This document shows positions 1 to 64,000 of a DNA stretch of 64,000 bases, one piece after another; the first letter of the stretch is position 1, and every line of letters begins with the position of its first letter. A program made the position numbers and the translations under genes. This DNA is from Fistulifera solaris. Lineage: Eukaryota > Bacillariophyta > Bacillariophyceae > Naviculales > Stauroneidaceae. The notes below the pieces were generated by a model, which had not been told where the DNA came from, did not search any database, and saw only the letters and a list, made by a program, of their open reading frames with translations. Where the stretch lies: assembly GCA_030295235.1 (NCBI GenBank), contig AP026127.1, positions 188,501-252,500 of the forward strand. Reading direction: 5' to 3'.

Positions 1-1
1 T

Positions 2-188
2 CGCAAAGATGCTACCAAGGCTACAAAGCATTCTATACAGCGACGCAAAATTTTATACGGAGTAATCCACTCTCGTCTCGTAGCAGTTCCCCCCGCAACA
101 AGGAAAGTCAAAAACATCACCCGATGAACCTATATCGCGTCTGATTGAAAGCTTAGATAAGCGTATCGAAGAACTTGTATTGTCTTAG
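2..188 (+). CDS. C-terminal end of an unrecognised protein (partial)
   Basis: The window opens inside a reading frame (frame starting at base 2: RKDATKATKHS...) that ends at a TAG at 186-188 after a well-formed acidic/leucine C-terminus (SRLIESLDKRIEELVLS). The two halves lie in different frames. They join in frame if the six-C run at 89-94 has one C too many, giving VAVPPQQGKSKTSPDEP. I do not recognise the family. The stop lies only 41 bases before the ATG of SHQ1, so the two genes are tightly packed. Confidence is limited because only about 60 residues are visible. Confidence 0.5.
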
Positions 189-229
189 TCATTCAGTATC
201 CTTCTTCATTCAGCAGCGCGACAACTAAA

Positions 230-1724
230 ATGCCGATTACACCACGCTTTCATCTTTCGCAAGACGAAACTGACATCATTCTACGGATTTCGGTGCCTCA
301 TTTTCGTGTCTCGAGTGAAACCATTCAAGTCGTCATTACCGATGATTCAATCTTGCATTTTTCCAGTTCACCGTATTTGCTGGTGTTGAATTTTTCACCG
401 CATCGGTTTGCGGAACAAGCGGACGAAGCTTGCGCCCAATACGAAATCGCGACCAAAGAGCTCGTACTGCGACTCCGGAAAGCGCAAGAACACGAAATGA
501 TTTGGGACAATCTTCATTTGTTGGGGCAGTTAGTATCACCGAAATCGGCAGTAGGAGCCGAAGCGCCGTGGTTGCAAAAAAGTCGTAGCGAGTACAGAGG
601 TGGAGGATATTCCGACGGAAGATACGACGAGTGCATTGGATGGTTATGGCTTTATGAATATGTTTCAGAATATTTACGAAACTCTCGCCAGAGAAGAAGC
701 TTCGTGGTTAGAAGTTCCTTGGAATTCATCAGAGTCTCGAGAAGAGCGTCGGAGGAAACGAATAGTCTCGGAAAACGAATGCTTTGATCAAGAACGCTAC
801 CTACAAGACTTGGATGTGTCGGATGACTATATCTATCAAAACGCAGTATCTTTCATACCATTTTGGACTGAGACGATTGAACAGCAGCTTGATTCATTAT
901 CGCTTCAGTCGTCAGCACAGGGTTTCTCCGATCAAGAACAGCAGGACCTTCTGTCGATACCCTATCCCATCCTGCCGCAAACAACAAAGTTTTCGTCTCG
1001 ATCGCTCCTGATGAATCTCCTCGATATTCTATTTGCCTATGTCTATGATCATTTGACCACAGATGGCGAGCCGACCGTCGAGTCCGCGTGGACTGTTACA
1101 AAGCTCAGTGCTTCGTTGTCCTGTCTCGAGGACTGGAGTCATGACACTGTAGAAACAGTTATGATTTCTTCGTGCCGAAGGACTCTCTTGTACCCATACT
1201 TAAGGAACATGGATCTGGCTTGCTTGTGTTGGCAACATGTTTCCAACATCATACCCAGCGTCGATCACATTGTGCGTGCTCTACTCCAATTACGCAACAT
1301 TCTGCTGAAAACAGATCAGTATCACTACTTGTCGAATCAAATCTGGATTGATCCCTACTTGGCATGGATACAACGAGAAAACGATGCCTTGGTGAAAGAT
1401 CTGAGGTATCTGTATTGTACTGTTCAAGAAGTACTGAAAAAATGGAAAGAGGATCCATCTAGTCTCAAAGAAGCATTACAGCTGGGCGTCCTGGAATTGG
1501 AGCAGTCTTTGAATACTTTAGGAGAAAGTGAAGAAGAAGACGACGACGACGATTCTGCTGATTTCGATAGTGGTTCGTCCGGAGAAGATGATGATGACTG
1601 TGGCGGAGAAAGTGAAGTACTTAGTGTGGGAGAGGCAGTTGTTCAGCGTCGGCACGTCTCCGATGCCTTGTTAGATTCGAAAATCAATGAGTCAAAGCTA
1701 TTCATAGTCAAAAATCTACTTTAG
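230..1724 (+). CDS. SHQ1: SHQ1, box H/ACA snoRNP assembly factor
   Basis: SHQ1 is the nuclear chaperone that holds the pseudouridine synthase dyskerin/Cbf5 before it enters H/ACA snoRNPs. The N-terminus (MPITPRFHLSQDETDIIL, then HFSSSPYLLVLNF) matches the CS/HSP20-like domain of SHQ1, which begins M-I-T-P-R-F in yeast. After about residue 120 the Shq1-specific helical domain follows: DGYGFMNMF, ENECFDQERYLQD, and the long helices up to about residue 430. The tail is very acidic (runs of E and D), as is common in this family. The domain halves are in two frames. They join at the six-A run at 576-581 if one A is removed, so I treat this as one gene of about 498 aa and the break as a likely base error. 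No intron signals fit the junction. Confidence 0.9.
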
Positions 1725-1781
1725 TGAACAATTTCACGGGTTTCGCTGCAAAATAGAATAAGATGGCTCACTTTGGCTCGC

Positions 1782-2939
1782 CTAAGCCGCCGCTGACGTT
1801 GAGTCGTTACTGGTATGATGACGCGGTAGCGAACAGATGATCTCCCCTAATACAGCACTGACAGTGCTTCCGACAGCGCAAGCTAGACTCATCTTTTCAG
1901 CGACAATCAGCGACGAGTGACTCAAATGTGCCCACAGTGCATAGACGATCCAAATATGAAGGACCATGTCAACAAAATCGGTAACAGCCGCCACGCCGAA
2001 GAAAACCTTCGTTTTCTTCTTGTCTTCCTGGCTCATTCGTTTCAAATCTTGCTGGAATAAGTACCACCCAAAGAGCGCTCCTAAAGCAGGCAAGGCGAGC
2101 GATAGCGATCGACCCAACTTTGGTAACAAGCGCTCCACAAAGCGCTCTTCGATTCGTAGTAGACTTCTTTCACCGCTTCGTTCTAGCACATGCTCCGCCA
2201 CGCGCTCTCCATTTCTCTCTACTATCCGTTTCGTCCCGCTTTTAGCAAATCTTTCTATTTTCGTTGCGGCAAATTGTCGTGCTCTTTTCGGAAATAGTTT
2301 TTCCCAACCCCTCTCTGCAACGCGTTCGGCATTTCCTTCCAAAACCCGCTCAATACCCCGTTCGGCAATTCGTTCCGCATTACTCTCTAAAGCTCTTTCG
2401 ATACCACGTTCGGCAATACGTTCAGTCCCGCGTTCCGTGATCCGTTCCACTCCTCGCTCAATGAGCCTTTCGGTGCCTCGCTCAACGGATCGTTCGATAC
2501 CTCTGTGCACAATTCCTTCCGCTCCTCTCTCCGCCACTCGTTCGGCTCCCTGTTCGGCAAACCGATTTCCGCTTCTCTCCAACAACCGCTCTCCGCCGTG
2601 AAATCGTTCCAACAGTGCCGAAATCTGCTCGATACCTCGCTTCCACCATTGTGATTTGCTGACTAGATTTTCTGTGACATGCTGCGCAATCCCCATGGTG
2701 GCCTTTTCTTGTGCTCGATGTTTGACTTGATGCAATGCGGGATGAAGGTGATGATGAGCGTTCGTTTGGTTGCTGTTTGTGAGTGTTGATGATGATTTGT
2801 CATCGTTGCCCGCTCCTTCTTTCAAAGAGATTTCTGGAGTGTAGGGAAAATACGGAGAAATGAAGCATTGGGGACGACCAGCTGCCGACGCCATGCAACA
2901 CAAAGCGAGGTATCGGATTATTGTCGCGGAAAGCCTCAT
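1782..2939 (-). CDS. Signal-peptide membrane protein with tandem ER-rich octapeptide repeats
   Basis: Unrecognised protein of 385 aa counted from the ATG at 2939, which directly precedes a signal-like stretch (MRLSATIIRYLALCCMASAAG). An upstream ATG at 2987 would add 16 hydrophilic residues and spoil the signal. Residues 40-75 are polar with a His cluster. Residues 117-270 are a tandem array with an 8-residue period of the form E-R-(G/S/N)-x-E-R-x-(A/V/I/L): IERSVERG, TERLIERG, VERITERG, TERIAERG, AERIAERG and so on. The repeat is very rich in charged pairs. Residues 277-297, 312-340 and 343-369 are hydrophobic and could form two or three membrane spans, followed by a short hydrophilic tail. 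I know of no assigned function. The repeat could form a long charged helix outside or inside the membrane. Confidence 0.7.
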   Translation of the reverse strand: MRLSATIIRYLALCCMASAAGRPQCFISPYFPYTPEISLKEGAGNDDKSSSTLTNSNQTNAHHHLHPALHQVKHRAQEKATMGIAQHVTENLVSKSQWWKRGIEQISALLERFHGGERLLERSGNRFAEQGAERVAERGAEGIVHRGIERSVERGTERLIERGVERITERGTERIAERGIERALESNAERIAERGIERVLEGNAERVAERGWEKLFPKRARQFAATKIERFAKSGTKRIVERNGERVAEHVLERSGERSLLRIEERFVERLLPKLGRSLSLALPALGALFGWYLFQQDLKRMSQEDKKKTKVFFGVAAVTDFVDMVLHIWIVYALWAHLSHSSLIVAEKMSLACAVGSTVSAVLGEIICSLPRHHTSNDSTSAAA

Positions 2940-2987
2940 ATACAACATTCCACAATGACATCTACGGGTGTCACCTTGCAACTGCAA

Positions 2988-3933
2988 AAGTATCTATCAC
3001 ATCGGGAAGCGGCGAATGCTTTTTTCTTTTTTTTTTACTCACATAAACCTTCACACTCCACGAAATCCACGTTCCAGATGCCTCTATCTTTTTCCTACAT
3101 TTCAGACTATTGTAATGAAAATATTAAACGCTAAAATGTACATGATGCGACTGCACGACGTTTTTTAGATCGGCAACGAACTTTCAAAAAACCGATTCAT
3201 TCGTTTTTGGCGTTTGAGGGAAGCATAGACAAACTTTTTGCCTCTACAAGTACATCGTGCCCTTGAAACAAATTTCTTTTACAGCGTGTTATGCTTGTTG
3301 CTTGTATATCGGTCTTTTACTGACTGTTAGCCTAGGATGTAGAGGCGTAAATGATTTCTATTTCAGGGAAGGTCGTTAAAATTCTGCCTCCTGTACACGA
3401 TTCTACGTAGCGTCTACGAAGAGGCAGAATTTTAACGCCGTTTTTCAACGATCATCTACCTGCATTGTTTTATTATTATCTCCGTAATGCCTACCCTAGT
3501 CACTTGTTGGTGAGTCACGGGTATTTTAGTTTTTGTGAGTACCGTACCAGCGTCCAGCGTACAAGTACCAGGTAAGCTTACCAGTATCGCGCGCTCGAAC
3601 ACGCTGTCACCTGTCACGCTGTGTCACTCCGGGTACGTCAACCTTCTCTGACGTTTGATACTTAACGCAAGAGAACGATCGGAACCGTTCGTTGAGGTTT
3701 ATCTACTTTTTATCCTATAGTATCTTTGAAAATGACTCAAATGCTGCACGTAGCAATCTTGCGTAGCAGCCCGGACACGTAAGATACCCATCATCCGCTT
3801 CCATACGTCACTCGAAATCCACGTGCATCGCGACGACGATCGACGATCGACCCACAAAAGAAGTCTTTTTCTCATCTTCACAATTCCAAAGACCGCTTTT
3901 GTTAGCATCCAATTGCATATAATAAGATTTAAG
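2988..3933. other. Intergenic region between the repeat protein and the FCP gene
   Basis: No convincing gene. It holds a T-rich stretch near 3020, a perfect inverted repeat at 3374-3437 (listed separately), and many short words of the GTACC/TACGT type common in diatom spacers (for example 3540-3580). The FCP promoter must lie in the last few hundred bases. I could not single out a TATA box with confidence. Confidence 0.5.
3374..3437. repeat. Perfect 17-bp inverted repeat with 30-nt loop
   Basis: CGTTAAAATTCTGCCTC at 3374-3390 is the exact reverse complement of 3421-3437, separated by 30 nt. Transcribed from either strand it would form a stable hairpin. It lies in the spacer between the 3'-to-5' repeat protein and the FCP gene. 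It could be a tiny foldback or MITE remnant, a structured RNA or a chance hairpin. No target-site duplication is evident. Confidence 0.75.
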
Positions 3934-4656
3934 ATGAAGTTCGCTGCCTCCATCCTCGCTCTTGCTGGATCCGCGTCCGCCTTTGCCCCTCAGAAGCTCG
4001 GCAAGACGTCGACGGCTCTCAACTCCGGCCTCAACGGCTGGGTTCCGGACTCGTCCAAGATGGCGTACGGTCTTCCGGGTGCCGTTGCCCCTTTCGAGGA
4101 TGGTTTCGACCCCCTTGGATTGTCGACTGACAAGGACTTGGAAACGATCAAGTACTGGCGTGAGGCTGAGCTTCAGCACGGCCGAACGGCCATGTTGGCC
4201 GTGATTGGCTTCTTGGTCACCGAGGAGCCCATCGAGATTCACCCGCTCTTTGAGGCCAACGAGAAGGACATTGGACCCGCCATTCGTCACTTGGATGAAG
4301 TCCGTGCCGTTTCTCCGTTCTTCTTTGAGATCTTTGCCGTCTTAATTGGTGCCCTCGAGTTGAACCGTGCTTTGACCGGATGGAACTCTCCGTCCGCCAA
4401 GACGGTCGCCGGGTCGGGCACACTCAAGGAAGACTACTTCCCCGGTGACATTGACTTTGATCCTTTGGGACTCAAGCCCAAGAATGCGGAAGAGTTCCTG
4501 GCACTCAACACCAAGGAACTCCAGAACGGTCGCTTGGCCATGCTTGCTGTTGCTGGCTTTGTCGCTCAAGAGCTAACGAACGGAAAGGAGATCTTTGTCA
4601 ACTTGGGTCTAGCACAGGATCGCTTCGATCCTTCTGTCTTGCCCATCCAGTTCTAA
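3934..4656 (+). CDS. Fucoxanthin chlorophyll a/c-binding protein
   Basis: Light-harvesting antenna protein of the plastid thylakoid, 240 aa, intronless. The chosen ATG starts a diatom bipartite presequence: signal peptide MKFAASILALAGSASAFAP with the ASA-FAP cleavage site whose Phe is needed for import through the four plastid membranes. An in-frame upstream extension lacks this. The mature protein has the Lhc layout. FDPLGL at about 58-63 and 176-180 precedes helices 1 and 3. Helix 1 carries EAELQHGRTAMLA (77-89) and helix 3 KELQNGRLAMLA (194-205), each with the Glu and His/Asn-Gly-Arg ion pair that ligates chlorophyll. Helix 2 (about 128-146) includes a conserved Glu. The subgroup (Lhcf, Lhcr or other) cannot be settled by eye. 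Confidence 0.95.
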   Translation: MKFAASILALAGSASAFAPQKLGKTSTALNSGLNGWVPDSSKMAYGLPGAVAPFEDGFDPLGLSTDKDLETIKYWREAELQHGRTAMLAVIGFLVTEEPIEIHPLFEANEKDIGPAIRHLDEVRAVSPFFFEIFAVLIGALELNRALTGWNSPSAKTVAGSGTLKEDYFPGDIDFDPLGLKPKNAEEFLALNTKELQNGRLAMLAVAGFVAQELTNGKEIFVNLGLAQDRFDPSVLPIQF

Positions 4657-4868
4657 ACACCTTACCGGTACTTGTAATTTACAGAAGCCCTAATTTACGC
4701 TAATACGCTTGTTACAATGATTATACATCTCGGGTTCGTACAATGGCCATCTACGTGTCGTAATTTCACATAAGGCTTGCACGTTGATGATGAACCTATA
4801 TCATATTTGCATCAGCTTCGACGGTTGTAAACGTTGGTCGAGTTGTGGCATTACAGGCGTCGTCTTCT

Positions 4869-6406
4869 CTAGTAAGTTGTCGAACACGATGCTCTTTGAC
4901 AACATCTTTTCAATGAATTGTCTCCTTGGACACCGGTCGGTGCAGTTTTGATGAAGGTTCTTCTGCAGTCGTCAAGTGTGCATTCTCCAGTGTCGAAGAG
5001 AAGAGAACCCCGAGAAAGAGGAGAACGGCTGATACTCTCTCCGCTATCGTCTTCCAAACCACTATCGTAATCCTCCTCCAAAATCAATGAAGGCAATAGG
5101 ACTTGAAGATTCTTTTCATTTTCTTGGCATAAAGACTTGATGGGAGGAGTCATGTACTTCATGAGATATTCTTTCTCGCATCCAAGTCCCAGTGTTTCGC
5201 ATTCAATCGAAAGAAGGCGAGGATGTTGGGCCGCTGCCTTGAGCAGGTGTTGCCAGCGTTCCCCAAGTAAATGATATTCACCAAGTACCAGTTTCACCAA
5301 CCTTCTGTTTCTTTCCAAAACCCGAATTAACGCCAGCGACAACCATTCACTATCGTCTTCATCGATCGCACCGACAATTTCCAGCTGTTGAAGATCGCTT
5401 CTGCCCACAGTTTCGAGCAACAACTCGTAATGCCTTCGTTCGTCACAGGAGTCGCATCCAATCCCACTCAACACCAAGGTGTGCTTAACGCGTCCACTTG
5501 CAACAGCCTTGATCAAATGCTTCAACGGTCGGAGATCTTCAAAGAAGCAGCATTCCAGTGAGAGCTTTTCGACGTTCGGAATACTGGACATCGCGAACCT
5601 TCCATCGAAAACAATGTTGCGAAGACATAGTGTCCGAACACGACCGACAGAGCCCTCGTCGAGTAGACGACACAGCTCATGCCATGAATCTTCGTGAAAG
5701 GGTATACTTTGGTCAAATGAGAGCATTTGATAGGGAGTGAACCTACAACTCGAGCCAACACAAAGGACCCTCCCCCATCGACAAAACGGCATTGCGTGAA
5801 GGAAAGTCGAGTGGAAATATCAGTCGTTGAAAGTGTCCATGCTTGCTGCTTCGTCAACTCATAGTTTTCAAGTTTGTACTCTCTTTGAGGGTTCGTTTGT
5901 AGAATCGATTGTATTTGATGACAAGAGAATGGCAGGTGCATCCTGTAATCAACCTTCTCAGACGATAGCTTCACCATATCGAAGATGTCATCCTGAAGAT
6001 TCAGAACTATGGTGGCAGCATTCGTAGCACTTTCTTCATCTTTGCCGTGCACAAATATCACGAAAGCATGTAAATATTGATTTTCAAAAGCCAGCACAAG
6101 CATAGGATGGTAACCGAAACGGTTGATTATTCGCTTGGAAGCAACGAAAGCCGACCCCTTCATCACCCACAATGGGGATTCGTCGTCGCGCAGACGTAAG
6201 AGGAAGTCACCCAACGTTTCGTTTGCTTCGTCCAGAAATTGGTCCTTCATCATCGTTTGCATGTAGCTAGTTAGCGCACATGCGATTGTCGATGAACGAT
6301 CTTTTTGGAAACGATGTGGGGCGAGGGGTACCAGGTAAGAAAAAAAAAAGTGAATGATGTGCGTATTGTTCGCGCCAAACGTCAAGAAGTTAGCCGGAGT
6401 GTCCAC
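4869..6406 (-). CDS. Distant member of the 34-47 kb paralogous family (two frames)
   Basis: Minus-strand gene read in two overlapping frames, 6406-5522 and 5792-4869. The first part carries the family layout seen at 34-47 kb: a segment like GKDEESATNAATIVLNLQDD, then LTKQQAWTLST, then LSFTQCRFVDGGGSFV, matching the C-x-F-x-D-x-G-x-x-F-V core. The second part continues with leucine-rich segments (RTLCLRNIVFDGR, VEKLSLECCFFEDL, LQQLEIVGAIDEDDSEW, RLVKLVLGEYHLLGERW) and an acidic, Ser-rich tail. The frame changes near 5740-5780, just after the GGG-rich stretch coding for DGGG, by one missing base or equivalent. True start uncertain: 6406, or a later ATG such as the MQTMMKDQF one. Function unknown. 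It could be a decaying gene or an intact one with a base error. Confidence 0.6.
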
Positions 6407-6792
6407 ATCACAGTAGACTACTTAAGCAGCCTATGTAGTGAGTCCCAGTGTATCCTCCGTAGCAACTCTCCAACCCATAGTCGTTATTCGTTGAGACAAC
6501 CAGGAAATATCTTTCGGAAATTTGGAGGGGCGAAACAAACACTCTTTCATTTTTTCTCTAGAGTTCTCCTCCGAAAGCACCTTTGAACTCATTCATGTCC
6601 AACATCACTCTAGATTAACGATCGCATTGACGTTGATCATTTTGCTAGAGGGAAAATAATCCTCGTCATCCTCCTACCTTCACTCTGACGACGATATCAA
6701 TGGCTTTCACAAAGTAATTTTTTCTCGCCGCTCGGATTGTCCCTTTTGAGTTGTTACGTGGTATTTACAAATAATAAGCTGACACAATAACC
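6407..6792. other. Intergenic, nothing recognised
   Basis: A 386-nt spacer between two divergently transcribed genes, so it must hold both promoters. It contains T- and A-rich patches but no repeat or clear motif I can name. Confidence 0.4.
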
Positions 6793-8647
6793 ATGAAATT
6801 GTTGACAACGAAGGAAGAGAAGGATTACAGGCTCAGGAGCGAAAAGGAGGAAATTCTCTGGCTCTGGTTTTTCTGGGTTTTCCCGGTCTTTTCATTTGCA
6901 CTTTTCGCACGTTACACCGTAACATTTTCGATCGATCCTATTCCAATCTATCCAGGACCTGCTGCGTTCCCTAAAAAGCGTCCTCAGGGATGGAAACGGA
7001 CCTCCATTCTGCCTCCTGAAGAACAGCAACATGAATCAAAACATGCAAGTTCTACTGGGAAAGTATTCTCGTCAAAGAATACAGTCGAGCTTGTTCAACA
7101 AATTGAACGCTTGAAGCAAGACTACGAAATGAACCCTAACAGTCTACCGAGTGCCATCGAATACCTGCAAGTAATGCAATTGTACGTGCAGCAATTCTCT
7201 CCGTCGGCCTACACCGAGCCGTTGATGGATCTCTACGAAAGTATTCAACAAAAGATAAAGCAAGCCATATCTACTGATGCATCTGCTCTCACGCATATAC
7301 AGCTGCTGTGCCAGCTCTATACGGAACAAGGCATTTGGCTATTTCGATACTTGCGTCGAGTCGATGAAGCTATGACTCAATGGAACGAATGTATAAAAAT
7401 CAACCCGACTTGTGTACAAGCCTGGCGAGCAAGGGGGGATGCATGGCGGACTTTGGGAGACGAATTCACCGAAAACGCCGTCTTCAATTACATGCAAGCA
7501 TTGCAGCTTGACCAACCAAAGCTGCCTTCGACAACGCCGTTCATATTGCTTCAGCTTGTGCAATTATTGACGAAAAATGCACCAGAATGGAAATTTGTTG
7601 TCGCTACAGCCGAGAACAATATTCTTACGCTCTCCAACCAATCATTTCCTACAGATTCGCCTCTGGCTAAATACCAGTATGCTACTACAATCCACCGTTT
7701 GAATCTCGTGTTGATGTGGTATCATCTTGTACACGGCAATATTCCCCAAGCAAGGGAGCACCTACAAACTGGTTGTCGGACGAAAGTGGCTGCTTTGCCG
7801 CCTTGGCAAAATGGAGCGGAACTACAAAAGGTACAAAATACTTGTTCTATTTTTAGAAAAGGATTTTGGTCCCAAAAATGGGAAGTTCGACGAATTCACC
7901 TATCTTCATCATGGGTTTTATAGAAAGTGGAGCCACGCTCGTGGAAAGGCACTTGGTAGCATCGCACTCAGACATAATTGACACATCCTATTCAGTATGG
8001 AATCAACGTCTGACAGAAATTCGAGATCTAATAGCATCGGTTTCTCATGCTGATCTACCTTCGGTCGTCCATTCCCTGGCAGAAAGTATCGAGCAGCAAA
8101 TGCTGGGCGGATATTCCGCACGATTTGCCGTTGACTCTTTTGGATGAACTATTACTCCATCGGTTTGTTGCATACCATTTATCCGAATGCACTTATTGTT
8201 CATGTTGTGAGGGATCCCTTGGAGAATCTCGTGGCTGCTTCCATGCATGATTCCTCTACGTTCTCGGACTTTGGATTACATGACTACACGTGCAACTGGA
8301 ATGTTCTAGTAGAACTTTATCGAGCCTATCGTCAAATGATGCGACACTGGGACGACGTACTCCCCGGTCGTGTTATTCACATTCGATACGAAGATTGGAT
8401 ACAAGATCCCAATGGAATGACAGAAATACTACTCAAGCGGATCGGTTTATCATCGAACGGAGTGCCTTTAAAAATTCCTCGTTCTGAAACCGCCGTGCGA
8501 AGTTTTCAGCCTTATGCGGAAGGATTCGGCGATTTATCCGGACTATTGTCTGATCTTGGCGGCTACCAGGTACCGTTCACTTTGAAAAGTCAATATCAAG
8601 AGACGGGCTCGAGTTTTCGTCAAGGGAGGGGACAAGACGAGCTATAG
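6793..8647 (+). CDS. Membrane-anchored TPR-sulfotransferase
   Basis: Type II membrane protein of about 618 aa. A short basic N-terminus precedes one hydrophobic span (WLWFFWVFPVFSFALFARYTV, about residues 23-43), which suits a Golgi enzyme. A TPR-like helical region follows, with a clear unit near residues 190-230 (GIWLFRYLRRVDEAMTQW ... NPTCVQAWRARGDAWRTLGD). The C-terminal third is a PAPS-dependent sulfotransferase domain: the 5'-phosphosulfate loop region SPIFIMGFIESGATLVER and the 3'-phosphate motif NALIVHVVRDPLENLVA, then HIRYEDW. The domain is in three frames. They join to FRKDFGPKMGSS if the A runs at 7857-7860 and 7874-7878 each lose one A, and to AVDSFGMNYYSIG if one A is added near 8143. 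The P-loop has ESGAT where most relatives have RSGTT, so activity is not certain. TPR plus sulfotransferase resembles protein-tyrosine sulfotransferase-like enzymes. Confidence 0.8.
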
Positions 8648-9448
8648 CATGCTCTTCAATGACTTGAATAATAGTCGCATTTTTGTATTATTTATCAAAT
8701 TCTCGATCCCGATCCTTGAAAATAGTTTGAGTCGAGGTTACATTAGGCAGAACTATCTCCATACAGCCCGACAGCTTTTCTGTCATGATTTAACACTTCT
8801 TTTGAACCAGACTGCCATCGAACTGCAAGATTAAAAGTTCTTTGTCTTTCCGTCAACTGCAACAACCTAAATCTGATTTACAATGCGTTCTTTCGCTATG
8901 AAGCAGAAGTTTCGGAAAGATTATCGTAAAATTAGGCCCATACTGCGTGTTTACGCTTCCTGTCGTCATGCTGCGCAAATAACAAATACCGATATCGCTC
9001 GCCCTAATAATGGATGCAACTCTCAGTTGAGATCCATTTTCGTCAATTACAACTTGCTTCTCAATCATTAAAAAGAAACGAGAACATGATGTGTGACCCG
9101 AGTCAGAACGTTTGCATTTGATTCATTCGATTATTGTTTTGATGAATAAGACTGAATTCGTAATGGACGCAGCCGCCGGACGCTGGAAGCGTTGAATGTT
9201 TTCTACTGTTTCATGTATCATTGTCGCTTCAATGTCACATACTGTTGCATGGCTCTTGACGGAAGGTTCGCGCGAGACCGCGAGTATCGCTAAAGAATAC
9301 TTTGCATAGTCTACTATACCTGGTATCTCCTCATGTTGATCCTCCATTGTTCGGAACGCTAAGTTCGATCGCTCTCGAGTTCCGCCTTGTACACAGGTTA
9401 TTACTTGGTCCTGTCTAAGGCTTAGGCCTCATCAGCGTCAACGTCTGA
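8648..9448. other. Convergent intergenic region, no convincing gene
   Basis: 800 nt between two convergent genes. Open stretches of 60-75 codons exist on both strands (for example 9347-9123 on the minus strand) but none resembles a known protein, so I do not call them. Confidence 0.4.
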
Positions 9449-12400
9449 TCATGAGAAAATTTCAGCCGTTTCGCCAGTTGCAGGAGTGGATTCGAATTCA
9501 TTCCTTTCTGAGTCTTCATCCTCTTTCCCGACCGTTTTATCCTCGGAAGCATCTTCCTCGAAGTTGTCTTGCATGGTGGCTATGTCGGTCAAAAGCACTC
9601 GACGATGCCAAGGCTTGATGTTGCGTTTCCCGGCTTGGATAACAGCTACTGCTTGCTTTTCAGAAGTAAAACCCATTTCCGACCAAGCATTGTCTACTAC
9701 GTCGTCCTCACTCAAGTTGATATTTGAAATAACTTCCGTTCGGTCATCTAAACCTGAACTTCCTGTAGCCGAAGACCGGCGAGGCAGTGAGTCTGGCGTG
9801 TTGACGTAACCACTATCATTTGAGTATCTCCCCGATTCTTCTGCAGTTGCGAACGACACTCGACTGCGTTCTTGAAACGCCATCGAAACAGGATTGTTTG
9901 GTTGAATGTTCAATGAGGCCCCTCTTCTCGTAGACGGTAGTGACGACAGGCTTGCCGTATTTCGAAGCCCGTTATAGTTTTCATTCAATTTCCAAAACTT
10001 GGGTCCAAAGATCAAGCCCAACACGGTAATGTTTTGCAGGAATATGGCACTGACTCGGACAAAGTAGAAGACTTCTGCATTTTCTCGCACCAAAGCACTT
10101 ATCGGAACAGCCACAACAAGTACTTGAAACATAAAGAGCACAACCAAACTGAGTTGCGAGCTTTCGGCAAGGTCGGAATTGATGTCTTTTGTTTGAAAAC
10201 CCAATATAAGTGCGTAAAACAAACACAGCGCATGAAAGATCATGAGAACAAGGAAGAAGTACCAACCCTCATTTCCGCCAGAGCAGCCGCCAACACTGGA
10301 TAGAGAAAACTGCTCGCTATCGTAAAGGAGTACTTCCCGTTGCCATTGCAGTGGTGCGACAAGTTGCCAAGTGATCAATATCGCCAATTCAATGGTTAAC
10401 ATGAAGGCAGCAATGTAAGCAACATCTTGTAATCCAACCTTTTTGCGTAGCATTCGCATGCCTGCTTGGTATATAAGTTTAACGCGTTGAATCTTGGCGA
10501 ACAGTGCGCTGAAAGTTATGACGAAGCCAAGTCCGTAGAACCAGGGCACCGCCATGCAAGCCGCGTCAACTCTTCGAATATCGGGGTTCGGAACTAAGAG
10601 AGCGCCTCCAGCTTCATCTTGTTCATAGCGATAAGCAGTTTCAAAGCCAAGAAAGACGATAGAGAGGCTGCTGAGGAACGTGCCCCCTATCACAATCATA
10701 AGAAATAGAGGTTGTGACACTTTTACCACCCATCGTTCACGATAGTACCATGTCCAAGCAAGGGCGGCTACACACATCACAAACAAGAGGCCAAAGAGAG
10801 TATAACCAACGGCAAGAAGGGCCGATGGGATGTAGTTCATATTTTCATCAGGTCGGTCAGGACACACAGCAAAAAGTTACTTTCGCAGAAAGCATATTGA
10901 GGCAGTGGAACGGCTTCGACAAAATCAGGGCCACTTTGAACCATATGTTCTTGAAAAGATTCTTTTGTGTAAGCCAACCAAGTTAGCAAGTAGATGGGCA
11001 AATTACCCTGTAGAAAAGGCTGCTGATCAATGCCGAACAGTAGCTGTTTCGACTCGATTCCTGCATATACATCGTCGTTCACATCAAAAGTCCCGACAAT
11101 CGTTGACGGGTGTCGCTCCAACACAAGCTTTAGGCCAGGTATTTGGTTGGGACCCATACTCAGCAATCCAACGCCGCTCCAGTCCTCACCCACCGTACTT
11201 TCCACTACTTGTAAATATTGTTCCTGATTATCCGGCGGTACGGCAAAGTGCTCTACAAAGACCACATCTGGTGAATCCGAAGCAGCTATGGCTTCTTTGA
11301 AACCTCGACAGCGCTCGATGAGTGCAGTATTCCCGAAGGCGTGATCGACGCAATAAGCTCGGGTCATCCCCGCGGCAATCATTCGCTCTCCCGCCCCGTA
11401 ACCACCGGCATACTCATCCATACCAATATGATGGGGCAGCCCTAGAGCCTTCGACGACTCCTGCCCAGAGTTGATGCTGATCACTGGTATCCTTAAATCC
11501 AGACATTGCTGAACGGCAATCAGCACGTCATCACTGGGGATGGTAACAAATATCCCATCAATGCCATTGTCGCATAAGTTTCGAATGCGAGCGGCCATTT
11601 GCCGGTACAATAAATTTTGATCGGTGGGTTCGGGGAACCGTTCGATGTCCAATGTGATCTTCATATCATCGGCCGCTTGTTGTGCGGAAGCAAACACCGG
11701 ATCCCAGAAAATATCCCGCATGTGCCCGTGTACCACACCACCCAAACGCAGTGCCGGACGGCTGGTGCACTCGCAAACGCCGGAATGGTCGGTTTGATTC
11801 GTTTGTGCGGTGTCGCCCTCGAGTCCATCATCCACACACACCGGAAACGAAGCCGCCTGACAAACAGTATAGGAATCCGACGGCACATTTTCTATGGTTG
11901 TCAATGTCTTGCCGGCTGTATATTGCTGTTCCACGAGCGGCAATGTCCAAGTCTTTCCAGTTGTAGCATACAAGGCGGCATTAACGACACTGGCCGCCAA
12001 CGCCAAATACTCTTGCGAGCGCCACCCAAAGAGTAATGGATTCTTCGTTGAAACCAGCCTGGAATACACACCCTTGCTGGCAAAGGTGGCCCCTATTTGT
12101 GTATTATTGGACGTACAACTCGTCGCTAGATCCTCCCACAGTTCCTCGGTATGCAGCAACAAATAATCATATTCCGCACAACGTTGCAGATCGGTCAACC
12201 ATTCCACCGTCATGGACGTATTTTGCGCCGCCACTTGTAAGCCTTGAAAATGAGCTTGCGCCACGGGGCTATTACGGTTTGACGCCACAAAAGCCGTGTG
12301 CAACGTGTTTTTGTCAACCGCGTGTTTTAAAAATTGTTGCCCCGATTGCAATCCTACTTGATAGTCGTTATCACCAATCCAACTGATAATAGGACTATCG

Positions 12401-12821
12401 TCATCTTCATTCTTGGGGTTTAAGCCGTGAATGCCAAAGACGGGCAGCTTCCTTGAATTCATGGCCAGCAATGGATGCAATTGAGCGACATTTTGCTCGG
12501 CGCTCTCTTCCGGATTTCGCACAACAATAAGAGCATCGAGACTCTCGTACAATTGTTCCGTATTTTCATCCTGCAAAGAAGCAATTGCACATTCATATCC
12601 TGCGCCGCTTGTTGCAACGCCGGCCACTGGCGCGGAAGACTGTGCGCCACCCCCAATCGGGTCAAACTGCGTTCAATGCACGGATCGCACCGAACGGAAG
12701 GAGAAGGTAAACTCATTCTTCTGGTTGACTGGCGCAGCGCACCTCTTCTTCTATGTATTTCCAAATACACCGTTGGCGGAGCCTTTTTCTCGAAAAAAGG
12801 ACGACAAGGCGAAGAAACCAA
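9449..12821 (-). CDS. Class C (GABA-B-like) GPCR with periplasmic-binding-protein ectodomain
   Basis: Receptor of about 1,100 aa, minus strand. The ectodomain (12821 to about 10840) has two substrate-binding-protein-like regions. The first includes WPALQQAAQDMNVQL and YESLDALIVVRN. The second starts near FWDPVFASAQQAADDMKI and runs through NGIDGIFVTIPSDD, RIPVISINSG and GYGAGERMIAAG, typical of the sugar-binding Peripla_BP_4 group. A Cys-containing stretch (CVDDGLEG ... CECTSRP) links them. The C-terminal part (10840-9449) has seven hydrophobic spans (LLAVGYTLFGLLFVMCVAALAW first, VLGLIFGPKFWKL at the end of the seventh) and a long Ser-rich acidic cytoplasmic tail, as in 7tm_3 receptors. Three frames join cleanly: one T is missing in the coding-strand TTT run at 12575-12577, and a GT unit is in excess at about 10863-10868, giving FCESNFLLCPDRPDEN. 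The start is uncertain and no clear signal peptide is seen. Confidence 0.85.
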
Positions 12822-13598
12822 CGAACTTGCTTGAAGCGCTATCTACAGTATTTAGTTTCGGTACAAATGGCTAGTCTACGAGACTACCAGGTATTTATTT
12901 CTCGTCGCCAAGGTTGCACGCGCCCATGTTCGGCACTTTTGGCCTCCTTTTCCGACTTTTGTGCCAGCAGCGAATGCCAGATGGTGCAAGTGTTCCGTGT
13001 CTGGTGTCTGGTCACCGACTTTGTAGAAAACGTCGTATGTCGTATGCCAAAATAATGTCGGACGTCTTGCTTTGTTCTTCGTTCAAGTTGTGTTAATATA
13101 TTGTATAGAATGTACAATGTACAGTAGTTTTGAAATTGCTGTTCTCTCTATTTTATACTCGGAGCCAGTCAGCATGTAATTTGTAATGACTGCCAGTGAT
13201 GACCGATGACCGATGACCAACTGTACATACTGTACGCTAACAAATTATGAACTCAGAAATGGTTTTTACTTACTATCCACTTACTGTACAAGCTATGACT
13301 GCTTCCAATGACCAAATAATATCACGTTCTGGCTTCACACGCGCACTTGAACGATGACCACGTTGGACTTTTTCCTTTTTTACTCTCTAGCTATCGCGAA
13401 CGGCTCGAGCTTAGGGCTTAGGGGATTCTAAACTCTAGCTAGCTTTAGATCAATTCGGTTTGATCTATTACGGAGCATTGAACCAAACACGAAACGAACA
13501 GCTTTTCCGCACAGGAAGCTCACAACTCACAACCTACAAGCTGACGAGTATCTTCTCCAGATGCGATTGATCCTTTGGACGATTCTTTCATCTAGACA
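12822..13598. other. Intergenic with stuttering short repeats
   Basis: No gene recognised. Contains a short tandem repeat of GACCGATG near 13200-13220 and other imperfect word repeats (TACTGTAC, CTAGCT). These look like slippage products in fast-evolving spacer. Confidence 0.45.
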
Positions 13599-15822
13599 CT
13601 ATATATCATTATTACTCATGTTCGCTTGCGCCAAACTATGTATTTCCGCCTGGAGGGCCTCATTGACCCGTTTTACTGTCTCCAGTTGCGACTCTTTTGC
13701 TTCTACGAATTCGGTCAATTCACCAACTAACCGTTCCAGCTCTGCATTCCGCTCGAGCAGCCGCGTTACATCCAAATCCAATCCAGCCATCTTTTGAGCG
13801 TGTTTCGCTTCTTGGTACGCTGTGCGATAGTGTTCCAGTTCGGTGAGCGCCTCTTTCTTTTGCTGCCGTAGCAACGCCACTTCTTGTTGCCGAGCAGCGT
13901 CATCGGCAATCAGTTTTTCCACTTGTCGAATCGTCCGGCCGTTTTTACAAATAACGGCAATTTCTTTTGCAAGCTTTCGTTCTTCTGTTTGAAATGACAT
14001 CTTTCTGCTTTCAGCTTTTGTAGCTTCATGGTGAGCGCCGCGTGTTCCTGTTGATGAGCTTCCACGATAGTCTGTCCTTGCTGGTATTTGTCTTCTAAAG
14101 CTTTGCAATCTGCTTGCACCGTTGCAATCAAGGAGTCCTTTTCCTGAAGCTCCTTTGTTAATTGTTCTAACGCTGATTTTAATTCCACAAGCCTTCGATC
14201 TTGTCGTTCGCTTTCACTCTTTTCTTGCGCTTCCACTTGGCCTTTTAACTGTGCTATTTCCTGTTGAGCATCTTCTAATTTATTCTCCCGGGCGTCGATG
14301 ACTGCTTGTAGGACTGCCTTTTCATTTTGCCATTGCTTATTTTGCTTTTGCAGCTCGACATTTTGACGCTGCAACTCTAGGAGTTGTTGTTGCAGTTGCT
14401 CATTCGGACCGTGCGGGCGCGTATCAAGGGATGTGCTTCTTTGAATTGGAATAGGTGGAATCGGTGATCGGGGAGGAGTAACAGAAGACGTACTAGGTGG
14501 AATCGGTGAACGGGGAGGAGTTGTAGAACGTGTAGTCTCATCGCTTGCAACTTTCGATGTGGAAGTAGGCTCATGGTTTGTATCAAGTGTTTCGGGGAGC
14601 GAAGGCGTGGATGATAGACGGTCAACCGTAGCCGGGTATAAAATCATAGAGGGTTGGCATGAAGAAGCATCGCCATGGTAGTTTGCAATGCCAAATGCAA
14701 TCAAGAAACTTTCTCTTCCTAACCGGTTGAGTGCTTGGCACGATACGATTCCCTCTTGATCCGCTAGCTCATACAACAATGAATGATTTTCTTCGTCATT
14801 CTCGGAAAACGGTAAGTGCAACTGAAAGTCTTTCGGCGCAGCATACGAAGCCAGCGATACATGGGCTCCTTCTAGTTGCTCGTGGACCACTTGCGTCGAA
14901 TGATCCGCTAGTACTTGCTCGACGCGCAGAGCACAACCACTATCGGCCCTGGAAATGGAAAAGCGGAACGTTACATTATTCACCATACATACGCTACTGT
15001 ATCCGGTCGCCTTCTGTGTCGCCTGTCGAATACCCTGAAATAAGGTCGGCACCATTTGTATTTTGGTTTCCGTGTGACATGTTAGCGAGGAAGAGTCGGT
15101 CAAATGAACCACGCATCGGAGAAAATGACCCGCCAAATCCGCGCTCGGTTGAAACGCCGTGTGTATCGCCCCTGGCACTATCCTCCACTCCTCGTCGTCA
15201 GCTTTGGCGTACCACTGGCACGATCGTATAATATCATTCCCCGCCGGTTCGGTTGCGGATTTTCGTATAATGAGCAGCGAAGTGTTGGTAATCTCCTGTG
15301 TAGAGGATTGTTGTAATGATAAAAAGGCTCCAGTATTGCTTTGAAGGAACAAGGAAACGACTCCGAGAGGCTGTTTTTGTTGTTGCTGTTGTTGCTTGTA
15401 TTTATTCACTTGTTTGGACGTTTCGCTGACCACCCGCTTCGTCCAGGATGACAATTCACTCATGGGAGAAAAGGGCAGCGTAATATTTGTTGCTTTCGAA
15501 AGAATAGATGAGTCGTCGCAATCTTTCTTTTCCTCTCCACTTTCTTCGTCTTCCACCACAAGAATTTCATTTTTTTCGACGGTCGATGCACTGTCGTTGT
15601 CGTCTTCGACACATGCAACCGCAGAGGCGCTTGCTGCTTTAGTAAATTCAATATATCTTCCAGAGACCAGTCGTATACTCTAGTATCATTGATTTGATGC
15701 AGAACGTGGGGCAAGGCTGATCCTGGAGAAGATACCAGAGCACCGTGTTCTTCCAAACGAGGCAGCACTACAATTTGTTGCGTTTGCACATCGGTCCAAT
15801 CGCTAAACTCCAGTAATTTCAT
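13599..15822 (-). CDS. PDZ-like domain plus long coiled coil, unknown function
   Basis: About 735 aa on the minus strand. The N-terminal 65 residues look like the second half of a PDZ domain (GALVSSPGSALPHVLHQIND, then WSLEDILNLLKQQAPLRLHV). An acidic linker, a Gln-rich run (KYKQQQQQQKQ) and a globular region of about 250 aa (SLLIIRKSATEPAGNDIIRS ... LRCVVHLTDSSSLTC) follow. A Pro/Ser-rich linker with tandem PPRSPIPPS-type repeats leads into a C-terminal coiled coil of about 270 aa rich in Q, E, K and L. Three frames join near 15612, where one base is missing (giving about LRLHV-x-EDDNDS), and near 13968, where one G is missing (giving ESLAKEIAVICKNG). Function is unknown. A membrane-trafficking or scaffold role is only a guess from the PDZ-coiled-coil layout. 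Confidence 0.65.
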
Positions 15823-17951
15823 GTTTCAAGTACAGTTCATACGAAGGTCCTCGATTTGCTAGTGGCTGATTGATAAAATTTTGGAATCAAAGTGGAAATG
15901 AGAGACGCTAAATAGATAGAGTCGGTCGTTTCATTTGTTGTGATGCAACGTTTTTTTAACCTTATAGAACGCAGCGCAGAGTTTTCTCATGCGCGTGCGG
16001 AGAGTTGAAGGTGCGTGCAGAAATTATCAACGGAAAAAGGACTGTAAATTGAATTAAGTAAAAATCCGTTGTAAACCATTGTTGTTTTTTAGTTTGATTG
16101 AAATTTGAGTATTTAGCTCCACATTGGCGAGCTACGAGCTTCATTGGCTATCATTGTGAGTTGTGAGTTGGTCGGAAGTCGAAAAAATGTTTTTCCAGCC
16201 ATACGCCTTACCGCTAACCTTACGAAGGCAAACAAAAACCTTCCAAGAAAACGATTAACCTTTACCTGTACAAGTACGGCACCAGTAAAACGAAGTAAAA
16301 TAAGACACCTAGCCAAGTAGGATTACTTATACCTTATACATCCTATCATTCTCAATTCTTAATTAAGAGCCCGATGACGATGGCAACCGTTTACATTACA
16401 CAGCTGAGAGAATATAAAAGCTGGCTATTGGTAATTGGTAAATTACCAAACTCCGAATCCGAACATAATCGGATCATAATATATCATTTCATAATCTTTT
16501 GCGATGTTCCTTGTTCCTTGTTACTTATTAACTGCTCGCTGTTTGCTGCTTGTTTCTTGCCTCCTCTTGTTCTGAGCTCTGAGCTCTGAGTTTGGGATTC
16601 GGAGTTCAGAGCTTCGGAGGACGCTGAGAACGATAACCATGCTATTGTAGTCCCTTTACCTTTTACGTTTTACTACTTGCGAAGTATAGTTTGCCAGCCT
16701 GTTGACTGTTGATCGTTGATTTTTATCTTAGATTGAATTCTGAACACTGATCATGATTAGTGGATCAGTGGATCAGTAATCAGTAATCAGAACTGGAATC
16801 AGTAATTCGTAATCCGTAATCCGTGATCCGTGATCACAGACTGATCTCCAATCACCAATACCAACAACCAACACCCACGGTATACCGCTATGACGTATTA
16901 CCAGAACTAAGAACCAAGAACCAAACAACGAACTCCAATGGCCATTACCAATAGCCCCCGTTCTCCGTTCAAGATTAAATCAGTCACAGAAGGGCCGTAG
17001 GTCGTTACTGGTATGATCCAGCATAGTAGCAGCCATTTTTATTATCATTATCAGCTATCAGCAATCAACAATCAACCCAGTCCAGCGTCCAGCGGCTGTG
17101 GGCTTTGTCTTTGTCCGACAACGGCAGCGAACAACAAGAAACAAGAACACATGTTTTCACTTTTCACACAGTTTACAGTTTAGAGTCCAGACTCCAAACT
17201 CCAGACACCAGATTCAGGCTTCAACACCAGCATCCAGATTCCAGTATAGTTCGACGGCCTCTAGAATACCGCAATACCGTACGGTATAATACCAGTATAA
17301 TACCGGTATTCGGGTATTGGGATTTTCGATACCGGTATTTGAAGTTAGTTCAAACAAGACTGGGGCACGTACGACTGGATTCCCGTGATTCCGCGGCAGT
17401 TAACGTGAAGATGCGAGAGCTTTCCCGTCAAGGCGCTGAAACCCAATACGGTATCGATACCGTATGATACCGTACAATACCGTATTCCGGTATCGAAAAT
17501 CCTGATACCGGTATTTGAAGAACTATAGATTCCAGGTTTGTTGTTTGTTGTTCTTGGCTCGTAGTTCGTATGTTATAGAATGTATGGCTATAAGCCGTAT
17601 GCTCAATGCTTATGCTACATGATACATCATAAATCTTATTACCTGGTACTAGAAGGTAAAGTTTGGGATTCTTCTCATTATAATTTGTCGTTGTTCGTTG
17701 TTGTCAAAAGATAGTACGCAATCGAAATAAGATGTGACGTTTTTGATGTCCGATGTCACGATAGAAAAGTGTAGGCATTTTGCTTTTTTCTCCCCTCTCA
17801 CGTCTCACGTCCCTTGACACTTTTTGTTGGGTTTGCGTTTTGCTCATGTTCATTTCTTTCCCTCGACACTCGACAGCAACGAGAGCGTCTTCGACACTTA
17901 CACTAAAAACATAAAGCTTCATTCATTGACAAGAAGCATCCATAAGCGATA
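15823..17951. other. Two-kb gene-free region rich in short repeats
   Basis: No convincing gene on either strand. The region has several patches of imperfect tandem words: GAGCTCTGAGCTCTGAG (16574-16590), a series of ATCAGTA/ATCCGTA-like heptamers (16755-16840), TCAGCAATCAACAATCAAC (17050-17075), CCAGACTCCAAACTCCAGA-like words (17185-17245), and the ATACCGGTAT cluster (17255-17525, listed separately). It may contain the promoters of the flanking divergent genes. Confidence 0.55.
17255..17525. repeat. Cluster of ATACCGGTAT palindromes with paired direct and inverted repeats
   Basis: GATACCGGTATTTGAAG occurs at 17328-17344 and again at 17504-17520 as a perfect 17-bp direct repeat. GGATTTTCGATACCGG at 17320-17335 is the exact reverse complement of 17487-17502. 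Between and around them are further copies of TACCGTA and TACCGGTA words. The inner segment of about 150 bp is unique. The layout could be a small foldback element or a recombination scar. No coding sequence is present. Confidence 0.7.
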
Positions 17952-20201
17952 ATGAGCTCGCAGCACGATGACAAGCTTCTGCCACAGTTGCAAGCAGAGT
18001 TGGCGCAGAAAGAAGATGCTTTACTTGAGAAGAATAGTCTCTGTAAAGATCAGGCCGACAAGATCGATGCGTTGGTCAAGCAGATGGTAGAAATGGAGGA
18101 CAATCTAAATCACAGCTACAACCAGACGTTGGAGTCATTGTACGCCAGTATGGTGCAGATGAGGGAAGAAAAAGAGCATTTGATGCAGCAAATAGAAAGC
18201 CTTGAAGCCCAAATGAAAGCTGCCAAACAAGAGCAGGAAGAGGTTCATCAACGAGCGCTGTATTCGGCAAAAGACTCCAAAGAGATGGGTGCCCTTCGCA
18301 AAAGACTTTCCGAGATGGAGGAGCAACTTGTGGAGTCTGATCAGCAGATGCGTTTGTTGCAGAAATCCGCGGAGAAATCACAGGAAGAAAAGCGTCACCA
18401 CAGGGAGCGGTCGCACGCTTTGCAAGCAGAAGTTCTCAAACTGAAGTATCTGCTCAAAGATAAAGCGAATGCTTTACTTGTGGCAAGAATATCTGTCGAT
18501 AAGAAAGCTCAAAATGCGGCAGTCGCAACGCAGTGGCCTTTCATAAACGCAACTGAAGAACTTCGCACAAGAATTGCGGAGATCGAAAGTCGCTTGAGTG
18601 TATCTAACCGACTTGCGGACTACTTGCAAAAGAAACTTCAGAAGGCCGAAGAGCAATGCGATCACTATGAAGAGCAAAAATTCAAGATGTCTGCCGAGCT
18701 CGCGACCCTCAAGCATCAACTTTTGGAAAAGGCGGATCAGCTAGCCATGTCGAGCCAGACGAACGAAAAGCAGGAATCTGAAATCCAGGATTTGTTCAAG
18801 AAACTCCAAGATGCTCAACTAACGCTCGAATCAAACCGGCGAGATGGCGAGCTCAAGATTCAGCAAGCTGTTGAGGCGGCTAAAGCCGGACAAAGCGAGT
18901 TGCTCCACAAAATCTCGCAGCTCGAGTACCGATGCACAGAATCGCACCGACTTGCCGAGTTCGCACAGAGCAGCTTCAATGATTTAAAAGTAGAAAAGGA
19001 AGAAGGCGAAGCCAAGTGTAATGCTACCATCGCCTATCTGGAATTCAAGCTGAAAGAGGCAACCCGCGTCAGTGAGTTCGCCCAGAACACGTTGCACAAA
19101 AAGAATGACGAAATGAAGCAGCTCGAACTATCTTCGATGGGGGAAAAGAAGCGATTGGAGTTTAAACTGACCGAGGCTTCTCGAATGACTGTCTTCCTAC
19201 AGAACAAACTGCAGGATATGGAACGGAAATCATCCGTCGAAATGGTTGATCTTCAGTTCCGTCTCACGGAAGCTACCCGCGTGGCACAGTTCTTGACGAC
19301 AAACGCCAACCGAATGTCGGAAAACATGCAGACGCAGCGCGACGAAATCCGTTCCTTGGAAGAGCAACTGACGGCAACACGCGACGAGCTTGCAGCTGCC
19401 CAGACCGCCATCCAAGCGAAAGACCAAGCACTGGAATCCCATGGCGCTACCATCAACGAGTTGCAGCAACAAGTTCGAGAACTCGAGAGCCGACTGCTGG
19501 TGTCCCAACAACTTTGTGACTTTCTCAAGACGAATCTCAGTCAGGCGGAGGAGATGAAGAATGTCGCAGAAACGGAGCGCGAGGATGTTGAGAAGCAACT
19601 GAATGTTCTCACAAACCAGCTTTCGGAAAGGAAGATGTTTTCTCGTTTGAACGAAGATCCTTGTGAAGATACCACGAAAAGTATGTCAGAATCGGATCAG
19701 GACTCTTTGACGAGTTCCACTGCCGACGACATGGACATCAGTAGAGATTATGAACGCCAGATTGCCGACTTGGAGTTCCGTTTAACAGAGTCCCAGCGCT
19801 TCTCTAAATTCGTCCAGTCGAAACTGCAAACGTTGGATGCTACGCACCAGCAGCAGGTTGCCCAGCATGAAGCTGAGATTGCTCGCTTGAAGTTCAAGGC
19901 CACCGAAAGCTTACGTATTGCGACGTTCGCACAGGATGCCTTCACGAAAGCCACTCAAGAAAAGCAAGCCATCGAATTAGACCGAGCGGCAGAAAAGGCC
20001 AAAGGGATGTTTCAAATCTCCGAAGCCGATCGCATGATCCATTTTTTGTCGAAAAAGCTGAAAGATACCGAGAGCAAGTATGAAGCTAAAATCAAAGAGC
20101 TGGAATACAACCTGGCCGAGGCCACCGCTCGCACTTCAAATAATGGTAACATATTCAGCGAGACGAGAGAAGCATTGTCCGTCGCGTATCCCCACGCTTG
20201 A
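17952..20201 (+). CDS. Coiled-coil protein with a repeated LEF-K/R-L-xEAxR-xxxFxQ unit
   Basis: Intact single-exon gene, 749 aa, unrecognised. Nearly all of it is predicted coiled coil (E, K, Q, L, A rich, few Pro or Gly). A unit of about 20 residues, L-E-(F/Y/S)-(R/K)-L-x-(E/V)-(A/S)-x-R-(hydrophobic)-x-x-(F/Y)-x-Q-x-x-L, recurs about ten times: near residues 208, 323, 363, 402, 433, 511, 607, 646, 685 and 717. Clear copies are LEFKLKEATRVSEFAQNTL, LEFKLTEASRMTVFLQNKL, LQFRLTEATRVAQFL and LEFRLTESQRFSKFVQSKL. Spacing between copies varies from about 30 to 100 residues. A Ser/Asp-rich break occurs near residues 565-595. No signal peptide or membrane span. A structural or cytoskeletal role is plausible but not shown. 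Confidence 0.8.
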   Translation: MSSQHDDKLLPQLQAELAQKEDALLEKNSLCKDQADKIDALVKQMVEMEDNLNHSYNQTLESLYASMVQMREEKEHLMQQIESLEAQMKAAKQEQEEVHQRALYSAKDSKEMGALRKRLSEMEEQLVESDQQMRLLQKSAEKSQEEKRHHRERSHALQAEVLKLKYLLKDKANALLVARISVDKKAQNAAVATQWPFINATEELRTRIAEIESRLSVSNRLADYLQKKLQKAEEQCDHYEEQKFKMSAELATLKHQLLEKADQLAMSSQTNEKQESEIQDLFKKLQDAQLTLESNRRDGELKIQQAVEAAKAGQSELLHKISQLEYRCTESHRLAEFAQSSFNDLKVEKEEGEAKCNATIAYLEFKLKEATRVSEFAQNTLHKKNDEMKQLELSSMGEKKRLEFKLTEASRMTVFLQNKLQDMERKSSVEMVDLQFRLTEATRVAQFLTTNANRMSENMQTQRDEIRSLEEQLTATRDELAAAQTAIQAKDQALESHGATINELQQQVRELESRLLVSQQLCDFLKTNLSQAEEMKNVAETEREDVEKQLNVLTNQLSERKMFSRLNEDPCEDTTKSMSESDQDSLTSSTADDMDISRDYERQIADLEFRLTESQRFSKFVQSKLQTLDATHQQQVAQHEAEIARLKFKATESLRIATFAQDAFTKATQEKQAIELDRAAEKAKGMFQISEADRMIHFLSKKLKDTESKYEAKIKELEYNLAEATARTSNNGNIFSETREALSVAYPHA

Positions 20202-20650
20202 GCCGACCGAAACCATCCGTGTTGTGAGCAACTTTTTAAAGATCCGTATTTTCAACAAATAGGCAAATCAAATAAAGCAAAGCAAAGTTTGTTCCTCGTC
20301 ATTATAAGGCAATAACAGGCAACAATAAAATAATAGGTAACGTCGTATTTCCTTTGTATTCGGCGTCGCACGAAAATTTCGAGATGGTGATCGCAAACTA
20401 CGCGAGACCCCAGGCTTTAACCTTAACCCTTATGGCCTACTGGAAATTGCCAACGACGACTTCTTGTGAAAAAATGACGAAAACGCGCTCGCTCGCCAAG
20501 AGTCTAATAATAATAATACAGAGTATTAGACGGCGATGAGCACAAACAAAAGTAACACCCAACGCAATATAAGCACACGTCTTTCTCCTTGCCGCAGATT
20601 TGTGTCAACTAGTCTTCAACATATTTTTGTTTGAACGTTGCGTTACAGAA
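20202..20650. other. Intergenic, AT-rich, small AAT runs
   Basis: No gene recognised. Contains (ATA)n around 20505-20520 and polyadenylation-like AATAAA words near 20270 and 20325. Confidence 0.4.
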
Positions 20651-20998
20651 ATGTCCACCCCTTCGGAACCAGCCAACAAATCGAATGATTTGAATCTCAT
20701 GGTTGATGATCTGTTGCAACAAATGGTACGCTTTACCGGTAACTCAAATCCAGTCACATCTCCCATCTCATCTCATCTCATCTCATCATACTGTCAGCAA
20801 ACTCGATTTGATAGTGTCGGACGAACGATCGAAACACGATTGCAAGATATGGATCATCGCATGACGGAACTGGAGACGAGCATTCAAGAGCTCATGGATC
20901 AAGCGGGGCTGAATGGAACCACTCCGAAAAGCAATAATAATAAAAATAATAATAATAATACTAATAACGCGTCGGCAAAAGGAAAGGCGGAAATTTGA
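20651..20998 (+). CDS. HSBP1: Heat shock factor binding protein 1 homologue
   Basis: Small coiled-coil protein that binds the trimerisation domain of heat shock factor and damps the heat-shock response. Exons 20651-20725 and 20798-20998 give 91 aa: NDLNLMVDDLLQQMQTRFDS, then TIETRLQDMDHRMTELE and TSIQELMDQAGLNG. This matches the HSBP1 core (LLQQMQDKF, RIDDMSSRIDDLE, DLMTQAG) residue for residue in register. The intron (20726-20797, GTACGC...TGTCAG) is 72 nt, a multiple of three and free of stops, so unspliced RNA would also be translatable, with a 24-residue insert breaking the heptads. It contains four ATCTC units. The C-terminus has an Asn run encoded by AAT repeats. Start chosen at MSTPSEP, as upstream codons show no similarity. 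Confidence 0.9.
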   Translation: MSTPSEPANKSNDLNLMVDDLLQQMVRFTGNSNPVTSPISSHLISSYCQQTRFDSVGRTIETRLQDMDHRMTELETSIQELMDQAGLNGTTPKSNNNKNNNNNTNNASAKGKAEI

Positions 20999-21406
20999 AA
21001 CAAGGGCGATGGAAAACGAATAACGGGGTGATTTGAAAAAAAAAATAGCGGGGCAATGCGTGCCTTTGAAGGCACAGTTTCGTGATTCGTTCACCACACG
21101 TACTAGTTTTAGAATAGGTCATTAATTTTATTAGATTGATTACATTCTACCTACATCTGCACAATAAACGCGTCATCTCGAGCCTGAATACAACGGAAAG
21201 GAAAAGAAGCAGAGTGTCTTGGAACGCACTTGATAATCGGTTTTGCCCGAGAAATAATTGCACTCGATAGTCCTGTCTATATTCTTCCTGAACAAAAAGG
21301 GAAAGGCAAATGGTTACCTTGCGTATCATCGCATCAACAACACGATTCGAGAATGCATTATAAGATAATATCTCACCAAAAACTCCTTCCCTAGCTCAAT
21401 CTTGTT
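20999..21406. other. Convergent intergenic region, nothing recognised
   Basis: Spacer of 408 nt between the 3' ends of HSBP1 and the RBM39-like gene. No gene or repeat of note. Confidence 0.4.
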
Positions 21407-23173
21407 TTATAAGGCGTGCTGTTCGAATTCTTCTCGACTCACAAATTCCACTTGCAAGAGACGACGATCAAACCATCGTCCCGCCAAAGCTTGCGCACAC
21501 ATCGTGGCTTCCGAAACGGTCGCAAATTCACAGTAAATTTGACCGCCGGGTTGATCGGCCAGGACCTTGACCTTTTGTAAGGTACCAAATTTGCGTGATT
21601 CGTCTTCAAAATCCAGTTGAATTTCGTGAGCCCAATTGGGTTCGGTTTCCTGATCTTTATCAAACATGTTCGAGACGTGCAAGTACGGAGTTGGGTGATC
21701 CGCGTTTCCGATTGCCTTCGGGTCCGAAGCTAGGTTCGTAGATGGACTCGTGACCGTCGGTATGACCGGCGCAATAGGAAGATTGGAGCGACTTGCCGCG
21801 ACTGCTGCTAAACTAGCCCGGGCTTCGGCTACAGTGCCGCTGGGAGGCTTGGTTGCGGGCAACGAGGAACCGTTGTAAACATTCGTGCCCAACGTCGGCA
21901 TCAGTCCCAAATTGATTTGACCCAATCTTTGATATGCTTGTTGTGCCTTTTGAGACGCGTTGGCCGGAAATTCATCCGACTGTTCTCCGACGCGCTGTGC
22001 CCAGCCTGTTTTCATGCTACGCCCCAGCAACGTCTGCCCCGACATGGTTTGAATGGCAAGATACGCCGCCGAAGCATCTCCGAACGACAAGAACGCAAAT
22101 CCTTTCGAGATCCCGCTCGACGTCTGCAACGCCACTTTTTGCAACGACCCAAACGGTTCAAAAAGTGCCATCAACTGCTCTTGCGTCACGGCAGGGTCCA
22201 AATTACCAACGTACACGCGCTGCACGTTGGCACTAATGACCGCCGCATCCACAATCAGTGGCTTCGGGGCACTGTAATTCTTTTCCGCTTCACTCGCCTT
22301 GACAAGAATCGGGAATCGCTGAAAATCCGGTGGTTGACCCGACAACGCCACCGCCTTCGGGACATCTTCCAGATGACGCAACTCGACGTAGGCACAGCCT
22401 TTGTGACGACCGGTCTTTTTGTCACGCAACATACTGATATCAACGATGCGGATTCCTTGCTGTTTCAAATAGTGTTTAATGTCGCGTTCGGTCGTGCGCA
22501 TGATGAGTTGATTGATGAAAATCGTGCGCTGATCCTTGGTGAACTCGCTGTTGGCTTCTCGGGAACCCGAAGACAGAATGGAGGAGCGAGACGAAGTGGA
22601 AGATGCCCTGGACAATCCAGACGATGACGAGCGGGACGATCGACTCGAAGACGAATGACTACGACTCGATGACGATGAGCTCGTCGAAGAAGCATCACTG
22701 GACTCTACCGACGATCGAGATCGACTTCGCGACCGACGGGTTCGTCCGAACGGATCCATGTCGCCGGGCAGAGGGCGAGCGGGTCTGCGGTTGTACGGAG
22801 GCGGCGGTCCATGCGAGTAAGGAGGGCCGTAACGAGGACCGTACGGAGGCGGTCCTCGCGGGGAATGACGATCCTCGTGTCGCGCATAGCGTCGATCGTC
22901 CTCGAATCGTCTCCGGTCGTCACGATGATGACGATGATAATCGCGATCATCGCGATGGCGATGGTGATGACGACGATCGGGACGCCGCAAATCATGATGA
23001 CGGCTACTATTATGATGAGGCGGCTTTTTATGCGAATCGTCAGGGTCACTGGATAGACTGCGACGCCGTTCCTCCTGACGCGATTTCAATCGATTGCGTA
23101 AATGGTGTTCCTGCTTCCGTGACGTCAATCGATCCCGCAATTGCTGCTCTTTTTCCTTCAGTTCCTCTGACAT
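21407..23173 (-). CDS. RBM39: RBM39/CAPER-like SR splicing factor
   Basis: Nuclear RNA-binding protein of 588 aa, uninterrupted. Residues 1-205 are Arg/Ser/His-rich with RS dipeptides (an SR-type domain). RRM1 begins at RTIFINQLIMRTTERDIKHYL (about 216) and includes KGCAYVEL. RRM2 begins at QRVYVGNLDPAVTQEQLMALF (about 317) and includes KGFAFLSF. The C-terminus (about 490-588) is the U2AF-homology motif: YLHVSNMFDKDQE, WAHEIQLDFEDE, then GRWFDRRLLQVEF with the R-x-F element that binds tryptophan-containing ULM peptides in U2AF65 and SF3B1. The order RS-RRM-RRM-UHM is diagnostic of the RBM39/RBM23 family. It probably acts in 3' splice-site selection. The gene symbol is by family. Confidence 0.9.
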   Translation of the reverse strand: MSEELKEKEQQLRDRLTSRKQEHHLRNRLKSRQEERRRSLSSDPDDSHKKPPHHNSSRHHDLRRPDRRHHHRHRDDRDYHRHHRDDRRRFEDDRRYARHEDRHSPRGPPPYGPRYGPPYSHGPPPPYNRRPARPLPGDMDPFGRTRRSRSRSRSSVESSDASSTSSSSSSRSHSSSSRSSRSSSSGLSRASSTSSRSSILSSGSREANSEFTKDQRTIFINQLIMRTTERDIKHYLKQQGIRIVDISMLRDKKTGRHKGCAYVELRHLEDVPKAVALSGQPPDFQRFPILVKASEAEKNYSAPKPLIVDAAVISANVQRVYVGNLDPAVTQEQLMALFEPFGSLQKVALQTSSGISKGFAFLSFGDASAAYLAIQTMSGQTLLGRSMKTGWAQRVGEQSDEFPANASQKAQQAYQRLGQINLGLMPTLGTNVYNGSSLPATKPPSGTVAEARASLAAVAASRSNLPIAPVIPTVTSPSTNLASDPKAIGNADHPTPYLHVSNMFDKDQETEPNWAHEIQLDFEDESRKFGTLQKVKVLADQPGGQIYCEFATVSEATMCAQALAGRWFDRRLLQVEFVSREEFEQHAL

Positions 23174-23679
23174 GATTGATAAGATCGTTTAGCTCTTCAA
23201 ATACACACAAAAAGTAATAAGTAATGTACCTAGGTCCTTTTGTTGCAAATGCAAAAAAAATGCAGACAGCGTGTGTGCGGACCGCGACAGCGCGAAAATA
23301 AAAACACGAACGACCAAGCAAGCGAACGACGACTGCTGCGCGGGGGGTTGAAGTACAGACGGCATTGCAATTCGTGACTTGACAAGTCTTGCTCTAGCTA
23401 CGATTATTTGTCTTTAGTTATGTAAGCCGCAGACCCCTGAAATTTTCTCGTTATTGCCAATATGGTTTGCTATCTTAATTTTTTTGTTTTGAGTTTTCTT
23501 TTACCATATGCCTTTTTTTAGTTTGCAATTGTTATAGTTTCGCGATATCGTCAGACAAGGGACAAGGGAAATGAAGCAAATTCGGAAAACGCGGCAGAAC
23601 CAACCTGCCAAATGATTGCGCCGAGGCAAGCATCGAACGAAATTGTATAGCATATAATCTTACCTTGCACATCTGTTGC
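23174..23679. other. Intergenic between two RNA-binding protein genes
   Basis: Contains the promoter of the RBM39-like gene and the 3' UTR of the PABPN1-like gene. A possible donor site (GTAAGA) lies just after the latter's stop codon near 23660, which hints at splicing in the 3' UTR. Otherwise nothing recognised. Confidence 0.35.
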
Positions 23680-24303
23680 TTAATAGGGATGATATCCACG
23701 GCCTCGACCTCGTCCCCGTCCTCGACCTCGAAAGCCACCCCGACCGCGGCCTCGTCCTCCGCCCAATTGAAATGCCGGTACATTCACGCGTTTGTGTGTC
23801 ACTTTCAGTTGTCGTCCTTTGAATTCCGATCCATCCATCTTGACCGCGTTTTCGACGGCCGCTTCATTTTGAAATTCCAAGTACGCGAAACCTGCACAAC
23901 AAACATAAAATCATTATTCTTTGTGTTCCATCTACTACCAAAAACATTTTAAGGCCTTACCTTTAGGTCGTCCCGTATATTTATCACACACAATCGTCAC
24001 TCGTTCTACCGTTCCGCATGCATCAAAGTGCTTTAACAATTCTTCCGGTGTCGCGGAATAATCGACTTGACCGACATAGATGCTGCAATTGTCACGAGCG
24101 GGTTTGTTGTCGGCCGATTTGGACACCGTCTTATTGTTCTTATTGTTGTCTTCTTGTTCGAGAGCTTCTGTTTCTTTGGTGATACGAGCGGCTTCTTCTT
24201 CCATGCGAGCAATTTCGGCTTGTAATTTTTCCAAGTCTTCTTCATCGTCTTCCTCGTCCTCCTCCAAATTCGTAGTGGGATCTTCTTCTTCGTCTTGCGG
24301 CAT
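23680..24303 (-). CDS. PABPN1: Nuclear poly(A)-binding protein 2-like (PABPN1)
   Basis: 184 aa after splicing of a 69-nt intron (23892-23960, GTAAGG...GTGCAG on the minus strand) between 24303-23961 and 23891-23680. Residues 1-50 are acidic, leading into an alpha-helical segment ([18 protein letters not shown]) like the PABPN1 coiled coil that stimulates poly(A) polymerase. The single RRM has [20 protein letters not shown] with [20 protein letters not shown] and, across the splice, [12 protein letters not shown], then [14 protein letters not shown]. The C-terminus is a GR-rich tail ([18 protein letters not shown]), a substrate type for arginine methylation in this family. Expected role: poly(A) tail synthesis and length control in the nucleus. 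Confidence 0.92.
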
Positions 24304-24787
24304 TGTTGTGTATTTCGCTAGTTCTTTGAAGTAAAAGAAGAGTGCGGTGAAAGACTCGTGCAGAACCTACTGAATTGACTGGTTCCGATGTCCGATGATA
24401 AACATCAATGCGTTCACCTCGGCGTTTTTGCTGCGTCTTTTATTTGTTGCGGGCGCGGATACCGGTCGACGGATGCACCAAAAATATACAAACGCTAAGA
24501 CTAGAACACGTTTTTTTATCATGTGCTTCCACTTGGAAACTCCACAGCCAAAACGCAAAGGAGGACAGACGCTCGGCCGACAACTTCAACTTCTTTGCGG
24601 TTTCGTTGATGCGCGGAGATTTTGCCTGTTTGGATGATGATGGATGTTGCCATTGCTATAAAGAAACTATTACTTCATTCTTGCATCGGATTTCGTAGTT
24701 CTAGAAGAGAAAAAATCTTTCGTGTGACGCATCATTTGTTTTCCGATTAGAAATTCGAGACTGCAGACAAATCTTACCTGTAGAAAC
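24304..24787. other. Intergenic, promoters of two divergent genes
   Basis: Spacer between the divergent PABPN1-like and ALB3 genes. Short open frames on both strands (24395-24698 and 24558-24367) look like chance. Confidence 0.4.
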
Positions 24788-26191
24788 ATGAGAACGATTC
24801 CCCGCATCGCTCTCGGCATCTTCCTTGCCGGAAATACTCACGCATGGGTGACACCGCGCGTCATGGTATCGCCGGTCAAATCACCGGCCACACAACTCTC
24901 CATGGGTCCCAATGAATTCATGTCCGCCCTGACCGATGCCGCCACGACGACATCATCGATGCAGGACTATTTTTCGTCGTCCACCGTCTTTCTCGCCGAT
25001 GGTGAAGCGACGGGATGGTGGGGTAGTTTCATCAATATTTTCAAAATTGGATTAGAAGCCGTCCATTCGACCATCAATCCATTGTTGCAAAGCATGGGTG
25101 TCGAATACACGTGGGGTATTTCGATTGCCGTCTTTACATTCTGTACGTACTGATTTGTCCGGTGTCGACGTATCATCAAAGCTTATACTTTGTTTCTCAC
25201 CTTTGCATTACCAATCTATTCTTCCTTCTCTAGTATGTCGTTTGGCTCTCGTCCCGCTTTCCATTCAACAGTCCCAAAGCGCCGAATACATGAAGTTGTT
25301 GCGTCCGTACACGGCACAGATCAAAGAACGACTCAAGGACAATCAAGACGCTCAAAATCGGGCCATTGGAAAACTGTACGAGGATGCCAAACAAAATCCA
25401 TTGGCTGGATGCTTTGTATCGTTGGCGCAATTACCGATTTTCTTGGGACTCTATCGCGGCGTGCGCATGTTGGCGGTCGAAGGAGAATTGCAAGAACCCT
25501 TTCTGTGGATTCCTTCCTTGGAAGGACCGGTCAGTGCACCTGATTTCCGTGGCCTCGATTGGTTGTTAAAAGGATGGGACTTTTCGGCCAATGGACCGGT
25601 TCCGCCATTGGGTTGGGAAACGACGCTGGCCTTTTGCTCATGCCAGTGATATTGGTCGTATTGCAAGGCTTGACGATGCGTGTTTTGACACCTGCACCCG
25701 ACAGCAACATGTCCGAGGAAGAGAAGCAAACGTTTGAACAAACACAAAACATTATGAAATTCTTGCCGCTTATGATTGGTTTCTTCTCGACACAAGTTCC
25801 GGCGGGTTTGACGATTTATTGGTTCATGTCCAACTTGTTCACGCTCAGTCAGTCTCTTGCCGTTCGAGCGTACTTTGCAGCAAATCCACCGAAAATTGAA
25901 TTGCCGGAATATTGGGAGAATCTCGACAGCCAAAAGGACTTCAAAGACATGACACCGGAAGAACGAAAACAAGCCATGGAAGCTGGCATTCGTGTGGGGC
26001 CGACCATGGATGAATTGGCCGATGAAGCTCGATTTCATGTGCACATTGAGCGACGTCCGTTCCGGGAAGAAACCAAAGCATGGAAAGAGAGGGCTGCTAA
26101 TGCACAAATACCGAAAGAACTGGCTAGCTGGGCTGCAGCGTCGTCGAGTAATGTGCTAATGGAGTCGAAGGTGCAACAAGAGGCAAGCTGA
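24788..26191 (+). CDS. ALB3: ALB3, thylakoid membrane protein insertase (Oxa1/YidC family)
   Basis: Inserts light-harvesting and photosystem proteins into thylakoids, so it is a functional partner of proteins like the FCP at 3934. The N-terminus (MRTIPRIALGIFLAGNTHAW) looks like a signal peptide for plastid import. Exon 1 ends at 25142, a 91-nt intron (25143-25233) follows, and exon 2 resumes at LCRLALVPLSIQQSQSAEYM. Family marks: NPLAGCFVSLAQLPIFLGLY, EPFLWIPSLEGP, PPLGWETTLAF, LLMPVILVVLQG, and LPLMIGFFSTQVPAGLTIYW, giving the usual spans. The frame breaks at the T run 25632-25635. One more T restores TLAFLLMPVILV, so this is most likely a base error in an otherwise intact gene of about 437 aa. 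A charged C-terminal tail follows the last span, as in ALB3, where it contacts cpSRP43. Confidence 0.92.
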
Positions 26192-26849
26192 ATGGACGAA
26201 CAACTGAATGAATAAAAAAATTTTCTAAAAAAAAAAATAATGAACCTGATAATGATGGTCTACCCGTCGCTCGTCGTATGTTGTACAATACGTCTACGAG
26301 TTACTACAAGTACGTACCGTACCTAGAATTTCCATTTCGCAGTTCGCATTTGAGCTCTTGATTCATTAAGCCCCATAGGAATGCACTAGACATTGTACTC
26401 TGTTGACAAGAAAACGAAGACGAAGCTTTTGACTAATAAAGCAACACAGAACACAGAAGGTAAGAGGCAAAACGGCAAAACCGTATTCTGTGCATTCTTC
26501 ATTCCCATTCCCGAAGTTGGTGGCATCTCCGTGGCATCATTCTTCATTCCGGTGCAATGACGTTGGAAAACGACTCGAGACTGCAAAGTCGAAAAATTGA
26601 TGTTTGTCCCTTCTTCAGGACTGCTAGTGCATCCCCGAGTTGTTCGCATTATCTGTCATTCCTCAATTTACGCATTCCTAGGCCGCAATTTTCCTTGATA
26701 GCACACTGCAGAGCATTGAATTCTCGTTGCTTTGATTAAATCACAAATAGCTTAAACGAAAAATGAATGTTTATGTACTAAAATAGCATAAAATTTCTTG
26801 TAGCATTGTCGTTCGGCGGCTAAGGAAACATGGCAGGACTGTTGTCTCT
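26192..26849. other. Convergent intergenic region
   Basis: Two A-rich tracts follow the ALB3 stop (26213-26240). No gene is supported. An 87-codon minus-strand open frame at 26649-26386 has no family-like features. Confidence 0.4.
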
Positions 26850-27347
26850 TTAATTGATGTATGAGTATCCGAAGGGGGTAATATCGCACTTCCCTTCGAG
26901 ACAGCGTTGCATGTGATTGAAAAATTCAACGCCTAGAAGCGCCTCCAGTCTTGTTTCAATGGCGTTCTTGAGGGGCACGAAGCGCCCGTCGCCTTGACGG
27001 TTGTTTTGAACACATCGTTGAATGACTTGTTTGGTCTTCTCGAGAAGCTCGATATTATACGAGCGTTCCAAGTACAGCAAGATCATCTTGATCAAGAGAA
27101 GAAACTTTTCGCGCTCGGTAATCATTCTTCGTCTGCGCTGCTGATGTCCAAGAGGAGACCGCATCGATGGCATGGGGTCCGCGAAGGTCGACTGCACGAG
27201 TGGCGGTGCGGCCACCGATTGTGGAGGAAAAAGGAGCTGAGGATCGATAGTCATGAACGATAAGTTAGGAAAGGTTGAATACATTGGAGTGGCTTGCTCA
27301 ATGGTGCTGCGTGTGGGTGTAATTCGGCACATGGGTGAAAAGATCAT
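26850..27347 (-). CDS. Small diatom-type protein of unknown function
   Basis: 165 aa, intact. The N-terminal half is low in structure (Pro, Met, Ser rich). The C-terminal half is a compact helical region: REKFLLLIKMILLYLERSYN, then LLEKTKQVIQRCVQNNRQGD and PLKNAIETRLEALLGVEFF. From memory, this pattern of an aliphatic helix followed by a K/R-x-x-I-x-x-C-x-x-x-N-R-x-G-D element recurs in uncharacterised stramenopile proteins, but I cannot name a domain. No signal peptide. Start chosen at the first ATG; a later Met is possible. Confidence 0.6.
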   Translation of the reverse strand: MIFSPMCRITPTRSTIEQATPMYSTFPNLSFMTIDPQLLFPPQSVAAPPLVQSTFADPMPSMRSPLGHQQRRRRMITEREKFLLLIKMILLYLERSYNIELLEKTKQVIQRCVQNNRQGDGRFVPLKNAIETRLEALLGVEFFNHMQRCLEGKCDITPFGYSYIN

Positions 27348-27949
27348 GTTCTGGTGGAATGGATTTGTGAGGGGAGGATTGTCGAGAGAAATTGGCCGTA
27401 ATCCGAAGTCGCCCCACCAACCACCAATAGTGTGCTCGGTTTTGTTATAAAGAGCAAAAGGTACTATGGTCTACAAAGTGCAGTGCTTGTTCAATATTCG
27501 GATTTGGGGTACAAACGAGAAGAGTGAAGAGCCCCCTTCCGAACCACATCAGTTTTCTATACTGTGGAGTGACATTTCCGATCCCAGTTTCGTTTTATTG
27601 ACAACTTGTTCGCATTTCGTACGTGGAACTTGGAATAACGAACGAACAAGTACGTAGTAGTGAAATGACGTTCGTCGTTCGTCGTAGACTACAATTCCCT
27701 CGTAGTATGTGCCATACGACTCAAAAATTATGAGTCCCTTACCATTCATGACACAGTTTTGTGAGTCATGAATTGAATCTTCAACGCGATGACGCTTTCG
27801 TCGCCGCACGGAAACAACGCCATTTGGCGGCGGAGCGTTGACTTTATAAACAACGGATTATAGCTATACAATCACCTTATTCAGTCCTCTTGCTGCGCTG
27901 TCGAAGCCAATTCTAATGAGAGTAATTTGACGGGGAAGAGGCTCTCAAG
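27348..27949. other. Divergent intergenic region
   Basis: Contains the promoters of the flanking divergent genes. No repeat or RNA gene recognised. Confidence 0.4.
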
Positions 27950-28612
27950 ATGGCAAAGCGAACGTTCTTAGTCTTAATTCTATCGGTGGCATCATCGATG
28001 CTAGCGACTACTGCACTCAACGAGGACGCAGATTTTGTCGGATATATGGAAAATTTGGAGCAAATGGAAAGAGAGCGGGAACGTATAAATAAAATGTTGG
28101 AAGAGCATGAGGTATGTTCGAAGTTTTCAAAGAATGCTACGCTGTCGTCGTACGTTTATCTGTTTGGAATAGCGCTCACGCTCTAACCTTACGGATTATT
28201 TTAGTTATGGCGACAAACAACATGGGGAGGATATGCCGTGCGTCAAGTTCAAGCTCTAGGGAAGCATTTCGAACCCTTCTTTCTCGCAGTGAGTGACGCC
28301 ATGAATAGTGAAGGTTCGGAACCAACTCGACTTCTAATCCTAATTACGATTCGAATTATTGTGATTTCCATATGCATTGGGATGGTTTATGCGGTCGGCT
28401 CAATCATCAACATGATTACTGGAAAAGAAATCATAATCGAAGAAACGGTCGTAGTAGACGATGCCCCATCCAAGTTGAATGAAGCGCACAAAAAGGAGGA
28501 GAAGCGTCGAGGAGCCCGTCAAAAGAAAAAAGTCAAACTAAGAAGAATGCTACACATCGTATCGGCTGAGAGCTGCACGCGATTTCCTGCTAAAATTTTT
28601 TGGTCGTTATAA
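27950..28612 (+). CDS. Two-exon secretory membrane protein, unknown function
   Basis: Exons 27950-28111 and 28205-28612 flank a 93-nt intron (GTATGT...TTTTAG, phase 0), giving 189 aa. Residues 1-22 (MAKRTFLVLILSVASSMLATTA) form a signal peptide. A short charged helix follows (NLEQMERERERINKMLEEHE), and a stretch LWRQTTWGGYAVRQVQALGK spans the splice. One strong membrane span sits at LLILITIRIIVISICIGMVYA, followed by a Lys/Arg-rich C-terminus (KKEEKRRGARQKKKVKLRR). I do not recognise a family. The topology suggests a single-pass protein of the secretory system. Confidence 0.65.
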
Positions 28613-28645
28613 GTTATCATCGTAAATGTTCACTTATCAACATAC

Positions 28646-28937
28646 TTACTTGCCCACCGAGTCGATCTCACGCAGCAGAACATTTGGACCATTGCTTTCG
28701 TCAATCCACCCATCCTTAGTTTTGTAATGGATAGCCTTCCAGCGCGCTCTTTTTTCGCCGTACGTCCGCGAGCACCTCCTCTGTGGATTTCGTCGCCAGG
28801 TTCGTGAGCTAGATAGCGAGGATAGCGACGACGATGCGCAACTCCTCGCAGAATGCGCAGGAAAGATCGTAGCTTTTTCGACCTGCACCAGCCTCAGCCT
28901 TGCTTGCCGAACGGCTCTTGGAAGAGCGACTTGCCAT
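28646..28937 (-). CDS. Possible small gene, frame uncertain
   Basis: An ATG at 28937 starts MASRSSKSRSASKAEAGAGR, and a separate frame ending at 28646 carries a convincing tail (KDGWIDESNGPNVLLREID). A third segment, LATKSTEEVLADVRRKKSAL, lies in between in the first frame. The three cannot be read together without frame changes, and no intron joins them neatly. Either a small protein of about 95 aa with base errors or a decayed gene. Function unknown. Confidence 0.35.
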
Positions 28938-29331
28938 TTGGAATTTGTCTAATGCTCTTCGCGCTGAACGACGCTAAAGTGTAAAAAAGCTTATCTTACA
29001 GCTTATAGTTCATGCAGGTAACATTTCATTTTTCGTAGTTGAGCGTTGTATTGCATCATATCAGGTAATCTCGTTGGTAGAGACCGGCATGACGCCGCTC
29101 GCGTAGTTTGGAGCCCAGTAGAAAAAATGCCTTGTGTGGGGCCGTAGTAAACGGAACAGATGTGGGACTGGTTGCTATGACGTCATGCGTGAATGAACAG
29201 GTTCTGAGCTCAACCAAAACCGAACGAGCCATTCAAAAAGATTGCCCGTCGTTGTCGATATTTTTTTCTTCTTTGGGAAACCACTGTATTACAACGAATG
29301 TATTACCCACTCGAAATACAACGCAGCAACT
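28938..29331. other. Divergent intergenic region upstream of NAT10
   Basis: Holds the promoter of NAT10 on the plus strand. Nothing else recognised. Confidence 0.35.
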
Positions 29332-32300
29332 ATGGTCCGCAAACGTTTAGATGATCGTCTTCGTAATCTATTGGAGCGCTCCATGGTCACCCGCCAAAGA
29401 TCCATGCTGGTTTTGGTAGGAGACTATGGCAAAGATCAAATACCCAATCTACATCGCATTCTATCACAAAGCAGCATGCAAAATCCGAGCGTCCTTTGGT
29501 GTTACAAGAAAGATTTAGGATTTAGCACGCATCAACAAAAGCGCATGAAGAAATTGAAGAAACAAGCGCAGCGCGGTCTTCTCAATGACACCGAACAGGC
29601 CTTTGATCTCTTTGTCAAGCAAGCGCCGATTACTTGGTGTTATTACAAAGACAGTCATCGCGTACTGGGAACGACTGTTAAATTGCTTGTTTTGCAAGAC
29701 TTCGAGGCGCTCACACCGAACCTTATGGCCCGAACCATTGAAACTGTCAGCGGCGGGGGTCTCGTCGTCTTTTTGCTAAAAACGGTCAACAGTTTGAAGC
29801 AGTTGTATCAAATGTCGATGGATGTGCACAGTCGCTATCGAACCGAGTCACAAGCTGATTTGCAGCCACGCTTCAACGAACGATTTCTCCTCAGTCTGGC
29901 CGACAATCCTGCATGCTTGGTGTGTGATGACGAATTGAATGTCTTGCCGTTGAGTGGCAAGACATTGAAGCAATTGAGTCAAAAATCGTACGCCAAGGGC
30001 GACGCTGGACAGGTTATTCTAGAGGATACACCAGAAGACGAAGAGCTGAGAAGTTTGCAAGAGTCGCTTGCTGATACACCGCACATTGGCGTTTTGGTAG
30101 GGCAGACCAAAACAATGGACCAAGCCCAGGCCGTTTTGCAGTTTTTGGATGCTTGTACCGAAAAGCAATTGCGAAGAACGTTAGCTATGACTGCAGCTCG
30201 AGGACGTGGTAAATCTGCGGCAATGGGACTGAGTTTGGCAGGGGCCTTGGCGTTGGGGTACTCTACAATTGCGGTAACTGCACCAGAACCAGAAAATCTT
30301 GTCGCCGTTTTCAACTTTGTGATTCAAGGATTGAATGAGCTGAAGTACCAAGAACACATCGACTACAACGTCGTTTACAATCAAGCATCGGGTCGCGATG
30401 AAATCAAATGCGTTTTGTCGATACAGCTACACAGAACCCATCGCCAGATGATTCAGTACGTCCCACCGTCCGCCGTCGACCAATTTAAAAGTGCGGAGAT
30501 TATAGCTATTGACGAAGCGGCAGCGATCCCTTTACCGATTGTGAAGTCTCTGCTTCCAGTTGAAGGATGAGCGTTTGGTGTGGTTGAGTTCAACTATTAA
30601 TGGGTACGAAGGTACAGGGCGAGCCCTCAGCTTGAAGTTAATACACGAGTTGAGGGAGCAAAGCAAAAGCAACGCGGCGCAGGCTGCAGCAAACGCGATA
30701 GTCGGACCGAAAAGAGGAAAAGGCGAAGCCAAGGTTCATGAGCAACGATGGGCTGCGGCGGCACAAGCTGCCTCAGATCAACCCGCAGGTTCTCTCGTTG
30801 AGATCGAATTGACAACTCCTATCCGATACGCGCCGGGAGATTATGTAGAGAAGTGGCTGAATAAATTGCTGTGTCTCGAATCGACAGCTGGAAGTCTCAA
30901 ATTAAGTGGCGGGGCGCCAGCACCAGATCATTGCGAGCTGTATAGTGTTGATCGAGATGCACTTTTCTCCTATCACAAATTGTCCGAGGCATTTTTACAA
31001 AAGATCATGGGACTGTATACAAGCGCTCACTACAAGAATACGCCGAATGATTTGCAATTGCTCAGTGATGCTCCTGCTCATGCACTGTTTGTACTACTTT
31101 CTCCAAATGCGGAAAAGGATTCTGATTCGCTTCCCGATGTCCTCGCTGTTATTCAAGTGGCTATGGAAGGACAGATATCACGCAAGGCGGTCGAGGCTCA
31201 ATTGGCTCGTGGACATCGCAGTGCCGGTGATTTGATCCCCTGGACTCTCGCTCAACAGTTTGGAGATTCCAAATTCGCTCAGTTGAGTGGTGCACGAATA
31301 GTGCGCATAGCCACCATCCTTCTGTGCAAGGAATGGGATACGGAACACACGCCATGAACTTGCTGTATCGCTTTTATAATGGTGAAATGATTTCGTTGGC
31401 AAATCATGTGGAAGATGATAGTGAGGATGGCGGCGATGATGCTTCGATGGACGAAGATGAAAGCGACGACGAAACAGGAGCTGTTGAGACAAGTGGCTTA
31501 CAACAGGAAAGGCTAAAGCCTCGGAAGGAAATCCCACCCTTACTTCTGCCACTGACCGAGATTGATGCGCCGCGATTGGACTGGATCGGCACTTCGTTTG
31601 GCCTGACGTTACAGCTTCATAAATTCTGGACGAGGGCGGGCATGCGATTGCTGTACTTGCGTCAAACTCAGAACGAGCTTACTGGCGAACACTCCGCAAT
31701 TATGGTTCGTACTCTTTCCAAGCGCACTGGCTTCGACGATTCCTGGCTCGACGCATTTTCCAGTGACACCCGGCGCCGTATGATTTCATTGTTGGGAGGA
31801 TCTTTTCGCGATATTGAAGTTCGACTGGCACTTTCTTTGCTGGAAAACTTTGGTCGTACCCAAGGGACGAAGAAATCGATTCAAGAGCGTGCGGGTGCGT
31901 TCGGCGGAAAAATTTCTATTCAAGAACTAGACTTACTTTTGACACCACATGATCTGAAACGTTTGGAGCTCTATGGAAGAAATCTATGCGATCATCATTT
32001 GGTTACCGATTTGCTTCCAACTCTGGCTCGTCTCTATTTCTCTGAGCGATTTGGATCTGATTTCGCACTTTCGGGAGTACAGGCGGCTCTGCTTTGCGGC
32101 ACAGGCCTGCAGGCCAAGTCCGTGGAGCAATTGAGCAACGAGCTTGGTCTACCGGTTAACCAAGCATTGGCCATGTTTAACAAGGCTATCCGAAAGCTCT
32201 CCATCACTTTAAATGGCATTGCACTCGAGCAAGAGAAAGAAGATATTTTGAAGAAGCAAGAGGTGGCTGCCGGAACAACCGAGCGACTGCGTGATGTGGC

Positions 32301-32631
32301 ACGGCAAACGCTCGAGGAAGACTTGTCCGACGGCGCCGACGAAGCTCTGGATGCTCTCAACGCTTCGAACAATCTTCCTCCTGAGATTTCGCAAGATCCC
32401 GAATTGATGCAATATGCGATTAAGGGTTCCACGAAACAATGGGAGAAAGCTTTGGACGGTAAAGACGTCAAGGATGGAACAGTCGTAATACAATCGGTGC
32501 GCGAGAAACGCAAGATATCCGATGATGACGTTGAAAAGGAGGCGTCGAAGGACAAGCTTTTGAAAGACAAGGGCAAGAAGAAAGATTCAGGTAACAAGAA
32601 CAAGAAGAAAAACAAGCGGGCTAAAAACTAA
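29332..32631 (+). CDS. NAT10: NAT10/Kre33, 18S rRNA and tRNA cytidine acetyltransferase
   Basis: Nucleolar ATP-dependent RNA helicase-like enzyme that makes N4-acetylcytidine in 18S rRNA and tRNA and is needed for small-subunit assembly. About 1,099 aa. The N-terminus MVRKRLDDRLRNLLER, VGDYGKDQIPNLHRIL, and PSVLWCYKKDLGFSTH follow human NAT10 closely. Walker A is in TAARGRGKSAAMGLS, Walker B in IAIDEAAAIPLP, and then STINGYEGTGRALSLKL. The GNAT part has GDLIPWTLAQQF and the acetyl-CoA site QGMGYGTHAM. LRQTQNELTGEHSAIM and a Lys-rich tail complete it. Three frames: an extra G at 30565-30566 (removal gives LLPVEDERLVWLSSTING) and a missing C at 31314-31315 (addition gives IATHPSVQGMGYG). Because the protein is otherwise fully conserved and the gene is essential in other eukaryotes, these are almost certainly base errors. 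The start was chosen to match the family; an upstream in-frame start adds an unrelated 30 aa. Confidence 0.95.
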
Positions 32632-33104
32632 GGGAGTAGTTCTACATTGTGTGAGTAGGAAAAATGCAATAGCTAGTAGTTAGTGGGAGTGCGCTATTTG
32701 GAAAAATAGTTTTACCGGTTTGTCAAGTGATATATCGCTTGTCGTCGACCTTATCTCATGTTTCTTCTTTCGCCAGAGAAATTGATGAGAAAGAGGTGTA
32801 CCTAGACTCATTTTTTACAAGATGTTGCGTGTCGACCGTATTCGTGACTCGAAAAGCCCGTGTTTTATTTCCGGGCTCAGATATACTACTTCCTGCAGTA
32901 CAGTGCGTTCTTATGACGTCACGAGGTGTCACCTTCGCGCCGAAACAGAACAAAAAGCAAACCGAAGCTCGATCGACTATGATGAGAGGCATTCTAATAA
33001 AACTTGAAATCGACGGTGAAAGATTCTTTCTCTCGTTTTCTTTACACTGTCTTCGTTATTGCTTTAGCCGCTCGAGATTAAAAGGATCATTCATTACTGC
33101 GAAA
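32632..33104. other. Intergenic, nothing recognised
   Basis: Spacer between NAT10 and the ankyrin gene. An open frame runs through part of it upstream of the chosen ankyrin start but shows no repeat similarity. Confidence 0.35.
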
Positions 33105-34039
33105 ATGATTCCTGTTGAAGATATATTGAAGAGTGAAAGCCAAGAGCTCATCGTGCGATTCTTCAAGGATCGTCGCGTCGACGACGTTCGCGTATGTGGT
33201 TACAGTCATCCCCTTCTCTTCGCAGCTCGAGAAGGCCTCTACCAACTCGCTTTTGTTTTGGTCAACAATGGAGCAGATGTTGATGTCTGTGACATGGCCG
33301 GTAGTACGCCCCTCTGTCATGCCGTCTTCCGAAAGAACACGGCCCTTGCAGAATTGTTGTTGCGTCACGGAGCCGATGTCGATCACTCCAACTGGAAGGG
33401 AAAATCGCCGCTGTACTTGGCGATTCTCAACAATGATCCCGAAATGGTCGAGTTGCTGTTGCGTTACAACGCAAACATGAATCAAATTGTGAATTGGTGG
33501 TTAGGGAAGTGTCAAGTCAACGACGTGGACGGTCCGTTGATCTTTTCGCTCTCGATAGTCGACGGAGTAAGGCCGCTCGAGCCATGCTGCAAAGTCCGAA
33601 GCTGGATGTCACAGTTCGGGATTCGTTAGATCGCACGCTACTGATGCGAGCCATGGGCTCCGCGATCCCTGTGGACGTGTTTGAACTAATATTACGGAAC
33701 CCAAAGACGGATGTGGAAGCACTCGACATGGACCACGAGTTTCCCTTACAGACTGCGGTGTATCGCAATCAAGTCGACCGTGTGCGATTACTCCTGGATC
33801 GGGGTGCGAATCCGTTTCGGAGCCTCGGTGGCATATCGGTATTCGAGTTTACGTGTCAGCAATCCAGTCTGTCGATGGTGTACGAAATGGTACGATCGAG
33901 ACCGCAGCAGTGGGTTTTACACGAGAAATATACGGTGGAATCATCAAAAGTACGTACGACATGCTTTCATCCGATTGCCGTCGTCAGTGTGGCTCTCGTC
34001 GGCGCGGGCTTGACACTTGTGCAACGATTTCGGGAGTGA
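33105..34039 (+). CDS. Ankyrin-repeat protein
   Basis: About 311 aa with at least five ankyrin-like repeats: HPLLFAAREGLYQLAFVLVN, STPLCHAVFRKNTALAELLL, KSPLYLAILNNDPEMVELLL, then RTLLMRAMGSAIPVDVFELI and EFPLQTAVYRNQVDRVRLLL. The ATG at 33105 begins MIPVEDILKSESQELIVRFF, a helical cap. The open frame upstream of it is not similar to anything. The reading frame changes near 33515-33545, between GKCQVNDVDG and LFALDSRRSKAARAML, equivalent to one missing base. The C-terminus has a hydrophobic run (HPIAVVSVALVGAGLTLV). It resembles the partial gene at 63341 in layout (ankyrin units around a DVxxxDSxxxxALLxAI segment). The stop lies about 10 nt from a truncated copy of the next family. Confidence 0.7.
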
Positions 34040-34044
34040 GATTG

Positions 34045-35202
34045 GAGGTTGCCTACTTTGTTGGTTTAACAGATCCAAAAGAAAATGAGGTTACAATCAA
34101 CATCAGCTCTTTTCACTTCACTGTGATTTTAGCGCTGCTAATTTGCAATGTTTGATACATCTGTTCGATGTAGACCCTTATATGGAAATAAACTTTTACG
34201 GCTTGACACTGAGTGCGGAGCAAGGTACTTTTCTGGCGACACGACCTCATCCCGCTCGAATAGACTTCATCTCTTGCTCATTTGATGATGGAGGACTTGC
34301 GTTTGTAGAGGCGCTTGAAAAACGTCAATCCTCGTTGGGTTCTCTGACGTTGAGCGGGGATATCTTGCTCAATGAAGATCACATGAAACGACTTCTAAAA
34401 GTTCCCACAATAGACCATTTAAGTCTATCCATGCCAGATTATAAGGATCTAGGCCTTCTTCCTTTTTCAGCGCCAGTAAATTCCCTTTACTATGAAACGA
34501 AATTGACATCCTTGCTGAATGCTGACTTCACAGCATTGCATATCGCAACCAAAAAACTTGTTTTGCGTATCCAATCTGAAGATAGAACCTATCCAACTGA
34601 AGCTTCTCTGTCCTTGTTGCGACGAGTGGCTGAGTTGGGTCATTTTGTGGAGCTGGGATTTGACCTTGACCATTGGGGCTCGCTAGTACGATGGCGTCGG
34701 TTCCCGATTGCATCGCACAAGAACTTATCCGTGCTGCGCTTGCCAATTCCCACTTAAAGTTTCTTTCTTTGAATGATCCGTCATGGGACCTCAAAACATT
34801 GTTTGCGGGTTTGAAAGAACACAAAGAACTTCGTACAATCGGGTTGATGGTGGGCGACGAAGCTTTTGGACCGCATTATTGCTATCTTCGAGAATTACTC
34901 TATACAGATGGCTCAACAATTAAAGTCCTCTACTCTCTCAACCGTTTCTATCGAGGCTCGGTCAATCTAGTGGCGGAGTCACCCAAGGAGCGAGCATCGT
35001 TGGTGAAAACGGCCTTCATGAAGAGTGCATTTAGCAACTTTCAGCGGTCGGCCCTTTGTCGGCACACCACGTCGATGTATTGTGTGAACTTGTGCAGGAT
35101 GCACAGCTGGACGAACTCAATGGAGTTGATTTTGCTTCACGGAAACGACCGCGGCCGCCTTGTGCTGACGAACAAACCTCAGACGAGCTACTAAACATGT
35201 AG
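34045..35202 (+). pseudogene. 5'-truncated copy of the 34-47 kb paralogous family (copy 1)
   Basis: The sequence enters the family mid-protein. EVAYFVGLTDP at about 34045 matches ETAAYFVGLTDS of the intact copy at 42004, so roughly the first 100 codons are missing. It then follows the family through FSAANLQCLIHLFDVDP, ISCSFDDGGLAFVEALEKRQ, RRVAELGHFVELGF, IRAALANSHLKFLSL, YSLNRFYRGSVNLV and, in another frame, SAHHVDVLCELVQDAQLDEL to a TAG at 35200-35202. At least three frame changes occur (near 34105, 34690 and 35060). Truncation plus these breaks suggests a decayed copy, although some breaks could be base errors. No ATG in a suitable place. Confidence 0.75.
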
Positions 35203-35513
35203 TATCACTTGATCCTTAGCTCTTCATTTAACAGAAGATTAGACCCTTGCTTCGTTACCGACGATAAGGACAGAGCAAACATTGAGACTTTGATAAGCGA
35301 GGCCCAAAGCATTACGGAGTATATTTTTTATTTTTGGAGTGGCTCCTAGCTCCAGTACCGGTACGATACGTTGTGCAGTGGCCAGCGCATTGCTGGGCGC
35401 GCGTCGTTTGATTGCTTTTTACGTATACTCCGTAGTATTTTTTTCACTTTTTCATTGCGTTTGAAGCGGTTCCTTCCTTATAAGATTATCTTTTCTTTCT
35501 TCCTTTACTAAAC
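35203..35513. other. Spacer between copies 1 and 2
   Basis: AT-rich and contains the probable promoter of copy 2, including a pyrimidine-rich stretch (TCTTTTCTTTCTTCC) just before its ATG. Similar T/C-rich leaders precede the other family members. Confidence 0.4.
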
Positions 35514-37095
35514 ATGTCGACCGAGCATGACGACGACGACGACTCCTTGTTTGCAGTTATTCGGTCCTCCCGTCGCAAGCCCGAGCAAGTGGCTCGATGG
35601 CACCATGCCGGAGAAGTGCCCACCTACAAACTCCTTCGAGATCCTTACAGTCTTTCGGAGCTGAATGGATACGATCACTGTCTCGCCTTCTGGCGTGAAA
35701 ATGAGACTCTAACGTACATACTTCCGCGTGGTGTCCACGACTGGCCAATTTTCGATGATAATCAAAAGCTCTTTCGTTAGAATTTGATGAATCTCATCAA
35801 AGCGGAACAATATACATAGTGGGTAGAAGTGACAAAGCGCTTGCCGACACGACGGCATTTGTGATGGGAATAGAGAAACCTGCAGAGGCTAGCACCTATT
35901 TGTACATTTGCCCTTACAGAGAGCCTGCATATACTTATCCTGCTCTTGGATCTCAGTGCCTAACACGGATATTTGATAAAGCTCCTTCACGTCAAGTGAA
36001 AATCGCCGGTTTCACTCTAAGTGCAGGGCAAACTATGTTCCTGGCCACGAGACCCCATCCTGTACATTTATCATTGTGTTACTGCAAAATTGAAGATGAG
36101 GGGACGGCATTTGTAAATGCACTTGAAAACCGCAAATCGTTATTTGGGTCGTTGGATATAAAATGGTGCCAAACGTTTCACTATGACAATTTAAGACGCA
36201 TCTTACAAGTCGACACCTTGAATCATTTGGAGTTTCCTTTATTAATGAACCCTGGTAAACTTTCGCTCCTTCCTTTTTCTGCACAAGTGGTATCTCTACA
36301 ACATGAAATACATTCCTCGTCGCTGGTGAATGCAGATCTACTTTCTCTGAACATTGTCGCCAAAAACTAATTCTCAGTCTCTTTCTCGATCATAATGACG
36401 GGTTTCTTCACACAAAAGCCGTCCTTTCCTTTCTCCGGTACCTGGGTGAATTGGGACATTTTGTGAAGTTGGGGTTAAGATTTTTTCTTTATGACGGTGT
36501 GGGAACGCCGTTACCGGAATGCGTTCTGCATGAAATAATAAGCACCGCATTGGCAAATAAAAATTTACAAGTCCTTGATCTGGTTAATGACAATAAAGTG
36601 TTGAATTTGGAGCCGCACTTGGAGTCACTTTTCAGTCGCTTGAATGATCACCAGGGACTACGTACAATTAAAGTAATGGTTCGCGATGAAGCATTTGGTC
36701 CGGATTTTTCTCTACTTCGAGTTGTTCTTGAACAGAATAGAAATTTGACAGTGGTCGATGAAGCTGATGCTATCTATGGTGATGAACTCATTGATTCATT
36801 ATACGGTCTTAACTACTTTTATCAAGGTTCGGCTGAGCTTGCGATTGAGCCATCACCAGAACGATCGACGTTGGTGGCGACCGCCCTCGCGGAGAGTGCC
36901 TCTAACAATTTTCAACGCTCTTCTCTTCTTTTATCCGATCACGTGGATGTCTTGTGTGAAATAATCTGGCACGCAGATCTAGATGTGCGCGGCAGAGAGG
37001 GGCCGTCACCGCAACCCAAACAGGGAAACCTTTCGCGACGGAGATCAAGAGAACAATCACCTCGCACTGCAAAGCGTGTATCGAGACGAGAATGA
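35514..37095 (+). CDS. Paralogous family copy 2, unknown function (two frame breaks)
   Basis: About 527 aa when read through. N-terminal domain: KPEQVARWHHAGEVPTYKLL, then LAFWRENETLTYILPRG. Middle: ALADTTAFVMGIEKP, GSQCLTRIFDKAP, FTLSAGQTMFLATRPHPVHL, YCKIEDEGTAFVNALENRK. C-terminal: ELGHFVKLGLRFF, ISTALANKNLQVLDL, RTIKVMVRDEAFGPDFSLLR, YGLNYFYQGSAELAIEP and NFQRSSLLLSDHVDVLCEI, with a basic tail. One base is missing near 35777 (after KLF; the continuation is LEFDESHQSGTIYIVG) and one A is missing in the run at 36362-36366 (giving IVAKKLILSLFLD). Otherwise it is full length, so it may be a functional gene with base errors. Confidence 0.65.
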
Positions 37096-37896
37096 TGACA
37101 CCACAATCTACTTCTAGCAACCTTTCTGTTATACTGTCAGTGCTGTTGTGAATGCCCTTCGTTCTTTGGGTGCGAAATTGACCTGCTCTCGCGCGTGACA
37201 CGAGACGCAACAAATTGGAATCAACTTGATCGTGGCTAATTTCTTGGTTGGAGCTCCCGATGGTTTGACTTGATTTGAGCATGATGAAGCAGCACGCTCC
37301 TCGTCCGCTCCAAAAAGTTTCATCACATCACCGTGAAGTCTTCCATCAACTTCGTAAGCCTCTTCTCTTTTCTTTCTTTCGGTCGCAAGAGACTAAGTGT
37401 GACGAAAATTATTTTTAAATTTCATCAAGATACTTGCACATTTATAACGACGCTTATAGTGCACCCTTTACATAACGTAAGAGACATGGGCAAGAGAGCG
37501 CATCAATTAATTTCACTTGTTTATACATAGATTTATCAGTCGTGACGGGACTGATTTTTTGTCTGTCTGGAATCCGTTTGCAGCGCAAACACGATCACAG
37601 TTCGATTTTCTTCGCGGTTCATTCTTCATTACAAAGTATTTATCAATAAGATGCCACGTATGCTTTGTACGTTACTATGATGACTATGATTGTAGCCCCT
37701 TCGGGATTAGACTACCGGGGGAGGGAGAGGCCGAGGCGCAAAAAAATGCTACATGCGATCTTCTTTCGAAACAGAAGATTTACTCTTCTCTCTGTCCTTG
37801 CTTTGATCACAATACGCTAGCTACCCTTCGTTGCAATCCTTTGCACGCCCTTCTACTTCTCATTCGCTTCGTAGTTTTCGTTGCTTACCGATCAAG
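37096..37896. other. Spacer between copies 2 and 3
   Basis: 801 nt with no convincing gene. Small open frames on the minus strand (37326-37129, 37282-36902) lack family features. Confidence 0.4.
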
Positions 37897-39454
37897 ATGG
37901 GAAAGAAGTCAAAGAAGAAGTCGAAAACGAGTAAAAAGCGAGGTCCTTTATTCGAGGAGATTGCCTCTTGTACGCCCGAGCAAGTGGCTTGCTGGGTGAA
38001 CGTGGAAAGCGCTCCTACGTACAGGCTTTTGCGGAGACCCGTCAATCTCGATGAGCTGAATCCGTATGGACGCCCGTTAGCAATTTGGCGGGAGAACGAG
38101 ACCCTTACGTATATCTCCCCGCGCGGTACAGACTGCAAGCCGAAACGTCGCGGGCATAGCTTACTTCTAAAGTATTTTGGCTTGGGTATGGATATTTACA
38201 TCGTCGGCAATACAGAAGACGCGGTAGCCGAAACAGCCGCTTTACTCATGAGCTTGGAGGAACCGACAGAGGATAGCATGTCAGCTGAGCTTTTCATCGG
38301 TTCGGGTCATATTATACCCGTCGATTTTCAAGCTGCTGGGTCCCAGTGTCTAGCGCACATGCTTGACGCTGACCCGGACCGTTTCGTACGCCTTTTTAAT
38401 CTAAAGCTGAATGTAGAGCAGTCCGCAGTCCTGGCGACAGCATCTCATACTATTGAACTGGAATTGAGTCGATGCCGGTTTGAGGATGGGGGCACTACCT
38501 TTGTCGACAAACTTGAGGAGCGTGCGTCCGATTTTGGCTCACTGTTTTTCGAAGAAGAAATTTTTCTAAGTGACGAGAATTTGAAGCGTCTCCTCGCAGT
38601 TGACAGGATCGGGTCCTTGTTTCTACCTTTATTGGATAATGACGAGCTTGCTTTAGCGGCTTTTTCTGCAAGAGCGAAGTTTCTTGACTACGACATTTCT
38701 TCGACGCAACTAGGGAAAGCCACCTTTGCTTTTTTTCGACGTTGTGACTACCCAACTCTCGCTTCGGATCAAACACGACGGTCATACTTTTCCAACTGAT
38801 GTAATGGTTCCTTTTTGGCGGCGCATTGCTGCCTTGGGACATTTTGTGCACATGAGTATACAAATCGAATTGGATGCTAATGCGCATCATGTAGTGGTTC
38901 CCGCTTGCATTCTACAAGAAATTCTCCGCGCCGTGGTCGCGAATCGTAACTTGGAGTGCCTCGCTTTGTTTGATAGGGACTCTCAAGTGTATTTGGAGCC
39001 ACACTTGGCTACGTTGTTCGACGGTTTGAAAGATCATCAACGACTCCGTAGTCTCAGACTATTTGTCGAAGAAACAGAGTCGTTCGGTCCTAATTTTTCT
39101 TTTCTTCGGCAATTTCTTTCTCACAACAAACACATTAGGGTGACCGATGAAGACGGAAATTACTATACAGATGGGAAAATCATCGAAGAGATCTATTCTT
39201 TGAACGCTTTCTATCGCGATTCGGCAAAACTTGCAGTTCAGCCAGCACCGGAGCGACCGCTACTCGTAGTGACCGCCCTGATGAGGAGTGCCTCGAAAGA
39301 TATAAAGCGTTCTGCTCTATTGTTGACGGATCATGTTGATGTGTTGCGTGAACTGGTTCAGTTTGCAATTCTCGGTGGTGGAGAGAGTTTCTCTTTGCAA
39401 GCTCTTGGAGATGACATTCTGAAGCGCAAACTCAACCGAAAGACTCGAAAGTGA
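37897..39454 (+). CDS. Paralogous family copy 3, unknown function (one frame break)
   Basis: About 519 aa. The N-terminus is very basic (MGKKSKKKSKTSKKRG), unlike the other copies, and might be a nuclear or nucleolar signal. Then come LFEEIASCTPEQVACWVNVE, YRLLRRPVNLDELNPYG, AIWRENETLTYISPRG, TEDAVAETAALLMSLEEP, FQAAGSQCLAHMLDADP, SRCRFEDGGTTFVDKLEER, LKRLLAVDRIGSLFLPLLD, AALGHFVHMSI, SFGPNFSFLRQFLSHNKHI, YSLNAFYRDSAKLA and SALLLTDHVDVLRELVQF. The single break lies in the seven-T run at 38730-38736. Removing one T gives AFFDVVTTQLSLRI as in the relatives. Probably an intact gene. Confidence 0.72.
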
Positions 39455-39880
39455 CGACAACGTAACGCGAATCGAAAGTAAGGAGCCCGACGATTTCCAT
39501 ATAATGTTACGCCGTAGTATGATTTAGTTTTAGTTTCTACTTTACTTTCTATAATGATAATAATGCCGATCGCTTGACGTCTCAACCAAAACATATCACA
39601 AGGTAACATTATTCTGGCGCCGGTCAGAATTGCTCTGCCTTCGGTTAGCGTCGAGATCTTGTAGAGTTGCTCTAGTGCGCGAGGTGAAATAAAAAATACG
39701 GAGTTCCGTGTCATGCATAGTTTAGTACCGGTAAGATTTTGTGAAGAGATTATTTCAATTCGCGTTTCGTTGCTGCGATAGCGACGAAGACGAAAGATAT
39801 CGCTTTCACATTCGTCATTGCATTTTTATGTATCTCAATTGAGGGTTTCAAGTTGCATTATTCTTCTCTTTCTCAAGACG
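39455..39880. other. Spacer between copies 3 and 4
   Basis: No gene recognised. A pyrimidine-rich leader precedes the ATG of copy 4. Confidence 0.35.
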
Positions 39881-41260
39881 ATGTCGTCCGATAACAGCTC
39901 CCCATTAGTCGAAGAGATCCCCGCCTCCTTATGCACGTCTGAACAAGTAGTTAACTGGTCCGAATATGGATTGCGCGATCCTGTCGATCTGGACGAGCTC
40001 CTTGACTACAAACACGGCCTGGCTATTTGTCACGAAAACGAGACTATCACGTGTATCTCACCACGCGGCTATGGTGAAATACCTCTATTAAATGGTGACC
40101 GGGATTCCTTATTGCTCGAATTCGGTGAAACAAATCCATCGATGGAAATTGTCGGAGAGACGGACGAAGATATCGTAAAAAACTGCTGAAGGCAGGCGGT
40201 AATTTCGCAACGCGCCTCGGACTCGATGGCTGTGATTTTCGCGGCGCTGGAACCCAAATTTTGTCTCGTATGTTTGACGTTTGCCCTTTTCGGAAAGTGG
40301 AGTTCTCCAACATAGAACTAAACGCTGCGCAAACTACCATTCTGGCTAAAAGATTTCATTCGATCCTGCAGCTTTGACGATGGGGGAACTGCTTTCATGG
40401 ACGCTCTTGAGAGCTGTCAATCAATACTGGGCTCATTGTTGTTCTAGAGCCCTCCGTTGAATGACGAGAACATGAGGCGCTTGCTACAAATCAATACCAT
40501 AGATCACTTGTTTATATCGTTGTGGCGTGCAGAAGAGCTCGCTCTCCTTCCGTTTACCGCTCAGGTGGAGTCGCTCAGCTATGAATTTTCCGCGTCATCG
40601 CTTTCGGAAGCCGATGTGCAGTCTCTGCATATTGTAGCCAGGAAATTTTCTTTTGTTTTACAACAAGAAAGAGACGAGAGGACTTTCCCGACAGAAGCTG
40701 CGATCCTTTTCCTCTCGCGCCTGGCTGAACTAAGGCATTTCGTTGAGCTGATGGTTGGTTTTCGCTGGCCTGGTCAACGCAGAATTTCACGGGTTCCTCA
40801 ACCTGTTGTGCATGAAGTAATTCGCGTTGCTCTTGCAAATTTCAAATTAATGGTCTTTGATCTGAGTGACGACCATTTGGACTGGGGAATGGACCTAGAA
40901 ACGCTGTGCAACGGCTTGAAAGACCACAAGAATTGCGTGCATTAAAAGTGTATGTCCGTGATGGCGCGTTTGGTCCAAATTACTCTCACCTTCGACAGTT
41001 TTTATCGCAAAAACGGAATATCACAGTAATGAATGGAAGGGGTACGATCTATTCCGACGGAAATCATGTTGACAAGCTATATTCGCTAAATGCTTTTTTT
41101 TCGGGGCTCGGCGGATCCGTCAGTAAAGCCATCACCTGAGAGACCGTTGCTGTTTGCCACTGCTTTGTTGGAGAGTGCCTGGAGTGACTTTCAGCGCTCT
41201 GCTCTATTGTTAACAGACCATGCTGATGTATTGTTGGAGACGTTGCAATGTGCCCATTAG
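39881..41260 (+). pseudogene. Paralogous family copy 4, heavily decayed
   Basis: Starts with a normal-looking ATG (MSSDNSSPLVEEIPASLC, TSEQVVNWSEYG, AICHENETITCISPRG) but is shorter than its relatives and changes frame or stops repeatedly. Recognisable pieces are DGCDFRGAGTQILSRMFDVC, FSNIELNAAQTTILAKR, CSFDDGGTAFMDALESCQ, MRRLLQINTIDHLFISLW, AELRHFVELMVGF, RVALANFKLMVFDL, DGAFGPNYSHLRQFLSQKRN, LYSLNAFFSG and SALLLTDHADVL. At least five breaks are needed, many more than in its neighbours, so I read it as a true pseudogene. Confidence 0.75.
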
Positions 41261-41273
41261 CTTAAGAGAAGTT

Positions 41274-41470
41274 TTAGTCTTGCAATTCAGCCACTCGAGG
41301 AGCGACCTTTGCTAAAGTGGCAACATCCTTGGTGAAGAGTGCACTTGACGAATTTTCAGCGCTTTTTGCTGCTCGCGCGCCATGCTGATGTATTGTGCAG
41401 ACTAACTCAGGATGCTGAACGGGATGCAATGACGAATTCACTGAAACGGATGCGCGATTGTACGTGACGC
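41274..41470 (+). pseudogene. C-terminal fragment of the paralogous family (copy 4b)
   Basis: Immediately after copy 4, a second copy of only the C-terminal 60 or so codons appears: ERPLLKWQHPW, NFQRFLLLARHADVLCRLTQ, DAERDAMTNSLKRMRDCT. It repeats the end of copy 4 (ERPLLFATALLES ... SALLLTDHADVLLETLQ), so it is a tandem duplication scar, probably from unequal crossing over. Not expected to be expressed. Confidence 0.65.
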
Positions 41471-42003
41471 GACGTCGGCGTGACGCGAAACGAAAGTATA
41501 CGCTTGTGACCATCGTCTATCGAAACTTCTATGCAGTTCACCTAATTATCATGAAAGCTGTTGTCATAGAGAACAGACGTCTACTGTAATCATGTGTGAA
41601 AGGTATCCGCGGAGGTGAACTAAACACTAAACGTGTAGAAAGAATAGTAAGGGTAACTCAGCCTTAAACTTACGACTCTCGAGTAACGAGGCCATGGACA
41701 AGATTCGGTAGTCTGATACGTTATCCAGACACGTTCCTGAATCCAGATGTTGAGCTTTGGCGATTCGAAATACTGGTAGAGCCTAGAGTACACCACTTCA
41801 AAAACTGTGAATGATCTTAGGTCTTAGGGGCGAACGCGGACTAGTTTTGCCGTGGGCCGTGGTTCACGAACTGGTACCCTTTAACCTTAAAAAGAATGAG
41901 GGAAGTCTCGCATTTTTTTTATAAAACGCAGCAGCAGCAGCGCCGCATTTATTTTCTCAAAAGACAAATCATTTATTCCTTTTGCTTCTCTTGCGCTAGG
42001 ATC
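41471..42003. other. Spacer between copies 4b and 5
   Basis: No gene recognised. The open frame of copy 5 extends upstream to 41896 through sequence (FFYKTQQQQRRIYF) not shared with relatives, so I place the start at 42004. Confidence 0.4.
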
Positions 42004-43560
42004 ATGGAAAACGAAAGCCGAGGACCTTTGCTGGTAGAAATTCCATCTGCCGACTGCAAGCCTGAGCAAGTGGCGCGCTGGAATCAAGGGAGAGAAACGC
42101 CCACGTTCCGGCTCCTTCGTGATCCTATGAATTTGGAAGAGCTGAATGAATTGGAAAGTTGCGTGGCGATCTGGCGAGACAACGAGACTTTGACATACGT
42201 CGCGCCGAAAAATCTGTTTGGTCGTTCATTATTCGAAGCTAAGGAAGACTCCTTGTTCATTCCATTCTATGACATCGAGTTGAAATTAGAAATTGTCGGT
42301 AAAGCGGACTATGCCATTGCAGAAACAGCTGCGTATTTCGTGGGTTTGACAGACTCAACAAAGACAAGCGCTTCACAAGTCGCCCTTTACTACAACAGTC
42401 TGAAAAATAATGAGCTCGATTTTATAGCTGCTGGATCACACTGTTTTTCTCAGGTGTTAAGGCTCCCATCAAGTGAATTATCACTCTTTAATTTGACACT
42501 GAGCCCATCGCAATCCGAAACGTTGGCGGAAGAATCTCATCCTGTGCAAGTGAGTTTTCTCAACTGTGTCCTTGAAGATGGTGGAACCTCGTTAATTAAT
42601 GCGCTTGAACACCGTCAATCTAAATTCGGTTCTCTGGGGATTGATGAGAGAACGACGTTAACAGATGAGAATCTAGACCGGCTCTTACAGTTGGATGTTA
42701 TAGACCATCTATCTCTACCCTTGTTGGATCCTGAGGAACGCGCTCTTCGTGCTTTTGCCGTTCAGGTAGAGTCTTTGAAGTACGCGATATGGTTGCCGAC
42801 GCTGTTGAAAGCGGATTTTCAGTCGTTTCAGGTTGTGGCGAAAAAACTCGATTTGAATATCGAATATGGAGGCGAGACAATTCCAACTGAAGCGACGCTT
42901 TCATTTTTGCAGCGCTTGGCTACTTTGGGTCATTTTGAGGAGCTAAGACTAGCTTTCTATTTGGACGGGGACACGGTAGCACCCGAATGTTTATACGAAG
43001 CAATTATGCACGTAGCGCTCGCAAACTCTAACTTGAAAGTCCTTGACTTGACCGATTCTTATTTGGATTGGGGATTGCGCATGGAAATGGTGTTCGAGTC
43101 CCTGCAAGATCACAAAGGACTTTCTCAAATCAAAGTATCTGTAGAAGATGAAGAGCACACGTTCGGTCCCGATTTCGTCTTTCTTCGACAGTTCTTGAGT
43201 CGCAACAGAAACGTCATTGTTACAGATGCGAGTGGGTGCGTCTTTACAGACGAGGAATCCATTGACGAGCTTTACGCCCTAAACCGTTTCTATCAAGGCT
43301 CGTCTGCTTTATTGATGGATCCACCTTTGGAGCGACTATCGTTGGTCGCGACTACTTTGCTAGAAGCCGCTTTAAGCGATTTCCAGCGCTCAGCTCTCTT
43401 GTTTTCAAATCATGTTGATTTATTGTGTCAGATCGTCCAAGCTGCAGGGCTAGATGATGCCGATGGACCAATTTTCGATACGCAACCTCCTCAGAGTGAC
43501 GTTTCGAAACGGACACGAGAAACTCAGTTTCTCGAACGAAGTGCAAAGCAGAAAATTTGA
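42004..43560 (+). CDS. Paralogous family copy 5, intact, unknown function
   Basis: Best reference member: 518 aa in one uninterrupted frame. N-terminal domain (residues 1-90): PLLVEIPSADCKPEQVARWN, TFRLLRDPMNLEELNELES, AIWRDNETLTYVAPK. Residues about 95-135: ELKLEIVGKADYAIAETAAY, FVGLTD. Then come leucine-rich-repeat-like strands, each with an h-x-h-x-h pattern: LSLFNLTLSPSQSETLAE, VSFLNCVLEDGGTSLINALE, FGSLGIDERTTLTDENLDRL, DHLSLPLLDPEERALRAF, FEELRLAFYLDG, NSNLKVLDLTDSYLDWGLR and LSQIKVSVEDEEHTFGPDF. The C-terminal cap is ELYALNRFYQGSSALL ... DFQRSALLFSNHVDLLCQI. No signal peptide or membrane span. The fold may be an irregular LRR. Copies differ at many residues but keep the capping motifs. 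Confidence 0.85.
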   Translation: MENESRGPLLVEIPSADCKPEQVARWNQGRETPTFRLLRDPMNLEELNELESCVAIWRDNETLTYVAPKNLFGRSLFEAKEDSLFIPFYDIELKLEIVGKADYAIAETAAYFVGLTDSTKTSASQVALYYNSLKNNELDFIAAGSHCFSQVLRLPSSELSLFNLTLSPSQSETLAEESHPVQVSFLNCVLEDGGTSLINALEHRQSKFGSLGIDERTTLTDENLDRLLQLDVIDHLSLPLLDPEERALRAFAVQVESLKYAIWLPTLLKADFQSFQVVAKKLDLNIEYGGETIPTEATLSFLQRLATLGHFEELRLAFYLDGDTVAPECLYEAIMHVALANSNLKVLDLTDSYLDWGLRMEMVFESLQDHKGLSQIKVSVEDEEHTFGPDFVFLRQFLSRNRNVIVTDASGCVFTDEESIDELYALNRFYQGSSALLMDPPLERLSLVATTLLEAALSDFQRSALLFSNHVDLLCQIVQAAGLDDADGPIFDTQPPQSDVSKRTRETQFLERSAKQKI

Positions 43561-43972
43561 TTATCCTTTGCTCGAATGAATGAATTTGATATTTGTGTTT
43601 TTAAAGATTGACTTTTTAGAAGATTGTGATGAATTAAAGAAAGGCTTCGCCCTTTAACAGCCGATTCCTCGTAGTTTCTTTGCATGAGCGTTCCCCAAGC
43701 GAGTATATCCTCAATAGTTGTGGCGCTTGCTCTGATGAAGCTCTTACAATGAGTGCATGACACAATCGTTTCGGAAAACGGTATTCAAATCAGTCTTCGT
43801 CCCATTTCAAGAACTAATTGAGACTTTGACAAAGGGAATTAACTTCCTCCAATCGAATTGTGTACCATGTTGTGACTCTTTGCAAATCTTCCTCCGTCGG
43901 CCGTCCGTGATACACACTGCTAGGCGAACGTAGCATGCAAGCAAAGTTGCATCCTTTCTGATGCACAGCGCA
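43561..43972. other. Convergent spacer
   Basis: 412 nt between the 3' ends of copy 5 and the proteasome-like gene. Nothing recognised. Confidence 0.35.
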
Positions 43973-44746
43973 TCAAAGTGTCATTTGCCACGAAACGTCG
44001 GTTCCGATTTGTGCAATCGACAAGACCGTTCCGCGGGGCGAAATCCCTTCACAAGCCACTCGTACTTGTTCCGTCAACGAGTCTGAGTCGGATGATGAGC
44101 GCCATTGACGAAGAATATCGGCACTGTGCCTTCCGATCGCCACGACTGGTTGATCCGGCTCCATGATGCCACCCGATGGCTCGATCGCACACAGCTGCTT
44201 CTGTTCAATAAGAATACTTTGCACACCCAACGGACGTCCCCAGCGCTCCAACTCGAGCCATCGCGTGTGTTGCCATGGGTTGGAATCGTCGGGAATTCCC
44301 CAAAAGACGGCCCGATACAACGACGACAAGCGTTGTGCCCATCCGGCACCCGACGATCCGTACCGCACTTGCATCTGCAGATGCAGTTGCCTCAATTTGT
44401 CAATCAACCACCGCGCATCGGCTTGAACGCCGCTGCACAACAAGAAGGTATTCGGTGTGATGGTATGGACTACGGCTAGAGGACGTTGACGTCGATGCGG
44501 CGATGTGGTGGCCACGGAAACGATGTGAATGGTTTCGTTCGCGTGTTTCACCGCCAATATCAAAGTTCCGTGTTGCAACGCCGCTTGTTTCGCGTGCTGC
44601 AATTGTTTCGACTGCCCATTTTCGTCAAGTGCACGAATCGATTCGTATCGGGATGGCGTTGTCGCAGCACTGGATGATGCCGATGCTAAGGCGAGGAGGA
44701 GCAGAAAGCATTGCAGAAGAAAGATAGAGGCGCAAGCTATTTTCAT
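43973..44746 (-). CDS. Proteasome alpha-subunit-like protein with a signal peptide
   Basis: 257 aa, intact, minus strand. Residues 1-25 are a classic signal peptide (MKIACASIFLLQCFLLLLAL, ASAS). The rest follows the 20S proteasome alpha fold: RYESIRALDENGQSKQLQHA corresponds to the alpha signature (Y-D-x-x-x-x-F-S-P-x-G-R-L-x-Q-V-E-Y-A). ALQHGTLILAVK gives the first strand, FLLCSGVQADARWLIDKLRQ matches the conserved S-G-x-x-A-D-A-R, and GVQSILIEQKQLCAIEPSGG corresponds to the G-V-x-x-L-I ... D-P-S-G region. The N-terminal F-S-P-x-G-R is altered to ALDENGQSK, so it is a divergent member. A secretory or plastid-directed alpha-like subunit is unusual. It could instead be a moonlighting N-terminal-hydrolase fold protein. 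Confidence 0.7.
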   Translation of the reverse strand: MKIACASIFLLQCFLLLLALASASSSAATTPSRYESIRALDENGQSKQLQHAKQAALQHGTLILAVKHANETIHIVSVATTSPHRRQRPLAVVHTITPNTFLLCSGVQADARWLIDKLRQLHLQMQVRYGSSGAGWAQRLSSLYRAVFWGIPDDSNPWQHTRWLELERWGRPLGVQSILIEQKQLCAIEPSGGIMEPDQPVVAIGRHSADILRQWRSSSDSDSLTEQVRVACEGISPRGTVLSIAQIGTDVSWQMTL

Positions 44747-45963
44747 GGTCTTTTTTCTCTGTGTATACTTCCGTCGCTGAACAAAGTTCTACTATCCTAA
44801 TCAATTGAAGAAACGAATCAATTTGCAGCTTGTATACAACAAAACAAACTTGTTGTGATTTTGCTTGATGCGATTGCGATAAAATGGCGCAAAATCCTCA
44901 TGACGGCAAACGCGGGTTGCGCTGCGTCATCTTTTTTCATTTTTTATATAGAATTGTCATGCCATAGCGGTACCTGAACTATAGTTACAAAGTGTGTCAG
45001 ACGTTTCGTTGTATTTGGCCTACGTTATTATTTTAGTTCTTGTTGCAATGCAAAAATCGATCAATCATTTGAATCGGTCGTTCCTCTGGAGGACTAAACA
45101 CCTAATAGCAGTATCTTATGCATCAGCTATTGGGTGTATTAAATTTTAATTTCTCGGAAAACCTCCCGGAAATCCATGGAGGGCTGAAAGATATTGTCCC
45201 CATAGATTGTCGACAAGCGGAAACACACGACAATCAATTTTCGCACTTCGTTGAGTTCGACCATGAATCTAAACGGGTTCGACGTTCGTCTCGCTAGAGT
45301 CATGCGCAACCAAACGATTAACACCTTGATAGACGTTGCAGTAGTTCCGGGCATTTTACGGGATGAGAACTTAAACATTCTTATGCCGCTACGGCAAAGG
45401 AAGTTCTACTATTTTTGAATGCAACACGGTGATGATTCATTCGAGAGCCAACGACTTCTCTCTAGCCTATCGCATTGCGTGGCGAACCTGTCCATGACTT
45501 CGTTTTCGACCCATCTCCTAAAGTTGATCGATGCATCAATGCAGAGAGGAATCGATCCGCTTGCGTCTTAATACTGGTCGGCGACCCCGGTGTCGGCCGG
45601 GAGGCGCCAGAGGCGTCTTCCTTGAATTATGCCATCGACTGGATTCCTGTTCGACGACTTCGAAGCTGGAATGTAAATTAGCTGACAACGACGACCTTGG
45701 AGGTCGCCCTTTGGCTGGTGCATTTAGCGAGAATGCGGGCAGGCGATACAAGTCAGATCATTTGATTGGATATCAGAAAAAGGTTTTCTCTATTATGCTC
45801 ACGAAAATTCCGAGATGCTTCTTTGGAATTCGGATTAACTGTCGGCGAAATGTGCCTTTGCATCAAAACCGGAAGCGCCGTGATTTTACGAGGAACTTCG
45901 TGTCGTACGACTTTTCTGCACCGTCATTATTTCTCTTCGATCGATGCTGTACATTTCACGATA
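44747..45963. other. 1.2-kb spacer, no supported gene
   Basis: Holds the promoter of the minus-strand proteasome-like gene and of copy 6. Open frames at 45378-45139 (minus) and 45475-45989 (plus) show no similarity that I can see. The open frame of copy 6 extends to 45766, but the family starts at 45964. Confidence 0.4.
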
Positions 45964-47445
45964 ATGTCAGACGCGATGCAGGACACTAGCCTCTTGTTTG
46001 GTGTGATTCCACCCTCCCTTTGCACACCAGAGCAAGTTGCTACTTGGGATGACGGGAAGGTATTGCACACGTACAAGCTACTTCGAACACCAGTAAATTG
46101 GGGAGAAATCATCCAGTACGGTAACGCCGCTATGGCTATATGGCGGGATAACGGCACCCTTACTTATATTGCCCCGTGCAATGGCGACACCCACTTTCCG
46201 GAATCAAACGAAAGCAAGCCTTCCTTGTGGTTCTACTTAAACCACCTCAAGCTGGACATAACCGGTAATACAGAAAAAGATGTTGCGGAAACGGCTGCAT
46301 TCTTTCTTCAATTGGAGGAACCTACGGGGCAGACCTCTATATTGGACATAACTGGTCACACGCCTGATGATTTTGATTTCCGTGCTGTTGATGTGCAGTG
46401 CTTAGCACATATCTTTGAAGTGGCCCCATTGCGGTGTGTGCGGTTTTGTTGCTTAACACTGAGTGCCGAACAGTCTCGTGTTCTCGCAACAAGACCGCAT
46501 GCCGTGGAGTTGGCATTTTGTGGGTGTTTGTTTGATGATCATGGCGATGCATTTGTGGATGCTTTACTGAGTCGTCAGTCTTTGTTCGGTTCATTGGAAA
46601 TAGAGGACAATGATTTGCTGAGTGACAACAACCTAAAGCGACTTTTGCAAGCTGACGTGCTGAATTATTTGGGCTTACAAAGCTTGAAGAACGAACTCCT
46701 GTTTCTTCCTTTGCCGGCTCGAGTGGATTCTCTTGATTATAGGATGTCGTCAAAATCCCTGATGGAAGATGATTTTCAGCATGCATTCATTGCAGCAAAG
46801 AAGCTATCACTAGTTATTGATCATGATGGACAACAATTTCCGACTGAAGCCTTGATATCCTTTCTGCAGCGTGTGGCTGCTTTGGGTCATTTTGTTTCGC
46901 TGCGATTCTTAGTCATCATGCCAAATCGGTTCATAGCGATTCCAGTCTGTATTGCACACGAACTGATACACGCTACCCTTGCCAATCCTAACTTGGAGGT
47001 TCTTGATTTGTCGTTCTGTAACTGGGACTGGGAACCCCACTTCGAGATACTTTTCGAGGGTATCAAAGATCACAAACAACTCTGCTCTTTGCATCTATGT
47101 GCTCGCAAACCAGCGACTTCGTTCGGGTCTGACTTTTGTCATCTTCGTAAATTGCTTTCCGTTAACCGGAAAATCATTGTTTGGGATGAAAGAGAAAACC
47201 CTTTTTCAGATGGTTCGTCGATTGACGCACTCTACGAACTGAACCGCTTTTATCGTGGTTCGGCGGGACTCGTGGCCGAGTCTCCAGCGGAGCGACAGCT
47301 GCTGCTAGCGTCGGCCTTGATGGAGAACGCGGCCGACAACCTTCAGTGCTCTGCGCTTTTGTTATTTGACCACTTGGATGTGTTGTTTGATCTACTGCAG
47401 TTTGCGCACTTGAACGAACTGTTCGGAGACAATCTTCGATTGTAG
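45964..47445 (+). CDS. Paralogous family copy 6, intact, unknown function
   Basis: 493 aa, uninterrupted. MSDAMQDTSLLFGVIPPSLC, TPEQVATWDDGKVLHTYKLL, AIWRDNGTLTYIAPCNG, EKDVAETAAFFLQLEEPTG, DFRAVDVQCLAHIFEVAP, CLTLSAEQSRVLATRPHAV, CGCLFDDHGDAFVDALLSRQ, NNLKRLLQADVLNYLGL, AALGHFVSLRF, IHATLANPNLEVLDLS, SFGSDFCHLRKLLSVNRKI, YELNRFYRGSAGLVAESPAE and SALLLFDHLDVLFDLLQFA all align with copies 2, 3 and 5. It ends without the basic tail of copies 2 and 3. As the last of the array and intact, it is a good second reference for the family. Function unknown. Confidence 0.85.
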   Translation: MSDAMQDTSLLFGVIPPSLCTPEQVATWDDGKVLHTYKLLRTPVNWGEIIQYGNAAMAIWRDNGTLTYIAPCNGDTHFPESNESKPSLWFYLNHLKLDITGNTEKDVAETAAFFLQLEEPTGQTSILDITGHTPDDFDFRAVDVQCLAHIFEVAPLRCVRFCCLTLSAEQSRVLATRPHAVELAFCGCLFDDHGDAFVDALLSRQSLFGSLEIEDNDLLSDNNLKRLLQADVLNYLGLQSLKNELLFLPLPARVDSLDYRMSSKSLMEDDFQHAFIAAKKLSLVIDHDGQQFPTEALISFLQRVAALGHFVSLRFLVIMPNRFIAIPVCIAHELIHATLANPNLEVLDLSFCNWDWEPHFEILFEGIKDHKQLCSLHLCARKPATSFGSDFCHLRKLLSVNRKIIVWDERENPFSDGSSIDALYELNRFYRGSAGLVAESPAERQLLLASALMENAADNLQCSALLLFDHLDVLFDLLQFAHLNELFGDNLRL

Positions 47446-47851
47446 CGTGATTCTTTCGAAATCAGTAAACTGACTACACTAAGGTGCATTTACATATAGT
47501 TTACTTGAATTAGGCTAGCTAGCTGTTCTTAGCTATCTGATATAGAGGGGAAAGAAACCGTACAAACCTTTAGCTAAGGTTTTGCAAACATCCGAAACCG
47601 CTTCGACTTCGGCGACAAAAATGGCTCGACGGACCGGTATACGTTATAATAGATACGGATATTCATTGACGTTTCGTTTCTATGAGTATGGTCCTGTGCA
47701 CGCGCTCTAAAAGCATTTTCGTTTTGTTTTGCCTTTATTACTACGAAAAATATCATTTGATTATTGCTGTCTGTTATTTCGTATGACGGTCTTGCCTTTC
47801 TGTGTGCTAACAAGCAAGCAAGCAAGCAAGCAAAGAAACAAGCAAGCCGCA
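47446..47851. other. Spacer before the DsbA-like gene
   Basis: No gene recognised. A short (CAAG)n run lies at 47814-47832 in the presumed 5' leader. Confidence 0.45.
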
Positions 47852-48795
47852 ATGTTATCTCGCGCTCAAACCCGTATTCTGAGCCGCACGAGAATGCTCT
47901 CAACATCCTCATTACGTCACTCTCTCGTCGTTCCTGTCGAACTCGTCAGTGACACCATGTGACCCAACGGTACGCATTTGTACATTGAAGCTTTCTCTTT
48001 CTCTCCTGTTTTCGTGATCTCACTTTCCATTCTGTTGTATCAGGCTACATCGGCAAGAAGCACTTGCAAACCGCCATTCAAACCGTCTTGGATGCACCTC
48101 TCCATCCGGACCGCCCTTTGGCGTTTGCCGTCCTCCGCGTCCCCTTCTTTCTCGAACCACAGTACGATGAAACCAAGCCTTTCATTGAAACAAATCGCGA
48201 ACGCCTCCTCACCAAATGGGGAGCACAATGGCCCCGGCAAAAGCAAACACACAACCTCAAAGGCCGCGGCATCCAAGCCGGGATACCGCATTTCAATTTA
48301 GATCGCTTGGCCTCCAATACCATGGCGTCGCATCGGTTGATTCAATATTTGGGAAAGACGTACGGATTGGATGTTTCCGAAGCGATTTATGATGTTTTGA
48401 ATGTGTATTATTTCGTCGATGGACATTCGTTGAACGATCATCCGCGTCTGGCTCAAGTCGTTGCCGACGCCTTGTCGAATTTATTTGCAAAACGCGCCAT
48501 GCCAGCTCCTACATCAAAAGAATTGCTGGATTTCTTGTCGAGTCAACAGGGCCGCAAAGAAATTCAGGCGGCAACGGCAGCTTTGCAGCAACTGGGAATT
48601 CATAGCATTCCCAAATTCATCATTGAAGGGCAAACGGTGGTGGATGGTGCCGCTTTACCGGATGTCTTTGTACAAGTCTTTCGAGAAATAGAAGAGCGAG
48701 GAACAATAGCGGGAGGTCCCTTGTTTCGAGAAATCTTGGGTGTCTCGACCGAGACCATTGCCCGGGCCAGTCATCATCGTCAATGTGATGTCTAG
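47852..48795 (+). CDS. DsbA/FrnE-like thiol oxidoreductase, candidate selenoprotein (in-frame TGA)
   Basis: Exon 1 is 47852-47969 and exon 2 is 48044-48795, with a 74-nt GT-AG intron. Predicted 289 aa if the TGA at 47960-47962 (codon 37) is read through. The N-terminus MLSRAQTRILSRTRMLSTSS is Arg/Ser-rich like a mitochondrial presequence. The active-site strand reads VELVSDTM-U-PNG-YIGKKHL, against D-T-V-C-P-W-C-Y-I-G-K in FrnE-type DsbA proteins, so TGA sits exactly where the attacking Cys belongs. The rest is clearly that family: FFLEPQYDET, FNLDRLASNTMASHRLIQYL, VLNVYYFVDGHSLNDHPRLA, LGIHSIPKFIIEGQTVVDGA. The second active-site Cys is Gly here. A SECIS-like hairpin lies in the 3' UTR (next entry). 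Alternative: a nonsense mutation or base error at the Cys codon. Confidence 0.78.
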
Positions 48796-48908
48796 TCAAA
48801 TTCGAGAAGGAGGACGAGCGACAAATGCTGCCACTTTGAATAGAATATGTGGGTGAAAAAGGACGACATTGAGATCTATAATTGGAATGGATTCCCGGCC
48901 GTAACGGA

Positions 48909-48974
48909 GATTCTTACTGAGAATGACGAGCCCAGTTACGTCCTTCATGAACGGGTTCTGATAGTCAGACAATC
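48909..48974 (+). promoter_or_regulatory. Candidate SECIS element in the 3' UTR
   Basis: Starts 114 nt after the stop codon of the DsbA-like gene. Lower helix: GATT (48909-48912) with AATC (48971-48974), and CTGA (48917-48920) with TCAG (48965-48968). After a small internal loop comes the SECIS quartet: ATGA at 48923-48926 opposite TGAT at 48959-48962, able to form the tandem G-A pairs. Upper helix: GAGCCC (48928-48933) with GGGTTC (48953-48958), then GTT (48935-48937) with AAC (48950-48952). The short apical loop carries unpaired CC at 48942-48943, a known alternative to AA. Found by eye, not by folding software. Confidence 0.65.
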
Positions 48975-49458
48975 CAACGTTGCTGTCGGGTCGATGTTTT
49001 GTCCATAAAAGCTAGATAGAAAAGATATGGAATAATAACTTTGTTAAGTTGAATGCGTTTTGATTTGAATTACCAGCACCTATATTATTAAGCCGAGCAC
49101 GAATCACTTTAGTCCCGTTCGGAAATTCGGCCGAGTACTGTTGGACCTATACTATCAAAAGAACGGTCGTCTGTACGTACGTACCTACGAAAGGCGGAGG
49201 AGAAAATTCGGGCGCGAGATTCAACTGCAACGAACGTCAATCGGAATAGTGAATCATCAACAAGGAGTCAATCCTATTGATGTCATTGATGATAGAGAGA
49301 TTCATCACACGAAATAGAAGCGTGTTGTGGGTGAAAGTTTAATTCGACAACGAGCTTTTGTTGTAGAAAAGCAAACGAGAGAGAGCTCCTAAACTCGTTC
49401 GAAATCGCCTCAGACGCACACTTATTCGCACTTTTATACGAGTATTGATTGCACTAAC

Positions 49459-52400
49459 ATGCCTTCCCGCAAACGATCACCCTCTTTTGTGGAAGAATCG
49501 AAAGAAGAAGAAACTCCGGCACAACGACTCCTGGCGGCCCTTTTATGGCAGCACTTTCAACGCACAGGTAAGTGAAAATACCCGTCTTACTGCTCAAAAC
49601 ATTACGAAACGAAACACTGATCATTGCTTAGGTCAATCGGCATTGCATACGGCAATTGCGACGGGAGATTTGGCCTTGGCGGCGGCGTTGCTGGAACGAT
49701 GTCCAACGAAGGAGATTCTGATGACACCCGATGCCGAATCGTTGTATACACCTTTGCACGAAGCGATTTATCAACGGCAGTTGAGTTTTGTGTTGCTGCT
49801 CTTACGGACGCCCTCAAAACTACGACGACCCATGGCATTGTTGCAAAATGATGAAACGAATGATTTGCAGTTTATGACAATGGCGGTGGATGCCGAAGGG
49901 CTCACGCCGGCTTGTCTACTCAAACAACTGCAACGCACCGAATTGCAAGCATGTCGTCAACAATTACTGTACGAACCGCGGATTGTAGGATCCTCTGTAT
50001 TGGGAGGACGACAATTTCGGAGTTCCAGTTTTGATTCGTTACAGGCGGAACAGGATGAATTGCATGAACTGGGACAACATTTAGACGCCTTGCGAACGCA
50101 TGATGAAGAAGAAGACGAGCCTATGGCAAGGTACGGATGTGAAGTGCTGACATTCGGAAGAGCCCATCATTGTGCTTTGGGTACAGACTCGTCGGTCGAT
50201 GGTCGTCCTCAACGAGTTCAGTACTTTGCACAAGATTGTGTGGAGCATCACGGAGGAGCGGTGGGTGTGAGTGGTGCTCCTCATCACACGGTGGTGGTTA
50301 CGGCGTCGGGGCAGTTGTATGCCTTTGGCTTGGGCAAAGGAGGACGTCTGGGAACCGGAGATGAAGCACCATGTTCCGTTCCCACGCGTGTCATGGGAGC
50401 CTTGTCGCAACGACATGTCATAGCCGCGGCGGCCGCCGACAATCATACCGTGGCGGTGTGTCGGGATGGGAGTGTCTTTGCGTGGGGCTCGAGCCGATTC
50501 GGACAAATTGGTTCCGGCGGCGATAGTAGTCCGCGTTGTTCACCACGGCGTGTGGATGATTTGAAAGGAATCGTGTGTGTCAGTGTAGCAGCAGGTGAGA
50601 AGCATTCGGTGGCGTTGTCACAGCGTGGGGAAGTCTATGTATGGGGTGATAATACCAACGGTCAATTGGGGATCAGCCGTCGGAACGGCACGCATCGTGT
50701 GCAACGCGTTGAGGCTTTATGGAATTCCAAGAAGATTGCAATTTCAATTGCCGCGTCGTCTCATGCTACACTAGTCTTGACGAAACCAACCGGGACGAAT
50801 CTTCCTGTCAATACAGTGTTTTCGTGGGGACACGGCAGTCACGTTCCTAGCAAGGTGCATTTCGAGCAATGCAACGAGAGTCGCGCCAAAATGGTACAGC
50901 CGGTAGCCATTGCCTGCGCGCGCTATCACAATGTTGTGATCACGGCGGATGGTCTTGTTTATACATGGGGACTACACGCCGACCCCTTGGGCAAGCGGTC
51001 GAATTCACACACAACACAGCCTAGTCTCGTCACTGGGATGTTACCACGGAACGGCGGAGGCGTGGCGGTAGCCGTGTCAGCGTCCGAGAATCATACGGCC
51101 ATTGTTACCGATACGGGTGAGCTGTTTACATGGGGTGCAACGTATGGCAAGAATATTCTTGGTCACGAAGGTGTCAACTGGCAACCGGATCCGAAGCGCG
51201 TGCCCGGCGTCTGTCGAGTGTTTGCGGTAGCGGCTGCTAAAGAGCACACAATCCTGCTCATGGGGGCATCCTTCCCAACGATCAAGCCGGTACCGACTCT
51301 TGGCTCTCTTGGAAGTGTAGCCGCTAGGCGGCTTGCGGAGCACGTTGATTTGTTCAATGTTCTACCAGTTTTGATTGTTGCCAATCGGATTCAGGATGAA
51401 TATCTCCGCGATTATTGCTTGAAATTTATTCATCGAAATTTAGATGGAGTCTTAAATGTTTGCCAAAAGCGGGTTGCAGATCAGTATCTTACGGAAGAAC
51501 TACATGGCGCTTCCATTGAATTTTGTGACGAAGGATCTTTTCACCCCTTGCTGCTTTCAACGCTGGTTGGTTTTCAGGTAAAGGAAACACGCTCTGTACG
51601 ACAGGATTTGCTTTCTCAAACAGACGAATGGCTCGATTATTGCAACAAATTGCTGAGCACCAATCCATATGCGGCCCGAATTGTTGCGAAATACGAGGTC
51701 ACGAAACAAACTAAAGGTATCCTACAGAGAGCACAACTACAAATGGTAAACGAGGAACGTTCTTCGGCTTCTGAAAGGTGCCTTGAGCTCGTCAACAAGA
51801 TGGATCTATCCACTAAATCACAAGCGGAAGTTACCATGAGTTCTTTATCACGAGAAGCGCGACTGATCAAAAAGCGTCTCGGTCAGATAGCCAAACTAGA
51901 GATGAAAAACAGTTCTCTGACAGAGGAAGAGCGAGAGAAGGTATCACGAAAGCTACAGCTGGAGTCGGACCTCCTAGCTGTGGAGCCTGCTATGGAAACC
52001 GTTCGTCTCACTCTTGAACGCATGATAATTGAGCAGCAACGAGAGGAAGCAGCGAAGGTAGAGAAAACAGTGCGAAGAAGTTGTCGCAACTATTCAATTA
52101 GAGGCTCCGGTGAAATCAGCGACCAGCTATAGATGCGAAATATGCCAGATCAACTGCTCGGATGTCATAAACTATGAACTACATTTGAACGGTCGAAAGC
52201 ATCGAAACAAAGTAGCACAGAAAGCGGAGGACGAACAAAGAGAAACTGCAGAAGCTGTCATGAAACAGAGTTTGATCCAGAAAGTACGAGATCCGATAAT
52301 TAACCAGCCTGTTATTGAGCCCCCTCGACGAGGACCTCCAGATTCTTGGAACTCGAAGAAATCAAACTCTTTGCCGAAGTTCAACTTACCTCCTCCGCCG

Positions 52401-52996
52401 CACGCTGTACTGAACACGATCACACCATTGAATTCCCAGCTCGGTCCTAGTGCGACTTCTCCATCAAAATCGTCTCCATCACTTCGCGATATCATGGCGG
52501 AAGAGCAAAAATTGCTGCTAAGAAGGCACCGCCTGCTGCAAGAATGAAACCGCCCAAGAAATTACCCGATTTCCAGCCGCCGTGGGCCTCAGCTCCTGTC
52601 GTTCAAGTTCAACCACCCCGAATGATTGCTGCTGCTTCGACTTCCAGTCCGTATTCTCTAGGTGACTTTTTGACACCCACCAAGCCCACACAAACGACTA
52701 AGCCTTCAACTTGGGTTTCTCCTAACCCCATGTCAGTAAAGTCGGATGCATGCGTCCGATTTCGAGACATACAGCAGCAAGAAGAGGCACTGAAAGCAAA
52801 TGCAGTTCAGACGTTTGGTTCAGCTGGGAAATGGTTTGTGCAGCACCGTGATCGAGCTGGGTCCTTTCGTGAGATTGAAGAAGCTGAAGCGAGGGAAAAG
52901 GAGCACCGTCAACTGGTCGAAGAGCAACTCGAAATAGAACGGCAGATCAAAGACGAGCAACTACGACTGCAAAAAAAAGAAACAAGTCGACGGTAG
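49459..52996 (+). CDS. Ankyrin / RCC1-repeat / BACK-like / zinc-finger protein
   Basis: Exon 1 is 49459-49567 (MPSRKRSPSFVEESKEEETP). A 64-nt intron (49568-49631, GTAAGT...GCTTAG) follows, with exon 2 from 49632, giving about 1,158 aa. Order: ankyrin units (SALHTAIATGDLALAAALLE, TPLHEAIYQRQLSFVLLLL). About seven RCC1 blades follow, from TFGRAHHCALGTD through GQLYAFGLGKGGRLGTGD, GSVFAWGSSRFGQIGSGG, GEVYVWGDNTNGQLG and GLVYTWGLHADPLG to GELFTWGATYGKNILG. A helical segment comes next (LFNVLPVLIVANRI, EYLRDYCLKFIHRNL), like the part after BTB domains. Then a coiled coil, a U1-type C2H2 finger (YRCEICQINCSDVINYELHL, NGRKH), Pro-rich linkers and a C-terminal coiled coil. The layout recalls IBTK and its plant relatives. 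Two frame changes: one A in excess at 52064-52067 and one A missing near 52524. Confidence 0.82.
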
Positions 52997-53291
52997 GAGA
53001 CGAGGAAAAAGAAGCGTCAAAATCGACGAAAGGCAATCAGAAGCAGAAAAAATGAATGTTGAATACTGTGTATGTATGTAAACTTGTACAGTAAAAAGGA
53101 CGTCGTTCTTAATTTTAGAAATCTCGACTATAACTATCGGTTATTTTTCGGCATTCGCGTCCCCTTTCACTAGCCGAATCTTTTCCACGACTGACAACTA
53201 GGTACCTTCATCCCGGAAAAGTCACAAGACAACTATTCTCGCTCCTTACTCTATACTTCGGAAACGTGACTAACTCGCCGTCCCTTCTTGA

Positions 53292-54407
53292 TCATCTTAC
53301 GTCCCAATTGTAGACGGGTGAGCTACCAAAACGATCTTTGAGAATTTCTAATGCGCCTGGAATCTCAGTAAAGGACTTTTGACATTCCATAAGAATTTTC
53401 ACAACTTCAGAAGGATGACCGGGGGTGAAGTCGGAGGGTGGGAACATCGTTAGGGGCATTGGATTGATGAAAGCAGGGAGCATCGAAGGATTTCGAAGAT
53501 GAATGGCATCAAACAACTCGTGGATCTGTTCTCTTTGACGATCAATGTTGATATCTTTACGGGTAAGCATTCCTTCGATCAGAGATTGAACTTCTTTAAT
53601 ACGCTGACCAGATTTTCCTTCGAGTGCTACTTTCACACAATGCACAGCAGAGTCGTGGGCCGCGACAATCCGGAGCTTGATTATAACAAAAGCTACCAGA
53701 AAGGGCAAAACCAATGATTGCATATCTCGACCTGCAATCAATGGGAGCGGATCCAAATATCTGCAATCTTTTTCGCGAGGATAGATCCAGTCACCTTCTC
53801 TACTGTGAAGGTGCCTCTCGAAAATCGTCTCTGGATTCGAATCCACAACTTCATTGATCTTCAGCCAGTACTGACAGAACGAAAAAGCATCATCATCACG
53901 ATTGAGAGCGATTAAAAGGAACGGCACTTGGTAACGAGCCCCCATTTGGTCGTTTGCACCCAATCGCATATGCTCCAAGAAGAGATCAAGTACTTTCTCC
54001 CAAACTTGTTTAACGTTGCTATCGAAGGCAGCACCCCAGAACGCAGTGGCCGCATCGTACGTCGTTTCCATATAAGTTTGTGCTTCCGGTAAGTTCCAGA
54101 AAAGTCCAGCATTCGTCACAAACAGATCTTCGAAGGGCGCGGAACTGAGAAAGAGGAGCTCCTCTTGTCGAACCTTTTTATTAATATCCGCAATGGCCTT
54201 ACACACCTCACGATGCATAGTAACGTAATGCTTCTTTTGACAGGTTGCGCTGCAGTACCAGGCAACATGACAGCGTGAACATCGTTAAATTTTCGTCGGT
54301 CGAATACTGCACAGTAAGCAAACGGGCTCTTTCAGTAAAAATGTATTTTTGCCTTCGTACATGGGAGCTTTATCGGCCTTTTCCTCTGCTTCAACCCAAT
54401 GAGACAT
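53292..54407 (-). CDS. MYND-type zinc finger protein with an in-frame stop
   Basis: Minus strand, start at the ATG 54407 (MSHWVEAEEKADKAPMYEGK), about 370 codons to 53292. The MYND finger reads CLLC ... RCSRCHVAWYCSATCQKKHY ... HREVC, with all expected Cys/His ligands. A TAA at 54285-54287 interrupts the frame between the first and second Cys pairs. The frame is otherwise continuous. After the finger comes a helical domain of about 300 aa (EDLFVTNAGLFWNLPEAQTY, FSFCQYWLKINEVVD) of a type I associate with expanded diatom MYND families. The C-terminal signature is GHPSEVVKILMECQKSF ... DRFGSSPVYNWDV. The stop may be a base error pair or a real mutation. Confidence 0.7.
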
Positions 54408-55202
54408 CTTCGTTCTTCTTTCGTAATAGGAGTGGCTCTTCAAAGGTATCTGAATGGTTTTCGGTAAAATAATACTCCGAGTAAAGCATAACGATGTTGA
54501 ATAACCCGTGAGTAAACGAGTCATGAACCAACGGGAAAGTCTCGTTTACACGAGTTCTACTATAGGGAATTGAGTAGCGAACAGCGATCAAACTATTCTC
54601 CGAAACTCGTTCCCGATATGGCTAACTGCAGTGGAAAAGCATCCAAATATACTGACAAGACCTATACAGCTGACGTTGCCATTTTATTACGGAGTATCTT
54701 ACATGTTGAAATGCGACATCTTTGAAGTGAAAAGATCACGAACAATAGAATACGATAGCCTTATAAGATTAGCATCTAGTTTTATCACCAGCAATCCGTT
54801 TGCAGCAATCCGTTTGCACACAACTCTGATCCGTTCAGGCCTCTGATCCGTTCAGCCCAATCCTCCGACGGTCCCGACATCGGTGGATTTCAACATAACG
54901 AGATGAACGAACAACAATAAGATCTCGTGCAAGAGAAGCGAGCGATGGACAGACGCCAGTTACTGCTAACTGCTACATCGAAATCTTTTTTTATTTTCGG
55001 CTTTCCCACAAAGCATCAGCTTATGCCAATCTAGAATAATGAATAACTATTTAATCTTTGAAAGAAGAGTTTTAAGCTTCAAACAAGGGGTCCAGCTTTT
55101 GCGCTCAGCCCAACATGGAAAGCGTTAGCAACTTTCACATCTTCCTAGAAAGAAGGATCCGGTTGAATACTTATGCGTATCGTCAACCTTGTTCGCGAGA
55201 AC
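54408..55202. other. Spacer upstream of the MYND gene
   Basis: No gene recognised. Contains tandem near-repeats CCGTTTGCA at 54800-54820 and CTGATCCGTTCAG at 54825-54855. Confidence 0.4.
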
Positions 55203-56009
55203 TTAAGAGCTGTGATTATCGATCATGTTGTCGGTACCCAAGTTTTCCTCTAATAGCTGTATCAAGCTTTTCACAACAGTCAACGAAGTGGATACTTCTC
55301 GCGAAAAGTCGCCTGTCAACTCTCCGACCTCCAGTTCCCGAAGAAGTTCAACAGCAGACTCAATTCGGCGTGTTTCAAGAACAACTTTTTTCATCGGCGG
55401 CGCCGGTTTGAATTTCAATTAGTGGTCCAAAAAGTTCTGTAATCGTTGTCGACTTTCTTCTAACCGATGCTTCTGGCCCTGTGGCCAAGTCACTTGATGG
55501 GAAAGGACCAGCGATCGCACATCATGCTTCCATGCGTTGCTGATGGTACTCGGAGGGGCGACACCGTACTGTGAGCTGACGTAGTAGAAGTATAAAAGGC
55601 TCTTTTCGCTGCCCTTTGTACAGCGTCTGCGATAAATACCGATTTCATTTGGCGGCGCAGTGTCTACATTTGCCGTGGCAGGATCATACTTTATCTCCTT
55701 GTTCACTAATCCAGGGGTAAGAAGCAGTGCTTGCGTATCGGATAAATGAAAAGTTTTGGTGAGAATGGTCGCAATATCATCAGCCGTGTACCATCCATCA
55801 CAAAACTCCGGCAAATGACGGATGCACCCAATAGCATGTACAACAGGCGACACGGGTGGAAGCGACTCAGTTGCCTTCTGGGATGATCGTGTATTTATAT
55901 GCATGTTGCTTGAAATTTTTACCAGGCGACTTTGTAAAAAAATCCGATTGTGACTATTGAAATTTGAGGTTAAAACAAATGATTGTCGGTACACCAAAAC
56001 CGGTGCCAC
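55203..56009 (-). CDS. Unknown protein, open frame continuing past a TAA
   Basis: Minus strand, 196 codons from 56009 to a TAA at 55419-55421, then 71 more in the same frame to 55203. The first part includes HAIGCIRHLPEFCDGWYTAD, DIATILTKTFHLSDTQALLL and LLYFYYVSSQYGVAPPST, and looks like a folded domain. The later Met at 55904 (MHINTRSSQKATES) is an alternative start. The part past the stop (PPMKKVVLETRRIESAVELL, RELEVGELTGDF) also has coding character. No family recognised. The stop may be genuine with a chance open frame behind it, or a base change within one gene of about 268 aa. Confidence 0.5.
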
Positions 56010-56124
56010 AAGACCTCAGCTTGTACGAAAACCATTTCCCAATCCTGTAAATGGATCGGTTGAAAATGACAACTGTCCGCACGCCTGTACCCCTGACTCT
56101 CTAGCCCAAAGCGTTCCTCGTTAT

Positions 56125-56410
56125 TCATGACATATCCCAATTGTAGACCGGCGAGCTACCATATCGTTCTTTGAGCATCTCGACTGCGCCTGGGATATGA
56201 TGAAAGCAAATAAAACAGTCTATCAGAATCCTCCATGCTTCGGTGGGGTGACCCGGTGCGGAGCGCGGGGGCGGAGGCTGCTTCATACAAATGGACTCGT
56301 CCAGAAATTCGGATTTTTGCCTTCGTACATGGGCGATTGATCGGTCGGTCTTATCGTTGGAATCCGACGAGCTGTCTTCATGTTTCTTTCTTCCTTTCGA
56401 ATTAAATATT
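56125..56410 (-). pseudogene. Internally deleted copy of the MYND gene
   Basis: The C-terminal part (APGHPTEAWRILIDCFICF, HHIPGAVEMLKERYGSSPVY, NWDMS) closely matches the end of the MYND gene at 53292. Just upstream, 56313-56333 is identical over 21 bp to 54345-54365, which encodes the APMYEGK region before the MYND finger. The roughly 900 nt between these two landmarks in the parent (finger plus helical domain) is missing, so this is a deletion derivative of a tandem duplication. It lies in an open frame of 175 codons (from 56652) but the N-terminal portion is in a different frame from the parent. Expression doubtful. Confidence 0.7.
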
Positions 56411-56893
56411 TTACTTCTCACTTTCTTGTGTCCTGTTGAGTGAACATTGTTTGCTGTAATAAGATCGTCGCCCCATGAGCGTCGCCCCGTCGCCCTGCGT
56501 CGCCATTCGCCATGGTCGTTCGTCGCGATCTTTGCCGCTGACATAAAAACGCCAGATCGTTGCCAACGGGGATATATAAATAAGTACCAAACGTAAAGCT
56601 TCCGTTGTATGTTACATTGGTAAAGTCTCTGCACCGTTACGACACCCGTCACATAAGCGGAATTGCGTCACACTGTCACAAGTCGTCACAACGTCCACAA
56701 CCGAGGAATAACACGCCTCCACCACAACATCAACATCGTCAGCGACCCCACCACTTTCACAAAAGTAACATCACGACAAGACCATGAACGACAGCACAGT
56801 ACCAGGTAGTTCATAGTTCTGTCATAATGCTCCGAACAGAAAGGAATATTCATTGCGATTGAATTTAAGTAGCGGAAACGATCGGCTTCACAA

Positions 56894-57919
56894 ATGAGAG
56901 GTCACTGGCTTTTATTTTGGCTTCTTCGGCATGTTCCGATTTCATCGGCGTTTTCGCCGGTCGGAACCACACTCGATAGACCTTACGGCAAGAGCATTCG
57001 AGCTTCTTCCAGCAGCTCACAACTCTTCGCTTACGAAACGGAAATCGGTTGTGCGACAATTGCATTTGCCTCGTCACACATTGCCATGTCGGCGATTCGT
57101 AACGATTTGATCGATCGCATCGGTGATGCTGCCTACCAACTCAATTGGGTGAATACTGGATGGAAATTACCCGATGTTTGGCCCGGTGATGAAGCCGGAC
57201 AAGAAATCTTTCCAACCAAAGAGATTGCCGGTCGTCAACTCTACCGTATTTTGTACACAATCGTATCCTTTTCGACGTTGGGGACAGGGTTTGCTTATTA
57301 CTTGAATGCTTTGGCGGAAGAACCGTTAACGATGCTTCCGAATGACGAAGATGTTGCATTAAACTATGTCATTGCTTCACTGGCGTCGGGAATTTCTCTC
57401 GCGTCTCTTGTTAACCCATCTCCTCTATCGTTGGTCCCCGTGTATGAACCAGGCAACAACACGAACGTCGACCGTCGCTCCGCATCGATTCGTCGCAACG
57501 ATTCCAAGAAGCTGCAGGCATACGGACTCACACGCATAACACGACATCCTTTGATCCTCCCCGTCGTCCCGTGGGGTTTCGCCACGGCCATGATCATGGG
57601 AGGACACGTTCGCGATTATTTATTGTTTGGTGTTCTCTCTCTTTACGCCATTGCGGGCTGTGCTGCTCAAGACTTGCGAGTCATTCGCGAAGAAGGTTCC
57701 GTGGGAACCGTCTTTACTCCCGAACAATCATCTTTGCAAGAATTCTTTCAACAAACGTCTTTTATACCCTTCCAAGCGGTTCTCCAGTCGCGCCAGTCGA
57801 TGGATGACATCCTCCAGGAAGTGCCGTGGTGGGCGCTGGTAGTTGGAACGGCCGTTGGTTATCAAATTCAAGAATCTTTCATATCGTTTTTGGTGGGGAA
57901 TGTGGGTAGAACCTTGTAA
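56894..57919 (+). CDS. Plastid-targeted NnrU-domain membrane protein
   Basis: 341 aa, intact and intronless. MRGHWLLFWLLRHVPISSAFSP is a bipartite plastid presequence with the SAF cleavage motif. A Ser-rich transit stretch follows. The C-terminal half holds the NnrU signature: YGLTRITRHPLILPVVPWG, then MGGHVRDYLLFGVLSLYAIA and GCAAQDLRV. Spans lie near residues 117-137, 155-172, 232-245, 251-270 and 313-330. NnrU-domain proteins include the carotenoid enzyme Z-ISO and bacterial denitrification-linked proteins. The conserved His in TRHP is a haem-ligand candidate in Z-ISO. Whether this is a Z-ISO orthologue or a paralogue of unknown substrate I cannot tell. Confidence 0.82.
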   Translation: MRGHWLLFWLLRHVPISSAFSPVGTTLDRPYGKSIRASSSSSQLFAYETEIGCATIAFASSHIAMSAIRNDLIDRIGDAAYQLNWVNTGWKLPDVWPGDEAGQEIFPTKEIAGRQLYRILYTIVSFSTLGTGFAYYLNALAEEPLTMLPNDEDVALNYVIASLASGISLASLVNPSPLSLVPVYEPGNNTNVDRRSASIRRNDSKKLQAYGLTRITRHPLILPVVPWGFATAMIMGGHVRDYLLFGVLSLYAIAGCAAQDLRVIREEGSVGTVFTPEQSSLQEFFQQTSFIPFQAVLQSRQSMDDILQEVPWWALVVGTAVGYQIQESFISFLVGNVGRTL

Positions 57920-58887
57920 AAAGCGTGGGCTCCCACTGCGATTTTTGAAGTCGAGGGATCTCGCGCGATGCCGTTGGGTCGGTGCTGATTTGCGATGTGA
58001 AACAATGATTCATTCGGCAGTCTGGGCAGGATGGCGCGATGATTTAATCTTCATATGTCATCGCGCCTGGAAGTATTGGCACTTATTGAATTCCATTCAA
58101 CGACTTTAGTATCCCCAGAAGTTTGGTCACATTTTTAAGCCACTTGCGTGTGAAGGGGAAATGCCTTTCGGCTAGACGAAAGGCATCATTCGAACTTTGG
58201 GAGTTTTCAAACATATTTCATGGTTTCTTTGAAGCGACCTGAAAAGGAACACGCGGCACTGAAGGACGCAACTGCGTGGCAATGATCGTCGAAAGATGGA
58301 TTGGTAGATCAAGTAAGTAGTGACTTGATTTACCGCAGTAGATCGATCCTCGGAACTCGGCTTATTTGAAACAATAATATCTAAAGAATGCATGAAATTC
58401 CATGGGTCTCGCTTCTAAAGCTAGAGATACTTATAAACTAGTCTCGTGTAAAGTAAACTCTCATCTCTCACAAACGATTTAGCCGCTAAGACATCGGCTT
58501 ACTACTTAATTTCGTATAGCACCGCGACGAAAAAGCAAAGGCGCTGTTTTGACAACGCACAACTTCATTCCTGATGTCAAATGCCGAAGTGCGAAAGTGT
58601 GATCAAAAACAGATGCAGGCATCCAATTCAACAATGCTCCTGCTGCCTACACTTGTCTGTACAAAAACTATGTCGCGAAGCGCGGTCGGCAGAGGCGGTC
58701 GACCGCTCCGACAGAGAAAACGTATCTTCGGGGGCGCGAACTTCTCGCTCGTCGACCGGCGTAGGGTCTCGCGATAAAACATTCTGCCGTCTTGTCATTC
58801 ATCTCTCCAGGAACAAAGAGAGCTTTCTTTTACAAATATTCCCGTCGCTCTTCTTCTCATAAGAGCTCTTTGTACTAGACTTGAAAA
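57920..58887. other. 968-nt spacer, no supported gene
   Basis: Short open frames on both strands (for example 58393-58172 minus and 58574-58862 plus) have no family features. No repeat of note. Confidence 0.4.
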
Positions 58888-61800
58888 ATGGCTCCCACGA
58901 AAGGACGACAGAACAACAGCAACAAGGGCAAAAGCAATAACAAGCCAACGCCAGTCCCGCGAATCCCCGCCGCAACACACGGCAAACAGCGCATGAAACT
59001 TCAAGAAACTGTGAAACATACTGGCGTAGGATATCATCAAAAGTACAAGGAAGCGACGTTGCGCTTTCATAATTGGATGACCCAAGTCGCGTGTCCCGGG
59101 CTCCGCATGTCGGCGGTCGACGACTATCGCAGAGGCGTCGATTTTATTGTGAATCAGAATATGAAGTCGTACACGGCAGAGGATGGCACTAATCTAGATT
59201 CCCTCATCGTGGCTCCCCCCTGAGATCATGGCGAGCTTGACCTTAAGCATTCGTTTGCGGGAGCGGGTAACGACACGAATGTTTGGGTCGAAAGACGGAG
59301 GCGATCTCGGACACCGTTACATCATTGATGTGTTGGAGTACTGTCGATGCGCATTGCGGTTCGGGAATCGTATTGCGGCTGTTTGCAAAGCGAAGAACGA
59401 AGGCGACGGTGAAGAACAGGTGGCGATAGGCGGCCGGTTTCATGCGTTGACGCTCGACGATGATGAGGAAGAGGAAGAAGACGTTGACTGGGCCGATATT
59501 GATCGCGACATCAAGGGCGGAAACTTGCCGCAATACGGAGGTGTCAAAGCAGAAGAAGCGATCGATATTTTTGAGGCTCTTCTAAAAGGTGACGACTCGT
59601 TTCAAGCCATGGCTCTATTGGATCTCATGGAAGACTTGATGGAGGTCATTCACGATCAGTACGTCGTTTTGAAAGAGCGCTTGAGAGGGCTCACTCGTCA
59701 AGACTCGAGTTGTATGCAGGTACTGATGGAAAGTGCCGTGGTGGCGAATTCGGCTATCGAATGTGTACAGCGTGCGGAGAATGAAATGATGATCGACCAT
59801 CCCCACCTTTCGTCGTTTTCGCATGTCCTTACACTCGTATTTCTAGCGCAATTCATTGCCAAGATCAACAAGAGGATTGCAAAGACGAAGCTACAGGCCA
59901 ATCCCCACATGGCGCTCGATTTTGTGGCAGAAGTGTTTGAGCACGCAATTTTGAATGGGACGTACAAGAACGATCTTAATGGCATCGTCAAGCGCTTTGT
60001 GAAGAAATCGGGTCTAACAACAGACGTTGTGCAGCATTATGGGGAGATCATTCAAAATATCATTTGGACGGAGACCCCTACACAGTTCGAACAACGGATG
60101 CAACCGGACTTTATGGCTGCCAATGCTGCCATTGGAAGGAAAACCGCACATGTGGCTATCTCAATATGTATACATCGGCGGTGATAGTTGCCTTCTGAAC
60201 ACTCACAAGATTGTTCGGATGACGATGTATTCCCTCAAAAAAGAGAAAGGGAGAATGGGTGTCGCAGAGGCAGATTGGTTCGGAAAGCCGTTCGACGAAA
60301 ACAAACGTCCTGCTCGTCGTATTCTCGGTGATCTTGATGAGCCGTTCATGAATGCCATTATTCCGGAGCTCGCAGCGATTTGTAGAATCGCGCCATTTGA
60401 AACTTTGCCGAACCGGTCGCATTTGATTACAGTGATAGACCTGCTCCAACGTCAGGCAAAAGGCGACCCTACAAAACCGCTGCCTGTAGCTCTGACCTTC
60501 GGTCTACATGCTGTCCTTACGTCTATCTATGTTTTACAAGGCCAAGATGATTTGGCCCGTCTTGCCGCGAAATCAAAGCGGTCGTTTGATATGCTGTTCG
60601 AGCAACTCGAAGCGGTGGCGGATTGCAATAAAACACCAGGAAACTTTCCTAGATTTTACGAAAAGGTAAATGCCTTCATTGAAATCTCAGATTTTGCAAA
60701 GTCAATTTTTGCAGTCGAAGATGGTGACGTGGGGAAGGAAGAGGAACTCAAGAAAGCTACGATGATCGCGTTTTGGAATCCAGTCGTTGCAGGCGAATAC
60801 ATGTTGTACGCGACGTACATATGTTCAGTTAAATTGGGATCAGCAACTGTGGATTCGTCAGGGCAGTTGAAGTTCGCACTTCATTTACACAACGGCCTAA
60901 AGTTCCATGACCCAACGATAGACGTTCCATTCTTGCGGGCTGTGGATACAATTTTCAAAAATACGAAAGGAGTTTGGGTTGGTGGACGTCCAGACAAGGG
61001 GTCCTGTTACAAGGCCTTCTGGATGTCATTTGGAATGAGCGCCAATCAAGCTGCTCGTTTAGCCAACTCTGGACATTCCGACAATAAGGGTGTTTTCTTG
61101 AACGATTCGTCTAGATATTGGGTGCATGATACGAGGTAAGACGATTTGAATTGTATATTGCAAGAAAGGATTGCTTACCATTATGCCATCATGCTACGCT
61201 ACGCAGAGAGTTCGTAATTCATCCCGAAAATTTTAGTTCCTCGTATCGACGACTTGTTCTCCAAGATTTGGGTAGTGGGAACGTCAGTTCCTCAGCATCT
61301 GGAAAGCACAACAGCTTTTTAACTGACTTCATATCCAAAATCAGTGAAACTCATAAAGCTATGGACGACGATAAAGATGTTCTTCCGTTGAATTTCTCTG
61401 CCGTTGGGGCAATCTTGCTGGAGTTTGTCAACGCTCTAGCCGACCACATGGGCTGGTCGGCTGGTATCCAAGATTGTCTTCGTAACACTCGTGGGCTCCG
61501 TAGCGCACGAGACAAAGCGGTGAGCTCCTTCGATATGAATATTAAGTTTGAATGGTGGTTGCACAGCTGGGCTCATATTCTGTCGTCCGTTGACAACGGC
61601 AGCACTGAAAACTTAGAACCGGAATTCGATCTTGACAAAATAGCAGCATTTACCAAGTCCTTTTTGAGGAGATCAAGACAAGTCGCTACGCCTACTTTGT
61701 CGATGAAGAAGAGACTACTGAGGCCATCACTCCACGCAATCCTTTGGACGTATCGTATCCGTATGGACGAACTGGACGGACGCCATTGGATCCGCTGCAA

Positions 61801-62208
61801 GGGTACGCGTCTTATCACGAAAGCAAGTGCGGAAATCCGGTGTGGAGACTTGTTATTCCTGGCACTCTCGCTCCCCTACTTGAGGGCGTGATTGTGTACA
61901 ACGGTGAAAACAAGTTGAAACGAGGTCCTCGAGGAAAATACCGCCACATTGCGAGTTACAGCCTTCAAGAATTGATTGATTTGCAATGGGATGGTTCGCT
62001 TACGCGTTCTAAAACAGCGAAGGGATACTCCGTTCCTTTCATTCCTGGCTATGACTCGGACAGTGACGATGAATACGAACCAATTGATATTGAGCGTGGA
62101 AGGCGAGAGGGTACAATTGGCCTCTCTGATTCTCAAGTTGAATTGTACTTGTTAGTGCCCGGCCCTGGAGAGAACGGGGAGCCAACTTTGGTGCAAATTC
62201 TCAAATAG
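58888..62208 (+). CDS. Large unknown protein with DUF6604-like N-terminus
   Basis: About 1,083 aa. One 71-nt intron (61136-61206, GTAAGA...ACGCAG) is clear and joins HDTR to EFVIHPENF. The N-terminus is basic (MAPTKGRQNNSNKGKSNNKP), then GYHQKYKEATLRFHNWMTQV resembles the Y-K-x-x-T-x-x-F-x-x-W start of DUF6604 proteins in fungi and stramenopiles. An acidic run (DDDEEEEEDVDWADID) and a long helical body follow. The tail is again acidic (GYDSDSDDEYEPID) and ends GPGENGEPTLVQILK. Frame breaks: one C in excess at 59215-59220 (APPEIMASLTL restored), one change near 60155-60165 (AHVA to QYVYIGGDS), and one T missing at 61661-61665 (SFFEEIKTSRYAYF restored). Likely one intact gene with base errors. 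Function unknown. Confidence 0.75.
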
Positions 62209-63340
62209 AACAAGACAAGAAAAGCCATATATTCTGTAGTATCATTGCCATACTTGTAACCGGCCTATCGTAGCTTCACACGGATTTTCTTGTACTCTCT
62301 TGATCATGCACTTTTCTTCAGCATGCCTCATCAGCTTAGTTCAAGAAAAGTGGACGAAGATAGGTTCATTGCAGGAGATTATGCTGTGAAGAAGGAAATG
62401 ATCGCGTGTCAATGTTTTCTCCACTGAGTTCCTTCCTCGAGAATAGGGAGTCGAAAGCATCCCTAAAGATCATTTCAAGTCAACCAGCACCAAGTCTTGC
62501 CTCGAGATTTAAGCGAAACTTGCAAATCGAAAATTAGAGCAGCAACTTGCAAGGTTGGTGTAACTGAACGCTCCTGTACACGAGAAGGATTTTGTGACCA
62601 AACCCCTCTTACAAGCATTGTCTGCTCGCGCATCTCGCAATCGTAAAGACTTCTGAACCATGGTACAACTTCGAAAGTAGGTAAAATCGGTCGCTAAAGA
62701 GTCCGCTTAATTAACTCGGAAATGTTGTCGTCGTGGAGCACAAAATAACTTTCATCAACATACACCAGTTGATTATGATCGACAAGTCGAAAGGCGACTT
62801 CAAAATCGGTTGTCGATACCCTTAGACCTGCATGTGTAGATTCGGAACCAGATCTTGTCCATCGGCGTTTGAATCTTTTCCGTAATGGGTCTCTGTTTGT
62901 CTTTCGAAAGTACGAGACGTAGATGGAGCTACAAAGACGACCAAGGCGATCCAGCGAGCGTAGTAGAACGATGCTGCGGATTGATTAGTCGTCGTCTTTC
63001 ATATCGTTTACCAGGTATCCATGTAAATTGTTTAAGAGCGGTAGATTGATGTTCAGCAATGGCATTTGTTATTGTCAGTCTGAACGGCAACATCGCTCTC
63101 CGTACAATACCGAGTACTGGCTACAAATCAGATCATAGTCGATTAAATTAGAATATCTAGCAAACATTCTCCCTTTAACTATAATATGTCGAAATGTCGT
63201 ACAATGAACCAGGCCTCTATGTATCATTAATTTCGCACGCTGGCCGACATGCTTTGGCGAGGATCGATTTTTGGACCCTCTTTCTCTTTTTTCTCACAAA
63301 TCTACATCGAAACACAGAGTTTAAGCAAACAATTTCAACA
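62209..63340. other. 1.1-kb spacer, no supported gene
   Basis: Nothing recognised on either strand apart from the promoter region of the ankyrin gene at 63341. Confidence 0.4.
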
Positions 63341-64000
63341 ATGAAACGGCCACTTGTGTCTCCTGAAGAATGGGCAAAGTTTGTGAGGTTGCTCTACTCC
63401 GACCGAACTGGTGAACACATGGAAGACACCATCCGCAGGTTTTTGAAAGATCACCCCGACTGCGTCCATCGGACTTCCATGCAGTTTACTCCCTTATTTT
63501 ATGCGTGTCAATCCAACAACATTTGTCTGGCCAAGATTCTGTTAGAACTCGGTGCGAATGTCAACGAGGGATGGGTGGATTTCGATGGGGGCTCTCCACT
63601 ATTCGCGGCCGCGGAATCTGGAAATGTGGACGCTGTACAATTACTGATTGATCACGGAGTGAGCATTCACTCGATCATGAACTACGTTATACGTAACGAA
63701 AAAGTATTTGAATGCGGTACGACGGCACTCAAGACGCTGTTGAACGTCGCATCGGATGTAGATCTCGAGACTACATGGCACGATGCGGAGGGTGAAATGG
63801 TCCGAGGATCTTACTTACATCTTGCTTTAGCGGAAGGAAGTAGCTTATCCGCCAACCTACTGTTAGAGTGTGGTAAATTTGATGTGAATGCACTGGACTC
63901 TAGAGGAAACTCTGCTCTGCTTTTGGCTATATCAAACAAACTGTGCAACGGTCTTGTAAAAGACATATTACGAACCACGACGGATGTTGAATTCGCCAAC
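63341..64000 (+). CDS. Ankyrin-repeat protein, 3' end beyond the window
   Basis: 220 codons from the ATG at 63341 (MKRPLVSPEEWAKFVRLLYS) with no stop before the window ends. Ankyrin units: FTPLFYACQSNNICLAKILL, ELGANVNEG, then SPLFAAAESGNVDAVQLLID, HGVSIHS, then SYLHLALAEGSSLSANLLLE and NSALLLAISNKLCNGLVKDI. The unit FDVNALDSRGNSALLLAI parallels LDVTVRDSLDRTLLMRAM in the ankyrin gene at 33105, followed in both by a short helix and T(D)VE, so the two are probably paralogues. Function unknown beyond protein binding. Confidence 0.8.
   Translation, partial: MKRPLVSPEEWAKFVRLLYSDRTGEHMEDTIRRFLKDHPDCVHRTSMQFTPLFYACQSNNICLAKILLELGANVNEGWVDFDGGSPLFAAAESGNVDAVQLLIDHGVSIHSIMNYVIRNEKVFECGTTALKTLLNVASDVDLETTWHDAEGEMVRGSYLHLALAEGSSLSANLLLECGKFDVNALDSRGNSALLLAISNKLCNGLVKDILRTTTDVEFAN

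Follow-up and report, generated by a model that had tools for sequence, protein, structure and literature searches.

The gene at positions 47852-48795 of the window, the whole 64,000-nucleotide stretch of the Fistulifera solaris contig AP026127.1 analysed here, carries an in-frame TGA at codon 37, and the question it raises is whether this codon ends the gene or is decoded as selenocysteine (Sec). An annotation based on the standard code would stop the gene at codon 37 or begin it downstream, with loss of the active site. The initial annotation had proposed a DsbA/FrnE-like protein with Sec at the catalytic position, and our analyses lead us with high confidence to place the product among the eukaryotic selenoproteins, within the FrnE branch; its UGA codon 37 would be read as Sec under the direction of a SECIS element, and it would act as an oxidoreductase with a lone selenol. 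Judging from its sequence, the gene that seems broken very probably encodes a functional selenium redox enzyme.

Gene structure and family placement

The frame is set by the ATG at 47852, and the gene and its 3' UTR comprise the following features:

47852-47969 (+), exon 1: 36 codons, the TGA, Pro, Asn and the first base of Gly40
47960-47962 (+), TGA, the predicted Sec37 codon, at the first Cys of the family CPxC motif according to the second copy and 24/24 relatives
47970-48043 (+), intron of 74 nt, GT..AG, splitting codon 40 (Gly), at a position shared with the second copy (68 nt there)
48044-48795 (+), exon 2: the remaining DSBA/FrnE domain and the C-terminal tail, ending with the stop TAG at 48793-48795
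48784-48786 (+), Cys287 codon, the sole Cys of the protein, in the C-terminal tail, retained in the second copy
48917-48968 (+), SECIS-like hairpin in the 3' UTR, with an apical AG, not AA

The spliced product counts 289 residues when the TGA is taken as one and, besides the TGA position, contains a single Cys at residue 287 of 289, the corresponding one in the second copy being residue 290 of 292. The part preceding the TGA is rich in Ser, Arg and Thr and may be an organelle presequence. Upstream lies an open frame of 559 residues (45766-47442, +) that matches no Pfam family at E up to 0.001, and downstream a gene (49634-52129, +) with RCC1 repeats, whose start resembles ankyrin at a score under the Pfam cut-off.

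With Cys put at codon 37, the spliced product matched Pfam DSBA (E 8.9e-8; 32.6 bits, above the cut-off of 25.6), while no NCBIfam model was matched over a cut-off. All three PDB chains matched at E up to 1 were either FrnE, in two distinct sequences, or the putative DsbA oxidoreductase SCO1869, and in the alignment with FrnE chain 5cp1 (E 1e-8) the TGA column falls on the first Cys of C-P-W-C. With DSBA above its cut-off and FrnE as the nearest structural relatives, the predicted product belongs to the FrnE branch of the DSBA superfamily. Residues 25-259 were also searched against 301 genomes of the phylum (Chloroflexota) to which locus L024, from an Anaerolinea assembly, belongs, and gave 24 matches in 23 genomes. 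The initial annotation had suggested looking for Cys or Sec at codon 37 of relatives, and Cys it was in all 24 aligned sequences, followed by P-W-C in 23 and by P-Y-C in one. The S-I-P-K-F segment of the window protein, presumably the cis-Pro loop, aligns with G-V-P-F-F and similar segments of the relatives. A scan of bacteria for close relatives gave one locus, L024 itself (52 residues, 35% identity), judged spurious as the remaining domain was not seen in that frame, and a scan of viral contigs for relatives found none.

The second active-site Cys is present in all 24 bacterial relatives and in a paralogue of the same genome with the site U-P-F-C, Gly being found only in the window protein; its absence, part of the original proposal, extends to the second copy, since both copies read U-P-N-G and neither has a C-P-x-C or U-P-x-C dithiol site. 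The protein is therefore to be regarded as a FrnE relative that departs from the family at this point, not as a canonical member. Frame, DSBA match, second copy and the Cys column agree in bearing out an intact two-exon gene whose TGA occupies the place of the motif's first Cys.

The in-frame TGA and the Sec genes of the genome

According to published work Fistulifera solaris has an allodiploid genome made up of homoeologous chromosomes (PMC13276009; PMC5935921), and simultaneous editing of the two homoeologues has been reported for it (PMC13276009). In the 51.7 Mb and 61 contigs scanned its Sec genes sit in pairs on paired contigs. The second copy of the gene, on contig C8, has the TGA at the identical codon and the intron at the identical position. 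Downstream of the TGA the copies are identical at 240 of 252 aligned residues, and the comparison of the 252 codons (50 synonymous and 12 non-synonymous codon differences) gave a dN of 0.025 and a dS of 0.394, i.e., a dN/dS of about 0.06; in the last 36 codons dN was 0.051 and dS 0.437. Constraint was not seen in the 36 aligned codons 5' of the TGA (dN 0.093, dS 0.076, on few sites), a pattern that would suit a presequence. The TGA thus lies on a Cys column, is kept in an orthologue and is followed by constrained codons, the TGA-bearing orthologue being the second copy of the same genome only.

These values bear directly on the reading of the TGA as a true stop, created by a nonsense mutation, that would leave a dead gene or a peptide of 36 residues. 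The unconstrained codons before the TGA and the failure of Rfam to detect a SECIS would agree with such a pseudogene, but the TGA is shared by two copies at a dS of 0.39, sits precisely on the catalytic Cys and precedes 252 codons with a dN/dS of about 0.06, and we consider a pseudogene highly improbable. The TGA could also be removed by alternative splicing, with a donor after 47948 (in GTCAGTGACACC) joining VELVS to YIGKKHL and codons 34-40, together with the active site, being lost. This junction is in frame and free of internal stops in both copies; it nonetheless discards residues that align with the family on either side of the intron, whereas splicing from the exon 1 boundary donors (GTACGC in the window, GTATGT in the second copy) preserves that alignment, and a splice variant of this kind is very unlikely to account for the TGA.

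The genome was searched for two components of the Sec machinery, tRNA-Sec and SepSecS. Matches to tRNA-Sec numbered 22, with six passing the Rfam cut-off, although all 14 control genomes matched as well, five of them over the cut-off. Both C27 (L010, L011) and C29 (L012, L014) carry two tRNA-Sec genes in tandem, separated by about 200 bases, and C3 and C4 have single matches. SepSecS was matched on both C9 and C10.

A TGA was found at the Sec site in all of the ten further loci checked, namely a GPX pair, a SELENOT-like pair, two SELENOM-like pairs and one FrnE pair, the names SELENOT and SELENOM being our assignments from Pfam families and characteristic motifs. The Sec-site motif is ASKU in the GPX pair (L019, L020), YCTSU in the SELENOT-like pair, and CGGU (C41/C40) or CSGU (C3/C4) in the SELENOM-like pairs. 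In the SELENOT-like genes the stretch bearing the TGA scored 20.9 and 20.6 bits, below the Pfam cut-off of 22.6, and the next stretch of the gene was over it. The second FrnE pair is intronless and has its TGA at the first Cys, giving U-P-F-C (L002:1471-2166, +; L001:1474-2169, -); its copies differ by a dN of 0.020 and a dS of 0.355, and by its sequence it is a canonical Sec-FrnE. An MsrA gene with a TGA (L047) was dropped from the Sec genes, because the TGA was read as intronic and the catalytic place is occupied by Cys (GGCFWG).

The decoding of UGA as another amino acid, or plain read-through, would sit well with the atypical SECIS candidate described below; however, the column is Cys in 24/24 relatives and other genes of this genome have TGA at their Sec site, which makes non-Sec decoding extremely improbable. 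Sec is the best reading of the TGA, since both copies retain this codon on the catalytic Cys, with constraint downstream, in a genome with Sec machinery (tRNA-Sec, SepSecS) and other Sec genes. The proposal of Sec at this position is thus upheld, and the selenoprotein reading is well supported; UGA codon 37 would be decoded through the tRNA-Sec machinery, with a SECIS hairpin 3' of the stop codon directing the process.

A SECIS-like hairpin in the 3' UTR

The candidate for this element, which we take as the putative SECIS of the gene, is the hairpin at 48917-48968, starting about 120 bases past the stop codon. Its layout is CTGA-GA-ATGA...TGAT-AG-TCAG, with helix I formed by CTGA/TCAG, a core of ATGA (48923-48926) and TGAT (48959-48962), and helix II by GAGCCC/GGGTTC. 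The second copy has a hairpin at the corresponding aligned position, within a block identical at 58/74 positions, as compared with 72/110 before and 279/420 after it; by eye, helix II of the second copy differs from that of the window by one C-G pair changed to U-A, one G-U pair changed to G-C and one inserted A. On our descriptor the window hairpin scored 28.3 and its partner 25.5, scores that are not blind because the descriptor was devised after the candidate had been noticed. The former ranked first among 117 descriptor hits (from 681 ATGA sites, with the 64-kb window scanned on both strands) and the latter fifth among 137 in a 70-kb stretch of C8, while shuffled UTRs reached the window score in 12 of 2000 trials and that of the second copy in 19 of 2000. 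Descriptor hits above 25 of similar appearance also occur at window position 17952 and in the C8 stretch.

The other Sec genes were compared with the same descriptor. In six of six UTRs (SELENOT-like, SELENOM-like of C3/C4 and UPFC FrnE) the top hit, scoring 22.8-30.8, consists of GAATGA, 6-8 bases, AA and then TGA or CGA. The C3/C4 SELENOM-like pair (L041, L042, minus strand) has two SECIS-like hairpins per 3' UTR, and the UPFC FrnE pair a conserved one with core ATGA and an AACAA loop. The C41/C40 SELENOM-like pair gave a single hit (19.2) in one of its two UTRs, and the GPX pair none above 15; with no convincing SECIS found by the descriptor, the element of the GPX pair may have another form. 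A published search rule places the apical AA or CC 10-13 nt from the core (PMC2375036). The window hairpin misses this rule as there worded, since its AG comes 7 bases from the core and a CC is not reached before 15, and the SELENOT-like, SELENOM-like and UPFC candidates, with AA 6-8 bases from the core, also fall outside it.

With Rfam SECIS_1 nothing was recognised in the four FrnE loci, nor genome-wide among the 133 of 985 first-look candidates that were scored, other Sec genes included; on the 14 control genomes it matched in four, never over the cut-off. Several Sec genes are present and the genome-wide result was nevertheless null; SECIS_1 therefore seems to lack sensitivity for the SECIS form of this genome, and searches that rely on it may miss others. 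Fold energies were ordinary in comparison with shuffles (z of -0.53 and -0.65), and an earlier, cruder SECIS scan placed the window candidate last of the three hits in its own UTR and found nothing for the UPFC pair. The MAFFT alignment of eight SECIS candidates had its helices out of register, and no covariance model was built from it.

The SECIS is the weakest link of the selenoprotein reading. The look into the 3' UTR advised by the initial annotation returned a conserved hairpin with an ATGA/TGA core, but an atypical one, with an apical AG and no Rfam match. A column unrelated to Cys and a 3' UTR devoid of SECIS folds had been named as grounds for abandoning the proposal; what was found is a Cys column and a SECIS candidate, albeit an atypical one.

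The proposed lone selenol and known Sec-containing DsbA/FrnE proteins

The product would be a thiol/disulfide oxidoreductase in which a lone selenol, within U-P-N-G, takes the catalytic role at the usual place of the active site. FrnE proteins have a CPxC site, and the C-terminal CX4C of Deinococcus radiodurans FrnE was proposed to regenerate it (PMC8945050). In our alignment 18 of the 24 bacterial relatives have a pair of Cys in the tail, 28-44 residues past the start of the DVFVQVF segment and spaced as CX4C in 16 of the 18, and six have none; Cys287 lies 41 residues into this tail, in a loose register. Since the neighbouring Cys is absent and the sole tail Cys conserved, the simplest mechanism would have Sec37 as the attacking selenol and Cys287 or glutathione as the resolving thiol. 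In the first case, oxidised Sec37 would be reduced by Cys287 through an internal selenenylsulfide, akin to the role proposed for CX4C in D. radiodurans FrnE; in the second, glutathione would reduce oxidised Sec37 and close the cycle. The initial annotation had suggested a monothiol-type or peroxidase-like role; a purely monothiol mechanism would be one of two options, given the conserved C-terminal Cys. We advance only tentatively, from residue patterns, the idea of a split selenenylsulfide oxidoreductase, in which the FrnE resolving Cys was lost and the tail Cys, a CX4C remnant, may have become the direct partner of Sec37. A tail Cys is absent from the UPFC paralogue; this would be compatible with a division of labour but is no proof of one. 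AlphaFold2, run on exon 2 alone as a single sequence, gave no usable structure (mean pLDDT 44.8).

If codon 37 is read as proposed, the gene shows that a DsbA-type site can retain Sec once the adjacent Cys has been lost, a distant Cys perhaps serving as its partner, and the reason for keeping Sec becomes a testable question. In the literature searched, to the extent of the text it covered, no selenoprotein with UPNG was found, nor a FrnE/DsbA selenoprotein combining UxxG with a tail Cys, nor a description of the split Sec/tail-Cys architecture for a DsbA-type selenoprotein.

Sec-containing DsbA and FrnE proteins are themselves already known, and the unusual feature is U-P-N-G with no neighbouring Cys, as far as the portions of the literature consulted indicate. 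Prokaryotes, Micromonas and primitive chordates are reported to have Sec-DsbA with UxxC, and marine invertebrates to have Sec-DsbA (PMC2874816; PMC3473315), with SECIS elements shown for Ciona and Branchiostoma (PMC2874816); Sec-FrnE has been reported in Mamiellophyceae (PMC6627142). DsbA is also among the algal selenoprotein families of a survey whose text mentions F. solaris (PMC7539508), and this gene may therefore be in its database. The UPFC gene of this genome is like these eukaryotic proteins. The window protein shares with those of Ciona, Branchiostoma and Mamiellophyceae the DSBA/FrnE domain with Sec for the first active-site Cys, but differs from the UxxC form described for eukaryotic Sec-DsbA (PMC2874816) in having Gly for the second Cys and a lone C-terminal Cys. 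Two further likenesses are drawn from published descriptions. DsbA 3 of the Global Ocean Sampling (UxxV), known to us from a table row (PMC2398784), is likewise a DSBA-domain selenoprotein lacking the second Cys, although it comes from a marine microbial metagenome and has Val where the window protein has Gly. DSBA-like proteins of the DR_2335 type have a single conserved Cys, and Sec is not mentioned for them in the text available from PMC8945050. FrnE of D. radiodurans (DR_0659), the best PDB sequence match, shares the domain and likewise has Cys in its C-terminal tail; it has, however, CP(W/F)C and CX4C, with Sec unmentioned in that same text (PMC8945050), where the window protein has U-P-N-G and one tail Cys.
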